Origin: Aquibacillus albus
Lineage (GTDB): Bacteria; Bacillota; Bacilli; Bacillales; Amphibacillaceae
Reading direction: 5' to 3'
NCBI RefSeq assembly: GCF_016908325.1
Contig: NZ_JAFBDR010000003.1
Span: forward strand, 186,001-250,000
DNA length: 64,000 nucleotides
The first letter of the stretch is position 1, and each line of letters starts with the position of its first letter. The notes under the pieces were generated by a model. The model ran no database searches. It had not been told where the DNA came from and saw nothing but the letters and a program-made list of their open reading frames with translations. This document shows, in pieces, positions 1-64,000 of the stretch. The position numbers and the translations under genes were made by a program.

Positions 1-95
1 GACGGAGTCCGTAACGGAAGCTGGCGAGCATAGTTACAAAAACGTTAGCCCCTATAGCTTTGCGTCATCACTTTTCAATGATTTTGCCTTTTCGT
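1..95 (-). promoter_or_regulatory. Cyclic-di-GMP-I (GEMM) riboswitch aptamer, runs to the window edge
   Basis: Read on the minus strand it contains the class-I landmarks in order: GGCAAAAUCA, a short stem-loop, GACGCAAAGC, GGGGCUAA and GCCAGC. That order is the conserved core of the GEMM-I aptamer. The controlled gene would lie left of base 1 and is not visible. It is the second aptamer on the same strand; the first is at about 440-520. Confidence 0.85.
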
Positions 96-257
96 ACGAT
101 TTATGTTTTTTTCTACAAACCATTATCTAGTAATTTCAGCTAAAAAGTAATAGTCCATTTATCTTAAATTAATAACAATTTATTCCATCGGAAACCTAAA
201 CAATTAAGAAAAACGTCCAGAATTTTCTATCATAACGCTCAACAAAGCATTATAGAA

Positions 258-309
258 AACTTGGCTAGCGACAAGCCTTTAGGCGCAGGCGATCGCCTAG
301 TTGCGCTTA
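258..309. repeat. GC-rich palindromic element
   Basis: The perfect palindrome AGGCGATCGCCT is flanked by GCGC-containing arms in an otherwise AT-rich spacer. It looks like a dispersed intergenic repeat or structured RNA element, but no second copy occurs in this window. Confidence 0.4.
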
Positions 310-380
310 TACTTAGTTCCTAAAAATTTTTACTACGTCGATTAACTTCAACGCTAAAATTTTATGCTTTCCTAACGTGC

Positions 381-412
381 AAAAAAAGACGTATTTCCAT
401 ACGTCTTTTTTT
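381..412. terminator. Intrinsic terminator downstream of the first tandem riboswitch
   Basis: AAAAGACGTAT / ATACGTCTTTT stem with a four-base loop and T-runs on both sides. Read on the minus strand it follows the 440-520 aptamer by about 28 nt, so it may be that riboswitch's expression platform as well as the terminator of the 532-1101 gene. Confidence 0.85.
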
Positions 413-439
413 ATGTCATCAAAAGATTATAACCTTCCA

Positions 440-520
440 TTCTATAGTAGCTGGCTGCCATAGCTTCCCTTAGGCCCTTGGCTTTGCGTCATTGCCTTTC
501 GACAATTTTGCCTTTTGTAT
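440..520 (-). promoter_or_regulatory. Cyclic-di-GMP-I (GEMM) riboswitch aptamer
   Basis: Minus-strand sequence shows AAGGCAAAAUUG, a stem-loop, GACGCAAAGC, GGGCCUAAGG and GGCAGCCAGCU, the canonical GEMM-I order. It lies just 3' of the 532-1101 gene and just 5' of the terminator at 381-412, with no gene before the next aptamer at 1-95. This suggests serial riboswitches controlling one distant gene. Confidence 0.88.
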
Positions 521-531
521 AGGACTGGATG

Positions 532-1101
532 TTAATTTTTCGTTATATTTATTCGTTGATATTTTCTTTTTACACTTACTAAACTACGGTTAAGCTCACT
601 GCTAATATATTCGAAATTACTACCAGAAGTATGTAAATGCAGCATTCGCCTTATTTCACCAGTAGTCCAGCTTTTATAGTTGATGCTTCTCTCATTTTTT
701 CTTTCTAGTTCAACCCAACTAGGTTCTGGCACAATCGATTGATATTCAACTTTTGAAAAGTCAATGCGATGCTTATTATGATACGCCCATTCCCAGAATT
801 CTTCTTGATCAATAAAATAAAATTTACGTGTTGAACGTGTTACTCTCCTTTTGTAGGGTAATCCATGGTTTTGAATCCATAACTTAACTACGGTAGGATC
901 AACCTTCAACAGGACTGCTAACTGATGCATCGTTAATCGACCAACAGAAGATTTTGTATTGGAAATCCCGAGACGTTTCAGCTTTAGGATTACAGCGGTT
1001 TCTGTTCGACTTAAATTTTCAGCAATTGTAGCTATCTTCAAACGCCCCAAATGATCCTTCAGATATTGAATTTCCTCGTCTGTCCACTTTCTTTTATTCA
1101 T
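532..1101 (-). CDS. Putative DNA-binding protein with two SANT/Myb-like domains
   Basis: 189-aa basic protein. Residues 5-46 (KWTDEEIQYLKDHLG...) and 144-184 (SWTTGEIRRMLHLH...) each resemble a Myb/SANT-type three-helix DNA-binding domain with spaced aromatic residues. Residues about 58-85 look like a MerR/excisionase-style helix-turn-helix. Such proteins occur in Bacillaceae as chromosomal or phage-derived regulators; no specific function is recognised. The ATG follows AAGGAG at good spacing. The upstream region has repeated TAATCC(C)ATGAT-like words that could be its own operators. The stop is only about 12 bp before the next riboswitch. Confidence 0.7.
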   Translation of the reverse strand: MNKRKWTDEEIQYLKDHLGRLKIATIAENLSRTETAVILKLKRLGISNTKSSVGRLTMHQLAVLLKVDPTVVKLWIQNHGLPYKRRVTRSTRKFYFIDQEEFWEWAYHNKHRIDFSKVEYQSIVPEPSWVELERKNERSINYKSWTTGEIRRMLHLHTSGSNFEYISSELNRSLVSVKRKYQRINITKN

Positions 1102-1809
1102 GATTAACTCCTTTTCATTCTTATTGTTAAACTCCCATCAATGACTTGATGTTTGTTATCTACCATGGTTTTATCCTACTGCTTTAGAGATAATCCCATG
1201 ATATAACCTAAGAATGAAAGGTTAATCCATGATGACTTATATCTAATATATACTATAAAATCGGATAATATCAACAAAAGATTATTAATCTACTATGATT
1301 TGATAGAGTTAATTAAGTGAATCACTCGTTTCGCTTGGTTAAACAATAAGACTTCTGCTTGCTCTATGCAATCAGACAACGAAAGTGGACGACCAACAAT
1401 GGAGAAGCACCCAGCAAAGATATGGTTTAATTGATCGCTTCCTTGATTTAATGTATTCGCTTACAACTTAGAATACCACAAATGTATTTTTGTTTCATGA
1501 CAAAAAACCAGCTTCATCCCACAAAAAATATGTCGTAATAGGTCTTTCTTTGTATTTTTTTGACGATGCTATATAATATAGACATCGAGAGAAAATTGTT
1601 AAAATATCTTTAAAAAAAATATTTTCACTTGCGAAATACCTTTTTTCTGTCCATAATAGAAATTCAGGAAAAAAGTGAAACAAATTTATAATCTGTTTCG
1701 TCTATATAATATAACTACCAATAGAACATTTTCAGGATTAGTTAACCAGGAACAAAGGTAACTGCCGTACCTGTTAATGTAGGAGTAAAGACTCGGAGTG
1801 TGGAATGCT
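1102..1809. other. 700-bp intergenic region
   Basis: It contains degenerate TAATCC(C)ATGAT words near 1190, 1232 and 1285, a minus-strand ORF remnant at 1293-1459, and AT-rich promoter-like sequence. The weak 62-codon minus-strand ORF at 1495-1683 has no ribosome binding site and looks like chance. Confidence 0.5.
1293..1459 (-). pseudogene. Possible gene remnant, about 50 codons, no start
   Basis: Minus-strand open frame with protein-like composition, including HIFAGCFSIVGRPLSLSD and EQAEVLLFNQAKRVIHLI. There is no ATG/GTG with a ribosome binding site and an in-frame stop lies just upstream. It could be the C-terminal scrap of a deleted gene. Family not recognised. Confidence 0.3.
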
Positions 1810-2835
1810 ATGAGCAAACCAAAAAGAAATGAACCTTGCCCATGTGGCAGTGGAAAAAAATATAAAAAGTGCTGTGGATCTAACGTTATTCAGCTAAACC
1901 ATCAAGTATATAATGATGAACTAGATCAATTCCATGGAGAGCTGATCTCTTTTGCATTTACGAAATATAAAACTGCAATAGAGCAGCAAATAAATAAATA
2001 TGATGTTTCTTTTTTATCTGTATCTGAAAAAGAGGCAATTAACTCGTGTTTAAACCTTTGGACGATTTTACACGTACCTATTACAGATCATAATGAGACA
2101 ATTTTTGATATATTCTATGCCAAGCAAAAGGAAAAGATAAAACATACTCGTACAAAGGATTTATTAGCGTCATGGTCTAATATGATTCCATCTGTTTACG
2201 AGATAGAATCCATCAATGAACAGAGCAAACAAAAGGTGACATTGTTAGATGTTCGCACAAAGGAGAGCTACCATATCCCGATGCTAAGCGGAAAAGAGTT
2301 CTCAAAAGGTGACCTATTAACTGGAATTCTTGTACCTTATGTAAATTACTATAATTTCTTTTTAACAGCACTTGAAATAGATTCTAGTCAAAAAGAAGAA
2401 GCCATAAAGCTTTTAGATCAGCTGTCCAATAAACAGGGTGGAATGAATAAACACTACCCAAACTTTTTGTTGGGGTTAATCATGCAGCCACAGCCAGCAA
2501 CAGAATCGTTAACCTGGGACAATGATGCACACGTACAAGTAGCTTCACTATTTTCTAAAAGCATGAATAAAAAAGGGCTTTCGGAGGAGCTAACATCTAA
2601 GGGTGTAAAGCTTTGGAATTTATATTGTCAAAGGGAAAATCCAAATCTGAAAAAACCATCCGCTTATGCAGCTGCTTTAGATTATCTTGTACAAGTAACG
2701 TTCCTTGCAGATTCAGAAGCTACACAAAAAGAAGTAGCAGATGAATATGGAGCATCAGCTGGTACCGTATCAAGCAATTTCCGAAAGCTTACGGACGTAT
2801 TAGATGAAAAGCTAACTGAGTTTAAAACACAATGA
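1810..2835 (+). CDS. SEC-C metal-binding motif protein
   Basis: 341-aa protein. The N-terminus (RNEPCPCGSGKKYKKCCG) is a SEC-C zinc motif with Cys10, Cys12, Cys21 and Cys22, as at the C-terminus of SecA and in many unrelated proteins. The middle has no recognised domain. The C-terminus (about 300-326, KEVADEYGASAGTVSSNFRKL) resembles a helix-turn-helix, so a nucleic-acid role is possible. I prefer ATG 1810 with GGAG upstream; GTG 1798 is an alternative adding four residues. It converges on the zinc-ribbon gene at 2956 with a shared terminator between them. Confidence 0.8.
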   Translation: MSKPKRNEPCPCGSGKKYKKCCGSNVIQLNHQVYNDELDQFHGELISFAFTKYKTAIEQQINKYDVSFLSVSEKEAINSCLNLWTILHVPITDHNETIFDIFYAKQKEKIKHTRTKDLLASWSNMIPSVYEIESINEQSKQKVTLLDVRTKESYHIPMLSGKEFSKGDLLTGILVPYVNYYNFFLTALEIDSSQKEEAIKLLDQLSNKQGGMNKHYPNFLLGLIMQPQPATESLTWDNDAHVQVASLFSKSMNKKGLSEELTSKGVKLWNLYCQRENPNLKKPSAYAAALDYLVQVTFLADSEATQKEVADEYGASAGTVSSNFRKLTDVLDEKLTEFKTQ

Positions 2836-2911
2836 ACCAAAATCAGATTAAGGCATTAAATGATGAATTAGAAGATCCGGGCAATAGAGTGAAATTTTAT
2901 ATATCCAACGT

Positions 2912-2953
2912 AAAAAAGACCACACCAGCGAGAACTGGCATGGTCTTTTTTTT
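2912..2953. terminator. Bidirectional terminator
   Basis: AAAAAAGACCA ... TGGTCTTTTTTT stem with an internal CCAGC/ACTGG-type pairing, between two convergent genes; T-runs on both strands. Confidence 0.85.
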
Positions 2954-2955
2954 CG

Positions 2956-3132
2956 TTAATCCAACAATCGATTATTCTCATCCACATTGATTGGATTCGC
3001 CGGCTCTGGGGAATCTCCCGGAAAAAAGTGTCCATCTCCATTACATACCGTACATCGATACTGCCATTCTTCATCATCCGCTAACATGCCAGTACCTTCA
3101 CATGCTCTGCATACATTGTTACGATCGACCAA
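2956..3132 (-). CDS. Small zinc-ribbon-like protein with two CxxCxGxG motifs
   Basis: 58-aa protein. Cys8-x2-Cys11-x-Gly-x-Gly and Cys27-x2-Cys30-x-Gly-x-Gly form a DnaJ-like zinc-binding pair, like short Bacillus proteins of the YuiA type. The upstream GTG overlaps the AAGGAG, so TTG 3132, 8 nt downstream of it, is the better start. It sits just downstream of the aconitase on the opposite side of a terminator. Function unknown. Confidence 0.65.
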   Translation of the reverse strand: MVDRNNVCRACEGTGMLADDEEWQYRCTVCNGDGHFFPGDSPEPANPINVDENNRLLD

Positions 3133-3187
3133 TATAATCACTCCTTCTGTTATATGTTTCCAAAGGTGTTTTATGAAGCTAGAAATT

Positions 3188-5143
3188 TTACGAATTACTT
3201 TCTTGGCGACTTCTTACCCAATTAATTAACCCGCCTTTGATCATCATGTCGATTTGTCTTCCGGATAGTGCATGACGAACTTTAATCGATTCATTTTTCC
3301 CTTTAATCGTTACTGTAAATTCATTTCCTTGCTGAATGTTATTTTTTAAATTAGTAAATGATAATACATCTCCTTGCTCAAGCTTGTCGTAATCTGATTC
3401 ATTCACAAAAGTAACTGGTAGTATCCCAAAATTCACTAAGTTCTGCCAATGAATCCGAGCAAAGTCTTTCACAATAGCAACACGTAAGCCTAAAAATCTT
3501 GGAGCCAAGGCTGCATGCTCACGACTTGACCCTTGTCCATAGTTAAAGCCTCCTACAACAGCATGTCCGCCTTGTTCACGAGATTCCATTGCGCGATCAT
3601 AATAGGTTTCATCTACAATTTCGAACGTGAATTTACTAATTTCTGGTAAATTACTTCGATAAGGAAGTACTCGTGCTCCACCAGCTAATATTTCATCGGT
3701 AGAAATATTGTCCCCCATCTTCAGTAGAATTGGTAATTCTAACTCATCTGGCAATGCATCCATTTCCGGTATGGAAGCGATATTTGGTCCTTTATACAAT
3801 TTTACTTTCTTTGCATCCCCTTCAGATAGAGGTTCATCTAATAAATTCACATCAATCGTTGGGTTTTTAGGCTCTTTTACCTTTGGATGATCCATTTCGA
3901 GTGTACGCGGATCGGTAATTACCCCTGTTAATGCTGATGCAGCTGCCGTTTCCGGGCTACATAAAAATACACTATCCTCTTTTGTACCCGAACGTCCGGG
4001 AAAATTACGAGGAGTTGTCCGCAAGCTATTTCGACCAGTAGCTGGTGCCTGCCCCATTCCAATACAGCCATTACAGCCAGCCTGGTGTAATCTTCCACCC
4101 GCTTGAAGTAAGCTAGCAATATGTCCTTCTTGGACCAAATCCGTTAACATCTGACGTGACGTAGGATTAATATCAAAGGAAAGTCCGTCAGCAATGTGCT
4201 TGCCCTTCACAATTTCAGCGGCAATAGCAAAATCGCGGAATCCAGGATTGGCAGAAGATCCGATATAAGATTGATAAATTGGTTCACCAGCAATTTCTTT
4301 TACAGGTACAACATTTCCTGGACTAGACGGCTTAGCAACAAGTGGTTCTAGCTCTGATAAGTTGATTTCTTCTTCCAAATCATAGGTTGCTCCTCGATCC
4401 GCCTTCAGCTCGATCCAATCGTCTTCACGATCTTGTTCGCTTAAAAACCGCTTGATTTCATTATCAGACGGAAACACAGTTCCTGTTGCGCCAAGCTCTG
4501 CCCCCATATTCGCAATAACATGGCGATCCATCGCTGATAAAGAATCTAAACCAGGTCCATAATACTCAATTACTCGTCCAACCCCGCCTTTTACATCATG
4601 TCTTCGCAGTAATTCAAAAATAACATCCTTCGCGCTTACCCATTCAGGTAGTTCACCAGTTAACTTAACTCCCCATACTTTTGGCATTTTTACATAGAAG
4701 GGTTCACCAGCAATTGCCATTGCAACATCAATACCACCTGCGCCCATTGCAAGCATTCCCATACAGCCATTTGCACACGTATGGCTATCAGAGCCGAGTA
4801 ACGTTTTACCTGGTTTCGCTAGCCGCTGCATATGAACAGGATGACTAACCCCATTTCCCGGTCGACTATAATACAATCCAAAGCGTCTCGTGGCACTTTG
4901 CAAGAATAAATGGTCATCCGGATTTTTGTTATCTACTTGAATAAGGTTGTGGTCAACGTATTGTGCAGACGCTTCTGTTTTTGCATAATCAAGTCCCATT
5001 GCTTCAAGTTCAAGCATGACCATTGTTCCAGTTGCATCTTGCGTCAGTGTTTGGTCTATCTTTAAACCAATCTCTTCACCAGGATTCATCTCACCTGACA
5101 GTAAATGGTCCTTAATTAGTTTTTGAGTCACATTTAACGCCAT
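3188..5143 (-). CDS. Aconitate hydratase, short ~650-aa type
   Basis: Aconitase-superfamily dehydratase (citrate/isocitrate interconversion) of the short clade (TIGR01342-like), unlike the ~900-aa CitB/AcnA of Bacillus. Visible motifs are GSDSHTCANG in the N-terminal domain, GCNGCIGMGQAP carrying two cluster cysteines, NFPGRSG for substrate-binding Arg residues, and GQGSSREHAA in the swivel domain with the catalytic Ser. The usual first cluster ligand (GSCTN) is GSSANPG here, and a Cys appears in FLCSPETAAA. ATG 5143 (MALNV) follows GGAGGT at proper spacing; the ATG at 5164 overlaps that ribosome binding site. It may serve as a second aconitase or a related hydratase. Confidence 0.85.
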   Translation of the reverse strand: MALNVTQKLIKDHLLSGEMNPGEEIGLKIDQTLTQDATGTMVMLELEAMGLDYAKTEASAQYVDHNLIQVDNKNPDDHLFLQSATRRFGLYYSRPGNGVSHPVHMQRLAKPGKTLLGSDSHTCANGCMGMLAMGAGGIDVAMAIAGEPFYVKMPKVWGVKLTGELPEWVSAKDVIFELLRRHDVKGGVGRVIEYYGPGLDSLSAMDRHVIANMGAELGATGTVFPSDNEIKRFLSEQDREDDWIELKADRGATYDLEEEINLSELEPLVAKPSSPGNVVPVKEIAGEPIYQSYIGSSANPGFRDFAIAAEIVKGKHIADGLSFDINPTSRQMLTDLVQEGHIASLLQAGGRLHQAGCNGCIGMGQAPATGRNSLRTTPRNFPGRSGTKEDSVFLCSPETAAASALTGVITDPRTLEMDHPKVKEPKNPTIDVNLLDEPLSEGDAKKVKLYKGPNIASIPEMDALPDELELPILLKMGDNISTDEILAGGARVLPYRSNLPEISKFTFEIVDETYYDRAMESREQGGHAVVGGFNYGQGSSREHAALAPRFLGLRVAIVKDFARIHWQNLVNFGILPVTFVNESDYDKLEQGDVLSFTNLKNNIQQGNEFTVTIKGKNESIKVRHALSGRQIDMMIKGGLINWVRSRQESNS

Positions 5144-5255
5144 TTTGTTATGTACCTCCTCCATTAATCTAATCTTTATTGTAAGTATTATTTCTAAAAA
5201 TATGAGAAACAGTTAAAATTTTTTATTAAGGACCTTTCCTTTACGACAGTTCTTT

Positions 5256-5291
5256 TAAAAAGCGGCCTCTCTCACATTAGAAGCCGCTTTC
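5256..5291 (-). terminator. Intrinsic terminator of the VanZ-like gene
   Basis: AAAGCGGC ... GCCGCTTTTT stem, T-run in minus orientation, immediately after the stop at 5300. Confidence 0.85.
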
Positions 5292-5299
5292 TATCTATC

Positions 5300-5713
5300 C
5301 TATTCTTTTATTTCAATCATATGTTTACTACTTTTATGTACCACCAAATAAATACTTACATAAGAAATTACCCCAATTATATCGACAATAAAATCATATA
5401 TGTCTCCGTCTCGTCCAAAATAAAATTGGAGGAATTCGGTTAAAAGTCCATAGCTTATCGCCAGCAAAACCACTACTCTAATATTTTGCATGACAGTCAA
5501 TAAAAGTGCAGTTAATATATAAAACATAATAAAGTGACCGAAGATATCTATAACAGGAAACTGATGAGGTGGATAAAATAATACAAATCCCCCCAGTTCT
5601 GGTTGTAACGTAAATACAAATTCTACTTCCCCTTTATCTAAAAAAGCATGAACATCCTTCGTACATGTTCCTATAAAGATAAAAAGAATCCATAAAAACA
5701 AAAGAAACCCCAT
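5300..5713 (-). CDS. VanZ-like family membrane protein
   Basis: 137-aa integral membrane protein with about four hydrophobic segments. The region EFLQFYFGRDGDIYDFIVD matches the VanZ signature (Glu-x2-Gln ... Arg ... Asp-x3-Asp) near the third/fourth segment. Members are linked loosely to teicoplanin resistance or envelope functions; most are uncharacterised. Start at ATG 5713 is preferred over GTG 5722 because AGGT lies at better spacing. Single gene with its own terminator. Confidence 0.75.
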   Translation of the reverse strand: MGFLLFLWILFIFIGTCTKDVHAFLDKGEVEFVFTLQPELGGFVLFYPPHQFPVIDIFGHFIMFYILTALLLTVMQNIRVVVLLAISYGLLTEFLQFYFGRDGDIYDFIVDIIGVISYVSIYLVVHKSSKHMIEIKE

Positions 5714-5790
5714 GACTATCACTACCTAACCTGCTATTTTTTAACAGTCTTGACAGTCGGAGTTTCTCTCATTCTTATATGTTATCGTTT

Positions 5791-6762
5791 TTAAATGGTT
5801 GATTTTGTTGAAGTAGGCGGAATCACATACCTTAGCTCTTCTCCTTTTATAAATCTTGCAATATTGTCAGAAGTCACTTGGCCTGTACGCCTAACAGCCT
5901 CAACGGTTGCTCCGCCGATATGTGGAGTTGCTACAACATTCGGAAGGTAGGCAAGTTCACCAGTTGTCGGCTCTGTCTCGAACACGTCTAATGCTGCTCC
6001 CCTAATTACATTCTGTTTTAAAGCTTCGATTAAATCGTGTTCATTCACTAACCCACCACGTGATACATTGATAAGAAATGCAGTTTTTTTCATCAAGCGA
6101 AGCGAATCTCTATTAATCATCTGTCTATTTTTATCATGAATCGTAGTAGATAAAACAATGAAATCGGATGTCTTTAAAAGCTCCTCAAGTTCCACAAATT
6201 GAACCTGTAGTTTGTCAGCAATTTCATAATCCTTGTAGTTCCCAAACGCAACAGTTTTCATATCAAATCCTGTTGCACGCTTGGCGATCGCTTTACCGAT
6301 AGCACCAAAACCTATAATACCAAGTCGCTTTCCTTCCATTTCATTTCCTACTGATAGCTCCCAATGTTTTTCTTTTATTTCTTTATCCTTAAATGGAATG
6401 CTTCTTGCCGCAGCAAGCATTAAACCAAAGGCTAAATCTGCCGCCGATGATGCGTTTTGCCCTAGTGCATTCGTAACAGTAATCCCCTTCTGTTGAGCAT
6501 AAGCAACATCGATATTATCATAGCCTGCTCCGAATTTAAGAATGTATTTTAAGTTTCGTGCGTGATCAATCAATTCTTTGTCTATTCTGACCACAGCTAC
6601 AACAATAATATCAACATTCTCTACCTGTTTTAACAAGTCTTTTTTTGAAATTCCATTATCGGTATACAAGCTCGTTAATTGAACTCCCAATCCTCTTATA
6701 TCTTGAATTAAATTTGGATTTGCCTCATAAAATGCATCTCTTAACATTAATAAAGCCTTCAA
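5791..6762 (-). CDS. D-isomer-specific 2-hydroxyacid dehydrogenase
   Basis: 323-aa cytosolic NAD(P)-dependent dehydrogenase of the phosphoglycerate/glycerate dehydrogenase superfamily. The Rossmann motif GIIGFGAIG is at 148-156. The catalytic triad is Arg235 (NVSRGGLVNE), Glu264 (DVFETEP) and His281 (PHIGG). There is no C-terminal ACT domain, so it is not a full-length SerA. The substrate is unknown; 2-keto acids or hydroxypyruvate are likely. No operon partner on this strand within 90 bp. Confidence 0.85.
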   Translation of the reverse strand: MKALLMLRDAFYEANPNLIQDIRGLGVQLTSLYTDNGISKKDLLKQVENVDIIVVAVVRIDKELIDHARNLKYILKFGAGYDNIDVAYAQQKGITVTNALGQNASSAADLAFGLMLAAARSIPFKDKEIKEKHWELSVGNEMEGKRLGIIGFGAIGKAIAKRATGFDMKTVAFGNYKDYEIADKLQVQFVELEELLKTSDFIVLSTTIHDKNRQMINRDSLRLMKKTAFLINVSRGGLVNEHDLIEALKQNVIRGAALDVFETEPTTGELAYLPNVVATPHIGGATVEAVRRTGQVTSDNIARFIKGEELRYVIPPTSTKSTI

Positions 6763-6854
6763 TTCCTTATCCCCCTAATTATGATTCATCCTTATCTAGT
6801 AGTACCATGTTAAACCTAATCAGGATATTTATTTGATAGATTTCCTTACAATGA

Positions 6855-7916
6855 TTACACGAATAGTAAAAGAAATGAACCTAGAATACCTAGTACAACA
6901 GAACCAATAATTCCAACCAACACGCCTTTTAGACCAATTTGCTTAAAATCACTAAATCGAACACTTAACCCTAACCCTGCCATCGCCATCGATAAAAACA
7001 ACACACTCATTCCGATTAATAATCGAATCACCTGCTCTGGTAGAAATCCAATTGAGTTTATCAAACTCATACCTAGAAAGCCGAAAATAAACCAAGGAAT
7101 CGGTAATTGCTTCATGGATATCCTTTGCCCTGGTATGGCATCCAACTTAGGGCGAAAAATATAACCGAACACCATTGCTACTGGTAAGAGTAAAGCTACT
7201 CTACCCATTTTTACTAATATGGCGATATCACTGCTTGTGTTTCCCCCAGGTTCTGCAGCTGCAACAACGTGAGCCAACTCGTGAAGCGTAGCACCGACGA
7301 ATATGCCATAAAAATAATTATCAAAATCAAATAATGCGTAACTAAAGATATAAACGATTGTTCCAATTGTACCAAGTATCGCAATAGATGCTACTGCTAA
7401 AGCAATGATTTCCTTTTTCGCTCGAATGAACGGTGCTACTGCAACAATAGCAGCAGCTCCACAAATTGCCGTACCTACCGCTAACAATGCTGAAAACTTT
7501 TTGTCGACAGCTAAAAGATGCCCTAATAATATAACGATACTGATTGTAAAAATGACAACCAAAACATCTACAAAAATTAAAGAGAAACCTGCATGAATGA
7601 TTTCATTAAAATCCAACCGAATCCCCATTAAAATAATCCCTACACGGAGGAGAATTTTCGTGCTAAAAGTAACACCAGTTAGTGCATCAGAAGGTATTGG
7701 CATGATAGCTCTCCACACCATTCCTAACAAAATGGAGAGAATCATAACTCCCATTACAGAGAAAAACGGATAATTAGCTATCGTCCCAGCTAGACCAGCT
7801 AGGACAAGTGTAAGTATAAGACCTCTTACAAATCCTATCCGTTCTTGAAAAAAACAAATTAGACGGTTTTTCTTTTGCCGGGGACTTGGATAATCCTTTT
7901 TAGCGCTATTGTCCAT
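6855..7916 (-). CDS. YeiH/UPF0324 family putative sulfate exporter
   Basis: 353-aa polytopic membrane protein with about ten hydrophobic helices. Family hallmarks are LRVGIILMGIRLDF, GTAICGAAAIVAVAPF and GATLHELAHVVAAA. The family (Pfam Cons_hypoth698) is annotated as a putative sulfate/sulfur-compound exporter, with little biochemical proof. It is divergent from a LysR regulator, the same arrangement as E. coli yeiH-yeiE, so that regulator probably controls it. Confidence 0.85.
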   Translation of the reverse strand: MDNSAKKDYPSPRQKKNRLICFFQERIGFVRGLILTLVLAGLAGTIANYPFFSVMGVMILSILLGMVWRAIMPIPSDALTGVTFSTKILLRVGIILMGIRLDFNEIIHAGFSLIFVDVLVVIFTISIVILLGHLLAVDKKFSALLAVGTAICGAAAIVAVAPFIRAKKEIIALAVASIAILGTIGTIVYIFSYALFDFDNYFYGIFVGATLHELAHVVAAAEPGGNTSSDIAILVKMGRVALLLPVAMVFGYIFRPKLDAIPGQRISMKQLPIPWFIFGFLGMSLINSIGFLPEQVIRLLIGMSVLFLSMAMAGLGLSVRFSDFKQIGLKGVLVGIIGSVVLGILGSFLLLFV

Positions 7917-8034
7917 GACTGGCCTCCAAATGGATGTGAATTACTTTCAACTTATAGTAAAATCAATAATAAGTAAAATAAATAATAATTATAATAACCA
8001 TTAGTTTTATTAATGATAGGAAAGGAGGATTTTG
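7917..8034. promoter_or_regulatory. Divergent promoter region with LysR-type operator potential
   Basis: 118 bp of very AT-rich sequence between the exporter and the LysR gene, with repeated ATAAT/ATTAT words. This is the expected location of T-N11-A LysR sites and overlapping divergent promoters; exact boxes are not certain. Confidence 0.45.
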
Positions 8035-8916
8035 GTGGACCATTCCTTAATGACTTTTATCACCGTTGCTGAAAAGAAAAACTTCACGCGAGCAGCAGAA
8101 ACGTTGCATTTAACACAAGCAGCAGTAACATTAGCAATCCAAAAGCTGGAAAAGCAATACCAAGTGAAATTGTTTGATCGGACGAACAAATTTGTTCATT
8201 TAACACGAGCTGGTGAAATACTTTATCATCACGGAAAAGAGATTCTTTTTCAATATGAACGAGTCGAAAGATTAATTGATGATTTATCAAATTCCGCAAG
8301 TGGTGAAATACGGATAGGATCAAGCTATACCTTTGGCGAATACATTTTACCGAAGCTTATCGCACAATTTGGTCAATATTATCCAAAAATCACACCGGAT
8401 ATTTCAATTCGAAATACGAGTAGAGTAATAAGTCAGCTTTTGCGAGGGCAATTGGATTTAGCCATTATTGAAGGAGAAGTGGAACATGCTGATGTCATGA
8501 TTAAACCTTTTGCAAAGGATGAGATGGTAGTAATCGTTTCAGCCTATCATCCTTTATCAACGAAAAACGAAGTGACTCTTGATGATCTGGCTAATGAAAC
8601 GTGGATTATTCGAGAGGGAGGGTCCGGTACACGTCAAAGAATTGATCAATTTTTTAAAGAGGAAGGATTTTCTCCCATTAAAACTAGAGATTTTGGGAGT
8701 TCACAAATTATTAAAGAGTCAGTTGAAGCTGGTTTAGGTGTGTCTATCGTATCAACGGTGATTATCCAGAAAGAGATAGAATTAGGGACCATCAAGGCGC
8801 TTCGAATAAAAGACAATCCAATTGTTAGAAGCTTTTCGTACGTTATGCAACAAACCTCCTTCCATCCAAAAAGCACGAAATTATTTGTAGAGTTTCTTGA
8901 TACCTATTACGAATGA
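8035..8916 (+). CDS. LysR-family transcriptional regulator
   Basis: 293-aa protein with an N-terminal winged HTH (NFTRAAETLHLTQAAVTLAIQKLE, residues about 16-40) and a C-terminal periplasmic-binding-protein-like effector domain (about 88-290). It resembles the CysL/YeiE branch of LysR proteins. GTG 8035 lies 6 nt after AAGGAGG; the TTG at 8032 is too close to it. Being divergent from the YeiH-type exporter suggests local control, probably activation by a small sulfur or other anionic metabolite. Confidence 0.88.
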   Translation: MDHSLMTFITVAEKKNFTRAAETLHLTQAAVTLAIQKLEKQYQVKLFDRTNKFVHLTRAGEILYHHGKEILFQYERVERLIDDLSNSASGEIRIGSSYTFGEYILPKLIAQFGQYYPKITPDISIRNTSRVISQLLRGQLDLAIIEGEVEHADVMIKPFAKDEMVVIVSAYHPLSTKNEVTLDDLANETWIIREGGSGTRQRIDQFFKEEGFSPIKTRDFGSSQIIKESVEAGLGVSIVSTVIIQKEIELGTIKALRIKDNPIVRSFSYVMQQTSFHPKSTKLFVEFLDTYYE

Positions 8917-8956
8917 AGAAAGGGTTAACTTCACCAGAGCAACAAGTAACGAAAAA

Positions 8957-8993
8957 AGGTCAGATCCATGAACATAGATTCATGACCTGACCT
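8957..8993. terminator. Terminator between convergent genes
   Basis: AGGTCAG ... CTGACCT stem with an inner CATGAA/TTCATG pairing, between the LysR gene and the following minus-strand dehydrogenase. A-run on the left serves the minus strand. Confidence 0.75.
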
Positions 8994-9005
8994 AAATAAA
9001 TATAA

Positions 9006-10052
9006 CTATTCATTAAAAGATACTGCTCTACCTGTTTCTGCAGACTGATAAAGTGCATCGATTATTTTTTGTATAATTAAGCCTTGTTCTGGTGTACTTA
9101 TTGGTTGCTCTCCTTTTAGGCAACATTCAACAAAATGTTGGATTTCACGCTCATGTCCTCCAACCTTTGGTAAATAAGCTGGAGTGACATCAATTAAACT
9201 TTCGTGCTTCTCTTGATAGATTTTAAGTGGAAAAATGTCGGCTCCACCTTCATTCCCCATTAAAGAAACTTGCATTTTATCGCGTTCCTCTACGTTTGCA
9301 GCAAAAGCAGTTTCTAGAACTAATGAAGCTCCATTTTTAAAAGTAATCATACCAACAGCCATATCTTCAACCGTATAGTTTTCCCAGTCCCAATCTCCTA
9401 GTAAACCAACACCTTTTTTCGTTCCTAACTGCTGATGTGTTTTTCCTAATACGACATCTGGCTCTGGGTAACCCATCATATATAAAGCTGTATCCAGCAT
9501 GTGAACCCCGATATCAATTAGTGGTCCACCACCTTGAAGCTCTTTGTTTGTAAACACACCCCAGCCTGGAATCCCTCTACGACGAATCGCTTGAACCCTT
9601 GCAGAATAAATATCACCAAGTTCACCAGCATCAATAAATCTTTTGGCAGTTATCGCTTCTGGTTGATGACGGTAGTGAAATCCATAAGTTAAAATTTTAC
9701 CATTGCTTTGTGCTGTTTGAAGCATTTCCTCTGCCTCATCAGCTGACATTGCTGGTGGCTTTTCACATAACACATGACAACCAGCCTGTAATGCAGCGAT
9801 ACTTGCCGCCAAATGGAACTTGTTTGGAACACAAACACTAACAGCATCTAGCTCAACCTGAGAAAGCATTTCTTCATAGGATGAAAATGCATTCGGAATA
9901 GAATATTCGCCTGCAACATCCTTTGCCCTCTCTAAGTTCACATCTGATACGGCAACGATTTCCACCTGATCAGATAATTTTAAATAATTTGGAATATGTA
10001 CCCCAGTTGCAATACCACCTGCACCTATCAAACCAACCTTTAATTTCCCCAT
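9006..10052 (-). CDS. Gfo/Idh/MocA family oxidoreductase
   Basis: 348-aa NAD(P)-dependent dehydrogenase. N-terminal Rossmann domain with VGLIGAGGIATGVH, the family EKP motif in CEKPPAMSADEA, then the C-terminal alpha/beta domain with GGGPLIDIGVHMLDTAL, where the Asp and His are the usual catalytic residues. Family members act on sugars, inositols or their derivatives; the substrate here is unknown. The third of three candidate ATGs (10052) has AAAGG at the best spacing. It is divergent from a NitT/TauT-type ABC operon with a 310-bp gap. Confidence 0.85.
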   Translation of the reverse strand: MGKLKVGLIGAGGIATGVHIPNYLKLSDQVEIVAVSDVNLERAKDVAGEYSIPNAFSSYEEMLSQVELDAVSVCVPNKFHLAASIAALQAGCHVLCEKPPAMSADEAEEMLQTAQSNGKILTYGFHYRHQPEAITAKRFIDAGELGDIYSARVQAIRRRGIPGWGVFTNKELQGGGPLIDIGVHMLDTALYMMGYPEPDVVLGKTHQQLGTKKGVGLLGDWDWENYTVEDMAVGMITFKNGASLVLETAFAANVEERDKMQVSLMGNEGGADIFPLKIYQEKHESLIDVTPAYLPKVGGHEREIQHFVECCLKGEQPISTPEQGLIIQKIIDALYQSAETGRAVSFNE

Positions 10053-10366
10053 CCTCATCATCCTTTCTATTTTTATAGCCTTTGAAAACAGATTGTACCC
10101 TTCCTATTACATGTGTCATTATCGATGGTTGCTTATGAGTAAACACTTTAAACAAAGGATCCAATCCCATTTTACTATAACAACGACTCCTATATTTACC
10201 AATAATTATTGTAAGCGATTTAATTATATTGTACAACATGTAAAAGCTTCATGTACCGGATAAATTAATATTTTTGCTTTTTTATCCTGCTTGTACTTAT
10301 TAATCATTAGAGAATCACACTTTCTGGGCGAACGCATAGAATAGCAACGTGAGAGGTGGTGACAAC
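10053..10366. other. Divergent intergenic region with a cre-like site
   Basis: No coding region seen. TGTAAGCGATTTAA at 10210-10223 matches the cre consensus except for one position (CA to AA). It probably contains the promoters of both flanking transcripts. I find no TPP, S-box or FMN aptamer that would identify the ABC substrate. Confidence 0.45.
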
Positions 10367-11182
10367 ATGGAAGACCAACAAATAAATCATTCCGCAATAC
10401 AGGTGGAAAAAGAGGAATATAAAAAACAACAGCGTCGTGACAAACTCAAACAATTTCTTACCATATCATCTCCTATTTTGGTCTTAATTCTCTGGGAATT
10501 CTTATCTAGAACGGGATTGATCGATCATCGATTTTTTCCTCCTCCAACATTGATTTTAAGCACGTTATATCAAATGGGATTAAGTGGAGAATTATTTAAT
10601 CATATCGAAGTAAGTTTAATCCGAATTATTTGTGGTTTCTTGTTAGGTGTCATTCCAGCAATTTGCATTGGTTTACTGATGGGAATGTATGCGCCAATTC
10701 GCCATTTCTTGTCTCCACTCGTAATGGCTTTTATGCCAATACCAACACTAGCTATGCTACCAATTATCTTAATTATTTTTGGCATTGGTGAATTTTCAAA
10801 AATGGTTACGATTGCTATCAGTGTTTTTTTCCCTGTCGTAATTAATACTGCTGCTGGTGTTACCAATATAGATAGGATTTATGTAGATGTCGCTAAAAAT
10901 TATGGAGCAAATGCAAAAAAATTCTTTTTTAAGATTGCATTACCAGGTTCACTTCCAGTCATGTTAGAAGGCATTCAAATGGGGCAAGCAATTGCGTTAT
11001 TAACCATTGTTGCTGCTGAGATGATCGGTGCCAATTCAGGGATTGGTTATGTCATCTGGATGAATTATAAAGCATTCTTACTTCCTCAAATGTATGTCGG
11101 ACTCGTCTTAATATCTTTCTTTGGCTACTTATTTTCTCTCATTATCCGAGGGTTACAAAGTAAGTTAATCCCATGGAAGTAA
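10367..11182 (+). CDS. ABC transporter permease, NitT/TauT (SsuC-like) family
   Basis: 271-aa inner-membrane permease of a substrate-binding-protein-dependent importer, with about six transmembrane helices. The EAA-type coupling loop reads AKNYGANAKKFFFKIALPGS. The family imports sulfonates, taurine, nitrate, cyanate or thiamine precursors. Start at ATG 10367, after AGGTGGT; GTG 10349 overlaps the ribosome binding site. First gene of a three-gene operon with the ATPase and a lipoprotein. Confidence 0.85.
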   Translation: MEDQQINHSAIQVEKEEYKKQQRRDKLKQFLTISSPILVLILWEFLSRTGLIDHRFFPPPTLILSTLYQMGLSGELFNHIEVSLIRIICGFLLGVIPAICIGLLMGMYAPIRHFLSPLVMAFMPIPTLAMLPIILIIFGIGEFSKMVTIAISVFFPVVINTAAGVTNIDRIYVDVAKNYGANAKKFFFKIALPGSLPVMLEGIQMGQAIALLTIVAAEMIGANSGIGYVIWMNYKAFLLPQMYVGLVLISFFGYLFSLIIRGLQSKLIPWK

Positions 11183-11223
11183 GTCTTATAAGCGGATGTT
11201 CAAAAAGGAAGGGAGTGGGCCGA

Positions 11224-12003
11224 TTGCCAAATACAAAAATTGAGATTACAGACTTAACGAAAGTCTTCTTTAAGCGAAGTGAACGAGTCGAAGCTTTAAA
11301 GGATATCTCATTAGAAATAGAGGATGGGGAATTTGTTTGTATTCTTGGACCAAGTGGTTGTGGGAAAACGACATTACTAAGAATCTTAGCAGATCTTGAA
11401 ACACCAAGTACTGGTTCGTTTCAAATACACCCCTCATCTCCAGACAGACCCTTGCAATCGATGGTATTCCAAGAGCGAGGAGTCATACCATGGATGACAG
11501 TAGAAGAGAATGTCGCTTTTGGACTAAAAATGAGAAATGTGCCAAGGAAAATTTCGAAGGAAAGAACACAATACTATCTTGAAAAAGTAGGGTTAGAAAA
11601 GTTTGCAAAGCTTTATCCAAAGGAACTATCTGGTGGAATGAAGCAACGAGTCAGTATCGCACGTGCTTTTGCGAATGATCCTGAAATTCTATTAATGGAT
11701 GAACCATTCGCTGCACTTGATGAACAAAATAAATTTATCCTTCAGGAGGAATTATTAAATATCTGGCAAGAAACAAAGAAAACCGTTTTGTTTATTACCC
11801 ATAGTATTGATGAAGCCATGCTATTAAGTGACAGAATCCTACTTATGAGCGCACAGCCAGGGCAAATAGTTAAAGAAAAAAATATTAAATTACCTAGACC
11901 ACGCACAATGGAAGATGTCCGTTCCAATGAAGAATTAGCACACGAGTTTGTGGATATTTGGCAGCATCTGCAAACAGAGGTGCAAGGTTCAAGAGCAAAA
12001 TAG
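11224..12003 (+). CDS. ABC transporter ATP-binding protein, NitT/TauT (SsuB-like) family
   Basis: 260-aa ATPase. Walker A GPSGCGKTT, Q-loop in VFQERG, signature LSGGMKQRVS, Walker B ILLMDEPFAALD and switch His in ITHSIDEA are all present. The best start is TTG 11224, preceded by GGGAG at 8 nt; the longer reading from 11173 overlaps the permease and starts without a Shine-Dalgarno. It energises the permease encoded just upstream. Substrate unresolved. Confidence 0.88.
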   Translation: MPNTKIEITDLTKVFFKRSERVEALKDISLEIEDGEFVCILGPSGCGKTTLLRILADLETPSTGSFQIHPSSPDRPLQSMVFQERGVIPWMTVEENVAFGLKMRNVPRKISKERTQYYLEKVGLEKFAKLYPKELSGGMKQRVSIARAFANDPEILLMDEPFAALDEQNKFILQEELLNIWQETKKTVLFITHSIDEAMLLSDRILLMSAQPGQIVKEKNIKLPRPRTMEDVRSNEELAHEFVDIWQHLQTEVQGSRAK

Positions 12004-12086
12004 ATAAGTTAGTGGGTTCCTACTCCCTACTTTTACAAATAATTAATCTACTTCGTTTTCCATAAACGAAAAGAAAGGTGATGAAA

Positions 12087-13253
12087 ATGAACAAAAAATG
12101 GTTGTTGTTTTTAACTGTTCCATTTTTAATTGTTTTGTTAACATTAGCAGCTTGCAGTTCAGGCTCAACGGATCCTGAGGAGCAAACAAATGGAGGAGAT
12201 TCGGATCAACAACAAAGTGATCCATCATCCGACACCAACACAGATGATTCCAATGAATCGGATTCCAATAACAATGACCCATTAGCTCCACTAGAAGAAA
12301 CTGCAAAAGTTGTCATTGCTGAAGACGGTTCTGCATCAGGCGCTGGTTTTTATATCGCCAATGAAAAAGGATATTTTGCAGATTATAACATCGAAGTTGA
12401 ATTTGCTACGTTCGGAAATAGTGATGAGATGCTTCCTGCTGTAGCATCTGGTGAAGTAGACGTAGCAGGAGGGATTTCTTCTGCATCCTTCTTTAATTCC
12501 ATCGCTCAAGGAATTGATGTTCGCTTTATTGCAGATAAAGGGCATAATGTTGAAGGAAGCTCTTACTTTTCTTTTGTTATTCGTGAGGACTTACAAGATG
12601 AGATTACTAGTTATGAAGATTTGGAGGGCAGGAAAATTGCTGTCTCTACTCAAAACGCAGTAGATGATTACATTTTTCAACAAATGCTTGAGCATGCTGG
12701 TTTAACTAGAGATGATGTTGAATTCGTATTAATGTCGGATTTTGGGAACATGATGTCTGCACTTGGTAATAAGCAGATCGATGCAGCATTACAAATTGAG
12801 CCATTAATTACTCAAGGTATTAACCAAGATATTCATGTGCGCTTTGGCGATGCAACTGATTTTGCTCCTAAAGCACAGATTGCCATGGTACTTGGGTCTC
12901 CAGTCTTTCTAAATGAGCGCAGTGAAGTAGCAAAACGTTTCATGGCAGCATACTTGAAAGCAGTTCGAGACTATAATGATGTCTTTGTAAACGGGAATGG
13001 CGATGAAGAAGAACTAAATGAAATAATCGATATTATGACACAGTACACCGCCTTAAAAGACCCTGAAATTTGGAAGCAAGTTGGTGTCACTGGTTTAAAT
13101 CCTAACGGGCGCATGTTTATAGAGGATATCAAAAACCAATACGATTTTTACCAGAACAATGGAGCTATTTCTGCAGAATTAGACTTTGATCAAGTGGTTG
13201 ATACTACTCTTACAGAAGAAGTAGTAGAAATCCTTGGTGAGTATGAAGAATAA
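12087..13253 (+). CDS. ABC substrate-binding lipoprotein, SsuA/ThiY-like
   Basis: 388-aa lipoprotein. Signal peptide with lipobox LAAC at about residue 23, then a Ser/Asp/Asn-rich linker of about 45 residues and an NMT1/SsuA-type periplasmic-binding fold (AGFYIANEKGYFADYNIEVEF, GEVDVAGG). The SBP family covers sulfonates, nitrate-like ligands and HMP precursors; which one cannot be told from sequence alone. ATG 12087 has AAAGG at 8 nt. Last gene of the operon; a hairpin-rich repeat follows. Confidence 0.85.
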   Translation: MNKKWLLFLTVPFLIVLLTLAACSSGSTDPEEQTNGGDSDQQQSDPSSDTNTDDSNESDSNNNDPLAPLEETAKVVIAEDGSASGAGFYIANEKGYFADYNIEVEFATFGNSDEMLPAVASGEVDVAGGISSASFFNSIAQGIDVRFIADKGHNVEGSSYFSFVIREDLQDEITSYEDLEGRKIAVSTQNAVDDYIFQQMLEHAGLTRDDVEFVLMSDFGNMMSALGNKQIDAALQIEPLITQGINQDIHVRFGDATDFAPKAQIAMVLGSPVFLNERSEVAKRFMAAYLKAVRDYNDVFVNGNGDEEELNEIIDIMTQYTALKDPEIWKQVGVTGLNPNGRMFIEDIKNQYDFYQNNGAISAELDFDQVVDTTLTEEVVEILGEYEE

Positions 13254-13271
13254 ATAATAGATAAGAGGATG

Positions 13272-13330
13272 TCCCATAAGGGTCTGACTCCCTCGTAGTT
13301 GAGGGGTCTGACCCCTTTGCTTTTGGAACA
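13272..13330. repeat. Hairpin repeat with GGGGTC-GACCCC core, likely terminator
   Basis: AGGGTCTGACTCCCT and AGGGGTCTGACCCCT hairpins in tandem between convergent genes. A related GGGGTCAGACCCC hairpin occurs at 46670-46686, so this is a dispersed intergenic element used as terminator. Confidence 0.6.
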
Positions 13331-13375
13331 GCCCCTTTCACATAACCTACACTTAAACCGAGCTCCGATCTAAAC

Positions 13376-14644
13376 CTAACCCTCACCAAAGATATACGTA
13401 TTTAAAAACTTATTACGAAACTTCCCATGTGGATCGTAGTGGCCCAGCAATTGTTGAAAGTCTGGCAGCTTTTCAAAAAGTGGCGATAACTGCGCCGGTG
13501 CCATCGTGAACAGCTTCCCCCAGTGTGGTCGGGCATAAAAAGGCGCGAGTTTCTCTTCAATTTTCGGCAATACTTTCTGAACATCTGCCCAATTATCTTT
13601 CCATGTAAAGTGGATAGCAACTGAATCCTGTTTATAACATGGACTCATCCATAAATCATCCTTAGCAATGGTGCGAATTTCAGAAGTTTGAAGCAATGGT
13701 GAGATATGCTCACTAAGTTGGTTTATTGCACATAGCGCATCATATGCATGCTTCCGAGACATAATATACTCACTTTGCAGTTCTTTACCGCTGCTCGGAG
13801 TGAAATCCATTCGAAAATGCGGTAATCTTTCCAACCACGGGCCTGATATACCTAACTGTTCCGTACAATGCTCCGTACCCAAACCTGGCACAGGGTGTTG
13901 ATTCTCGTTGGCAAGAGATGCACCAAAAAACTCAGGCTTTAAATCGAAAGAGTCTTGGTCTCTAAGTTGATGCTTTAACCAAACTTGATTAAAATTCTCA
14001 TCCGCCCAGTCGGTAAACAAACTTACACTATAAGCACTGGAGAAGATATCGTCAAAATTTTCTTCAAGTTGCGCCAAAGACAAATTATTATAAACAGCTT
14101 GTACCATTTGAAAGGCAGGAACCACATCAAGCGTAAGTTTTGTGACTACTCCAAATCCCCCGAGCCCAACAACCACACCGTCCAAAAGCTCTTTATCTTG
14201 TTCACGGTTGAAAGATACAATATTACCATCATATGTAACAATATCTAGCGCACGCACAGTTGTTGCTAGATTGCTATTTTGATTACCTGAACCATGCGTA
14301 GCTGTTGCGCAAGCACCTGCAACCGAAATGTGTGGAAGTGAAGCTAGGTTTGGCAGTGCATATCCAGCACGATCGAGATATCTACACAAATCACTGTACT
14401 TGATGCCAGCTTCTACTGTAACTGTATGGTTTTCGCGGTCTAAATTTACTACTTGATTGAGATTTTGAAGGGAAATCATGTTTTCAGTTGAATCTGCAAT
14501 GCCATTGAACGAGTGGCGTGTACCAACCACCCTTAAACTACTACAGTTAATGACCTGTCGTTGTACTTGTTCAATAGATTCAGGAAAATGCCATCTCGCA
14601 GCACTGTATTGGTAATTACCTGCCCAATTTCTTTGTTCTCCCAT
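13376..14644 (-). CDS. FAD-binding oxidoreductase, alditol oxidase / sugar-lactone oxidase family
   Basis: 422-aa flavoprotein with an N-terminal PCMH-type FAD domain and a C-terminal ALO domain. The segment VVGTRHSFNGIAD carries the His expected to bind FAD covalently, and SVAGACATATHGSG is the second FAD loop. Closest named relatives are alditol (xylitol/sorbitol) oxidases, which oxidise polyols with O2 to aldoses and H2O2. ATG 14644 is preferred; ATG 14653 sits directly on the AAGGAG. It borders the galactosidase island, which fits sugar-alcohol use. Confidence 0.8.
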   Translation of the reverse strand: MGEQRNWAGNYQYSAARWHFPESIEQVQRQVINCSSLRVVGTRHSFNGIADSTENMISLQNLNQVVNLDRENHTVTVEAGIKYSDLCRYLDRAGYALPNLASLPHISVAGACATATHGSGNQNSNLATTVRALDIVTYDGNIVSFNREQDKELLDGVVVGLGGFGVVTKLTLDVVPAFQMVQAVYNNLSLAQLEENFDDIFSSAYSVSLFTDWADENFNQVWLKHQLRDQDSFDLKPEFFGASLANENQHPVPGLGTEHCTEQLGISGPWLERLPHFRMDFTPSSGKELQSEYIMSRKHAYDALCAINQLSEHISPLLQTSEIRTIAKDDLWMSPCYKQDSVAIHFTWKDNWADVQKVLPKIEEKLAPFYARPHWGKLFTMAPAQLSPLFEKLPDFQQLLGHYDPHGKFRNKFLNTYIFGEG

Positions 14645-14998
14645 TATCTTCATACTCCTTTATGTATATTTATTAACTCATAAGTTGCTACTATGTAAAT
14701 AATCATTGGTGACATCATTGTAATTTCATTACCAAGTATTAATCTAAATCACTCAAAAATGATAACGCTTTCCAAGTATGGAAATATTTTTTTAAAACTA
14801 GTATAACACATACAAAAATAGAGTTACCCTATAAAATTATTTTTAGTTCAAAAATATAGAAACCAAGTTTAAAGCTCCTCGTAATAACCAACATTATTCT
14901 TTATTATGTTTTTTGATTGTACGAAAGCGCTTTTTCATATACATTTATAATAAAGAAATGTTTAATAAATTAAATTAAAAAACAAAGGAGATGTTTAA
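14645..14998. promoter_or_regulatory. Divergent promoter region of the flavoprotein and lacZ genes, cre-like site
   Basis: Contains an AAAGCGCTTT palindrome at about 14920-14936, within CGAAAGCGCTTTTT. It resembles a CcpA cre site with mismatches at the ends and lies about 65 bp before the GH2 gene start. The rest is AT-rich with no coding potential. Confidence 0.5.
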
Positions 14999-18160
<3,162 letters not shown>

Positions 18161-18180
18161 TTACTAGTAGTGAAACTTAT

Positions 18181-18226
18181 AAAGAAAAGGACCCAAGTTC
18201 TGAGCAGGAACTCGGGCCTTTTCTTT
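18181..18226. terminator. Terminator between convergent GH2 and GH42 genes
   Basis: AAAGAAAAGG ... CCTTTTCTTT stem with inner AGTTC/GAACT pairing; works for the plus strand and possibly for both. Confidence 0.85.
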
Positions 18227-18241
18227 ACAACAGTTATGCAA

Positions 18242-20287
18242 TTACTTCCTCCTACGTTCTAAGATTAAGACTTCAAATCCCTTCATTTCAATAGTTCCAT
18301 TCAATTTCGTCTTAGTTATTAATTCATTCCATTCTTCCTTAAAGGTTATCGTTTGAGAAGAGTCAGAGTAATTTAATAAGAAAATGTATTCTACTCCATC
18401 TTTTTCCCGTATGGCTAACTCCACTGCTTCTGATAATTCAATACTTTCCACGGTTTTGCTTATCTCTAATTCGTCAAGAATAACATTAGCAATATCCAAA
18501 GTGAAAACTCCACCAAAATAAATTGTTGTACCCTTTCCAACTTGAGATTTAACTGCAGCAGGTTTGTTTTCGTAATATGCGTTTTTATAACGAGCCAAAA
18601 TTTCAGTATTATTGTCATTATTTAATACTTCGTTAAATTGATTTACCTGAAATATTTCAGTTGCCCATTCAGCTTCTGGAATTTCTTGATATTCTCCTAC
18701 TCTAGTAAAATCTTCAACCGTTACACCGACAAGCTCTCTTAACACTCCAGGAAACGGTAACATATAAGGCTGTCCGTTGACATCCTTATAACCTGAGCGA
18801 CATCCAAATACAACCTTACCACCCTTTTCGACGTATTGCTTTAATAAATTTGCCTTTCGGTCAGTCATTATTGCGGGATGTGGATAAACTAGTAATTTAT
18901 AGTTTGTTAAATCCGATAAGTTTGTATTTTCATCAAAGTTTAGAGCATCCACTGGTATATGGTTATATTGGAACGCCTTAAACCATTCCTGCTCACTTTG
19001 CTTGATATAAGGACCATACCATTTATCCGTTTCTCCATCCCATTGATTGTCGTAATCGGTTACAATGGCTGCTTCCGCCTTAAACTTAGCTCCTACTATT
19101 TTTTCTTTAATTCGCATTAATTCTTGACTAATTTCCTTTATTTCAGCTATCCGCCGATTAGGCTGATTATGATAGTCATTTATTCCGTGCCAATAAATTT
19201 CAGATCCAAATGTCGCCGTTCTCCACCTGAAATAAAGAATCATATCAGCTCCATGTGCAACAGATTGATATGTCCACAATCTGATTTGTCCTGGTAGCGG
19301 GGATGGCTGTTCAATTCTATCTACCCAGCCTCCAGGACCAGATTGCTGTTCAAATATTGCAAAATTATTAGAAATGCTGCGCACAGCGCTTAAATTCCAA
19401 CTCCACTTCCGATCTAATAAAGGCTTCTCACCTTGATCAGGAAAAATTTTACTGAAATTTGGATAAGAATCATACGCAAAGAAATCTAGTAATTCATCCG
19501 TCAACCTATGGTTATCCAAATGGTTAAACATCCCATTTGTTGTTATCCAATGATTAGGTGCGAATTTTCTAATAAGATCAGCTTGAAGTTTCGCATAAGA
19601 AATAGCACTATCTGATATAAACCGCTTCTCATCTAATAGTTGATGTGGGTTTTTCGATCCATTTACTGTCGGACGAGGTAGAAAAATTTGATCCCAGCTC
19701 GTGTAAGTTTGACTCCAGAAAGTTGTTCCCCATGCTTTATTTACCTTGTCCAGCGTTCCGTACTTATTTTTCACCCATGAACGAAATGACTCATGATCAG
19801 CATCAGAATAAAATACATCTATTTCGCAATTTAATTCATTATCTATTTGCCAGCCGACAACTGCAGGGTGATTATGATAATGTTCTGCCATTTTCGTAAC
19901 TATCCTCGCTGACAATTCACGATATTTTTTTGAATTGTAATTATAGTGACGCCGCATGCCATGTTGGAATTGCACACCTTGCTGTGAAACGTTTAATACT
20001 TCCGGATATTTATGCGTGAGCCAAGCTGGCGGTGTTGCAGTTGGTGTTCCTAATATCACTTTAAGTCCATGTTTATGGGCAAGATCAATGGCGCGATCAA
20101 AGAAGTTAAATGAAAAATTCCCCTCTTCCGGTTCAAAAATGGACCATGCAAACTCAGCTAAACGCACGTAAGAAAAACCCAGTTCCCGCATTCTTTCATA
20201 ATCATTTTCCCAAAGATCTTCCGGCCAGTGCTCCGGATAATAACACACCCCTAATTCCAATTGATTTGCTTTCAAAGATTTAGTCAT
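18242..20287 (-). CDS. Beta-galactosidase, GH42
   Basis: 681-aa intracellular GH42 enzyme, typical length for the family. N-terminal barrel LGVCYYPEHWPEDLW, acid/base Glu151 in QIDNELN, nucleophile Glu313 in FAIFEQQSGP, then a trimerisation domain and a small C-terminal beta domain. GH42 enzymes act on galacto-oligosaccharides and plant galactan fragments rather than lactose. ATG 20287 lies 7 nt after AAGGAG; the in-frame ATG 20293 is too close. Divergent from the YesL-like gene and near a sugar ABC importer. Confidence 0.92.
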   Translation of the reverse strand: MTKSLKANQLELGVCYYPEHWPEDLWENDYERMRELGFSYVRLAEFAWSIFEPEEGNFSFNFFDRAIDLAHKHGLKVILGTPTATPPAWLTHKYPEVLNVSQQGVQFQHGMRRHYNYNSKKYRELSARIVTKMAEHYHNHPAVVGWQIDNELNCEIDVFYSDADHESFRSWVKNKYGTLDKVNKAWGTTFWSQTYTSWDQIFLPRPTVNGSKNPHQLLDEKRFISDSAISYAKLQADLIRKFAPNHWITTNGMFNHLDNHRLTDELLDFFAYDSYPNFSKIFPDQGEKPLLDRKWSWNLSAVRSISNNFAIFEQQSGPGGWVDRIEQPSPLPGQIRLWTYQSVAHGADMILYFRWRTATFGSEIYWHGINDYHNQPNRRIAEIKEISQELMRIKEKIVGAKFKAEAAIVTDYDNQWDGETDKWYGPYIKQSEQEWFKAFQYNHIPVDALNFDENTNLSDLTNYKLLVYPHPAIMTDRKANLLKQYVEKGGKVVFGCRSGYKDVNGQPYMLPFPGVLRELVGVTVEDFTRVGEYQEIPEAEWATEIFQVNQFNEVLNNDNNTEILARYKNAYYENKPAAVKSQVGKGTTIYFGGVFTLDIANVILDELEISKTVESIELSEAVELAIREKDGVEYIFLLNYSDSSQTITFKEEWNELITKTKLNGTIEMKGFEVLILERRRK

Positions 20288-20454
20288 CTCCATTCTCCTT
20301 TTTTAAATTATTACAAGTCCAAAATGAAGTCTTACTGCTCAATGTTGTAATCGATTTCATTTAGTTCTATGAATTTGTTCTAGTAATCTTTTTTTCTACA
20401 CTAAACTATGGTATTTTTAATTCATATACTTACACAAAAGACAGGGTGATGATA

Positions 20455-21075
20455 TTGAATATATTTTCTGTAGATAGTCGTTTCTTTAAGCTAATGGAAG
20501 TACTAACTAATTTCTTCCTTTTAAATTTATTATGGATCGTAATGTGTATCCCTATTGTTACAATTTTTCCAGCCACTTCTGCAATGTTTGGCGTTGTGCG
20601 TCAATGGGTGTTAAAAAAGGATTCTAGTGTATTTCGTTCCTTTTTTCAATTATTTAAAGAAAACTTCAAAACTAGTATAATAATTGGAGTCCTATGGTTC
20701 TTAATTTCTGGATTATTGATCCTTGACATCTATTTTGCGTTTACATTGGGGTCAACTACTAAATTTGTCCTGTTACCTGTTTTATTAGTAATTGGCTTTT
20801 TATTTTTGCTAACATCAACCTTCTTGTTTCCAGTTATCGTTCATTATCAATTAAAATGGAATACAATTATAAAAAATTCATTTCTACTTGGTGTCAGTCA
20901 TTTCCATGTTGTCTTAATTTCATTTCTTATTACCATAGCAATGCTGCTAACCTTTGTGTATTTACCGATTTTAGTATTAGTTATTTTCAGCATAGGTAGT
21001 TACTTTACTTATAAATTCTGTCATCGAACATTTGAAAAGATTGAGAATAAACAAGAAGAGAAAGCTAGTCTCTAA
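20455..21075 (+). CDS. YesL/DUF624 family membrane protein
   Basis: About 207-aa integral membrane protein with about five hydrophobic helices. The N-terminus (NLLWIVMCIPIVTIFPATSAM) is typical of DUF624/YesL proteins, found beside carbohydrate ABC transporters and glycosidases in Bacilli. Exact role unknown; an accessory function in sugar uptake is inferred from context. TTG 20455 fits AGGGTGAT as ribosome binding site; ATG 20449 is the alternative. A terminator overlaps its stop. Confidence 0.8.
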   Translation: MNIFSVDSRFFKLMEVLTNFFLLNLLWIVMCIPIVTIFPATSAMFGVVRQWVLKKDSSVFRSFFQLFKENFKTSIIIGVLWFLISGLLILDIYFAFTLGSTTKFVLLPVLLVIGFLFLLTSTFLFPVIVHYQLKWNTIIKNSFLLGVSHFHVVLISFLITIAMLLTFVYLPILVLVIFSIGSYFTYKFCHRTFEKIENKQEEKASL

Positions 21076-21096
21076 GAGAATAGCTTTCTTTTTTTA
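21059..21096 (+). terminator. Terminator overlapping the YesL-like stop codon
   Basis: AGAAAGCTA ... TAGCTTTCT stem followed by seven T; the stop codon lies in the loop. Confidence 0.8.
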
Positions 21097-21119
21097 CTTC
21101 TATCATTCATGTTGTTGTA

Positions 21120-21962
21120 TTACGTCTTAACAGAACCTTCCGTTAATCCCGCAATAAACTGTTTACTGAATACCAAAAATACGATTAATATTGGTATCGT
21201 CGCCATAAATGTTCCCGCTAGAATCATTGCAAAGTCTTGATAATAAGCTCCATTTAATGTCCTTAAAGCAATTTGAATGGTATGAACAGCTTCATTCTTT
21301 AAAACAACTAGCGGCCATAAGAACTCATTCCATACTTGCATGAATGTAATTAATCCCAATGTAGCAATTGCTGGTCGAACAGATGGTAAGACAATATTCC
21401 AATAAATTCGAAAATTTGTACAACCATCAATTTTACCCGCATCAATTAATTCATCAGGTATAGCTGAAGCGATATATTGCCTCATCCAAAATACACCGAA
21501 CGCGTTAACTGCCCACGGAACGATAACAGCTTTTAAATCGTTAATCCATCCAAATTTACTAATAATCATGTACGAAGGGATAATCCCAAGCTGAATTGGC
21601 ACCATCATTGTACCGATTACGAAAATAAATAAAGCTTTATTTCCTTTAAATCGAATTTTTGCAAACGCATAACCTGCAAGTGAACAGAAGAATAAAACGG
21701 ATATCGTTACACAAGTAGAAACGATGAATGAATTGATTATCGCGTTAAAAAACTTAATATTATCAAAGACTTTCTGTGCATTTTCAAAAAAGCTTGTCCC
21801 AGGGATAAATGCTGGCGGAAATTTATTAACGGCAGATGTATCGTTGGAACCAATTACAAACATCCAATAAAATGGAAAAAGCGACAGAATTGTAATCGTT
21901 ACCAAAAATACGTATGTTGAGATTCGCCCGATACTAAATTTTTTCACACCTACTTCATTCAT
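21120..21962 (-). CDS. Carbohydrate ABC transporter permease, MalG type
   Basis: 280-aa permease with six helices. EAA loop ELIDAGKIDGCTNFRIYWNI, the CUT1-family MalG/LacG pattern. Together with the permease and lipoprotein upstream it forms a sugar importer; no ATPase gene is present, so a shared MsmX-type ATPase is likely. ATG 21962 follows GAGGTGA. Third gene of the operon 24293-21120. Confidence 0.9.
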   Translation of the reverse strand: MNEVGVKKFSIGRISTYVFLVTITILSLFPFYWMFVIGSNDTSAVNKFPPAFIPGTSFFENAQKVFDNIKFFNAIINSFIVSTCVTISVLFFCSLAGYAFAKIRFKGNKALFIFVIGTMMVPIQLGIIPSYMIISKFGWINDLKAVIVPWAVNAFGVFWMRQYIASAIPDELIDAGKIDGCTNFRIYWNIVLPSVRPAIATLGLITFMQVWNEFLWPLVVLKNEAVHTIQIALRTLNGAYYQDFAMILAGTFMATIPILIVFLVFSKQFIAGLTEGSVKT

Positions 21963-21981
21963 TTGTCACTCACCTCTCTCC

Positions 21982-22926
21982 TTATTCAGTAGAATTAATC
22001 CGTTTAGTAATAAATAGATTCACTAGTGAAAATATCACAATAATAATGAACAATACCCAAGCAACTGCTGATGCATATCCAAAGTTATTTCTAACAAATG
22101 CTTCCTCATATAAATAGAGTGTAATGGTTAAACCTTGATTAAAGCTGCCACCGCCAGCTCCAGAGAAAATCAATGGTTCAGAAAAGATTTGCATTCCACC
22201 AATTGTAGATACAATCACAGTGAAGATAATCATTGGCCGGATCATAGGAATTGTAATTTTAAAAAACTGTTGTATTTTATTAGCTCCATCAATTGTTGCA
22301 GCCTCATATAAGTCTTTTGGGATACTTTGTAATGCAGCCAAATAAATAATGGAATTGTATCCCATCCAACGCCACATGACCATAATTGAAATTGCTGCGT
22401 GCGTTCCCAGTAAAGTTCCAGTCCAATTAACAGGATCTATTCCTATGAAAGAGAGTAAATAATTTAAAATCCCGTAGTTTTCACCAAATATCGCCCCGAA
22501 AATAATTGCAACAGCAACAACAGAAGTAATATTTGGTATAAACACCGATAATCGAAAGAAGTCTTTTCCTTTGATGAATGCTTGGTTTAAAATAAAAGCT
22601 AAAACTAAAGCTAAGAAAAGCTGTGGGAGTGTTGATAGAAACCAAATACTAAATGTATTCCCAATTGATTTCCAAAACACTGGATCTCCCATTAATAGTG
22701 CATAGTTTTTCATCCCTATAAATGATTTCGTACCTAAAATATCCCATTTATTTAAAGATACATAAGCTGTGAAGAATATAGGGAATACACCAAATACTCC
22801 AAATAAAATAAAAAACGGTGAAATATAAAGGTAACCCGCAATCCGATCCTTCTTTTCTTGAGTGAGTGGCTTTCTAAATATGCCTATCGTTTTACTCTTC
22901 TTTTCAACTTGCAAATTTGTACTCAT
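21982..22926 (-). CDS. Carbohydrate ABC transporter permease, MalF type
   Basis: 314-aa permease with six helices. EAA loop LYEAATIDGANKIQQFFKI. CUT1-family partner of the MalG-type permease 19 bp downstream. Preceded by a strong GGGGG ribosome binding site and by a perfect inverted repeat that separates it from the lipoprotein gene. Confidence 0.9.
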   Translation of the reverse strand: MSTNLQVEKKSKTIGIFRKPLTQEKKDRIAGYLYISPFFILFGVFGVFPIFFTAYVSLNKWDILGTKSFIGMKNYALLMGDPVFWKSIGNTFSIWFLSTLPQLFLALVLAFILNQAFIKGKDFFRLSVFIPNITSVVAVAIIFGAIFGENYGILNYLLSFIGIDPVNWTGTLLGTHAAISIMVMWRWMGYNSIIYLAALQSIPKDLYEAATIDGANKIQQFFKITIPMIRPMIIFTVIVSTIGGMQIFSEPLIFSGAGGGSFNQGLTITLYLYEEAFVRNNFGYASAVAWVLFIIIVIFSLVNLFITKRINSTE

Positions 22927-22949
22927 TCGTATCCCCCTTTCATTTTTTG

Positions 22950-22981
22950 TATGAGGAGTGATACGATATCACTCCTCATAC
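22950..22981 (-). promoter_or_regulatory. Intercistronic inverted repeat in the sugar ABC operon
   Basis: TATGAGGAGTGAT and ATCACTCCTCATA arms around a short loop, between the lipoprotein stop and the MalF start. No T-run follows on the transcribed strand, so it more likely stabilises the upstream mRNA or partially stops transcription, giving more binding protein than permease. Confidence 0.75.
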
Positions 22982-22991
22982 TCTAGAATTA

Positions 22992-24293
22992 TTATCTACC
23001 TAATGTACGTTCAAGCTCGTCTATTGATTGTTGCCAGCTTTCCTCCGGACTGCCCTGTCCATCTCTTACCCTAATAATCGCATCTTTAAGAACTTCTTCT
23101 ATTGTAATTGAATCTGGACCTTCTAGTACTTCAGAAACATCTTTAGCCGCTTCGGCATAAATTTGTCCTACTGGTGCACCACTGAAATATTCACTTTTAA
23201 AGTTTTGAATCGCATCTGTTTCATAAATTTCAGGAGTTGACGGGAAATTACCGTTCCTTTCAAAAGTTACCAACTGTTGTTCAGGTGATAACAACCACTT
23301 AATTAATTCATATGCTTCTTCCGGATGATCCGATTGTTCAGGAATTGTTAGGAAGGAACCGCCCCAATTACCTGAAGTTTCACCTGGTAATTTTGCTATA
23401 TCCCATTTACCAGATGCATCAGGTGCATTTTCTTGCATGAAGCCCATCATCCAGGCTGGAGCAAGAAGTGTAGCAAAATCACCATTCGTCATACCTGTTC
23501 CCCACTCCGTGGACCATTGTTCAAAACCTGATTCCAGACCTGATTCAATAACTTCTGTTGCTAGATTATAAGCATAATCAATTTGTTCGTTACTTTCTAT
23601 GATGATATTACCTTCTGCATCATAATACTTCTTCTCCCCTTGACCTTCTACAACAGTATATAATCCTCCCGCATCATCAATTAATGCTTTTCCTGTTTTT
23701 TCTTTAATTGTTTTACCTACTTCAATGTAGTCCTCCCATGTTTGGATTAACTCCGCTACTTCTTCGCGATCCGTTGGAAGACCTGCTTCCTCAAATACAT
23801 CCGTACGATATGCCATCGCTTGTGGACCAATATCTGTAGGAAGACCTAGTAAGTACTCCCCGTCGATTGTTTGCGCTTGTTTAAACTTCCAATCCAAGTA
23901 ATCATCCGCAACTTCTTCAGCACCTAAATCAAATAGGTTTACAAAATGTTGTGGATTTCCAATATATTTATTAATACCTTTAACTTCTACTGCTGAAATG
24001 TCAGGAGCACCACTACCTGCTGCTAATGAAGTAGTTAAGTTCGAGTGCACATCAGCAAACTCTGCAAGCTGAATTTCCACTTCCACATTTTCGTGTTCTT
24101 CATCGTATTGTTCAATTTGTTCTTCAATCCCCATGCCTGGCCATAACCAAACGGTAAGCTTTGCTACATCACCATTTGAATTTGAATCTGATGATGAAGA
24201 CTCCTCCGATTCACTACAAGCAACAATAACTAACAACAACAGCATACTTGAAATCATTAACATTACCTTAGCAATACCGAATTTTGTTTTCAT
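22992..24293 (-). CDS. Sugar ABC transporter substrate-binding lipoprotein
   Basis: 433-aa extracellular lipoprotein. Signal peptide with lipobox VIVAC at about residue 26, Ser-rich linker, then a bacterial extracellular solute-binding family 1 fold (LTVWLWPGMGIEEQI, WGTGMTNGDFATLLAPAW, YELIKWLLSPEQQ). Expected ligand is an oligosaccharide, and beta-galactosides fit the neighbouring enzymes. First gene of the operon. Upstream TGTAAGGGCTTTCA resembles a LacI/cre box. Confidence 0.9.
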   Translation of the reverse strand: MKTKFGIAKVMLMISSMLLLLVIVACSESEESSSSDSNSNGDVAKLTVWLWPGMGIEEQIEQYDEEHENVEVEIQLAEFADVHSNLTTSLAAGSGAPDISAVEVKGINKYIGNPQHFVNLFDLGAEEVADDYLDWKFKQAQTIDGEYLLGLPTDIGPQAMAYRTDVFEEAGLPTDREEVAELIQTWEDYIEVGKTIKEKTGKALIDDAGGLYTVVEGQGEKKYYDAEGNIIIESNEQIDYAYNLATEVIESGLESGFEQWSTEWGTGMTNGDFATLLAPAWMMGFMQENAPDASGKWDIAKLPGETSGNWGGSFLTIPEQSDHPEEAYELIKWLLSPEQQLVTFERNGNFPSTPEIYETDAIQNFKSEYFSGAPVGQIYAEAAKDVSEVLEGPDSITIEEVLKDAIIRVRDGQGSPEESWQQSIDELERTLGR

Positions 24294-24592
24294 ATTGACC
24301 TCCTATTTTTTAATGTCCACTGATAGTGTAAGGGCTTTCAAAAAATGTATAACTCATTTTTTCCTGGTATCACCCCCTTAACTTTTTCTTAAAAATACAT
24401 CATACAATCTTAATTCGTTTAATGAATAAACAAATGTAGTTTTAATTATCTTTAGATTTTGTGTGAAGTATTTATGAATAAAGTATTTAAGTAGGTCTTA
24501 CATCTATTAATTTCTTAATCTACTAACCAATAAAATACTGGTAGATTCACAGTATAATATACTGCTACAATTAGTGATAAACAAACCTTTGT
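24294..24592. promoter_or_regulatory. Promoter region of the sugar ABC operon
   Basis: No coding region. TGTAAGGGCTTTCA at 24327-24340 is a near-palindrome that differs from the cre/LacI consensus at the central CG. The rest is AT-rich and contains the 3' end of the following minus-strand dehydrogenase transcript; no clear terminator is visible. Confidence 0.5.
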
Positions 24593-25693
24593 TTAATCTA
24601 ATTCTCCTGGTAATAAATCTAATGGGATTGGTGATGGTTTATCCACTTTACTTTCTACCTCATAATGAGAACTTGAATCGGACGCCTCATGAATTCCATG
24701 CATGATATCTAAAATATGATAACCTATTTCACCATTTGCTCTATGAGGTCGATTATTTAATATTGCATGTGCCATATCAGCTACCCCTAATCCTCTAGTG
24801 TTTTCTGTATAATTATGTGTAATAGGAATTTGTTCCCACTCAGAATTATACTGTTGTCGAATCTTTATCGGTCCTCCAAACGTATTTGGATCCGGAACAC
24901 TTAAAGTGCCTGTCGTTCCATAAATTTCTATAAACGGTGTGTTCGAACCCCATACATCAAAGCTAGTAATTAATGTTCCAACAGCGCCATTCTCGAAATC
25001 TAACACCCCAGCAATATGTGTCGGTGTTTCTACTGGTATTTTTTTACCATAGTTTTCACTATTTGTAACTGTTCTTTCTTCAAAAGAGATACTTGTTGAT
25101 CCTGTTACCCTTCTAACAGGTCCAATTAGATTGATGAGCGTCGATAGATAATATGGTCCCATGTCAAATAGTGGTCCGCCACCATATTTATAAAAGAAAT
25201 CTGGATTAGGATGCCAGGCTTCTGGTCCATGTCCCATCATGAATGCAGTTGCTGCTACTGGTTTTCCAATCCACCCATCTTCAATCAATTTTCTACAAGT
25301 TTGAATTCCCCCGCCTAAAACCGTATCTGGTGCACTCCCAACACGTAAGCCCTTTTCTTCTGCCTTCTCCAATATTCTTTTACCATCTTCTCTTGTAACT
25401 GCAAGAGGTTTTTCGACATAGACATGCTTGCCTGCTTCTAATACTTTTAAAGAAACTTCTGCATGTGCACTAGGTATTGTTAAGTTAACCACTATATCAA
25501 TTTCCGGGATACTTAATAATTCCTCTACTGAGCAAGCTTTAGGAACATTATATTCCTTAGCTTTCTCTGTTGCCTTGTCTAAGTCAATATCAGCACATGC
25601 AACCATTTCTAAAAGACTAAACTTTGGAATCGTTTTCAAATAAATACCACTGATATTTCCACAACCAATTAAACCAACTTTTATTTCTTTCAT
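24593..25693 (-). CDS. Gfo/Idh/MocA family oxidoreductase
   Basis: 366-aa dehydrogenase with a Rossmann motif GLIGCGNISG, EKP in YVEKPLAVTRED, and the C-terminal domain motif GGGPLFDMGPYYLS. The usual catalytic His is a Tyr in this segment, which occurs in some subfamilies. Substrate probably a sugar or sugar-derived cyclitol. It lies between the sugar ABC operon and the LacI gene, with a perfect 14-bp LacI/cre operator 40 bp before its start. Confidence 0.85.
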   Translation of the reverse strand: MKEIKVGLIGCGNISGIYLKTIPKFSLLEMVACADIDLDKATEKAKEYNVPKACSVEELLSIPEIDIVVNLTIPSAHAEVSLKVLEAGKHVYVEKPLAVTREDGKRILEKAEEKGLRVGSAPDTVLGGGIQTCRKLIEDGWIGKPVAATAFMMGHGPEAWHPNPDFFYKYGGGPLFDMGPYYLSTLINLIGPVRRVTGSTSISFEERTVTNSENYGKKIPVETPTHIAGVLDFENGAVGTLITSFDVWGSNTPFIEIYGTTGTLSVPDPNTFGGPIKIRQQYNSEWEQIPITHNYTENTRGLGVADMAHAILNNRPHRANGEIGYHILDIMHGIHEASDSSSHYEVESKVDKPSPIPLDLLPGELD

Positions 25694-25733
25694 TCAACAT
25701 CCTCTCTTTCATTTCACTATAATATATACATAA

Positions 25734-25747
25734 TGTAATCGTTTACA
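25734..25747. promoter_or_regulatory. LacI-family/cre operator
   Basis: TGTAATCGTTTACA, an almost perfect palindrome matching TGNAANCGNWWNCA fully. It lies 40 bp upstream of the dehydrogenase start. Nearly identical to the box at 26824-26837, suggesting one local LacI regulator, though CcpA is also possible. Confidence 0.75.
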
Positions 25748-25809
25748 AAAAATACTACATCTATTTACCAAAAATGTCAATATATTCCTGGTAAGTTTAA
25801 TGTTCAAAT

Positions 25810-26793
25810 TTAGGTAGATTCCCGTATAACTAATTCATGATCAAAAGTTATATTTTCCACTTGCTTGCCTTTAATCTTATTAATAAGCATGTTTGCAGAA
25901 GCACAACCCATCTTATACATTGGTTGTGATATTGTTGTTAAAGTAGGATAGGTCATATTTGAAAATGCAATTTTATCAAAACCCACGATAGATATATCGC
26001 TCGGCACCTTTAATCCACTTGCATTTATTTCTTTCAATGCACCGATAGCCAAGATATCCGATACTGCAAATACAGCTGTTGGTTTTTCTTTTTTATCTAA
26101 TAAACACCTCATTGCTAACTGACCATCTTCAAAGCTCACAGCATCCGTATGATAAATTAAATCAGAATAACCAGTTATCCCAAACTCGTGTAATGCCTTT
26201 TCATATCCACGTTTTCTTTCTCGTGCATATAAAAACTTTTCATCTGAATTTATCAAAGCAATTTTTTTGTTACCAATCTTTATCAAATATCTTACCGCGT
26301 GGTATGCTGCTAATTCATTGTTAATAGAGACAAATGGAATGTTACCCTCTTTGTCATATTCACTACATTGGACAATGGAGTATGTTTCACTAAGTTCATG
26401 TAACTTTTTCTTATTAACAGTAGGATCCATTAATATAATGCCATCAGCCATTCTATTTTTAATTAAATTGATATAGATAGATTCTCTCTCTGAATCAGAA
26501 TTCGTTTCACATAAAAGTATGTTATAATCCTGTTTAACGGCTGTTTCTTCTATCCCATTAATTATTTCACTATAAAAAGGGTTGGAGATGTTTGGTATCA
26601 AAACAAGTAATAGCCTACTTTCTGAATTCCTTAAGTTACGCCCTAATCTGCTAGGTTCATAACTTAGTTCATTTATCACTTGTTTTACTTTTAACCTTGT
26701 TTTTTCAGTAACATTGCTATTATTGTTTAATACTCTTGAGACCGTAGCAACGGACACTCCTGCCTTTCTTGCAACTTCTTGAATATTTGCCAC
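25810..26793 (-). CDS. LacI-family transcriptional regulator
   Basis: 327-aa repressor. HTH (IQEVARKAGVSVATVSRVLN) at the extreme N-terminus, hinge helix, then a sugar-binding periplasmic-protein-like domain (NISNPFYSEIINGIEE, SIVGFDKIAFSNM). GTG 26793 with AAGGGAG upstream is the right start; the longer frame to 26859 would run through an operator and has no ribosome binding site. Likely controls the adjacent dehydrogenase and sugar ABC genes, and itself. Confidence 0.9.
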   Translation of the reverse strand: MANIQEVARKAGVSVATVSRVLNNNSNVTEKTRLKVKQVINELSYEPSRLGRNLRNSESRLLLVLIPNISNPFYSEIINGIEETAVKQDYNILLCETNSDSERESIYINLIKNRMADGIILMDPTVNKKKLHELSETYSIVQCSEYDKEGNIPFVSINNELAAYHAVRYLIKIGNKKIALINSDEKFLYARERKRGYEKALHEFGITGYSDLIYHTDAVSFEDGQLAMRCLLDKKEKPTAVFAVSDILAIGALKEINASGLKVPSDISIVGFDKIAFSNMTYPTLTTISQPMYKMGCASANMLINKIKGKQVENITFDHELVIREST

Positions 26794-26823
26794 GGAACTC
26801 CCTTCTTTCCATATGTATTGTTT

Positions 26824-26837
26824 TGTAATCGTTTTCA
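26824..26837. promoter_or_regulatory. LacI-family/cre operator, probable autoregulation site
   Basis: TGTAATCGTTTTCA, full match to TGNAANCGNWWNCA, one base different from the box at 25734. It lies 30 bp upstream of the LacI gene start, where binding would block its own transcription. Confidence 0.7.
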
Positions 26838-26972
26838 TTATAGAGTGACCGATTGTCAACTGTCAACACATTTTCGTATTTTTCAAAATATTCATGACTA
26901 TTATTTAATTTATCATGAACATAACATAAGATAGTATGGAGATGTACCTACAAAATCATTTATTTATTGATG

Positions 26973-26986
26973 TGAAAGCGCTAACA
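26973..26986. promoter_or_regulatory. cre-like site upstream of the molybdo-oxidoreductase
   Basis: TGAAAGCGCTAACA matches the cre consensus fully, 72 bp before the TTG start of the next gene. Its core (AAAGCGCT) differs from the local LacI boxes (AATCGTTT), so CcpA is the better guess. Confidence 0.65.
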
Positions 26987-27057
26987 TGTTATTGTAGTAT
27001 AAATGAAATACAGTTTAATTTAAAACCACTTATACATATAAAGTTGGAGGGGTTCCA

Positions 27058-29409
27058 TTGGGGAAAACAAAGCACACTGGTCCTGTCAAACTACCTAAAT
27101 CACTAGAACCGGATTTATGGGTCAGCAAAGTTCCATTTGGTCTTGGGAAAATAAAACCACACCATATTCGTGACACGATGAAGGTTGCTTGGGAAAATAA
27201 AGACAACCTTGGATATGCAGCCCGGATATTAAGAAAAGGAGTCTGTGATGGTTGTGCACTCGGAGTTTTAGGCTTAAAGGATCAAACCTTAACTGGTCCT
27301 CATCTCTGTACAACAAGATTGAACGTTTTACGCTTAAATACGATGCCAGCAATGAAGGAAAAAGATATCCATAGGGATGTCGATGAATTAAGAAAAATGA
27401 GTAGTACAGAACTCCGTAAATTAGGACGAATCCCTTACCCATTAATTCGGAAGCCGGGTGAAAAGCAATTTAGGCGTTTATCATGGGATGAAGCACTGGA
27501 TTTGATTTCCAATAAAATAAAACAGTTAGATCCTAAACAATTAGCATTTTACTTAACGTCTAGAGGGATTACGAACGAAACCTATTATACAGCCGGTAAA
27601 GTTGCCCGTTTCTTAGGAACGAATAATATCGACAATGCATCGCGGATATGTCACTCCCCCTCCAAAACTGCATTAAGCAGATCACTTGGTATCGGGGCTT
27701 CCAGCTGTAATTACAAGGATTGGATTGGAACAGATGTCCTCTTATTTTGGGGATCTGTCGCAGCAAACAATCAACCAGTTTCGACAAAATATATGTATGC
27801 AGCCAAAAGAAAAGGTACAAAAATCATTATGATCAACCCTTACTATGAGCCATCAATGGATAAGTACTGGATTCCATCTATCCCTGATTCAGCATTGTTT
27901 GGTACAAAAATTGCAGATGATGTGTATCAAGTCAACATTGGCGGAGATATTGCCTTTATGCACGGTATCATCAAGCACTGGTTTGAAATGGAAGAAATAA
28001 AGCCAGGTTCAGCGATTAATCATGAATTTGTCAACGCTCACGTTAATGGTTTTGATGAATTAAAAGAAAAAGCAACTTCATATAATTGGGAGCAGCTAGA
28101 GCAATCTTCCGGCATTGCGAAAGAACGCATTGTTGAGCTATCAGAGCTATTAGCAAAATCAAATTCAGGTATATTTGTCTGGTCGATGGGACTTACACAG
28201 CATCGGTTCGGAACAGATAATGTGTCACAGGTTGCAAACCTTGCCATGCTTCGTGGATTTATTGGACGAGAACACTGTGGTGTTATGCCTATTCGCGGAC
28301 ATTCTGGAGTACAGGGATCTGGAGAAATGGGAGCAGATCCTTTCGTGTTACCAGGCGGAGGTATGGACGATGCAAATAAAAGACGGGTGGAACAGCATTG
28401 GGGATTCGAGATTCCAGATTGGCAAGGAGACATTGTTGGTGTCTCACTTGAAAACACGTTATTGCCTGATGATCACGATCGCAAGCTAAAACTCTATTAT
28501 ATGTCTGGCGGAAACTTCCTCGAAACGATGCCTAATCCTAACTTTGTCAAGCAGTGCCTAGAAAACATAGATATTCGCGTCCATCAGGATATCATTTTTA
28601 ATACATCTACATTGGTTGATGCAAAAGAAGCTGTTGTTGTCTTACCAGCAATGACAAGGTATGAACAACCAGGCGGGGGCACTTCTACTTCTACAGAGCG
28701 GATGGTATACTTATCACCGGAAATAGAAGGTCCTCGAATGGAGGAGGCACGTGCAGAATGGGAAATCTACTTGGATTTAGCTAGACGTGTCAAGCCTGAC
28801 CAAAAGCATTTAGTTCATTTTAAAAATGCTGAACACATTCGTGACGAGATTTCTCGCGCAAATCCTAATTATGATGGGATTCAACATCTAGACCCAGAAG
28901 GTGATGTCTTTCAATGGGGCGGTGCATGGCTTTGTGAAGGTGGGATTTGTCCAACACCAGATGGAAAAGGCAATTTGATCCCAGTGGAAATCCCAGAGCT
29001 TCGTAAACCCGAAGGTCATTTTTATGTAACGACAAGAAGAGGAAAGCAGTTTAACTCAATGATTTACAGTGACTCAGACCCATTTAATAATGCAGATCGT
29101 TATGATGTACTAATGAATGAAGAGGATGGAAAAAAGTATCATATTAATCAAGGCGATGCTGTTGTAGTCTATAATCAATGTGGTACATTTAATGGACGTG
29201 CCAAATTTGTCCCAGTAAAAGCAGGTAATATTGAGTTACATTGGCCTGAAGGAAATATTCTCATTTCAAAAGGTGTATTTGAAAAATATGCAGGAATACC
29301 GGAATATAATGCGTCGGTGATCGTAGAAAAAGCCGAAACATATTATGCCCATAAAGATACGAAATATGTGGAGAAACGCATAGAAGAATTAGAAACAGAA
29401 ACACATTAA
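27058..29409 (+). CDS. FdhF/YdeP family molybdopterin oxidoreductase
   Basis: 783-aa protein with the molybdopterin oxidoreductase fold and a C-terminal molydopterin-dinucleotide-binding domain. N-terminal Cys63-x2-Cys66 with Cys84 (GVCDGCALGV, PHLCTTRL) may hold an iron-sulfur cluster. It matches the formate-dehydrogenase-alpha-like YdeP branch, whose substrate is largely unknown; there is no partner electron-transfer subunit nearby. TTG start, GGAGGGG upstream. Single gene with a terminator after it. Confidence 0.85.
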   Translation: MGKTKHTGPVKLPKSLEPDLWVSKVPFGLGKIKPHHIRDTMKVAWENKDNLGYAARILRKGVCDGCALGVLGLKDQTLTGPHLCTTRLNVLRLNTMPAMKEKDIHRDVDELRKMSSTELRKLGRIPYPLIRKPGEKQFRRLSWDEALDLISNKIKQLDPKQLAFYLTSRGITNETYYTAGKVARFLGTNNIDNASRICHSPSKTALSRSLGIGASSCNYKDWIGTDVLLFWGSVAANNQPVSTKYMYAAKRKGTKIIMINPYYEPSMDKYWIPSIPDSALFGTKIADDVYQVNIGGDIAFMHGIIKHWFEMEEIKPGSAINHEFVNAHVNGFDELKEKATSYNWEQLEQSSGIAKERIVELSELLAKSNSGIFVWSMGLTQHRFGTDNVSQVANLAMLRGFIGREHCGVMPIRGHSGVQGSGEMGADPFVLPGGGMDDANKRRVEQHWGFEIPDWQGDIVGVSLENTLLPDDHDRKLKLYYMSGGNFLETMPNPNFVKQCLENIDIRVHQDIIFNTSTLVDAKEAVVVLPAMTRYEQPGGGTSTSTERMVYLSPEIEGPRMEEARAEWEIYLDLARRVKPDQKHLVHFKNAEHIRDEISRANPNYDGIQHLDPEGDVFQWGGAWLCEGGICPTPDGKGNLIPVEIPELRKPEGHFYVTTRRGKQFNSMIYSDSDPFNNADRYDVLMNEEDGKKYHINQGDAVVVYNQCGTFNGRAKFVPVKAGNIELHWPEGNILISKGVFEKYAGIPEYNASVIVEKAETYYAHKDTKYVEKRIEELETETH

Positions 29410-29447
29410 GCGAAACTTCTATACGTATATGATTACACATACTAATT

Positions 29448-29494
29448 AAAAGGAACATCCTCCACAATAGATGGAGTGGTGTTCTTTCTTTTTT
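29448..29494 (+). terminator. Terminator after the molybdo-oxidoreductase
   Basis: AAAGGAACA / TGTTCTTT outer stem with an inner CTCCA/TGGAG pairing, then a T-rich tail. Confidence 0.75.
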
Positions 29495-29628
29495 CATTTA
29501 AAAAGTTTAATATAGGAATCGACACACTTTGCTAAGTTTTGTCGAATTATTTTTATTTTTATCTTATATAAGCTAAACTATAGGTTATAGTAAAAAAAGA
29601 AAAAATGGAACGTGATGGAGGGACCAAC

Positions 29629-30594
29629 GTGCCGAACACATACCTTGATTCAAAATTAAAAGTTTTTTCATTAAGTTCAAACCGCCCGTTAGCAGAGGAA
29701 ATTGCTGCAAATATAGGAATAGAGCTAGGTAGATGCTCCTTAAAAAAATTTAGCGACGGAGAAATTCAAATTAACATTGAAGAAAGTGTAAGAGGGTGCG
29801 ATGTATTTGTTATTCAGTCAACAAGTGACCCAGTAAATGAGCATATAATGGAATTGCTCGTGATGATTGATACATTAAAACGTGCTTCAGTGAAAACGAT
29901 TAATGTCGTCATCCCTTACTATGGGTATGCACGACAGGATCGTAAAGCTCGTGCAAGAGAACCAATAACAGCTAAGCTAATTGCTGATTTAATACAAGTA
30001 TCTGGAGCTTCACGTGTTATTTCAGTAGATATCCACGCACCACAAGCACAGGGATTCTTTAACATTCCTGTTGATCAACTAGTAGGTATCCGTATTCTAG
30101 CTGACTATTTTAAACAAAAGCAGCTGGATGATATTGTAATCGTTTCTCCTGACCATGCAAGTGTAACAAGAGCACGACAAATGGCCGATCAATTAAAAGC
30201 ACCGATTGCAATTATTGACAACCGCGGACCACGCGAGCAAATTCCTGGAGAATCGAAAGTAAATGTTGTTGGTGAGATTGAAGGAAAAACTGCCATTTTA
30301 ATTGATGATATTGTTGATACTGCAACAAGGATAACTCGCGGTACAAATGCGTTAATGGAAAATGGTGCAAGAGAAGTTTATGCCTGCTGTACTCATCCAG
30401 TACTATCCGGACCAGCAATTGAACGGATTAGTGAGTCACCTTTGATGGAGCTAGTTGCTACAAACACGATACCACTGTCCGAAGAAAAAAAGCTCGATAA
30501 AATTACCCAATTAACTGTAGCTCCATTACTAAGTGATGCAATTATACGGGTTTATGAAGAACAACCTGTTAGTCCACTATTTAACTCCATTTAA
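29629..30594 (+). CDS. Ribose-phosphate pyrophosphokinase paralogue with altered active-site loops
   Basis: 321-aa protein aligning end to end with B. subtilis Prs ([37 protein letters not shown]). Canonical Prs makes PRPP from ATP and ribose-5-phosphate. Three normally invariant loops differ here: PDHGG is PDHAS, the flexible catalytic loop DKRRPRP is DNRGPRE (Asn198, Gly200), and the ribose-phosphate loop DTAGT is DTATR (230-234). It may be regulatory, inactive or changed in substrate. GTG 29629 follows GGAGG; the ATG 29605 has no ribosome binding site. The housekeeping prs usually sits beside glmU, so this is probably a second copy. Confidence 0.85.
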
Positions 30595-30600
30595 TAAGTA

Positions 30601-30643
30601 AAATCCCCCATAGCAAGCTCAAGCTGTGCTATGGGGGATTTTT
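30601..30643. terminator. Strong bidirectional terminator
   Basis: AAATCCCCCATAGCA ... TGCTATGGGGGATTTTT, near-perfect stem between the convergent prs paralogue and the YozQ-like gene. Confidence 0.92.
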
Positions 30644-30651
30644 AGAATGAA

Positions 30652-30888
30652 CTAGTAACCCTTTCTCGGAATGTCTTCTCCCTTACCACTTTTTAATTCA
30701 CCATTTTTGTTCACATCATCAATATGTCCATCAACTGTTCCTTCCGTATAAGCATCAGAGGATTGTTCATGTGTAATCGCAGTACCCTTGGATAAATCGC
30801 TATCCGCTTGATAATCAGAAGGATCATACATCTTTCCTGCAACCTTACTTGCCTCTTCCTGTGGTAATTTCTTATTATGCTTAGCCAT
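30652..30888 (-). CDS. yozQ: YozQ-like protein (DUF4025)
   Basis: 78-aa hydrophilic protein. The stretch KMYDPSDYQADSDLSKGTAI and THEQSSDAYTEGTVDGHIDD matches the YozQ/DUF4025 family of spore-formers; function unknown. ATG preceded by AGGAGG. Own transcript, ending at the terminator 30601-30643. The symbol follows the B. subtilis family name. Confidence 0.8.
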   Translation of the reverse strand: MAKHNKKLPQEEASKVAGKMYDPSDYQADSDLSKGTAITHEQSSDAYTEGTVDGHIDDVNKNGELKSGKGEDIPRKGY

Positions 30889-31096
30889 TGATTGAACCTC
30901 CTTTTCTTTTAACTTAGCATTTTCTTGAATGAAACAAATTATGACAATGGATATCGATATTTTTGAAATTCAGCCAAAAATTAAAACCATTTTCCTAGGT
31001 AAGCGATAGGTTAGTATTTAAATTTGTCTGGTAACTAATCGTTTATCATGCGATAATATCATCGTGTTGTAATTTTTAAGAATGGACGGTTTTTTT

Positions 31097-32017
31097 ATGT
31101 TAAAAACAAACTTGGTATTTTATTTCGGACTTATTTTAGTTTCAGTTATTTGGGGAATTAATTTCGGTGTTTCTAGGTGGGCAATGGAAGTATTTCCAGC
31201 AGAGGTATTTGTATTTCTTCGATTTGGATTGGCATTACCTATTTTATTTTTGATATTAAAGTGGACAGAAGGCTCTGTTAAAGTAGATAAACAAGACCTC
31301 ATCAAACTTGGAGTCATTGGTTTCGTTGGCGTAACTATTTTAGAAATCCTTGTCATGTATTCCATTAAGTACACGACACTTGCCAATGCTTCCCTTTTAA
31401 ATGTCGCTCCCTGGCCAATTTTCACTGCTTTGTTTGCGCCATTATTCACACGAGAAAAAATGACATTAAGACTAGCGATAGGTGGCTGTATTGCTTTTAT
31501 TGGTGTCTCGATGATTATTCTAGGTGGAAAAGACGGATTTAGCCTTAATTCTGACTATATGCTCGGCAACTTATTAGCTCTTTCGATTAGCTTAATTGGT
31601 GCACTTTTTAACTTGGCATGTATGCCACTTATGAATAAGTATTCGGCTATGCGTGTAACAACATGGTACATTCTGTTTGGTTCCATCTTTTTATTTCCGA
31701 TCACGTTAAGCGGATGGAACCAAGTTATGTGGTCTGAACTAACTCCAGTTACGTGGGGAGCCGTTGCATACAATGTGATATTATGTACCGTGGCTGCATT
31801 TGTCATCTGGAATTTATCAATGAAAAAAGTAGGCGCATCTAAGGCTAACTTCTACCGATATTTTGTGCCAGCAGCTGCTGCAGTTGCAGGGGTTCTATTC
31901 TTTAACGAAACGATTTGGATTCCACAAATCGTTGGAGGACTTGTGATTGTTTTAGGCTTACTATGGATTAGTACGGAAAGAAAAAAAGTCCAGATTTCCC
32001 ATGCCAAGGCAGGATAA
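31097..32017 (+). CDS. EamA/DMT family transporter
   Basis: 306-aa membrane protein with ten hydrophobic helices in two EamA repeats (VIWGINFGVSRWAME..., then LISLIGALFNLACMPL...). The DMT superfamily exports amino acids or other small metabolites; the substrate is unknown. ATG 31097 fits the family start; an ATG at 31082 would add five residues. Ribosome binding site is weak for both. Terminator at 32028-32062. Confidence 0.85.
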   Translation: MLKTNLVFYFGLILVSVIWGINFGVSRWAMEVFPAEVFVFLRFGLALPILFLILKWTEGSVKVDKQDLIKLGVIGFVGVTILEILVMYSIKYTTLANASLLNVAPWPIFTALFAPLFTREKMTLRLAIGGCIAFIGVSMIILGGKDGFSLNSDYMLGNLLALSISLIGALFNLACMPLMNKYSAMRVTTWYILFGSIFLFPITLSGWNQVMWSELTPVTWGAVAYNVILCTVAAFVIWNLSMKKVGASKANFYRYFVPAAAAVAGVLFFNETIWIPQIVGGLVIVLGLLWISTERKKVQISHAKAG

Positions 32018-32027
32018 TCAATAAATC

Positions 32028-32062
32028 AATAAACCTCATTTAACTTTAAATGGGGTTTATTT
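32028..32062 (+). terminator. Terminator after the EamA transporter
   Basis: AATAAACCTCATTTA / AAATGGGGTTTATT stem with T-rich tail. Confidence 0.8.
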
Positions 32063-32145
32063 CCTTGCCACATGTGCTGAATAGTTTCCCAATCTTCTTT
32101 TTTGCGGTATAATATATTTCGAGTCACGAAGAAAGGAAGCTATCT

Positions 32146-33330
32146 ATGGATCAAACATTAGCAAAAACTTCCAAACAAGATAAAATTTGGACGCGAGATT
32201 TTGCCCTCATCTGTGCGGCAAACTTTTTTATTTTTTTAGGCTTTCAAATGACGTTACCTACCATTCCATTATTTGTACAAGAATTAGGTGGTAGTGACAA
32301 ACTCATTGGTGTAATTACTGGTATTTTTACATTTTCAGCTCTTTTATTACGACCATATGCAGGACACTCGTTAGAGTCAAAGGGACGACAGTTTGTCTAT
32401 ATGCTAGGGCTTGCTATTTTTGTACTTTCTGTCGGATCGTTTGCCTTTATTTTCAGCATCGTCTTTTTAATTCTGATGCGAATGGTGCAGGGAATTGGTT
32501 GGGCGTTTTCAACTACAGCAACCGGGACAATCGCAACTGATTTAATCCCACCTAAACGCCGAGGAGAAGGAATGGGATACTTCGGTCTGTCAGGTAACAT
32601 TGCTCTTGCATTCGGACCATCGTTGGGATTAGCTTTAGTCGGTTACTTATCTTTTACGCAATTATTTCTCATTTGTTCATCGCTTGGTTTCGTAGCATTA
32701 ATATTGTCTTCTAAAATTAGATACAAAAAGGTGGAAAAACCTGAAAACGCTGTCGCAACCCCAAGGTTTGATATTTTTGAAAGAAGCGCAATTAAGCCAT
32801 CCCTGTTATTATTTTTCATCACAACAACCTTTGGTGGAATTGCATCATTCCTCCCTTTGTACACAGCTGAAAAAGGGATAGGTGGTATCGAATTTTACTT
32901 TTTTGTTTTTGCAATGTTTTTGATGGTCTCAAGATCATTCGCTGGCCGTTTATATGATAAAAAGGGACATATTTTTGTCTTTTTACCAGGAACCACTATG
33001 ATTTTTAGTGCTATGCTGTTCTTAGTTTGGTTACCTGGCTCTTTCGTTCTCTATATCGCTGCCGCACTATATGGCTTAGGTTTTGGAACCGTCCAACCAG
33101 CGTTACAGGCATGGTCTGTTTCAAAAGCACCAGGTCACCGAAAAGGAATGGCAAATGCAACCTTTTTCTCCTTTTTTGATCTCGGCGTTGGTGTTGGCGC
33201 AATAACATTCGGACAAATTGCATTTTTGTTTGGCTATAAATTTATCTATTTAGCATCAGCAATATCTGTCTTTCTATCGATTCTGTTATACCTGGTTTTA
33301 TTAATCCGAGGCCAAAAACCAGCAACTTAA
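32146..33330 (+). CDS. MFS transporter
   Basis: 394-aa major facilitator with 12 predicted helices. MFS landmarks are FTFSALLLRPYAGHSLE (loop 2-3) and RMVQGIGWAFSTTATGTIAT in helix 4, similar to drug/sugar-efflux types such as YwoG. Substrate unknown. ATG 32146 after GAAAGGAAG. Followed by a terminator at 33339-33370. Confidence 0.87.
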   Translation: MDQTLAKTSKQDKIWTRDFALICAANFFIFLGFQMTLPTIPLFVQELGGSDKLIGVITGIFTFSALLLRPYAGHSLESKGRQFVYMLGLAIFVLSVGSFAFIFSIVFLILMRMVQGIGWAFSTTATGTIATDLIPPKRRGEGMGYFGLSGNIALAFGPSLGLALVGYLSFTQLFLICSSLGFVALILSSKIRYKKVEKPENAVATPRFDIFERSAIKPSLLLFFITTTFGGIASFLPLYTAEKGIGGIEFYFFVFAMFLMVSRSFAGRLYDKKGHIFVFLPGTTMIFSAMLFLVWLPGSFVLYIAAALYGLGFGTVQPALQAWSVSKAPGHRKGMANATFFSFFDLGVGVGAITFGQIAFLFGYKFIYLASAISVFLSILLYLVLLIRGQKPAT

Positions 33331-33338
33331 TAGATTAC

Positions 33339-33370
33339 AAAAGCCGAGCATTTTATTTGCTCGGTTTTTT
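33339..33370 (+). terminator. Terminator after the MFS gene
   Basis: AAAGCCGAGCA / TGCTCGGTTTTTT stem with a T-run. Confidence 0.88.
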
Positions 33371-33472
33371 CATCATGATTAGATTTTAGCCTATAAGCAC
33401 TACTCATAAATAATTAGTTCGATGTATACAGGCTAAAAGTATTATAATTTTCAAATAAATTGTCGAAAACAA

Positions 33473-33500
33473 TTGGAAAAATAAAGAATTATGGTATAAT
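33473..33500 (+). promoter_or_regulatory. Sigma-A type promoter of the riboswitch-EAL transcript
   Basis: TTGGAA and a perfect TATAAT separated by 16 bp, ending about 25 bp before the cyclic-di-GMP aptamer. Confidence 0.65.
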
Positions 33501-33524
33501 TGAACCAATAAATCCCAATATTTT

Positions 33525-33612
33525 GTTTTCCGATAAAGGCAAACTTTCTGAAAGGGAAGGACGCAAAGCCACGGGCCTAAGGCATTATGCTATTGGCAGC
33601 CGAGCCGCCGAA
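33525..33612 (+). promoter_or_regulatory. Cyclic-di-GMP-I (GEMM) riboswitch aptamer
   Basis: AAAGGCAAAC, short stem-loop, GACGCAAAGC, GGGCCUAAGG and GGCAGCCGAGCCGCCG: the classical GEMM-I order. A terminator follows at 33624-33660 and an EAL phosphodiesterase gene starts at 33689. It therefore senses the substrate of the enzyme it controls. Confidence 0.95.
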
Positions 33613-33623
33613 GAAACTAGGTT

Positions 33624-33660
33624 AAAAGCGAACCTAATTTCGAAGTTCGCTTTTTTTTCG
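33624..33660 (+). terminator. Riboswitch expression-platform terminator
   Basis: AAAGCGAAC / GTTCGCTTT stem followed by eight T, placed between the aptamer and the EAL gene; the usual off-switch/on-switch hairpin. Confidence 0.88.
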
Positions 33661-33688
33661 TGAAAAAGAAGAAAGGAGGAGCTAACTG

Positions 33689-34405
33689 TTGTTTATTGAT
33701 TACTTCATAGGATATGAAAAGTTCCATCACTACTTCCAACCCATTTATAGTGTCGTGAGTAAGAAGAAATTGGGATATGAAGCACTTCTCAGGTCCGAAC
33801 ACTTTTTAAACCCTGAAACGGCATTTCTAGAAGCAAAAAAAAGGAATCGGCTTTATGAATTGGATTCGCGGTCCATGCATAAAGCCGTCTCAGCCTACCA
33901 TTCGGCAGGTTTATTAAGTAAAGAAGGAAACTTATTTGTAAACGTTTTCCCGTCAACTATTTTACATTCAAGCTTTCCATCCTTTCTTAACAAGATTATG
34001 ACTGATTTTGCTCTAAACAGTCAACAAATTATACTCGAAATTACTGAAACAGAATGTGTTAATCGCTTTCATTTATTAAAATCCAAAATCTTTGAGCTGA
34101 AAAGTCAGGGGTTTCAAATTGCTTTAGATGATGTAGGAAAAGGCTACTTCAATTTTCAATCGATTATTGAGCTTGAACCAAATTATTTAAAATTGGATCG
34201 ATATCTATCTAATGATCTACATCTATCAAGGAAAAAACAGGCACTTATCTTAGTTTTTTTAGATTACTGCAAAGAAAATAATGTTCAACTTATTTTAGAA
34301 GGACTAGAGAAAGAAATAGAGGTAAAAACGGCAGAATCATTAGGTGTACCTATCGCCCAAGGATATTTCTTAGGAAAACCAACTTCATTAATGAATACCG
34401 TGTGA
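33689..34405 (+). CDS. EAL-domain cyclic-di-GMP phosphodiesterase
   Basis: 238-aa stand-alone EAL protein that would hydrolyse cyclic-di-GMP to pGpG in the cytoplasm. All catalytic positions are seen: Glu31 (YEALLR), Asn85, Glu117 (EITET), Asp147-Asp148, Lys168 (LKLDR), Glu204 and Gln224 (QGYFLGKP). Loop 6 is DDVGKGYFN instead of DDFGTGYSS, which may affect dimerisation. No membrane or sensor domain. TTG start 9 nt after AGGAGG. Directly controlled by the upstream riboswitch. Confidence 0.9.
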   Translation: MFIDYFIGYEKFHHYFQPIYSVVSKKKLGYEALLRSEHFLNPETAFLEAKKRNRLYELDSRSMHKAVSAYHSAGLLSKEGNLFVNVFPSTILHSSFPSFLNKIMTDFALNSQQIILEITETECVNRFHLLKSKIFELKSQGFQIALDDVGKGYFNFQSIIELEPNYLKLDRYLSNDLHLSRKKQALILVFLDYCKENNVQLILEGLEKEIEVKTAESLGVPIAQGYFLGKPTSLMNTV

Positions 34406-35056
34406 TACCTATTTTATATATCTCAGTATTGCACAACATAAGATTAATGCGACACAACTATTACATGGATTTGCTTTCTTCCAGGTCTTTTCTATCGAGT
34501 GACATACAATCGCTTCGGCAGAATACTTCGCTGCGGGTCTCACTTTGGCAAATGTTCCCGCAGGTCAAGGAAGGCTTCGGCAGCGTTACATCACATGAAG
34601 AAAATTGACTTTATTTTCGAGTAGTCTACGTGTATTTCCTACGCTGTATAGTGGATTTATATATTCGTGTAATTCATCAAGGAAAATGAGCAGAAACTAA
34701 ACGAAAAGCTGACATTCGTGTAATTCATCAAGGAAAATGAGCAGAAACTAGACGAAAAGCTAATATTCGTGTAATTCATCGAGGAAAATGAGTAGAAATT
34801 AAAAGTAAAGCTAATATTCGTGTAATTCATCAAGGAAAATGAGTAGAAATTAAACGAAAAGCTGACATTCGTGTAATTCATTGAGGAAAATGAGCAGAAA
34901 CTAGACGAAAAGCTAATATTTGTGTAATTCACAAGGAGGCTGAGGTCGTGCCCACGGAAAGCGAGTGTTTTTCCACAGCGTCGGTTATGCACTCTTTTTT
35001 TCGTTAGATTTATGATAAATCACCTTTTGTTGCGCATTATGTGTCAATTGTGTAAT
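34406..35056. other. Repeat-rich non-coding region
   Basis: No plus-strand gene. It holds CTTCGGCAG and GCGGGTCTCAC-type words (34500-34600) and GGAGGCTGAGGTCGTGCCC near 34935, which resemble dispersed Bacillaceae intergenic elements, on both sides of the 51-bp tandem array. A minus-strand open frame (34657-34992) is just the translation of the repeat. Confidence 0.6.
34663..34934. repeat. 51-bp tandem repeat array, 5.3 copies
   Basis: Units start at 34663, 34714, 34765, 34816 and 34867, with a partial unit at 34918. Each begins ATTCGTGTAATTCATCAAGG. Copies alternate between two variants (AAACGAAAAGCTGAC and AGACGAAAAGCTAAT types). 51 bp equals 17 codons, so one minus-strand frame stays open across the array. 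A diverged single copy in inverse orientation is at 42093-42143. Confidence 0.95.
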
Positions 35057-35102
35057 AAAAAAGAAGAGCCTCGCTGCTTTAATCAGCGAGACTCTTCTTT
35101 TA
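35057..35102 (-). terminator. Terminator of the S-box/met operon
   Basis: AAAAGAAGAG-CTCGCTG ... CAGCGAG-CTCTTCTTTT stem immediately after metQ, T-run on the minus strand. Confidence 0.9.
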
Positions 35103-35106
35103 TTTT

Positions 35107-35931
35107 TTATTCACTTTCTTCCATCCAGCTTGGTCTGTGGAAGCCTTGAAATTCTTCCTCAATCACCTGTTTAAAATGATCGGATTCTACAGCTTCTTTA
35201 ATATCTTTTACGTATTGCTCCTCTAGATTTTCCGTCAACACAACAACTCGATTAATAATGTTTTCAGGTAAATTATCTCGAACAAGCGCCGTCGTTAAAT
35301 CAATTCCTGCTGAGATAGCAAAGTTACCGTTAATCGCTGCAACGTCAACTGATTCCAGGGTTCGCGGAAGCTGAGCAGCCTCTACTGGCTTAAATTTTAG
35401 ATTCTTTGGATTACTCGTAATATCTTTTTCGGAAGCTCGAAGTGGATCAACCTCTCCTCCAAATTCAATCACGCCATTATCACGTAAAACAGTCAATCCT
35501 CTTGCTAAATTGGTAGGATCATTGGCAACCGCAACCGTACTTCCTTCTTCAATTTCATCCAGGGAATCATATTTATTTGAATAAATCCCAATTGGTGCTG
35601 TTGGTACAGTAATCACACTAGATAACTCCATATCGTTCTCTTCAGCAAAAGCGTTCATATATACTTCATGTTGAAATAAATTTGCATCTAGTGAGCCATT
35701 TTGAAGCGCCTTATTTGGTTGTACATAATCGTTAAATTCCTCAACAGATACCTCATAACCCAATTCCTCTAAATAAGGCTTCACACCTTTTTCAAGCATA
35801 TCACTATAAGGAATCGTTCCACCTAACACCAATTCTTTCTTTTCACCTGAGGATGCATTCCCCTCTGAACCACATGCAGATAGTACACTGATGACAAATA
35901 AAGTTATTAACGGTAATAGTATTTTTTTCAT
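35107..35931 (-). CDS. metQ: Methionine ABC transporter substrate-binding lipoprotein MetQ
   Basis: 274-aa NlpA-family lipoprotein: lipobox LSAC near residue 20, then the NlpA/MetQ fold (LVLGGTIPYSDMLEKGVKPY, NGSLDANLFQHEVYM). It binds D/L-methionine or derivatives outside the membrane and delivers them to MetI. ATG 35931 has GGAGG at 8 nt; 35946 is a longer alternative without a site. Last gene of the S-box operon. Confidence 0.9.
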   Translation of the reverse strand: MKKILLPLITLFVISVLSACGSEGNASSGEKKELVLGGTIPYSDMLEKGVKPYLEELGYEVSVEEFNDYVQPNKALQNGSLDANLFQHEVYMNAFAEENDMELSSVITVPTAPIGIYSNKYDSLDEIEEGSTVAVANDPTNLARGLTVLRDNGVIEFGGEVDPLRASEKDITSNPKNLKFKPVEAAQLPRTLESVDVAAINGNFAISAGIDLTTALVRDNLPENIINRVVVLTENLEEQYVKDIKEAVESDHFKQVIEEEFQGFHRPSWMEESE

Positions 35932-35951
35932 TATTTTCTCCTCCAATAAAT

Positions 35952-36611
35952 TTATCGTTTGTTCACAGATTTTGCTAAAAAATCTCCAAAATATTGAACA
36001 GCTTGCACTAGGACAATTAATAAAATAACTGTTGTAAACATGACTGTATTATCATAGCGGTAATACCCGTAACGAATAGCTAGGTCTCCAATTCCACCGC
36101 CGCCAATCGTTCCTGCCATAGCGGAGTAACCAATTAAACTGATAGCCGTAATGGTTAAGCCTGCAATCAAGCCTGGTTTAGCTTCTGGTAGAATAATATG
36201 TTTAATAATCATCCATGGAGATGCTCCAACAGCAATTGCTGCCTCAATTACTCCCTTATCTATTTCTCTAGCAGAAGATTCTACTATTCTGGCATAAAAA
36301 GGGATAGCAGCAACTGATAAAGAGACTGAAGCAGCCAATGGACCAATCGTCGTCCCTAACAAGAAATTAGTAAAAGGCAATAGAAATACAAGTAATATTA
36401 TAAAAGGAATCGAACGAACAAGATTGATAAGAACTCCAACTACTCCCTTAATCCAGCGGTTTTCTAAAAATAGCCCTCGATCCGTCACATACAATATAAT
36501 TCCAAATGGTAATCCAAACACGATTGCTACGAGTAGAGCAATTCCAACCATTAACAAGGTTTCAAAGAAGGCGATATTTAGCTCAGGTAATATCTCAATC
36601 AGACTGCTCAT
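35952..36611 (-). CDS. metI: Methionine ABC transporter permease MetI
   Basis: 219-aa permease with five helices; the EAA-like loop reads VIEAAIAVGASPWMIIKHII, and GIGDLAIRYGYYRYD is the MetI C-terminal hallmark. Its start overlaps the metN end by 17 bp, showing translational coupling. Confidence 0.93.
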   Translation of the reverse strand: MSSLIEILPELNIAFFETLLMVGIALLVAIVFGLPFGIILYVTDRGLFLENRWIKGVVGVLINLVRSIPFIILLVFLLPFTNFLLGTTIGPLAASVSLSVAAIPFYARIVESSAREIDKGVIEAAIAVGASPWMIIKHIILPEAKPGLIAGLTITAISLIGYSAMAGTIGGGGIGDLAIRYGYYRYDNTVMFTTVILLIVLVQAVQYFGDFLAKSVNKR

Positions 36612-37617
36612 GCTGTAACACCTCCACCTTACTCACTCTTTCTCGAAGATACTCAATAGCTTGATTAACCTCTTCTTCCGCTCCGTTCAAATCCATAATA
36701 AAAATACCAAGTGGAACATCTTGTATGTATTCCACCTTGCCATGAAGAATATTTCCTTTTACTTTGTGCGATTGAAGCATATCGGAAACAACTCCTTCCG
36801 CAGCTATCTCTCCCCAAAAATGTAGCTGTAATAGTTTCCCGGTCGTCGTTTGCAATAGACGTGAAGGTAAGTCAAAGCTCAGTACCGTATCGATAAACTT
36901 TTTCGTTAGCGGATCACTAGGGTTTGAGAAAATATCATACGTATTTCCCTGCTCTACGATTCTCCCATCCTGCATAACTGCACAGCGATGGCATATATCT
37001 TTCACCACTTCCATTTCATGTGTGATAATAACGATCGTTAACCCAAACTCTTTATTTATTCTTTTAAGCAATGCTAATATTGATTTTGTTGTACTAGGGT
37101 CTAAAGCAGAAGTTGCTTCATCACATAACAATACACTTGGATTATTCGCTAACGCTCTGGCAATACTTACCCGCTGCTTCTGACCACCACTTAGTTGAGC
37201 TGGATATTGATAAATTCTATCCTTTAACCCAACAATTTCAAGTAACTCTTCTACTCTTGTTTTTATCTCTTCTTTCTTCACTCCAGCAGCTTTTAAGGCA
37301 AATGCCACATTTTCAAAAACCGTCTTAGAGGCTACAAGATGAAAGCCTTGAAAAATCATTCCAATTGATTGCCTCGCTTCGCGTAACTGCTTACTGGAAA
37401 GCTGTAATAAATCCACGCCATCAACCTTTACCACACCAGTTGTAGGACGCTCTAGGATATTCATACACCGAAGCAAGGTACTTTTTCCGGCTCCACTGTA
37501 TCCAACGATTCCAAATATTTCTCCCCTGTTTACTGTAAGCGAGACATTATCCACGCCTAAAATCGGCTCATTCTTGCTACTGCTGAACTCCTTCGTAATG
37601 TCCACTAACTCAATCAT
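36595..37617 (-). CDS. metN: Methionine ABC transporter ATP-binding protein MetN
   Basis: 340-aa ATPase: Walker A GYSGAGKST, signature LSGGQKQRVS, Walker B VLLCDEATSALD, plus a C-terminal NIL (ACT-like) regulatory domain (about 260-335), which in E. coli MetN binds methionine and inhibits transport. First transporter gene after the monooxygenase, 27 bp away. Confidence 0.94.
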   Translation of the reverse strand: MIELVDITKEFSSSKNEPILGVDNVSLTVNRGEIFGIVGYSGAGKSTLLRCMNILERPTTGVVKVDGVDLLQLSSKQLREARQSIGMIFQGFHLVASKTVFENVAFALKAAGVKKEEIKTRVEELLEIVGLKDRIYQYPAQLSGGQKQRVSIARALANNPSVLLCDEATSALDPSTTKSILALLKRINKEFGLTIVIITHEMEVVKDICHRCAVMQDGRIVEQGNTYDIFSNPSDPLTKKFIDTVLSFDLPSRLLQTTTGKLLQLHFWGEIAAEGVVSDMLQSHKVKGNILHGKVEYIQDVPLGIFIMDLNGAEEEVNQAIEYLRERVSKVEVLQHEQSD

Positions 37618-37644
37618 TCCTGCAATTCCTCCATTCCCCTTACG

Positions 37645-39036
37645 TTACTGCTGTTTTTCAATGACACGGCGATATTTACTTCCTGGATGGTCCTCCGGTA
37701 ACGTGCTCTTTCCCTCTGGGAATAGTTTTTCTCGTAAAGTTCCATTCTTATATTCCGTTTTATACAACCCTCGCTTTTGAAGCTCTGGGATCACCAAATC
37801 AATGAAGGATTCTAAATCTCCTGGAGTAACCAAGTGGTTTAAATTAAATCCATCGACACCAGATTCCTCAAACTGAAATTGGATGGCATCAGCTACCTCT
37901 GATGGATTACCAACAATAATACTATTGCGATCAAGCGATTCAAATCGGTTTAGTACTTCGCCGACCGTTAGTTTTTTTGGAGCATCCTTTGTTAAGGCAG
38001 CAGCTTTGTAGTGACCTCCTTCAGTCTTCTTCGTATATTCAAAAGGTAAATCTGGATCTAACTCTTCATACTCAGCTATATCGTACCCACTAGCTCCATA
38101 TTGTGCTTTAGCAGCATCTGCACTCCAAACCTTGTTATATTCTTCAAATTTTTTCTCTGCCTCTTCCGTCGTTTCTGCAACAATGACACTTAAAAAGGAG
38201 AAAAACTTTATTTTTTCTGGATTGCGTCCATGACTTTCTGCCCGTTTGCGAATATCATCTATATAGTAACGAATTCGTTCTGGTGTCGGTCCTCCTACAA
38301 AAATGCACTCGGCATGCCTTGAAGCAAATTCACGCCCACGTTCAGAAGTTCCAGCTTGATAAATAACTGGCGTGCGCTGTAGGGATGGCTCACTTAAATG
38401 TGGTCCCTCTACACTAAAGTAATGTCCTTCATGATTGATTTCGTGAACTTTCTCCGGATCCACTAACTTTTCATTTTCAATATCTTCAACGACTGCACCG
38501 TCTTCCCAACTCTGCTCCCATAATTTATATGAAACATCCAAATATTCATCAGCAATACTATAACGTTCATCGTGTTTAATCATGTTTTGTAATCCAAAGT
38601 TTCTTGCTGCATTTGGAAGATAGGAAGTTACCACATTCCAAGCAATTCTTCCTTTCGTTAAATGGTCTAAAGTAGAGAATCTTCTTGCATTACCAAATGG
38701 TGGTTCATACGTTGTACTCACCGTTACTGCAAATGACAAATGCTCTGTTACACTCGCCATTGCTGAAACTAATAAGGCAGGATCGTTCAAAGGTACTTGT
38801 AACCCATCTCGAATGGATGGTTCCTTACTCTTTCGGTACACATCGTAAATACCTAGCACATCTGCAAAGAAAACTGCATCAAATTTTCCCTTCTCTAATT
38901 TTTTGGCTAAATCTATCCAATAATCCAGATCTTTATATCTACGATGCCGTTTACTTTCTGGATGTTTCCAAAACCCGTGTGAATTGTGCATCGAACTATT
39001 CATTTCAAAAGCATTTAAAATTATTTCCTTACTCAT
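37645..39036 (-). CDS. LLM-class flavin-dependent monooxygenase, NtaA/SnaA/DszA family
   Basis: 463-aa FMN-dependent monooxygenase (TIGR03860-like), FMNH2 supplied by a separate reductase. Seen motifs are AFEMNSSMHNSHGFW at the N-terminus, FFADVLGIYDVY, GRIAWNVVTSYLPNAARNFG and YQAGTSERGREFA. Family members cleave organosulfur, nitrilotriacetate or related substrates. The S-box and metNIQ partners point to sulfur release from an organosulfur compound taken up as a methionine-like solute. ATG 39036 chosen; GTG 39042 is possible. Confidence 0.88.
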   Translation of the reverse strand: MSKEIILNAFEMNSSMHNSHGFWKHPESKRHRRYKDLDYWIDLAKKLEKGKFDAVFFADVLGIYDVYRKSKEPSIRDGLQVPLNDPALLVSAMASVTEHLSFAVTVSTTYEPPFGNARRFSTLDHLTKGRIAWNVVTSYLPNAARNFGLQNMIKHDERYSIADEYLDVSYKLWEQSWEDGAVVEDIENEKLVDPEKVHEINHEGHYFSVEGPHLSEPSLQRTPVIYQAGTSERGREFASRHAECIFVGGPTPERIRYYIDDIRKRAESHGRNPEKIKFFSFLSVIVAETTEEAEKKFEEYNKVWSADAAKAQYGASGYDIAEYEELDPDLPFEYTKKTEGGHYKAAALTKDAPKKLTVGEVLNRFESLDRNSIIVGNPSEVADAIQFQFEESGVDGFNLNHLVTPGDLESFIDLVIPELQKRGLYKTEYKNGTLREKLFPEGKSTLPEDHPGSKYRRVIEKQQ

Positions 39037-39088
39037 TTTCACTTCATCCCCCTTAATTCTTACAACTAATTTACCTTATACGTGCATC

Positions 39089-39120
39089 AAAAAAACCTCT
39101 TCTCAAGAAAAGAAGAGGTT
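39089..39120 (-). terminator. S-box expression-platform terminator
   Basis: AACCTCTTCTTTTCTTG ... GAAGAGGTTTTTTTG on the minus strand, between the S-box aptamer and the monooxygenase gene. Formation when SAM is high would stop the operon. Confidence 0.9.
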
Positions 39121-39124
39121 CCAT

Positions 39125-39255
39125 TTAAACACATGGATATTCATCTCCTCTTATCTTTCAAGCATCGTGCTTGCTGGAATTGGCACAGTACTTTTTTCAG
39201 TCTGTTGCCGAGGGTTCATAGGGCCAGTCCCTCCACCTCTCTGGATAAGAAAATC
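39125..39255 (-). promoter_or_regulatory. S-box (SAM-I) riboswitch aptamer
   Basis: Minus strand: CTTATCCAGAGAGGTGGAGG, GACTGGCCC-TATGA, CCTCGGCAACAGACTG, GTGCCAATTCCAGCAAGC and AAGATAAGAG, the full SAM-I order with P1 closing. Controls monooxygenase-metNIQ. Confidence 0.95.
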
Positions 39256-39279
39256 AATTTTCTATTAAATTTATCCAAA

Positions 39280-39308
39280 AATATACAGGATTTTGACTTT
39301 TCTGTCAA
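39280..39308 (-). promoter_or_regulatory. Promoter of the S-box/met operon
   Basis: TTGACA and TATATT with a 17-bp spacer on the minus strand, about 27 bp upstream of the aptamer. Confidence 0.75.
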
Positions 39309-39529
39309 CACTATTTGGCAATTTTCCCGAAATACTTTTTCAATGGCTATGTTAAAGTTCAGTATTGCATTGCTGAAAAGGATACCAAAAATAAAATAAA
39401 TTTCAACACTTACCTTTAAAAAACTTTCTAAAAAATTAATCATTGACATAAAATAGAAATTCAATTAAAGTGATTGCTAACAAGTTCATTGTTCATGTGT
39501 AACTAAGAAAAGACAATTTTAATTTTTGT

Positions 39530-39558
39530 TTGCCGTCTTTTTATACGTGAATTAATTT
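39530..39558 (+). promoter_or_regulatory. Candidate promoter of the second S-box transcript
   Basis: TTGCCG and TAATTT with 17 bp spacing, just upstream of the plus-strand S-box; hexamers are imperfect. A TTGACA at 39443 without a good -10 is an alternative. Confidence 0.45.
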
Positions 39559-39559
39559 T

Positions 39560-39715
39560 CTTATCGAGAGTCAGGGGAGGAACTGGTCCGTTGATCCTGC
39601 AGCAACCAACTAACCTTAGATGAATAAATTTCTTCAAGGTTATGAAAGGTGCTAATTCCAGCAGACATTAGATGTATGATATAACATCCAAATGTCTGGA
39701 AGATGAGAAAGAGTT
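39560..39715 (+). promoter_or_regulatory. S-box (SAM-I) riboswitch aptamer
   Basis: CTTATCGAGAGTCAGGGGAGG, AACTGGTCCGTTGATCCTGC, AGCAACCAAC, GGTGCTAATTCCAGCAGAC and AGATGAGAAA: SAM-I order with an extended third helix. It faces away from the first S-box, and a terminator follows. Confidence 0.93.
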
Positions 39716-39730
39716 TCGGAGTAATCACAC

Positions 39731-39764
39731 GTCCTCTTTTCTCATCGAAAAGAGGACTTTTTTA
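39731..39764 (+). terminator. S-box expression-platform terminator
   Basis: GTCCTCTTTTC / GAAAAGAGGAC stem with six T, 20 bp before the acyl-CoA-dehydrogenase-like gene. Confidence 0.9.
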
Positions 39765-39783
39765 TTGCTAGGGGGATTGGAGA

Positions 39784-40941
39784 ATGACAGTTGTATATGA
39801 ACAAATCGCAACGGATACAAATCTAAAGCATTTACTAGATCAAGCAGACTTATTAGCGAATCGCTTTAAAGAACGAGCAGCAGAAGTTGATGCAGAAGGC
39901 AGTTTCCCTTACGAAAACTTTGCTGATTTAAAAGAAGCAGGATTTTTAGCACTAACTGTACCGAAAGAATACGGAGGAAGCGGAATAAATTTATTTGAAT
40001 TTCTATTCGTTCAAGAACGTTTAGCTAGAGGTGACGGTCCAACAGCTCTATCAATCGGATGGCATTTAGGGGTTATATTAGAGGCTGCAGAAAAAAGGCA
40101 CTGGAACGAAGAAAGCTTTGCCAAACTCTGCAAACTTATTGTTGAGGAGAAAGCACTAATAAATCTCGCTCAAACAGAACGGGCTACAGGAAGCCCATCA
40201 AGAGGCGGAGTTCCTACTACAACAGCAATAAAAGAGGGAAACAAATGGCGAATTAATGGCGGGAAATCATTTACTTCTATGGCAGTAGCGTTAGACTATT
40301 CTGTTGTAACCGTTAACGTTAATGAAACAGGTAAAAGAGGATTTATCCTAGTTGATCATCAATTGGATGGTGTACAGGTAGAAGAAACCTGGGACAGTGT
40401 TTCAATGAGAGGAACCAAAAGTGATGATTTAACTTTAGACAATGTACTTGTAGATGAAGAGGCTTTATTAGTCGAAGAGGATATAAAAAAGCCGACTCCT
40501 AAAGGCTGGTATTTACAAATTCCCGCCGTGTACCTCGGCATCTCTACATCAGCAAGAGATTACGCCATAACATTTGCATCGGAGTACAGCCCGAATACTT
40601 TACCAGGACCTATTAAAGACGTACCTGAGGTAAGAAGAAAAATAGGTGAAATGGAACTCTCTTTGTTTAATGCTCGTGAAGTGTTATTTTCCGTCGCAAG
40701 AAAATGGGTAGAACAACCAGATCAGCAGCATCAAATCGGAGCAGAACTAGCTGCTGTGAAACACATTGTAACGAATAACGCGAATGATGTAGTCGATTTA
40801 GCAATGCGAATCGTTGGTGCAAGAAGTCTATCTGCAAGCAATCCACTCCAACGACATTTTCGTGATGTGCGTGCTGGGCTACATAACCCACCAACAGATG
40901 ATGCGATCGTTTACAACCTTGCCAATGCAGTGTTGAAGTAA
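39784..40941 (+). CDS. Acyl-CoA-dehydrogenase-like flavoprotein, SfnB/DszC type
   Basis: 385-aa protein with the acyl-CoA dehydrogenase fold (N-terminal helices, central beta FAD domain, C-terminal HpaH-like helices). It resembles the SfnB/DszC group involved in sulfur acquisition (sulfone and thiophene-type monooxygenation), rather than fatty-acid dehydrogenases. Motifs are FLALTVPKEYGGSGINLF, INLAQTERATGSPSRGG and SMRGTKSDDLTL. S-box control and the divergent flavin monooxygenase support a sulfur role. Start ATG 39784 after GGGGGATTGG. Confidence 0.85.
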   Translation: MTVVYEQIATDTNLKHLLDQADLLANRFKERAAEVDAEGSFPYENFADLKEAGFLALTVPKEYGGSGINLFEFLFVQERLARGDGPTALSIGWHLGVILEAAEKRHWNEESFAKLCKLIVEEKALINLAQTERATGSPSRGGVPTTTAIKEGNKWRINGGKSFTSMAVALDYSVVTVNVNETGKRGFILVDHQLDGVQVEETWDSVSMRGTKSDDLTLDNVLVDEEALLVEEDIKKPTPKGWYLQIPAVYLGISTSARDYAITFASEYSPNTLPGPIKDVPEVRRKIGEMELSLFNAREVLFSVARKWVEQPDQQHQIGAELAAVKHIVTNNANDVVDLAMRIVGARSLSASNPLQRHFRDVRAGLHNPPTDDAIVYNLANAVLK

Positions 40942-40955
40942 TTTTCAACACTGCC
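40926..40955. repeat. Inverted repeat at the flavoprotein stop codon
   Basis: GCAGTGTTGAA / TTCAACACTGC stem spanning the stop codon, without a T-run; may terminate weakly or protect the mRNA end. Confidence 0.6.
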
Positions 40956-41010
40956 AGTTGGGCTGGTTTTATGCCATGAGTGCATCATAGTGATTTAATT
41001 AGGAAAGCTA

Positions 41011-41850
41011 TTAAGCTTTTCTAACTAAAATTTTCCAGTTAGAGCCTGTTCCAATATTATGGATTTTTGCAAACGAACCTTGATTTATTGCTACTGCAAT
41101 ATTATCTAAAGAATTCACATAGACGAGTGGTTTGCTTACAGCTATATCTGCAAAAGAACGGCCATACACCATCATGCTTTTATAAACATCTCTTGAATCA
41201 TGTTGTATCATTACTTCTATTTTATCGCCATAATCCACTCCTAACTTTAGGAATAGTTGCCTACTAATATTAGTCCATAAATTGCCAAAACGAACATCTA
41301 AAATATCAATCATTCCCGTTACTATTCCGCCCTCATAATAAGCTTCCATGAAAGGTAGACTCTCAATAGAATCCAGTGGTAATTCTGGTCCAACCTGTTC
41401 AAAGGAAATCACATTAGCTGCTAATCTCGCGCCAGTATATGCGTAGATATCACGGCCATGAAAGGTATGAGATGCACCTGATTTCGGTAAACGATTAATG
41501 TTTTCATCGATTACTCTAACATCCTTTAATCCTATTTTATGATTGATATGAGAAAGTGAACCATTGTCTGGCGTAACGATATACTGATCCGTAACCGTTC
41601 TTACGACAACACTTTTACGATCAGAACCAACCCCCGGATCAACAACAGAAACGAACACTGTATATTTCGGCCAATACGAGACTGTTTGTAACAAACGGTA
41701 GGAAGCCGCCCAAATATCAAATGGGGGAATATCGTGTGTTAGATCAAATATTGGTATCTCAGAGTTAACAGAATGTGCAACACCATACATTGCACTAACC
41801 GCCCCATCACTTAAACCAAAATCTGATTGGAATACCAATGCATTACTCAT
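41011..41850 (-). CDS. SAM hydrolase / SAM hydroxide adenosyltransferase (DUF62)
   Basis: 279-aa protein of the DUF62 family related to fluorinase/chlorinase, which splits S-adenosylmethionine with water into adenosine and methionine. The conserved Asp-Arg-His set is Asp71 (VVDPGVG), Arg78 and His131 (FHGRD). It has no fluorinase-specific insertion seen. It stands alone next to two SAM-sensing operons; it may lower SAM or recycle methionine. ATG 41850 after AAGGGGAG. Confidence 0.88.
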   Translation of the reverse strand: MSNALVFQSDFGLSDGAVSAMYGVAHSVNSEIPIFDLTHDIPPFDIWAASYRLLQTVSYWPKYTVFVSVVDPGVGSDRKSVVVRTVTDQYIVTPDNGSLSHINHKIGLKDVRVIDENINRLPKSGASHTFHGRDIYAYTGARLAANVISFEQVGPELPLDSIESLPFMEAYYEGGIVTGMIDILDVRFGNLWTNISRQLFLKLGVDYGDKIEVMIQHDSRDVYKSMMVYGRSFADIAVSKPLVYVNSLDNIAVAINQGSFAKIHNIGTGSNWKILVRKA

Positions 41851-42092
41851 ACATACTCCCCTTTCTTCTAGTTTACTTTTAACTTTACGTGTACACCCAT
41901 TTGATAATGAAAAAAATTATTCCTTATTTTAAGAATTATTACCTTTATTCCTCCTTATTAGCTATTATATACCTCAGCACCCTCTTTAGAAAAACATGCC
42001 TAACAAAATTTATGATATTTGATAGTACCGAAGCAATTGTAGCGATACTTTTGTTCATTTCAGCACAATTTTCGCGCGGCACAAAACGAATC

Positions 42093-42143
42093 CTAGGGCT
42101 TTCGTTCACTTCATTCTCTTTTTCCTCGATGAACTACACGAAT
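42093..42143. repeat. Dispersed single copy of the 51-bp repeat, inverted
   Basis: Ends in TTTTTCCTCGATGAACTACA; read on the minus strand it matches most positions of the tandem unit at 34663-34934. A 92-codon plus-strand ORF covering it (41889-42167) has no ribosome binding site and is probably not a gene. Confidence 0.75.
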
Positions 42144-42173
42144 CCAAACTTAACTCATATATTCTGAATAAAC

Positions 42174-42211
42174 AAAATAGAGGCTACCCTTATAGGACAG
42201 CCTCTATTTTT
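42174..42211. terminator. Bidirectional terminator
   Basis: AAAATAGAGGCT ... AGCCTCTATTTT stem next to the stop of the stalk-domain gene; T-runs both ways. Confidence 0.87.
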
Positions 42212-42246
42212 AATCAATCCCTGTTTATTTAAAATGAAACTTGTAA

Positions 42247-42999
42247 TTAATGACTATGTCCTGTCTCTGTTTCTCCTGGAGGAAGGCTAAACTTCAAGTG
42301 TTCTTCATGGGTTACAAAATAATGGTGAATATCAAAATGCGGTACCTCAAATCCTGGATGACCATTTGGAACAAATTCTATATCTGTATGTTCAATTGGC
42401 AAGGAAGGCAGACCCTTCATCCCAGGGATATTCACATAACTTTCACCATTAATGAAGTCTTCTTGACTAATCATTTGTTCGATAAAAATTAACTTGCCTT
42501 TCTCTACTCCATATATTGGTCCCGTAGGAAGCTCATCTGGAAGACCCCAGTGTTGTCCCATTCCAGGAACGCCATCAGAATAGACTGACTCAACAGGCTC
42601 TAATGCGATTGAACCATCTGGTAAATCCAATACATATGCTGTCCATGTTGGTGTAGATTGATCCCAGTCTACATTTTCCGCACCAGTTGCCTCAGCTATT
42701 GCACGAATATGTACACTTGGTAGACCATTGTACATTTTAACTTCCAACTCTTCTTCATCAATAGTAAACGTTTTCTTTTCCTTATCAAATGTATAATCTT
42801 TTCCTAATAATTCAGCATAAGCAATGGCATCAACTCTTAATTTGCCTGGAACCCAATGTGTTGCATCGCCTTTAACTTCAACACCATTAATCTGGACAAT
42901 AACATCTTCTTTCACAATGGTTGAAGCACCTACTGCTGGTACAACTAACAGTACTGCAAAAACCATTGCCAAAAACATCAATAAAACATTCTTGATCAT
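42247..42999 (-). CDS. Secreted stalk-domain (copper-amine-oxidase-N-like) protein with His-rich C-terminus
   Basis: 250-aa exported protein: signal peptide (MIKNVLLMFLAMVFAVLLVV), a copper-amine-oxidase N-terminal-like repeat (about 29-118), and a C-terminal region resembling TTHB210/DUF5602 with PGMGQHWGLPDELPTGPIYG and HFDIHHYFVTHEEH. Histidines in the latter suggest metal binding. It ends GHSH. No neighbour in operon. ATG 42999 with AGGGAG is preferred; ATG 43020 lacks a site. Confidence 0.7.
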   Translation of the reverse strand: MIKNVLLMFLAMVFAVLLVVPAVGASTIVKEDVIVQINGVEVKGDATHWVPGKLRVDAIAYAELLGKDYTFDKEKKTFTIDEEELEVKMYNGLPSVHIRAIAEATGAENVDWDQSTPTWTAYVLDLPDGSIALEPVESVYSDGVPGMGQHWGLPDELPTGPIYGVEKGKLIFIEQMISQEDFINGESYVNIPGMKGLPSLPIEHTDIEFVPNGHPGFEVPHFDIHHYFVTHEEHLKFSLPPGETETGHSH

Positions 43000-43564
43000 T
43001 CCCCTACCACTCCCTGCCATTTTTTAGTTATTAAACCAATAAAAGTATATTATTTGGATCATAATAAATCAAGGTATTTTGAACTATTTTTTCAAAATTT
43101 TTTCAATTTTAAAATTTTTCGCTTTTTTCTGATCGCTAATTATGGTTAATTGGGAGGGGAATATTAAAATTTTCATATAATTAAATGGATCACTTATTTA
43201 AAGTTATTAAACAATCAACTCTACTTTTAGTTAGACCTATCAGACAACCACACAAATTTTAAGTCATTTTCTACTTAATTCGTAATTCTGGTTGTCATTT
43301 CGACAAAAAAACAAAAAATACACATGTTTACAGGTTCGTACATGCGTTATAAACTATAAAAGTGTTAAAAAAAAAATGACTTCATAAGGGGGATAGATTG
43401 GACAACTATATACATTTTACCTGGGTTAAACCAACAAGACAAAACAATTCTTTTGATTAATGAAAAACAAAATAAATTTTTCCATGTACGTATAAGTTTG
43501 TGTGAAGTAACGATGAAATACCACTTCCGAGACAAAAATTATAGGAAATGGGGGATTTAATTCT
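43000..43564. other. Intergenic region, AT-rich
   Basis: Mostly AT-rich promoter-like sequence. A 20-codon ORF (43398-43460) with AAGGGGG upstream may be a leader peptide; otherwise no gene seen. Confidence 0.5.
43398..43460 (+). CDS. Possible 20-aa peptide
   Basis: TTG start after AAGGGGG; predicted peptide includes DNYIHFTWVKPTRQNNSFD. It precedes a Spo0E-like gene by 105 bp. Too short for similarity; could be a leader peptide or chance. Confidence 0.25.
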   Translation: MDNYIHFTWVKPTRQNNSFD

Positions 43565-43732
43565 ATGGGACAAACAACCTTGCGTGAAAGAAAGCTAGAA
43601 AAATTACGTTTGCAAATGTACAAATCATTTCAGCAAGATCGTTATGGCGAAGAAGTTGTGTCTATTTCACAAGAACTAGATAAGTTACTTAATGAATTTA
43701 TTGTGATGCCCAAATCTAAGAAAGGAAACTAA
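43565..43732 (+). CDS. Spo0E-like sporulation-regulatory aspartyl-phosphate phosphatase
   Basis: 55-aa two-helix protein. SISQELDKLLNEFIV carries the family signature SQELD-x-L. Spo0E family members dephosphorylate Spo0A-P and thereby delay sporulation. Start ATG with GGGGG at 9 nt. Stands alone; a cyclic-di-GMP riboswitch begins 80 bp downstream on the same strand, so the two may be on adjacent transcripts. Confidence 0.82.
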   Translation: MGQTTLRERKLEKLRLQMYKSFQQDRYGEEVVSISQELDKLLNEFIVMPKSKKGN

Positions 43733-43810
43733 TCCTTTGTATGATTAGCACCCTTTCCAGATTAATATGGGTCTTAATATAAGTCTGTTTGAAAGTTTTC
43801 GAATGATATT

Positions 43811-43893
43811 GTACGACAAAGGCAATGTTACTGAAAAGTAATCGCGCAAAGCTATAGGGGCTAAGGGAAACTAAGCTAGCCAGCTACCGAATA
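43811..43893 (+). promoter_or_regulatory. Cyclic-di-GMP-I (GEMM) riboswitch aptamer, orphan
   Basis: CAAAGGCAAUG, stem-loop, CGCGCAAAGC, GGGGCUAAGG and AGCCAGCUACCG in GEMM-I order. The first ORF downstream, a LysM-NlpC/P60 hydrolase, is 630 bp away behind two terminators. Confidence 0.88.
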
Positions 43894-43964
43894 CTCATTC
43901 ATTTTACTATTTAGGGAAAAGTGGAATGGATAATGATCAAATAACAAAATGAATGTCTTTACAT

Positions 43965-43992
43965 AGCAACCATTAAAAGGATGCTTTTTTTA
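43965..43992 (+). terminator. Terminator of the orphan riboswitch
   Basis: AGCAACC / GGATGCT stem with one mismatch and seven T. Confidence 0.6.
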
Positions 43993-44187
43993 TGTAATCG
44001 CTGTCACTGGTGCTTTTTTCCTAGAATAATATAGTCTGCTTCATAAGTCGTACGTCAACCACTCAAAAAATTCTATGGGAGAAAGAGCAAAACTGTTACT
44101 CTAGAAATTTACTTACCCGCATTACAAATTCATTAAACATATTTTTTAAATTTTTTTAGTACACAATTAAAAGCAGCTTTGCACATT

Positions 44188-44222
44188 AAAAAATCGTCAG
44201 AAATATAACTGACGATTTTTTC
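44188..44222 (+). terminator. Strong intrinsic terminator
   Basis: AAAAAATCGTCAG / CTGACGATTTTTTC stem, T-run; no gene directly upstream, consistent with the end of a non-coding or decayed transcript. Confidence 0.85.
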
Positions 44223-44430
44223 TTATTATTTATGAAAGGTGCCTTCATATAGTGTCTCTTTTAATGGTCTACGGTCTGAGGGCTGTTCTCTTTCCTGTCA
44301 TTAGGTAGTACCCCTTGGTAACCAATCGCATGTGTAATTAAACGTTTTTGCGCAGCCTGTAATCTTTAACATGATGAAACAACTTTGTCTGACCACCATT
44401 TCTGCAATAGATTACATTATTCGAACAAAG

Positions 44431-44447
44431 ATTACATTTCTATTACA
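44431..44447 (-). promoter_or_regulatory. WalR (YycF)-type box
   Basis: On the minus strand TGTAAT-N5-TGTAAT, a full match to the WalR consensus TGTWAH-N5-TGTWAH, 76 bp before a cell-wall hydrolase gene. WalR controls such genes in B. subtilis. Confidence 0.65.
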
Positions 44448-44522
44448 TCTATCATTTTTACTATATTCCTATGCTATAATGACAATAATTTCAAAAATTA
44501 GTCGTAAAAGGGGAACGATACG

Positions 44523-45281
44523 ATGAAGAAAACATTATTGTCCATTTCAGCAACTGTATTAATCGCTTCATCATTTGGGATTGGAGCAACTTCGGTACAG
44601 GCATCAACGAACACTAATGAATCCGTATCTATTAAACAATCATACCCACAATCTGAATCTATTAAACGAGTAACTAAAAATTCGGTTAGCAAATCAACCG
44701 CAACGATTGCTTCAATAAATCAAAGTACATATACCGTAATAGCTGGAGATACACTCTGGGGGATAAGCAAAAAGTACGACGTGTCCGTTTCTCAACTAAA
44801 GAAATGGAATAATCTATCGTCGAACACTCTTCAAATAGGTCAATCCTTAAACGTTAAGGTAGAAGAGAAGGAAAAAAGTGATTCTTCTAATATTGAACAA
44901 CTATCTAAAGAAGAAGATAAAGAAGTGAATAGTATAGTAAATGAAGCAACTAAATTAATTGGTACGAAATATGTATTTGGTGGAACATCACCAAAAGGGT
45001 TTGATTGCAGTGGGTTTATTTATTATGTCCTGAATCAGGCTGGCGAAAAACTGGATCGAACATCAAGCCTCGGTTATTACAATCAATCTACAAAGGTAAC
45101 TTCACCAGAAGTGGGAGACTTTGTCTTTTTTGCAGGTACATATAAATCTGGAATATCACATATGGGAATTTACATAGGAAATAACTCCTTTATCCATGCC
45201 AGCTCTAGTGGTGTTCGAATCACAAGCTTGGATGATTCTTATTGGAGTAAATACTTTCATTCATTTGGAAGATTAAACTAG
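44523..45281 (+). CDS. LysM / NlpC-P60 peptidoglycan endopeptidase
   Basis: 252-aa secreted DL-endopeptidase: signal peptide about 1-28, Ser/Thr-rich spacer, LysM (YTVIAGDTLWGISKKYDVSV, 70-112), then NlpC/P60 (145-252). The catalytic triad positions are Cys162 (FDCSGF), His213 (SHMGIYIG) and His225 (HASSSG). One LysM only, compared with several in LytE/LytF. Paired with a paralogue 200 bp downstream; a WalR-type box precedes it. Confidence 0.9.
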   Translation: MKKTLLSISATVLIASSFGIGATSVQASTNTNESVSIKQSYPQSESIKRVTKNSVSKSTATIASINQSTYTVIAGDTLWGISKKYDVSVSQLKKWNNLSSNTLQIGQSLNVKVEEKEKSDSSNIEQLSKEEDKEVNSIVNEATKLIGTKYVFGGTSPKGFDCSGFIYYVLNQAGEKLDRTSSLGYYNQSTKVTSPEVGDFVFFAGTYKSGISHMGIYIGNNSFIHASSSGVRITSLDDSYWSKYFHSFGRLN

Positions 45282-45392
45282 AGTAATGTTTAGTTTAGGA
45301 TAAAAGAAGTTTTACATAAATCAGTAGAGTTAGTCAGCAATATACCAAATCTACCAAAATCCACCACAATTATGACAGCTAGATTAAGTAAA

Positions 45393-45409
45393 TTTACAGG
45401 TTTATAACA
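45393..45409 (-). promoter_or_regulatory. WalR (YycF)-type box
   Basis: Minus strand TGTTAT-N5-TGTAAA, matching the consensus TGTWAH-N5-TGTWAH, 74 bp before the second hydrolase; same orientation and distance as the first box. Confidence 0.55.
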
Positions 45410-45482
45410 TATGATTATTGGCGGCATATCCATGCTATACTCGTTTTATCAACATGAAACGGCATCAAGGAGTGAGTTAGAA

Positions 45483-46268
45483 ATGATAAAAACTAGAAAA
45501 ACAATTTTAACAGTAGTAACAGCACTTACTTTTGCAACTGGATTCTCTACCCAAGCTAGTGCAGCTAATTATACGGTGAAATCAGGAGATTCTCTCTGGA
45601 AAATAGCACAAGAACATGATACTACTATTTCAAACCTTAAATCTATTAATAAATTAAACAATAATACAATCCAACCAAATCAAGTAATTACTACCAGTGC
45701 AAATAATTCAACAGTAACTGCTATCACCTATACTGTAGAAGCAGGAGACAGCCTTTGGTTAATCGCAAATAATCATAATGTTTCGGTTTCACATTTGAAA
45801 AAATGGAACAATCTTTCTTCAGATGCGATTTACGTTGGACAAGTACTAAAGCTTTCTGGAGTCGAATCTTCTAAACCAGACACAAAGATAGCTTCTGAAA
45901 CAGTTGTAAACTACGAAGTGATTGTAGTTGAAGAAGCGAAGAAACATATTGGTACACCTTACAAATGGGGTGGATCTACAGCATCTGGCTTTGACTGCAG
46001 CGGCTTTATCCATTATGTTCATAACCAGGCTGGTGTTGAAATATCTCGTACATCGGCAGCTAATTATTATGCTAAAGCAACGAAAATTTCAAACCCAGAA
46101 CCTGGAGATTTAGTTTTCTTTAAAAACACGTATAAATCAGGGATTAGTCATATGGGGATTTATATCGGAGACAACTACTTCGTCCATGCCAGCTCCAGTG
46201 GTGTAAAGAAAACAAGCTTAAGTAATCCTTATTGGAGTAAACACCTTGCTGGATATGGTTCGTTTTAA
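45483..46268 (+). CDS. LysM (x2) / NlpC-P60 peptidoglycan endopeptidase
   Basis: 261-aa secreted DL-endopeptidase: signal peptide 1-27 (TQASA), two LysM repeats (30-71 and 83-125), NlpC/P60 with Cys172, His223 and His235. The second LysM and the catalytic domain match the upstream paralogue closely, so the pair arose by tandem duplication. ATG 45483 after AAGGAG; the frame from 45411 has no ribosome binding site. Confidence 0.92.
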   Translation: MIKTRKTILTVVTALTFATGFSTQASAANYTVKSGDSLWKIAQEHDTTISNLKSINKLNNNTIQPNQVITTSANNSTVTAITYTVEAGDSLWLIANNHNVSVSHLKKWNNLSSDAIYVGQVLKLSGVESSKPDTKIASETVVNYEVIVVEEAKKHIGTPYKWGGSTASGFDCSGFIHYVHNQAGVEISRTSAANYYAKATKISNPEPGDLVFFKNTYKSGISHMGIYIGDNYFVHASSSGVKKTSLSNPYWSKHLAGYGSF

Positions 46269-46286
46269 CAAAATAATTAGGATGAG

Positions 46287-46314
46287 AAACCAGTCTGAAT
46301 GGACTGGTTTTTTA
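46287..46314 (+). terminator. Terminator after the second hydrolase
   Basis: AAACCAGTC / GACTGGTTTTTTA stem with a T-run. Confidence 0.87.
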
Positions 46315-46417
46315 TTTTCAACTGTTACTCTCCCCCAATCATCCTTCAAAAATTCATACATACGATGAATTTTTCAATCAATAATTAGGAACTCTATAGT
46401 TATAGGAGGTGTGCAGA

Positions 46418-46573
46418 TTGGCTCAAGACGTTCTATGTGAAGTGAAAAACTGTAAATATTGGGCAGACGGAAATAAGTGTGATGCTGATGCCATTTACGT
46501 TATTAGCCACAAAGGTAAACAAGCGTCTAACCAAAAAGAAACAGATTGCCAAACATTCGAGCCAGAAATCTAA
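46418..46573 (+). CDS. DUF1540 small Cys-rich protein
   Basis: 51-aa protein too short for common ORF cut-offs. The pattern Cys7-x4-Cys12 ... Cys21 ... Cys44 (VLCEVKNCKYW, NKCDADAIYV, TDCQTFEP) is DUF1540, a small putative metal-binding family common in Bacilli and clostridia, of unknown function. TTG start after AGGAGGT. Ends before a repeat/terminator region. Confidence 0.85.
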   Translation: MAQDVLCEVKNCKYWADGNKCDADAIYVISHKGKQASNQKETDCQTFEPEI

Positions 46574-46591
46574 ACAATACCTTCTTAATGG

Positions 46592-46686
46592 CCTGGCCTT
46601 CATAGAAGAAGGTCAGGCTCTGTACATAACCCCCAGTGTCCACGCACAGAGGACACATGTCCATATGAGGGGTCAGACCCCTTTTA
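46592..46686. repeat. Hairpin-rich intergenic element, GGGGTCAGACCCC type
   Basis: CCTGGCCTTC/GAAGGTCAGG hairpin, then GTGTCC/GGACAC, then GGGGTCAGACCCC with four T. Resembles the element at 13272-13330 and likely terminates the DUF1540 gene. Confidence 0.6.
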
Positions 46687-46777
46687 ATTTTCAGAAAATA
46701 TTGACATAGCTTATCATTAATAGTAGTGTAAAAACAGGTGTTTTTGGGAGATATTTTAACAAAGGGAGATGATGAGG

Positions 46778-47149
46778 TTGGACAAGCGTTTGAATTCAAG
46801 GGTAGACGTTGAACATCCCCCTACCGTTCAGACAACTTTAACAACAGTTAATGGATTAACATTGTTTAAGGAGGAAACAACCATAACCCTTAATAATCTT
46901 AGTATTGATGGGTTATCCTTTTCTACTGATTCAGAGCTCTCCATTGGTCAACATCTTGTTCTTGCTCTTCCACTGTTTTCATCAACAAATAATATTTTTG
47001 GGGAAATTATTTGGATGCAAGAGAAAACAACTGAACGGACGTATGGAATGAAAATCATTACAGCAGATTTTGATTATTTCCATTACATGAGTTCCTTTGA
47101 GGATTATTCACAAAATAAACAAGCGGATTTAGTAGGTGGGCGACAATAA
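46778..47149 (+). CDS. PilZ-domain protein, putative cyclic-di-GMP receptor
   Basis: 123-aa single-domain protein. Arg4-x3-Arg8 (RLNSR) and Asn40-x-Ser42-x2-Gly45 (NLSIDG) are the two cyclic-di-GMP-binding motifs of PilZ, with the expected spacing before a beta-barrel. It could read cyclic-di-GMP levels set by the EAL enzyme at 33689. Its target is unknown. TTG 46778 is 9 nt after GGGAG; ATG 46772 is close to that site. A terminator overlaps the stop. Confidence 0.75.
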   Translation: MDKRLNSRVDVEHPPTVQTTLTTVNGLTLFKEETTITLNNLSIDGLSFSTDSELSIGQHLVLALPLFSSTNNIFGEIIWMQEKTTERTYGMKIITADFDYFHYMSSFEDYSQNKQADLVGGRQ

Positions 47150-47166
47150 ATGTCGTCTTTTTTTTG
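47140..47166 (+). terminator. Terminator overlapping the PilZ stop
   Basis: CGACA/TGTCG short stem followed by eight T. Confidence 0.7.
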
Positions 47167-47289
47167 CATTTAAACGAACACAGGCTTCGTACGCCAACTG
47201 CTCTTGTTCATTCAGCGATAAATATATTCAGTGAAACTTGAGAATGAAATACTAATTGCTTTACACTAGTCATTAAAGGAGCAATGATT

Positions 47290-48237
47290 ATGATACAAAT
47301 TATCGCCATTACAAAAGAAAATAAACAAGTATGCTTATCTTCCATTGATCAGCTAAAAACAGTTGATTACGCTTGGTACTGGATTGACTTCAACCAACCA
47401 ACTACAGAAGAAACCGATCAATTAGATAAAAAATTAAAGTTTCACCCACTAGCTATCGAGGATTGCATTCATAGCTTTCAACGTCCAAAGCTTGATTATT
47501 ACGATGACTACACCTTCTTTATTACCCATTCCATTAGCCGGGAAGACTTGTCAAAAAAAGAACATGATTTTTTCATTGGTGATCAATACATAGTAACCTA
47601 TCACAATCAGGATTCGCATGAAATTAATCAGGTGTGGAATCGCTTCAATCAGACTCAACACACAAACACCTGGGATCAATATCGGATTTTTTATGAAATA
47701 CTAGATAAAATCGTTGATAATTATTTTCCTAGTATTTATGAGATTGAAGATGAATTAAACGACATAGAAAATAATACGAATGATGAATCAACGGAAGTAT
47801 TGCTCGATAAACTTTTTGATATTCGGCATGAGCTATTAAAGCTTCGACATACAATTAACCCCATTCGCGACTTATTTTACCGTATTCTAAACTCAAGTCA
47901 CTTGAAAGGCATCCAAGAGCGTAAAGAATATTTTGCAGATATATATGATCATCTATTGAAATTGTCTGAAATGGTGGCATCAAACCGTGAAATCACTAAT
48001 GATATACGTGACAATTACTTATCGATTAACGCACATCAAACAAACGAAGTAATGAAAGTGCTAACGATTATCACCTCTATATTTGCACCACTAACCTTTA
48101 TTGTTGGTATTTATGGAATGAATTTTGCTAATATGCCGGAATTGAATTGGCAGTATGGGTACTTCTTTATTCTCTTATCAATGGGATTTATCGCACTCAT
48201 GATGTATATTTGGTTTAAGCGCAAAGGATGGTTTTAA
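47290..48237 (+). CDS. CorA-family magnesium/divalent cation transporter
   Basis: 315-aa protein with the CorA cytoplasmic funnel, a long coiled-coil helix (about 150-245) and two C-terminal membrane helices with the YGMN selectivity motif. Imports Mg2+ or other divalent cations as a pentamer. ATG 47290 has AAAGGAG at 8 nt; ATG 47284 is too close. Confidence 0.9.
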   Translation: MIQIIAITKENKQVCLSSIDQLKTVDYAWYWIDFNQPTTEETDQLDKKLKFHPLAIEDCIHSFQRPKLDYYDDYTFFITHSISREDLSKKEHDFFIGDQYIVTYHNQDSHEINQVWNRFNQTQHTNTWDQYRIFYEILDKIVDNYFPSIYEIEDELNDIENNTNDESTEVLLDKLFDIRHELLKLRHTINPIRDLFYRILNSSHLKGIQERKEYFADIYDHLLKLSEMVASNREITNDIRDNYLSINAHQTNEVMKVLTIITSIFAPLTFIVGIYGMNFANMPELNWQYGYFFILLSMGFIALMMYIWFKRKGWF

Positions 48238-48280
48238 CCTTTTCTAAAATAGACTAGAAAACGATTTAAAAAAAGAAATT

Positions 48281-48317
48281 AAAACGCATGGATTCCATTA
48301 TTGTCCATGCGTTTTTG
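48281..48317 (+). terminator. Terminator after CorA
   Basis: AAAACGCATGGA / TCCATGCGTTTTT stem with T-run. Confidence 0.85.
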
Positions 48318-48357
48318 TGTCTATTTTTTTGTTAGTTAACCCACTTGTGAATGTTTT

Positions 48358-48501
48358 TTACATTTTTACTATTTTTTGCAATTGACTTTGCATATCTAAC
48401 ATTAACTCTTGAAGTGTAGCTCCATTATATCCCTTTTCATATGCCTTCGTTAAAATAAGTAAAAGTTTCTCTTTATCATTCTTATCGAAGTTAAAATCCA
48501 C
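48358..48501 (-). CDS. Small hypothetical protein, 47 aa
   Basis: GTG start with AGGGGG at 8 nt. Charged amphipathic sequence (DFNFDKNDKEKLLLILTKAY, then YNGATLQELMLDMQSQLQKI), likely two helices. Below the usual ORF-length cut-off. I do not recognise its family; size and helix pattern are like small regulatory or sporulation peptides. Confidence 0.6.
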   Translation of the reverse strand: MDFNFDKNDKEKLLLILTKAYEKGYNGATLQELMLDMQSQLQKIVKM

Positions 48502-48797
48502 AATAATAGCCCCCTAATGTTTGGTTATTACATTATTCGAAATGGATGGACAATTTATAAGGTTTAATAGATAATTTTAAAGGCAAAGATACTTTTAAAA
48601 TTTCCCACTCATAATAGAGTGAATAGGTAACGATTTTCAGCTTTTCTTCGACTAAATCTCTGTTAATTAAACATCATATTATTCTATTTTTAATCATTTC
48701 GACATCATTTGTAACATAAATATAAATTTACGAAGTTGAAGTTTCATAGTAAAATGTAATATAGCATGTTTTTGGATATTTAAAAGGAGTATGTTAA
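48502..48797. promoter_or_regulatory. Divergent intergenic region before the LCP gene
   Basis: AT-rich; TGTAAC-N5-TATAAA near 48710-48726 is one base off a WalR-type box. No gene seen. Confidence 0.4.
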
Positions 48798-49793
48798 ATG
48801 ACAAAAAGATATCATTCACGTATACAAAAACGAAAGATAAAGAAAAGCCATCGTAAAAAAATATTATGGGTTCTGATACCGATCTTATTTCTTCTAGGTG
48901 CAACTTCTGTTTATGGAGCTTTATTGTACAACAAGGCAGAAGAAGTAATGAATGAATCCCATGTTGATGATGGAAGAGATAAATCAGAAAGACGAACAGA
49001 AGCTCCAGATCCAAAAAAGGACAATGTTTCCGTTTTGTTTATTGGTATTGATTCGAGTGATAAGCGTGGCAATCAGGATAGTGCCAGATCCGATGCTCTG
49101 ATTCTTGCAACACTAAATAAGGAAGACAAAAGCGTAAAGCTATTAAGTATTCCTAGAGATTCCTATGTTTATATACCAGAGCTTGGTTACTCAGATAAAA
49201 TTAATCATGCACATGCGTATGGCGGTGCAAAAGCTTCTATTGAGACAGTTGAAGAACTTTTTGATATTCCGGTTGACTATTACGTCAGATTGAACTTTGA
49301 GGCATTTATTGATGTTGTCGACTCGCTAAACGGAATAACCGTTGATGTACCTTTTGAACTTTATGAACAAGATTCGAATGACCGTAAAAATGCTATCCAT
49401 CTATTACCTGGAGAACAGCAACTGAATGGAGAAGAAGCACTTGCACTAGCAAGAACAAGAAAATTAGATAATGATATTGAACGCGGAAAAAGACAACAAG
49501 ACATTATTAAAGCTATCGTAAAGCGTGCTGCATCCTTAGACTCTATCTTTAGATATGATGACGTTATTGAAGCAGTTGGAGCAAATATGCAGACAAACAT
49601 GGAGTTTGATGAAATGAAAAGCTTCACATCCTATCGTTCATTAGATATTGAAGCACTAACATTAAAAGGATCCGATTATTGGCCTGGTGATGTTTACTAT
49701 TATCAATTAGATGAGGCTGATGTAGCTGCTAAATCTGAAATATTACAAAACCATCTTGAATTGAATGAAGAAACTGAAGCATCGACCAACTAA
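48798..49793 (+). CDS. LytR-CpsA-Psr (LCP) family phosphotransferase
   Basis: 331-aa type II membrane protein: basic cytoplasmic tail, one transmembrane helix (about 22-42), then the extracellular LCP domain with IDSSDKRGNQDSARSDALIL, SIPRDSYVYIP and a C-terminal ARTRKLDNDIERGKRQQDII. LCP proteins link wall teichoic acid or other anionic polymers to peptidoglycan. In this setting a secondary wall polymer binding SLH proteins is a possible product. ATG after AAAAGGAG. Confidence 0.92.
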   Translation: MTKRYHSRIQKRKIKKSHRKKILWVLIPILFLLGATSVYGALLYNKAEEVMNESHVDDGRDKSERRTEAPDPKKDNVSVLFIGIDSSDKRGNQDSARSDALILATLNKEDKSVKLLSIPRDSYVYIPELGYSDKINHAHAYGGAKASIETVEELFDIPVDYYVRLNFEAFIDVVDSLNGITVDVPFELYEQDSNDRKNAIHLLPGEQQLNGEEALALARTRKLDNDIERGKRQQDIIKAIVKRAASLDSIFRYDDVIEAVGANMQTNMEFDEMKSFTSYRSLDIEALTLKGSDYWPGDVYYYQLDEADVAAKSEILQNHLELNEETEASTN

Positions 49794-49800
49794 ATTTCTG

Positions 49801-49832
49801 ACCCCATTGAAATGATTCAATGGGGTCTTTAT
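49801..49832 (+). terminator. Terminator after the LCP gene
   Basis: ACCCCATTGAA / TTCAATGGGGTCTTT stem. Confidence 0.82.
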
Positions 49833-49888
49833 ACAAATTATTACCATTGGGACAAGTAAAATAGTCAAGAATAAATGCTTTTCATATT

Positions 49889-49927
49889 AAAAAAACAGAC
49901 CGGAGTCATCCTCCAGTCTGTTTTTTT
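49889..49927. terminator. Bidirectional terminator
   Basis: AAAAAACAGACCGGAG ... CTCCAGTCTGTTTTTTT; serves the minus-strand SLH gene that ends at 49926. Confidence 0.87.
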
Positions 49928-50747
49928 ACTTCTTTATAATAACTAAGCTTTTGTTTACTTCTTCTTCTGATGTAACATTCACGACCCCTACATATTTTCC
50001 GCTTTTATAAGCTAGTTCCTCGCCGTCTACATAGACCTTGTAGCTTTCTGGTTCGGAAACATCCAAAGTCACTTCTACTACACGATCAAAAATCGTAAGT
50101 CCTTCATTAACTGTAACGCTATGTGGAGTAGCAGCTAATAATGATTTCTGAAGGAAGGTAGCGAACTGACCACGTTTAACAGCTTCTTTCGGGCGAAAGT
50201 CATCCAATTGATTTGTAATCCCATATTGCGCAAATATTTTCACATTGTCCTTGTGAGAAGCATCTACATTAGCAAGATTAACATCAACAGAGTTACCATT
50301 ATCCTGTAAATCAAGTGCTTTTACCATTGTTGTCGCCATTTGCTCACGAGTCATATTTTTTATTGGCATAAATTTGCCACCAGCCCCAGAGAAAATACTA
50401 GGCGTAACCGCTGCAATTTTGTCAGCATAATCCATAGTTTCATCTACATCTGAATAATATTGCTGTAATACAGAACCAAAATCAGATGGAACTGGTAAAT
50501 TTAATGATAATTGATATAACACAGCGCCATGACGTCTTTGTAGTTCAGCATTCGTTCCATATGTTCCATCCGGATATCCTTGAATAATCCCTGCTGAAGC
50601 AAGCGCTGTAATAGAATCATAGTGCGATTGTCCTTCTTCAATATCACTAAAACTAGTTGCTGCTAATGCGCTTGAAGCGAACATCGATATCGATGCAGTA
50701 ACAGCAATCGTAGTAACCATAACCTTTTTCACTAATTTATTTTGCAT
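49926..50747 (-). CDS. SLH-domain surface protein
   Basis: 273-aa secreted protein: signal peptide about 1-29 (SSALA), then three SLH repeats (about 30-82, 85-140, 143-195: YPDGTYGTNAELQRRHGAV, MPIKNMTREQMATTMVKAL, RPKEAVKRGQFATFLQKSL) and a C-terminal beta domain of 70 aa. SLH repeats bind pyruvylated secondary wall polymer. No catalytic domain. First of four SLH proteins in 11 kb. Confidence 0.88.
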   Translation of the reverse strand: MQNKLVKKVMVTTIAVTASISMFASSALAATSFSDIEEGQSHYDSITALASAGIIQGYPDGTYGTNAELQRRHGAVLYQLSLNLPVPSDFGSVLQQYYSDVDETMDYADKIAAVTPSIFSGAGGKFMPIKNMTREQMATTMVKALDLQDNGNSVDVNLANVDASHKDNVKIFAQYGITNQLDDFRPKEAVKRGQFATFLQKSLLAATPHSVTVNEGLTIFDRVVEVTLDVSEPESYKVYVDGEELAYKSGKYVGVVNVTSEEEVNKSLVIIKK

Positions 50748-51008
50748 ATGTAGTTAGTCCTCCCTAATTGCAATTCTTATCTATTTATATAGTAAACGAT
50801 AGAAAGTAGGAAAAGAAAGGACAAAAACTACTATTTTTCGAGCTTTTCACATAAAAAAAGTACCATTATTCCCATTTTTTAACTTTTTATTTGTTTAAGC
50901 GAAAGAAAAAACCTCATAAACAAATGTTTATGAGGCTCCATCTATATATCTTATTACTAAGGGATTAAAGAATTTTAAGAGTATCTATAGTCTTACTTTA
51001 TTATATTA
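50748..51008. other. Intergenic region with terminator of the subtilase gene
   Basis: CCTCATAAAC / GTTTATGAGG hairpin at 50907-50936 with T-run on the minus strand; rest is promoter sequence for the SLH gene. Confidence 0.65.
50907..50936 (-). terminator. Terminator downstream of the SLH subtilase
   Basis: GCCTCATAAAC / GTTTATGAGGTTTTTTC on the minus strand. Confidence 0.85.
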
Positions 51009-53177
51009 TTACCCATTAGTCAAATAATTAAACAAGAAAATGGAAAAATGTTCTCTACTTATTGATTCATTGGGTTTAAAGGTATTATTTGGATATCCAT
51101 TGGAGATTTCGTTTGTCACTAGTGCATCAACTGCTTCAAACGCCCAGTGATCTTCTGGTATATCTTGAAAATTTGTTGTTTGATCTCCTTCTAAATCATA
51201 TGCAGTCATTAAAATTGCCGCCATCTGTCCTCGAGTCAAATCCCCACCCGGATCAAAAGTATTATCCCCTTTTCCACTTATAAATCCTAATTCCACAGCT
51301 GTCGCAATAGCTTTATATCCATAGGATTCCTCATCCACATCAGAAAATCCAGGGTCAGGAGCAGTTGATCCTTCAACATGAATACCCATTTCATTTAAAA
51401 TCATGTGAACCGCCTGTACCCTCGTTATTTTATTCTTCGGCCTAAACGTTCCATCTGGGTAACCTTTAATAATCTCTTTTTCTGTTAAGTATTCAATTTC
51501 TGCTACGTAATTTTCTACATCCGGGAATACAGGTTCATCTTCTTTTTCAATCGTTACGTCATACGGTGTCTCTGACCAATGATTAAATATATCATAAACA
51601 GCTAAATAATAATTACCCGGTTCTGCTGTAAATCTATAACGCTCTGCTTGGCCGATATCATTTTCATCAATCTCGAGCTCGCTTATTTGCTTTTTATTGA
51701 CGTAATGATACAGGATAGCTGTAAGATCTAGATGACTTGGCACGTTTTCCAACTCAATCAAAACCTCGGCTCTTTGGTCGACTTTAAATTGAAACCAATC
51801 AACATCCATTGGCAGCTCCATTTTTTCTTGGGTAGTATCGCCAATCCGAACCACTTTTGCCTCTGATTGAAAATCACCAGCATCGTCTTCCATTGATGGC
51901 AAGGATGCTTGAAGTGCATTAATCGCATTGACAACTCCATAACCATCTTCTGCCGTCCAAAAATCTTCACTACGCTTAACCGCGCTATATTCCAAAGCCC
52001 ACTCAATTTGCTCTGGGCTCCTGTCAGGAAATTCAGCACGTAATAACCCTGCAACAGCACTTACAATTGGTGCGGCAAAAGAAGTCCCTGACTGGTATGC
52101 ATACCCTTCCTCATAGTGAGTACTTAAAATATCTTGTCCTGGAGCAGAAATATCTGTTGTATTTCCATAGTTTGAAAAAGTTGATCTAGCATTTCCTTGG
52201 TCTGAAGCTGCTACTGCAATAACTGGCGTGTATGCAGCAGGATAGGTTAATTCAGTCGTGTTTTCATTACCAGCAGCTGCAATCAACACCATTCCTTCAT
52301 TGTATGCTTCCCATAGTGCCTCATCCTCGGATTCACTATATTCATTGGTTCCAAAACTCATATTTATGATGTCAGCGCCTTGTTCAATCGCATAGTAAAC
52401 CCCATCTACAACATCTGTGACAGATGCTTCCCCTTTACTATCAGCAATTTTAACGGGCAGTACTTTTGCATTCATGTCAATGCCCACTACACCAATCCTG
52501 TTCGCATTGGAAGCGATCATACCAGCAATATGGGTCCCATGACCATGATCATCATTAGGATCATCATCATCGTCGACAAAATCATATCCTGGAAGTATCC
52601 TCCCCTCCAAATCAGGATGACTTTGATTGATACCCGTATCTAGAACAGCAATCGTTACGTCTGACGAGCCTTTTGTCACATCCCAAGCTTGTGGCATGTC
52701 AATTTGATTTAAATACCATTGCTCTTTATAATATGGGTCATTTGGTACATATGAAAGTTCTCGTTTGTAATCTGGCTCTGCAGAAAGAATTCCACTTGTT
52801 TGCAACAACTCTGCCTGTGTTGCTGTATAACCCCTCTCTTGTGGAACTTCTACAAGCTGATACCCCTTTTTTTCCATCCGATGTGATAAAGGTATTTTTT
52901 TCAATCCAAATTCTTTTGTATTAAAGGATGAATCTTGGTCTACTTTTATTAACAGTCTTCTTTGGTTAACTTTTGATAAATCAACCGTCTTACTTAGCTT
53001 TTCTGATTGTATTTGATGCGTTACCTGTTGCGATGAGTGTTGTTGCCTCTCCGTCTGAAGTGGATCCATTCTCTGAATTGATTGTTTAATAGATGTTGCT
53101 GTTATTGCCTGGGGAATGATTACCATGCTGATAATCAAAATAACAATTGCAGCTCTTATTTTCACATTCCCTTTCAT
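51009..53177 (-). CDS. Subtilisin-like serine protease (S8) with three C-terminal SLH domains
   Basis: 722-aa exported protease. Signal peptide about 1-28, I9-like propeptide region, S8 domain with Asp180 (AVLDTGIN), His213 (GHGTHIAG), Asn304 and Ser366 (GTSFAAP), a pre-peptidase C-terminal-like domain (about 430-530), and three SLH repeats (about 540-722). Hence wall-anchored rather than freely released. It follows the transglycosylase-like gene by 51 bp, so they may form an operon. Confidence 0.92.
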   Translation of the reverse strand: MKGNVKIRAAIVILIISMVIIPQAITATSIKQSIQRMDPLQTERQQHSSQQVTHQIQSEKLSKTVDLSKVNQRRLLIKVDQDSSFNTKEFGLKKIPLSHRMEKKGYQLVEVPQERGYTATQAELLQTSGILSAEPDYKRELSYVPNDPYYKEQWYLNQIDMPQAWDVTKGSSDVTIAVLDTGINQSHPDLEGRILPGYDFVDDDDDPNDDHGHGTHIAGMIASNANRIGVVGIDMNAKVLPVKIADSKGEASVTDVVDGVYYAIEQGADIINMSFGTNEYSESEDEALWEAYNEGMVLIAAAGNENTTELTYPAAYTPVIAVAASDQGNARSTFSNYGNTTDISAPGQDILSTHYEEGYAYQSGTSFAAPIVSAVAGLLRAEFPDRSPEQIEWALEYSAVKRSEDFWTAEDGYGVVNAINALQASLPSMEDDAGDFQSEAKVVRIGDTTQEKMELPMDVDWFQFKVDQRAEVLIELENVPSHLDLTAILYHYVNKKQISELEIDENDIGQAERYRFTAEPGNYYLAVYDIFNHWSETPYDVTIEKEDEPVFPDVENYVAEIEYLTEKEIIKGYPDGTFRPKNKITRVQAVHMILNEMGIHVEGSTAPDPGFSDVDEESYGYKAIATAVELGFISGKGDNTFDPGGDLTRGQMAAILMTAYDLEGDQTTNFQDIPEDHWAFEAVDALVTNEISNGYPNNTFKPNESISREHFSIFLFNYLTNG

Positions 53178-53228
53178 TCCACCATCCCCTGTCTACGTTT
53201 GTCTAATCTATTAACGGCTCCTGCGTTT

Positions 53229-54629
53229 CTAAAAATCTACCATTGTACGATACAAAAAGATGGCAAATTGAGAACGAGTAATATCTATATTTGGATGAAA
53301 AGGATCCGCCACAGTAACATTATTATGATAGATTAAATTTACCGCTTCTGGATTCCAGATATGCTCCTGATCCTTAAATGTATGGGTAGAGGTTGGCTTT
53401 TCAAAATAATCCTCAAAAGCATCACTCATTACCTGTGCCATTTGTGCGCGTGTTAGAAATTCCTTTGGACGAAGCTTCCCGCCCCCTCCAAGCAAGCCAT
53501 TAAATTCAGCTTTTGCTAACTGCTCAATATAAGCATTACCAGGATCAACATCATCTGCTTTCATTTCGTAATCAGATGGCATCGTTAATTGAAGCGTATT
53601 ATCTAAGATTACCGCAACATGCTCTCTTTTTAACGGATCATGTGAACCAAAGCTTCCACCTGGATACCCATTGGCAAAATCATTTAATGCTACAAAACCA
53701 AGTGCAGCTGCTCGTCTGTCATCACCAGCGTCAGAAAAAACCATGCTCTCTTTTCCCTGATTTAGATAGGCGGACGCAACAAATCCTTCTACAGTAACAC
53801 CTTCCACTGGGTAATAGACAAAATCATTATCCATAGATGGTGATTCTGTTGGTGCATCAACAATAGTTAAAGGTGTATACGGCCAAAGTTTTGTAACGAC
53901 ATTTCCTTCCGTTACAGCGCTTCTTAAACTAACAGAGCCATCTCTTTCATCTATATAAACGAGATCACCTTGTTCAAAAAGCTGCTGTGAGGGTGTTTGT
54001 GTTTCCGTTGTATAATGCTTTCCCTCCGCAAATTTCATTGAGTTACTATTATCTTCATAGCGAATATCAAACGTAGGGAAATCAAAATGATGATCATTCC
54101 AATAAATCAACGATGAACCCTCCATACGATCATACACTCTTTCTTGGTATGCTTCATCAGGGTTTTCATTTGGATCGTTTTGCTTGGACAATCCATTATA
54201 TGCCATAATAGCAAAGTACCAATTTTCTAAAACAGTTCGATCTTGGTCATTCATCTCAGGTAAGTAAGATAGATTCCATTTTGCAATTAACACCTGTGCT
54301 GCAATTTCTATATTATAAGTTAAGTCGGTTTTTAGTTTTTCTTCATCTACTTCTATATCGATTTTACCTGGAGTCACTTGCATCATACCGATACCACCAT
54401 CGTTTGATACAATCGGTGAACCATCCTCTTGAAACTGCTTATAGCCAGTTTCAATAAATGCAATAGCCTTCAATATTTCTGGTGGAATATCATATTGTTG
54501 AGCAATATTTGTGATTTTTTCTTTTACTTCATCGATAGGTAGATTGTTAGATTCATTAGCTTGGACAGGTAACTGTTTTAAACCGATGATACCAAAAATG
54601 AAAACGAGAACAATTACTAGTTTTTTCAT
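53229..54629 (-). CDS. SLT lytic-transglycosylase-like protein with SLH repeats
   Basis: 466-aa secreted protein. Signal peptide 1-25, SLT-like domain (30-170) with probable catalytic Glu60 in AFIETGYKQF and GGIGMMQVTPG, a middle SH3-like region (about 220-305), then three SLH repeats (310-466). Expected to cleave glycan strands of peptidoglycan at the surface. Upstream partner of the SLH subtilase at 51009, same strand. Confidence 0.87.
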   Translation of the reverse strand: MKKLVIVLVFIFGIIGLKQLPVQANESNNLPIDEVKEKITNIAQQYDIPPEILKAIAFIETGYKQFQEDGSPIVSNDGGIGMMQVTPGKIDIEVDEEKLKTDLTYNIEIAAQVLIAKWNLSYLPEMNDQDRTVLENWYFAIMAYNGLSKQNDPNENPDEAYQERVYDRMEGSSLIYWNDHHFDFPTFDIRYEDNSNSMKFAEGKHYTTETQTPSQQLFEQGDLVYIDERDGSVSLRSAVTEGNVVTKLWPYTPLTIVDAPTESPSMDNDFVYYPVEGVTVEGFVASAYLNQGKESMVFSDAGDDRRAAALGFVALNDFANGYPGGSFGSHDPLKREHVAVILDNTLQLTMPSDYEMKADDVDPGNAYIEQLAKAEFNGLLGGGGKLRPKEFLTRAQMAQVMSDAFEDYFEKPTSTHTFKDQEHIWNPEAVNLIYHNNVTVADPFHPNIDITRSQFAIFLYRTMVDF

Positions 54630-54703
54630 TATCTATTTCCCCCTTTTAATCCATGTCTATTATACTAGAATTTTAGTTCATTGACAGCGGTCTTAAAGAG
54701 GAT

Positions 54704-54741
54704 GTTCAAAAAGTCACCAAATGATTAGCGACTTTTTGAAC
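54704..54741. terminator. Terminator-like inverted repeat
   Basis: GTTCAAAAAGTC / GACTTTTTGAAC stem just after the small membrane protein gene; T-rich on the minus strand within the stem. Confidence 0.7.
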
Positions 54742-54747
54742 ACACTT

Positions 54748-55011
54748 CTATTGAAAAAAGCCTCTTAATATCAAAAATTCAAAGATTAGAATGATAATAC
54801 ATACAAAGAAAAACATCCCAATTCGAAATTCCGCTGCCCAATCTCTTCTTAGTTCTCCCTTAAAAAATGAAATGATATTTGGTCGAAAGTCTAACTTCAG
54901 ACATTCAAAAAAATGATCTGTATCATCAAAAAAAGAACGAAAAATAATCCTAAATAAATAGAAGTCCAACACAACAAAACCAATCAGCAAAATAAAACCG
55001 ATAAATATCAT
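54748..55011 (-). CDS. Small membrane protein, unknown
   Basis: 87-aa protein with two hydrophobic helices (about 1-26 and 65-85) separated by a charged loop (FFDDTDHFFECLKLDFRP). GGGAGGAG ribosome binding site. No family recognised. Divergent from the RND exporter, single gene. Confidence 0.6.
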   Translation of the reverse strand: MIFIGFILLIGFVVLDFYLFRIIFRSFFDDTDHFFECLKLDFRPNIISFFKGELRRDWAAEFRIGMFFFVCIIILIFEFLILRGFFQ

Positions 55012-55244
55012 TTGATAATCTCTCCTCCCATTAATTAGTACGAATAATTAGTGAAAAAGTTTCAGCGAACCCATTACTTCTATGTTCGAGACAACGTTTC
55101 TTCGGACAATGAGGTTGACAACTTTATCACACATTCAGCAATTATTTCGTAATGAGTGATTATGTTCATTAGGAAAAGGGAAGACAATAGGATAAAAAAC
55201 GTTTTGTACGTCTCATTGTAATAGTTTATAGAGGAGGACACTAA

Positions 55245-58200
55245 GTGAAGCTCGTAGACATTTCTGTAAAACGGCCAGTGGGTGTCATCATGATTGTCGT
55301 GGCAATTATCGCATTAGGCGCAATCTCTTTGCGTAACCTTGCCATTGATTTATTTCCTGAAATTGACTTACCCATCGCTGTTGTGACCACCACATATGAA
55401 GGAGCAGCTCCACAAGAGGTGGAAGAATTAGTTAGTAAACCAATTGAATCATCCATCAGTACAGTTCAAGGAATCGATACCGTTCAGACACAATCACAAC
55501 CAAATTCTTCCATGGTTGTTATGATGTTTAAAAATGGGACGGATTTAGATAATGCACTCTTAAACGTACGTGAACGAGTCGACCAAATCAAAGCAGTGCT
55601 ACCAGAGGGTGCAGGGGAACCGAATGTCTTACGTTTTGATCCACAGCAAACCCCGGTCATTTACACAGCACTAATCGGTAAATCTTCTGAGGATTTACAA
55701 CAAATTGCTGAGGATTTAGTCGTTCCAGCTTTTGAAAGAAAGGAAGGCGTTGGTTCTGTAACAGTAGAAGGTGGAAAAACAAGAGAAGTGCAAGTGGAAA
55801 TGAACCAAAATGAACTAATTCAGTATGGGTTAACCCCATCTATACTTGTACAAGCAATTAATAGCGCAAATCAGTCAGTCTCTGCTGGTGTATTAGAAAA
55901 GGGTAATAAAGACGTTCAGGTACGGGTGGAAGGAGAATTTGAATCAATTGAAGACATTCGCAATACAATTATCCTGACTCCTACAGGGGATCCAATAAAA
56001 CTATCAGATGTTGCAACGATTTCCGATACATTTAAAGAAGTTACCAGCATCTCAAAGGTCGATGGTCAGCCCGCTGTTATCCTATCTGTTTTAAAGGAAT
56101 CAGGTGGAAATACCGTACAAGTAGCAAGCAACGTTCAGGATGCAATGGCCGATTTAGAAGGTACACTACCTGATGGTGTAGAGCAAAAAGTTGTCGTAGA
56201 TACGTCTGAATATATCAACCAATCCATCCAATCTGTATTAATGAACATGATTTATGGTGGTATTTTCTCTCTACTCATCTTACTTTTATTTTTAAAAAGT
56301 GTACGCGCAACGATTGTTATCGGTTTTTCGATTCCAATAGCAGTTATTTCTACTTTTGCTCTCATGTACTTTACCGGAAACACATTAAACATGCTGACAA
56401 TGGGCGGTTTAGCGTTAGGAATTGGAATGATGGTCGATAGCTCCATCGTAATCTTGGAAAATATTGTTGATTATCGCGAACGAGGATTTAGTAGAATCGA
56501 AGCAGCCAAAAGAGGTGCGTCTGAACTGGCACCAGCAATTATTGCTTCCACAACAACCAGTTTGGTCGTGTTTTTACCAATTGTTTTTGTTGAAGGTATA
56601 GCCTCTGATTTATTTACACCAATGGCGCTAACGGTATCCTTCTCTTTAATTGCATCCTTAGTCGTTGCGATTACTTTAATTCCAATGCTTTCTTCTAAGC
56701 TACTAAGGAAAGCTTTCCGTTCAGAAGGACGTCGTAATTGGTTTAATCAATTCATGAACCGACTAACTAGCCGTTATCAAAATACACTCCGAATGGTGTT
56801 AAATCGGCGCAAAACAACATTTGCTGTCACAATCGCTTTAATCATCGGGAGCTTATCTCTTATTCCATTGATTGGGACAGAATTTATCCCGTCCGGTGAT
56901 CAAGGACAGATAAGTATTGATGTCAGAACAGCCACGGGAACGCAATTAGAGGAAACGGAAGAAATTACAAATCAAATGAATGAAAAATTGGAAGCTTATC
57001 AAAGCATTATTCAATCAAACTATTTAACGATTGGTGGAGGTGGCGGTGAAGCCGGATTAACAACAGATGCAAGTAGAGCGAACTATACCATTCAGCTAAT
57101 CCCATCCAATCAGCGAACAAAGACAACCGATCAAGTAATAACAGAGTTAAACGATTCTCTACAGGAAATACCTGGTGCAGAAATTACGGTTAGTGCGATG
57201 GAAGCCGGAATAGGTGGCGGTTCACCAGTAAGCATTCAATTAAACGGATCTGATTACGAAGTATTAAGAGGACTTTCAGATCAAGTGGTTTACCGATTGA
57301 ATGATATTGATGGCATACACAATCCAGAGGCTTCAATCGAAGAGGGACGGCCCGAGGTGCAGGTGCAAGTCGACCGTGATATTGCAGCACAACATGGTTT
57401 AACTTATCAGCAAGTAATGTCACAAGTTCAAATGGCCTTTAATGGTCAAATAGCAACTAGATTACGAGAGGCAGCTGAAGAAGTTGATGTTCGTTTCATT
57501 TTTCCTGAAGAAGACCGTAAAACGGTTAGCGATTTAAATCATTTACAAATTCAAACAAATGACGGGAGATTAATTCCTTTACTAACAGTTGCTAATTTGG
57601 AGCAAGTGCAAGGTCCGGCAACTCTCACACGTGAAAATCAGCAAAGACAAGTTAATATAACAAGTGACATTGTTGATCGCGATTTAGGGAGCGTGACAGC
57701 TGATATTAAGGAAGAATTGGATACATTACATTTCCCTGATGGCTATTCATATTCCATCGGTGGACAGGCACAGGACATGACGGAATCATTTACGGACCTA
57801 GGCCTTGCGCTCATTTTTTCGGTTTTTCTCGTATATGCTGTAATGGCAATTCAATTTGAAAACTTCCTACATCCATTTATTATTATGTTTTCCATGCCTG
57901 CAACAGTGGTAGGAATATTAGGTGGTTTATTTATAACAGGGTCAACTTTAAGTATAACTGCTTTAATCGGGATAATCATGCTAACAGGGATCGTGGTTAA
58001 TAACGCCATTGTACTTGTTGATTACGTGAACATTTTACGATCCAGAGGGATTGAACGAACGGAAGCGATTCTAGAAGCAGGTAAAAGCAGGATGCGACCA
58101 ATCTTAATGACAACCTTAACGACCATTTTAGGTATGTCACCATTAGCACTTGGAATTGGTGAAGGAACAGAAACCCAACAACCACTAGCCATCGTAGTAA

Positions 58201-58337
58201 TTTTCGGCCTTGGCGTTTCTACCATCTTCACACTCCTGCTGATCCCAGCAGTTTACACATTGATGGATGACCTATCACAAAAAGTACTAGGTCTTTTCAG
58301 AAAAGGAAGTGTCAAAGATGAAGTGAATCCTTCATAA
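55245..58337 (+). CDS. RND-type exporter, SwrC/YerP-like
   Basis: 1030-aa 12-helix RND protein (AcrB/HAE1 fold): first helix, porter domain, helix block with MLTMGGLALGIGMMVDSSIV (TM4 Asp), and duplicated second half. Gram-positive members such as B. subtilis SwrC export surfactin-like lipopeptides and affect swarming. No MFP adaptor or regulator gene is adjacent. GTG start after GAGGAGG; terminator follows. Confidence 0.9.
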   Translation: MKLVDISVKRPVGVIMIVVAIIALGAISLRNLAIDLFPEIDLPIAVVTTTYEGAAPQEVEELVSKPIESSISTVQGIDTVQTQSQPNSSMVVMMFKNGTDLDNALLNVRERVDQIKAVLPEGAGEPNVLRFDPQQTPVIYTALIGKSSEDLQQIAEDLVVPAFERKEGVGSVTVEGGKTREVQVEMNQNELIQYGLTPSILVQAINSANQSVSAGVLEKGNKDVQVRVEGEFESIEDIRNTIILTPTGDPIKLSDVATISDTFKEVTSISKVDGQPAVILSVLKESGGNTVQVASNVQDAMADLEGTLPDGVEQKVVVDTSEYINQSIQSVLMNMIYGGIFSLLILLLFLKSVRATIVIGFSIPIAVISTFALMYFTGNTLNMLTMGGLALGIGMMVDSSIVILENIVDYRERGFSRIEAAKRGASELAPAIIASTTTSLVVFLPIVFVEGIASDLFTPMALTVSFSLIASLVVAITLIPMLSSKLLRKAFRSEGRRNWFNQFMNRLTSRYQNTLRMVLNRRKTTFAVTIALIIGSLSLIPLIGTEFIPSGDQGQISIDVRTATGTQLEETEEITNQMNEKLEAYQSIIQSNYLTIGGGGGEAGLTTDASRANYTIQLIPSNQRTKTTDQVITELNDSLQEIPGAEITVSAMEAGIGGGSPVSIQLNGSDYEVLRGLSDQVVYRLNDIDGIHNPEASIEEGRPEVQVQVDRDIAAQHGLTYQQVMSQVQMAFNGQIATRLREAAEEVDVRFIFPEEDRKTVSDLNHLQIQTNDGRLIPLLTVANLEQVQGPATLTRENQQRQVNITSDIVDRDLGSVTADIKEELDTLHFPDGYSYSIGGQAQDMTESFTDLGLALIFSVFLVYAVMAIQFENFLHPFIIMFSMPATVVGILGGLFITGSTLSITALIGIIMLTGIVVNNAIVLVDYVNILRSRGIERTEAILEAGKSRMRPILMTTLTTILGMSPLALGIGEGTETQQPLAIVVIFGLGVSTIFTLLLIPAVYTLMDDLSQKVLGLFRKGSVKDEVNPS

Positions 58338-58366
58338 TAGTTAATGTAGTACATGCTTAGCAAATG

Positions 58367-58403
58367 ACAAAACGCATCGACAAGTCGATGCGTTTTGTTT
58401 TTT
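58367..58403. terminator. Bidirectional terminator
   Basis: ACAAAACGCATCGA / TCGATGCGTTTTGT stem with T-run, between convergent genes. Confidence 0.9.
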
Positions 58404-58408
58404 GAACA

Positions 58409-60721
58409 TCACTTTTCCATCACCTTACTAAACAAGACAGCGAAATGGTCACGCCGAATCGCTTCATCTGGACGGTACGTTTGATCTTCAAAGCCGTTAA
58501 CTACCTTATTAGCAACTAACGCATTAACGGCATTAAATAAAGAAGTATCTTTTTCGATATCCTTAAACACAGACTCATTGTTTCCACCACTCAACTGATA
58601 GGCATTAGCTAACAGCACTGCCATTTCACCACGCGTTAACGAATCAGAAGCTGGACTTTTCAATCCCATCAATAAATTTTCATCCTTGGCTTTTACTAAA
58701 AATTCATAGCCATATGCACCGGGCTTCACACCAAGAATCGACTCTCCCTCTTCTTTCTTTTCTTCTTTAACTTCAACACCAAGTTCGTTTAACATGACTT
58801 GAATAGCCTGCAATCGAGTGACTGATTGGGAAGGCTTGAACGTTCCATCTGGGTATCCGCGCAAAATACCCCTTTCACTTAAAAAGCGAATCTGATCCGA
58901 ATACATCGTTACGTCATCGTAAAAAGGTGTCACCAATCGTTCTTCAGAAGATACGTAATTACCAAAACCATCTGTCACAGATACAACAACTTTCGAACCA
59001 GCTTTCATCTGTGGGATATCAATCACAAAATCACCATTTTTATCCGTATAACCTGTCCAGCTTTCCGTCCCTTTTACTTGGATCACAGAAAACGGTGTAG
59101 CTTTCCCTGTGATTTGATGACTTGCTTCAAAAACCTGTGATACTTCCAGCAACTCTAGTTTAGGAGTCGGGAGCTGATCAGAGGAAATACTTAATTGATA
59201 TTTACTGTTTGACCAATGATGATCACGGTCATGTACTTTGACATAATAAGTACCAGTTTTGAGATGCATTGTTTTCCGTTCATTTTCTTTTCGTTTATCC
59301 ATTCTATAGATGGGATCTTCTTGACCTGCATGATAGAATGCCAGATCAAGACTTAATTTCGTGTCTGCTGGATCCAATGCAATATCAACTTCTGCTGCTT
59401 TCGTTACAGCAAAGGTAAACCAATCTACATCACCCGGCATGCGAATTGCTTCACTCACCGTTTGATTTACTTGTACAGTCGCTGCGTCATCCATCTCCTC
59501 TGAAATATCTGAAGACAAATCAGCTTCCGTCAATTGCAGGGATTCATACACATTAATTACTCCATAACCTAACTGTTCATCCCAATAGCCAGCTGATTGA
59601 CCTCCATTCATTGCCCCCTGCTCTATTGCCCACTCCACCATTTCCGATTCCCAAGCCGGATGCAAGGACTTTATTAATGCCGCCAAACCGCTTACCTGAG
59701 GAGCAGCAAAGGAAGTTCCATCATCACTGCGGTATCCTCCATCATGATAGATGCTATAAATATTTACACCTGGGGCACTAACATCAATGTTTGGGCCATA
59801 GTTGGAAAAACCTGCCCGGAGAAGCTTTGGCATATATGTATCTACCTTTAGCTTTTTTGTTGCTCCAACACTAATGACCATTGGATAAGATGCAGGATAC
59901 ATTTGCCTCGTGTCACCATAATTCCCCGATGCTCCGACCAAAATAATGCCTTTAGCATGTGCTTCCTCTAATGCTTTTTTCTCCAATGAATTCACTGTGG
60001 AACCTGTGTAGCTCATGTTAATAATATCGACATCTTGTTCTATGGCGTAATAAATTCCTTCAATAATATCACTATGTACCATCGTGCCATCGTCTTTACC
60101 TATTTTAACAGGCAATATTTTCACATCATCCGTCATTCCAGCAATCCCGGTACCATCAATATTTGCTGCAATTATCCCAGCAACAAACGTACCATGCCCG
60201 TTATGATCCTCCGCATCTTCATCACTATTTACGACATCATACCCCGGCAAAACTCTACCAGTTAATTCAGGATGATTTGCGTTTACACCTGTATCCAACA
60301 CGGCAATGGTGATATCCTCTGAACCTCTAGTAATTTCAGATGCTTTTGCTATATCTATCTTTTCCATATACCATTGTTTGGAAAAGTCTGGTTCATCTAA
60401 TAGATTTGTCGTACAGCGATGATTGTTTGGTTCTGCATGAATGACATCTGTGCGACTTTGAAGCTGCTCTATTACTTGTTGATAGTCCATATTTGCTGGC
60501 ACATGATAGATATGTATATTTTTTTTCGTTAAAAATTCGCTTGCTTGAACTTCTCGTAACGAAATATCATTAACCGAAGATGTTTCCTGTAATTGAACAA
60601 GGATTTCTCGATTATTAACATTAGTTGTACAACGATTTGATTCCGTTGCATGAACGATTGATTGATTTCCCAATAAATATAAAAATAAGACAACGACCAT
60701 TACTACAACTTTTTTGTTCAT
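58409..60721 (-). CDS. Subtilisin-like serine protease (S8) with SLH domains
   Basis: 770-aa exported protease. Signal peptide about 1-26, I9-like prodomain, S8 domain with Asp143, His176, Asn267 and Ser337 (DDGTSFAAP), a PPC-like domain (about 410-510), a Big/carboxypeptidase-regulatory-like domain (about 525-605), and three SLH repeats (610-770). It has only two Cys, at 31 and 103, both inside RCTTN. Paralogue of the enzyme at 51009, with an extra domain. Confidence 0.92.
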   Translation of the reverse strand: MNKKVVVMVVVLFLYLLGNQSIVHATESNRCTTNVNNREILVQLQETSSVNDISLREVQASEFLTKKNIHIYHVPANMDYQQVIEQLQSRTDVIHAEPNNHRCTTNLLDEPDFSKQWYMEKIDIAKASEITRGSEDITIAVLDTGVNANHPELTGRVLPGYDVVNSDEDAEDHNGHGTFVAGIIAANIDGTGIAGMTDDVKILPVKIGKDDGTMVHSDIIEGIYYAIEQDVDIINMSYTGSTVNSLEKKALEEAHAKGIILVGASGNYGDTRQMYPASYPMVISVGATKKLKVDTYMPKLLRAGFSNYGPNIDVSAPGVNIYSIYHDGGYRSDDGTSFAAPQVSGLAALIKSLHPAWESEMVEWAIEQGAMNGGQSAGYWDEQLGYGVINVYESLQLTEADLSSDISEEMDDAATVQVNQTVSEAIRMPGDVDWFTFAVTKAAEVDIALDPADTKLSLDLAFYHAGQEDPIYRMDKRKENERKTMHLKTGTYYVKVHDRDHHWSNSKYQLSISSDQLPTPKLELLEVSQVFEASHQITGKATPFSVIQVKGTESWTGYTDKNGDFVIDIPQMKAGSKVVVSVTDGFGNYVSSEERLVTPFYDDVTMYSDQIRFLSERGILRGYPDGTFKPSQSVTRLQAIQVMLNELGVEVKEEKKEEGESILGVKPGAYGYEFLVKAKDENLLMGLKSPASDSLTRGEMAVLLANAYQLSGGNNESVFKDIEKDTSLFNAVNALVANKVVNGFEDQTYRPDEAIRRDHFAVLFSKVMEK

Positions 60722-60814
60722 CCCTCTTCCCCCACCATCACTCCAAATACTGTTATTAAAAATTATAACATTAGAACTGTATCATCTATATTGTTTTTTG
60801 TTTGTCATTTGGAT

Positions 60815-60855
60815 AAATCTAAGGAGCGGAAATCAAATTTCCCCTCCTTAGATTT
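60815..60855 (-). terminator. Terminator of the GH4 gene
   Basis: AAATCTAAGGAG ... CTCCTTAGATTT with inner GGAAAT/ATTTCC pairing, just after the GH4 stop on the minus strand. Confidence 0.78.
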
Positions 60856-60867
60856 AATCTGTTACAT

Positions 60868-62370
60868 CTACAAACTTGCTGGCCTTTCCTTCGCTTTATC
60901 TGCTTCTGCCGCATTTTGGTTTGCTTGCTCTCTATTTTCCGCCATTTCTTCTACTGTTTTCACCGCTAACCTAGCTGCTCCACGAGTTTGTTTTGTTGGT
61001 AAAAGAGGGCCATCTTCAAGTCGTTGCTTCGCCTCAGCAATTGCATCTGTATATTGCGGTAACCACTCTGCTTCTGCTACCAGCATTTCGTCGACCATTT
61101 GCCAAATTTCTTTTGGATTACAAACTGCTCCAACCAATGGATCCATCATCATCGCCTGGCGAAGCAATTGCTCATCTCCATGAACAGCAGCTTCGACAGA
61201 GAGTCGTTGTACGGATATACTAACATTACAAACAGCAGCACAACCCATTGGTAAGTCACCAACCTGTGGCATATTCATGCCATTTCGATCGACATAGCCT
61301 GGTGCTTCAATAATCGCATCATTCGGTAAATTTGAAATAACACCATTGTTCACAACATTAAAATGTCCACGGTACACTCTTCCCGTTTCTAATCCTTCTA
61401 AAATATAGGAACCATGCTCTTCCCCACGGTTTTCTTGCTTATATTCATAAGCAGGCTCCTTCAACCAATTCGGAAAATCCGTTTCAAACCAGTTTCTACC
61501 TTCTGTACAGACACGTAAGTATCCACCAGTTTCCCCATTTATCCATGAACCTAGGTCAATCCATTCCTTTATTTCTTCTGGGCGTTTACGATACCACGGA
61601 ACATATTCACTTAAGTGACCATTAGATTCTGTACTGTAATAGCCAAACCGCCGAAGCATATCGATTCTAACTTTTTCCGTTTTACTATACTTTGGATGAT
61701 TTTCAAATGCTTCTAATAAACGATTCGTCATATCCTCACCATTGTGACCAACCTTTATGTACCAGGTTTGATGGTTGATACCAGCACAAACAATATCAAT
61801 CTCTTCCTTTTCTTTTTCTAGTACGTTAGCAATCTGCCTATGGCCACCTTGAACTCCATGACAAAGTCCTACCGTATTAACTCCTCCATATTTATTGCAT
61901 GCCCACGTAAGCATCGCCATCGGATTGGCATAGTTTAATAGAAGGCAATCATTTTCTGCCACTTCCCTTATATCCTTACAAATATCTAACATTGCCGCAA
62001 TTCCACGCTGTCCATACATAATACCGCCGGCACTTAGCGTATCCCCGACACATTGGTCAACACCATACTTTAATGGAATTTCAATATCTTGTTCAAAAGC
62101 TTCTAATCCCCCAATTCGTACAACATTAAAGATGTATCTCGCACCTTTTAATGCTTCCCTCCGGTTCGTTGTTGAATGAATGGTAATATTGAGACCGTTC
62201 TCATCAATGTCACGTTGGCAAAGCTGTGTAACCATCTCTAGGTTTTTTTGACTAATGTCCATAAATGAAACATCAATATCCTGAAACTCAGGAACTGAAA
62301 GGATATCTCGCAATAATCCTCTCGTAAATCCAATACTCCCAGCACCAATAAAAGTAATTTTGAATGACAT
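60868..62370 (-). CDS. melA: Alpha-galactosidase, GH4 (MelA type)
   Basis: 500-aa NAD+- and Mn2+-dependent glycosidase. NAD motif FIGAGSIGFT (8-16), GVDQCVGDTLSAGG, metal ligands Cys170 (LCHGVQGG) and His200 (GINHQTWY). Cleaves alpha-galactosides such as melibiose by redox-assisted elimination. The last ~50 residues are Glu/Ala/Lys-rich and longer than in B. subtilis MelA. ATG after AGGAGGG. A cre-like site 44 bp upstream. No transporter gene adjacent; the importer at 21-24 kb could serve it. Confidence 0.9.
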   Translation of the reverse strand: MSFKITFIGAGSIGFTRGLLRDILSVPEFQDIDVSFMDISQKNLEMVTQLCQRDIDENGLNITIHSTTNRREALKGARYIFNVVRIGGLEAFEQDIEIPLKYGVDQCVGDTLSAGGIMYGQRGIAAMLDICKDIREVAENDCLLLNYANPMAMLTWACNKYGGVNTVGLCHGVQGGHRQIANVLEKEKEEIDIVCAGINHQTWYIKVGHNGEDMTNRLLEAFENHPKYSKTEKVRIDMLRRFGYYSTESNGHLSEYVPWYRKRPEEIKEWIDLGSWINGETGGYLRVCTEGRNWFETDFPNWLKEPAYEYKQENRGEEHGSYILEGLETGRVYRGHFNVVNNGVISNLPNDAIIEAPGYVDRNGMNMPQVGDLPMGCAAVCNVSISVQRLSVEAAVHGDEQLLRQAMMMDPLVGAVCNPKEIWQMVDEMLVAEAEWLPQYTDAIAEAKQRLEDGPLLPTKQTRGAARLAVKTVEEMAENREQANQNAAEADKAKERPASL

Positions 62371-62413
62371 ACAAACCCTCCTTTTTCTTAATCCTATCGT
62401 ATCACCGTTATGA

Positions 62414-62427
62414 TGTAAGCGCTATAA
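62414..62427. promoter_or_regulatory. cre-like site before the GH4 gene
   Basis: TGTAAGCGCTATAA matches TGNAANCGNWWNCA except for one base (CA to AA). Confidence 0.5.
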
Positions 62428-62532
62428 AAATGACAGTTGTTTTCATCATTTTTAAAACTTTGAATGAGTTCAACCCTCGTTTTTACTCTATAAACTCAAT
62501 CATGCTAGATCACCCTTGAATTTTATTACATA

Positions 62533-62569
62533 TAAAAATCCCTGAATTCCAAATGAAATTCAGGGATTT
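62533..62569 (-). terminator. Terminator of the acidic exoprotein gene
   Basis: AAATCCCTGAATT / AATTCAGGGATTTTTA on the minus strand, 8 bp after the stop. Confidence 0.87.
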
Positions 62570-62576
62570 AATGCTA

Positions 62577-63638
62577 TTATTCTACTTCTTCTTCATTTTC
62601 TTCTTCATCTGATTCAAGACTATCATCCTGCTCTTCACGCTCATCTTCATCTTCTTCTGACACTTCATCTTCGTCCTCTTCCAACTCTTCGTCTGCCTCT
62701 TCTGACGCTTCATCACTTTCTTCAGCTGTCGATTCTTCTTGAAGCTGTTCGATTCGTTCCACTTCAGATTGAATCAGGGCTTGTAAGCTTTCTATTCTTT
62801 CGTATAGAGGTTCTAAAGCTTCGTCATCATCAACACGAAAATCTAACACAATTAGCTGATTCTTTACCGCTCTTAAGTAATTACCTTGAGATTTTAACTT
62901 ACCGAAAAAGCTATCAACAACGTCTTCTTCTAACTCCTCTTCCGTTGTACTATCTTCCTCATCGGCAGCTTCTTCTGTTTCTGTGCTCTCTTCCTCGGTT
63001 TCTTCTGTACCAACTTCGGATTCTACACGTTCTTCTTCTGTTTCTGTACCCTCTTCTTCAGGCTCAGTGCTCTCTTCCTCAGTTTCCGTACCTTCATCTG
63101 TATTTTCTTCTTCCGTTGTTTCAGAATCGTCTTCTACCGCTTCTTCTGTTTCTGACTCACTTGATTCTTCTGTTTCTGAAGATTCATCTGATGTTTGTTC
63201 CTCATCAGTCGATTCAGTTTCTTCGGTAGCATTTTCTTCGGATTCTTCCTCATCAGATTCATCATTTTTTATTTCGAAATAGTCATTAGCAGAAGCTGTG
63301 ACTCCATTTACTTTTTCCTCAATTTTATCAAGCTGCTTCGTAATATTTTCTATTTTATTATCGACACCTTTGTTTTGGCCTTTCGCCTTTCCTCTTGCTA
63401 TCTTGTCTGCAATTTCATCTAGCTTCTTACCAACCTTGTTATCTATTCTTTCTTTATGTTTACCAGCTTTTTCGGGCTTTCCAACGTTTGGCTGTTTATC
63501 CGCTTTCTCCTTGCCAACTTTTTCCACCTTGTCTTTCGGACCACCAGCATGATCTGGCTTTGCAGCTAAAGCTGGTGTTGAAAATACGAAAGTCACGACC
63601 GTAATAATTGCAAATAATCTTAACACGCTTCTTTTCAT
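62577..63638 (-). CDS. Secreted, extremely acidic protein, riboswitch-controlled
   Basis: 353-aa protein. Signal peptide 1-25 (STPALA), basic Lys/Gly-rich segment (26-90, KPDHAGGPKDKVEKVGKEK), short coiled-coil-like stretch, then Glu/Ser/Thr-rich low-complexity segments (about 120-240 and 300-353) around a predicted helical piece (about 242-300). A basic head and acidic tail suggest a bridging matrix or surface protein. Family not recognised. ATG after AGGAGG. A cyclic-di-GMP-I aptamer is 20 bp before the ribosome binding site. Confidence 0.75.
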   Translation of the reverse strand: MKRSVLRLFAIITVVTFVFSTPALAAKPDHAGGPKDKVEKVGKEKADKQPNVGKPEKAGKHKERIDNKVGKKLDEIADKIARGKAKGQNKGVDNKIENITKQLDKIEEKVNGVTASANDYFEIKNDESDEEESEENATEETESTDEEQTSDESSETEESSESETEEAVEDDSETTEEENTDEGTETEEESTEPEEEGTETEEERVESEVGTEETEEESTETEEAADEEDSTTEEELEEDVVDSFFGKLKSQGNYLRAVKNQLIVLDFRVDDDEALEPLYERIESLQALIQSEVERIEQLQEESTAEESDEASEEADEELEEDEDEVSEEDEDEREEQDDSLESDEEENEEEVE

Positions 63639-64000
63639 TACTATTCCTCCTATTTTTGTAGTAACGGCAGCAGGCTGGCATAGGTAATCCCTTAGCCCCT
63701 ATTGCTTTGTGACGCCAAATTTCTTTGGCTGTACCCAAATTCATCCTAGCAGAAAATTCTTCCAGGTAATAGCTTGTATTATAAAATTCCGACATTTTTC
63801 CCAACAAAAAATTTAAATACGTAGTCTGCAAGAACTAATATTGTGGAAATAGAAAGGAAATTTTTCGAAAAAGTCGATTTTCGAGAATATGTAACTAGGT
63901 ATGTGAATCTCATAGCAATCAGATCATGACAAAAGTTCAACTTTCTTTTTTTAGATTTTTTTCATTTTTTTTACAAAAAGTGAAACGTTTTCTATTTTGA
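63639..64000. promoter_or_regulatory. Leader and promoter region of the acidic exoprotein gene
   Basis: Holds the cyclic-di-GMP-I aptamer (63655-63745) next to the gene and AT-rich promoter sequence upstream. No further gene is supported to the window edge. Confidence 0.6.
63655..63745 (-). promoter_or_regulatory. Cyclic-di-GMP-I (GEMM) riboswitch aptamer, variant
   Basis: Minus strand: GUACAGCCAAAG, stem-loop, GGCGUCACAAAGC, GGGGCUAAGGG, AUGCCAGCCUGCUGCCG. The order fits GEMM-I, but GACGCAAAGC is GUCACAAAGC, so ligand recognition may differ. No terminator is visible between it and the gene, suggesting translational control by masking the ribosome binding site. Confidence 0.72.

Follow-up and report, generated by a model that had tools for sequence, protein, structure and literature searches.

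The gene analysed here, carried by a window of 64,000 nucleotides from Aquibacillus albus (the window being the whole stretch of DNA that was examined), is a genuine and selected paralogue of the PRPP synthetase gene prs, with counterparts in a total of 51 among the 156 genomes searched from the same Bacillales family. Its product retains the whole-length homology and the predicted fold of a class I PRPP synthetase (EC 2.7.6.1), but all three of its catalytic and ribose 5-phosphate (R5P) loops are altered; a second full-length Prs is encoded in the same genome. Judging from the residues exchanged in these loops, the paralogue very probably lacks PRPP synthetase activity, and instead of forming PRPP it is likely either to regulate the true enzyme or to have taken on a new function. 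The best single reading, to which we would give an even chance, is that of a pseudoenzyme subunit which partners the canonical Prs in the manner of the PRPSAP proteins. The synthesis of PRPP is the entry point to nucleotides, histidine, tryptophan and NAD.

The features of the gene and of its surroundings are collected in Table 1. The longer, mechanically delimited reading frame of the paralogue begins at ATG 29605; since a Shine-Dalgarno-like sequence is found just 5' of the GTG codon, the latter, which the earlier note had chosen, is the better start. Scanned from ATG 29605, the protein scores 477.1 bits against the NCBIfam model NF002618, the cut-off of which is 460, so that metabolic models would count a ribose-phosphate diphosphokinase here. 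It is a whole-length homologue of the B. subtilis Prs chain 1dkr (6.8e-145), which is also the best match of its predicted fold. The AlphaFold model (mean pLDDT 79.9; five models spanning 57.2-79.9) supports the predicted fold alone, the flexible and RF loops being of low confidence.

Table 1. The prs paralogue, its altered loops and its upstream neighbour; positions are those of the window.
Feature	Position	Strand	Remark
FdhF/YdeP-type molybdopterin oxidoreductase, upstream neighbour of the paralogue	27058..29409	+	
GGAGGG, Shine-Dalgarno-like, 5' of the GTG start	29617..29622	+	read by eye
prs paralogue, 321 residues from GTG	29629..30594	+	all three catalytic/R5P loops altered
Pyrophosphate loop PDHAS (canonical PDHGG)	30148..30162	+	
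Flexible catalytic loop DNRGPRE (canonical DKRRPRP)	30217..30237	+	
R5P loop DDIVDTATR (canonical DDIIDTAGT)	30304..30330	+	

The earlier note had suggested looking for a canonical prs elsewhere in the genome, and one is present (G000:C27:21570-22514, L001), flanked by glmU-like and rplY/ctc-like genes, as named by reading their translations. Its product has PDHGG, DKRRPRP and DTAGT intact and shares 229 of 317 aligned residues (72%) with the window copy. Set against this partner, the three motif exchanges that the earlier note had described by comparison with the B. subtilis sequence are exact, and an alignment with B. subtilis Prs itself (the PDB 1dkr chain) displays the same differences. 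Relative to its own canonical Prs, the window copy also has a two-residue insertion adjoining the flexible loop. The R5P loop DTxGT of class I Prs is absent, being DTATR in the window and DT[AG]xR in all 51 members of the group; the first Thr of this loop is, we assume, the equivalent of human T225.

The trait extends across the family, which had escaped the earlier note. A whole-protein search of 156 family genomes (E<=1e-60; table counted by eye) revealed one full-length Prs in 103 genomes and two in the other 53. Sequences were obtained for all 53 second copies and for 51 of the 53 first copies, those of G026 and G030 having been seen as matches with sequences outside the extracted set. Altered loops are found in the second copy of 51 of the 53 two-copy genomes, spread over 20 of the 46 sampled genera (genus codes counted by eye). 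All 51 extracted first copies, 49 of which are partners of an altered copy, are intact at these sites, and an intact class I Prs accompanies the altered copy in each of the 15 named genomes searched. The same gene is carried, at 83%, by another genome of the same genus, and Aquibacillus salsiterrae is, among the matches listed, a carrier of the same altered motifs; Aquibacillus-like species are halophiles.

In the 51 paralogues, the position of B. subtilis Arg199 is occupied by Gly in 48, Asn in two and Ser in one, and that of Lys197 by Arg in 38, Lys in 12 and Asn only in the window copy. The loss of both catalytic residues reported in the earlier note is thus correct for the window, which has Asn and Gly, and the loss of the Arg is common to the group, but the exchange of Lys for Asn is confined to one copy of 51. 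The second Gly of DHGG is Ser, and the last Thr of DTAGT is Arg, in all 51; the Gly that precedes this Thr is replaced by Arg (30), Thr (12), His (3), Asn (3), Ser (1), Trp (1) or Tyr (1).

These counts rest on copies retrieved by whole-protein searches. The paralogues of G023, G025 and G126, as well as L213, were reached by patterns too, yet lie within the whole-protein two-copy sets. A previous count of Thr to Arg in 31 of 31 rows was discarded, since ten of these rows, as well as all 11 from Lactobacillales and Listeria, had been found with DNA patterns that required Arg (or Ser). The genome-wide pattern scan also returned, among the matches listed, loop-intact Prs with Ser there and other phosphoribosyltransferases, and its output represents candidates rather than counts. 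An order-wide pattern search matched 16 of 397 genomes; 13 of these matches were such paralogues, of which six belong to different families within the order, and three were unrelated. Its backwards control matched eight genomes (by eye).

Two further kinds of copy deserve mention. The extra Prs of genus g24 (G077:C1:827737-828672, L288, and G089:C3:934412-935344, L287) has DKRRP and DTAGT intact, carries PDNGG and LHARQ, and forms a clade of two of its own (support 100, starred). As for the altered copies, 50 of the 51 are full length, with 315-321 residues from the aligned start, the sole truncated one (G024:C13:49008-49727, L289) having 242 residues, DTGWR and RGTS. This copy is perhaps starting to decay, or perhaps reflects an assembly fault in a genome that is 83% complete.

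Conservation was compared column by column in 48 canonical and 50 paralogue rows, with G024, G077 and G089 left out and G026 and G030 lacking a canonical row. The 185 columns that are invariant in canonical Prs divide into 90 kept in at least 49 of the 50 paralogues, 14 lost in at least 80% of them and 81 partly changed. Ten of the 14 lost columns fall in the three loops (Gly178, Arg200, Pro203, Val205, Glu207, Val208, Met209, Ala230, Gly231 and Thr232, in canonical numbering with Met), which is more than chance, and the other four lie outside them, at 140, 260, 264 and 299. FSDGE, RQDRK, the His of LHAPQ and the Pro, Asp and His of PDH are present in 50 of 50 paralogues. Four gained residues reach at least 90%, namely Ser178 and Arg232 (each 50/50), Gly200 (47/50) and Gly230 (46/50), at the last of which the window copy keeps Ala. 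With regard to the conservation of subunit interfaces, blocks 41-60 and 81-120 show a mean identity of 84-89% between the two copies of one genome.

The paralogues are kept by purifying selection. In ten species pairs, pN ranges from 0.005 to 0.099 against a pS of 0.29-0.79, and dN/dS is 0.015-0.077 in nine of them and undefined in one, these ratios being rough because several dS values are above 2. Identity is higher between canonical copies than between paralogues in all ten pairs.

The paralogue stands alone, in varying neighbourhoods and distant from prs. In the window, a terminator-like hairpin (identified by eye) separates it from the FdhF/YdeP-type gene, which is found upstream of the paralogue in three of 21 loci compared, including those of the same-genus G001 and of G010. 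No neighbour family occurs in more than eight of the 21 loci; an operon link to a pathway was accordingly discarded, the 21 neighbourhoods having no conserved neighbour genes. Nothing consistent was found upstream of the paralogue in these 21 loci when a PurR-box-like core was sought. A sigma-A promoter-like element, AACTTG...TTTTTG[CA]GATAAT, lies 5' of 22 of the 51 paralogues, compared with a mean of 0.26 and a maximum of 3 in 200 rounds of Markov shuffling, the expression having been picked post hoc. It is confined to genera g7, g9, g14, g32, g33 and g34, is not present at the window copy, begins about 47 bases ahead of the start codon in L055, for example, and has an odd fixed T-tract preceding the -10.

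Second copies lacking loop residues also occur in the order around Listeria cossartiae, in which two Prs were found in 40 of 70 genomes searched. Lys197, Arg199 or both are missing in all 40 second copies (L290-L328 and L213; by eye): Arg199 is missing in 39, the Listeria loop being one residue shorter and the alignment there unsure, and the remaining one, L328, keeps Arg199 and has Gln for Lys197. Arg replaces the last Thr of the R5P loop in 14 of the 40 (by eye, including L213), and in one common type PDH is replaced by PKN and, in most cases, DTAGT by NTGxT. The first copies of 11 Lactobacillales and Listeria genomes and of G589 (L329) all have DKRRP and DT[AG]GT. Some of these proteins are presumably those called 'putative ribose-phosphate pyrophosphokinase 2' in UniProt/HAMAP, and we take L213 and its like to be the counterparts of Listeria lmo0509, under the name Prs2. 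In the accessible portions of the papers examined, lmo0509 figures merely as a flanking or differentially expressed gene.

In a tree calculated from all columns, the altered copies of the order form one clade (31 rows, support 99), apart from the second copies of Lactobacillales and Listeria. A second tree, from which the three loops were removed, comprises 91 rows, including canonical, loop-intact and outgroup rows. Its 23 altered rows of the order consist of 20 of the 51 family copies and three pattern-found ones, and its 39 second copies of Lactobacillales and Listeria consist of 34 of the 40 whole-protein ones and five pattern-found ones, six near-copies or short rows being omitted. The 23 altered copies again form a clade (support 84), sister to the family's own canonical Prs (support 92), neither value being starred; in a smaller masked tree, with a partly pattern-found set, the altered copies do not form a single clade (two changes). 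Given the pairing with the family's canonical Prs, descent from a working enzyme seems likely, the duplication of the canonical prs having probably taken place early in the diversification of this Bacillales family.

When the altered copies of both orders were all placed in one clade, the AU test rejected the arrangement (p-AU 0.0004; 0.033 with the smaller, partly pattern-found set); it did not reject a clade made up of the Lactobacillales and Listeria copies alone (p-AU 0.38). Grouping the family copies with the Listeria type gave a p-AU of 0.50 and a likelihood no worse than that of the free tree, and grouping them with the Lactobacillaceae type or with the PKN type was not rejected either (p-AU 0.14 in both cases). 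Independent origins can therefore not be presented as fact, as kinship with each type taken singly survives the AU tests; more than one origin is no more than suggested by these comparisons.

A pseudoenzyme subunit of this kind would keep the Prs-like fold and the ATP and Mg motifs, and would form PRPP at no useful rate because both the Arg199 loop and the loop for the 5'-phosphate of R5P are altered. It would join the canonical Prs in mixed dimers or hexamers and lend its intact ATP-side motif (FSDGE) to a neighbouring active subunit, its own site holding Mg-nucleotide without turnover; PRPP output, and the allosteric response too, would be lowered or tuned, much as by the PRPSAP subunits of animals. 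According to the accessible text of PMC12238573, ATP is coordinated by the FLAG region of one subunit, whereas the other subunit contributes its RF, PP, CF and R5P loops to catalysis. The paralogue keeps the FLAG motif, which it would lend to a neighbour, and the RF motif, and its PP, CF and R5P loops are altered; a regulatory partner subunit might have such an appearance.

Several observations argue for this reading: the recurrence of one signature in the second copies of 51 of the 53 genomes with two Prs, with an intact partner in 49 of the 49 extracted; purifying selection, combined with ATP-side motifs preserved in 50 of 50 and a 1dkr-like predicted fold; and the loss of loop residues in 40 of 40 second copies of Lactobacillales and Listeria. 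The loss of Arg199 in 51 of 51 counts in the same direction, as the human K194A and R196A variants have no detectable activity, in line, it is stated there, with the B. subtilis variants K197A and R199A (PMC4363470, as far as its text is available). On the other hand, the gene stands alone, away from prs and in varying neighbourhoods, 103 of the 156 family genomes have a single full-length Prs, and the gained residues do not drift, a constancy that an inactive site would not require. Moreover, the Arg gained in the R5P loop might serve in place of the lost Arg199.

The near invariance of the gained residues makes an enzyme with a changed acceptor the main rival of the pseudoenzyme subunit, and a serious one, although we consider it less likely. 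The paralogue would then be a neofunctionalized Mg-ATP-dependent diphosphokinase, or a nucleotide-binding transferase, with an R5P pocket rebuilt (DTGxR, DHGS, RGPR) for another acceptor and a new Arg in place of the one lost from the flexible loop. Complete ATP and metal motifs, a basic residue at the Lys197 position in 50 of 51 copies and the exchange of Thr for Arg in 14 of the 40 Lactobacillales and Listeria second copies all speak for such an enzyme, but a conserved neighbourhood pointing to a pathway is absent from the 21 loci, the window copy has not even a basic residue (Asn), and we know of no enzyme with this loop set, which also counts against it. Furthermore, PRPP synthetase has no detectable activity once the equivalent of Arg199 alone is lost (PMC4363470, available text).

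The same mutational data bear on a further possibility, an active or weakly active PRPP synthetase isozyme serving, for example, under stress or high salt. Its strong conservation, its identity of 72% to the canonical Prs and its score above the NCBIfam equivalog cut-off for ribose-phosphate diphosphokinase would suit an isozyme, but the Arg199 equivalent is missing and the Gly-Thr of the R5P loop is replaced in all 51 copies, and Ala mutants at both flexible-loop residues are without detectable activity in the accessible part of PMC4363470; we regard this as improbable, more so than a changed acceptor. A decaying pseudogene or an assembly artefact is barely credible. The short copy of the 83% complete genome G024 and the lower identity of the paralogues in ten of ten pairs could be so explained, but the other 50 copies are full length, dN/dS lies far below 1 and the replacing residues are nearly invariant, and decay was ruled out on these three grounds.

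In the accessible text of PMC12238573 a single PRPS is described as typical of bacteria. A preprint of June 2026 (PMC13252144), in its available part, surveys over 35,000 PRPS sequences and reports 37 pseudoenzyme events in eukaryotes, the universally conserved catalytic residues being retained across the major prokaryotic PRPS classes; bacteria are depicted as giving rise to new enzyme classes and eukaryotes to pseudoenzymes that tune PRPS. If the copies of Bacilli are pseudoenzymes, this picture needs changing, and they would offer simple bacterial two-protein systems in which to study the tuning of Prs by an inactive subunit, a question for which the published PRPSAP structures are homomeric (PMC12238573, available text). 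The novelty for bacteria proposed in the earlier note is plausible, as no bacterial case emerged from the literature searched and the events of the preprint, in the part available, are confined to eukaryotes; likewise, no functional study of a bacterial inactive Prs was recognized in the freely accessible literature searched. A wider proposal, that the class Bacilli evolved PRPSAP-like regulatory subunits independently of eukaryotes, perhaps repeatedly, by removal of the same Arg and rebuilding of the R5P loop (recurrently Thr to Arg), so that mixed active and inactive oligomers would tune PRPP, is put forward tentatively, its chances being somewhat less than even.

Compared with B. subtilis Prs (PDB entries 1dkr, 1dku and 1ibs), the paralogue is alike in whole-length homology, predicted fold and ATP and metal motifs, and differs in its flexible, pyrophosphate and R5P loops, altered at otherwise invariant sites. 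The second Prs of genus g24 (G077, G089) is also an extra Prs of the family, but with intact loops. The Prs2 proteins of Lactobacillales and Listeria likewise accompany another Prs, lack Lys197 and/or Arg199 in 40 of 40 cases and have DTGxR or DTAxR in 14 of 40; in contrast to the family group, they fall into several types, 43-57% identical to the canonical Prs of the window genome (11 copies), and the AU test, which speaks against a clade uniting every altered copy, leaves room for kinship of the Listeria type taken by itself.

With PRPSAP1/2 and other eukaryotic PRPS pseudoenzymes, as described in the accessible parts of PMC12238573 and PMC13252144, the paralogue shares its nature as a class I Prs duplicate beside an intact one, with catalytic-loop residues lost and the FLAG-region motif kept. 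Unlike PRPSAP, it is bacterial and pairs with its family's own Prs, it has no long catalytic-loop insert, the window copy having only two extra residues, and the residues gained in its loops hardly vary within the group. The replacements listed for human PRPSAP2 in the same available text affect D171, K194, R196, N200 and T225, whereas the paralogues keep the Asp of PDH, the first Thr of the R5P loop and the RF-loop motif, and the Lys position is basic in 50 of 51, the window copy being the exception. The likeness to PRPSAP drawn in the earlier note therefore does not extend to these retained residues or to the insert, but the overall pattern does resemble that of the animal proteins (PMC12238573, accessible text).
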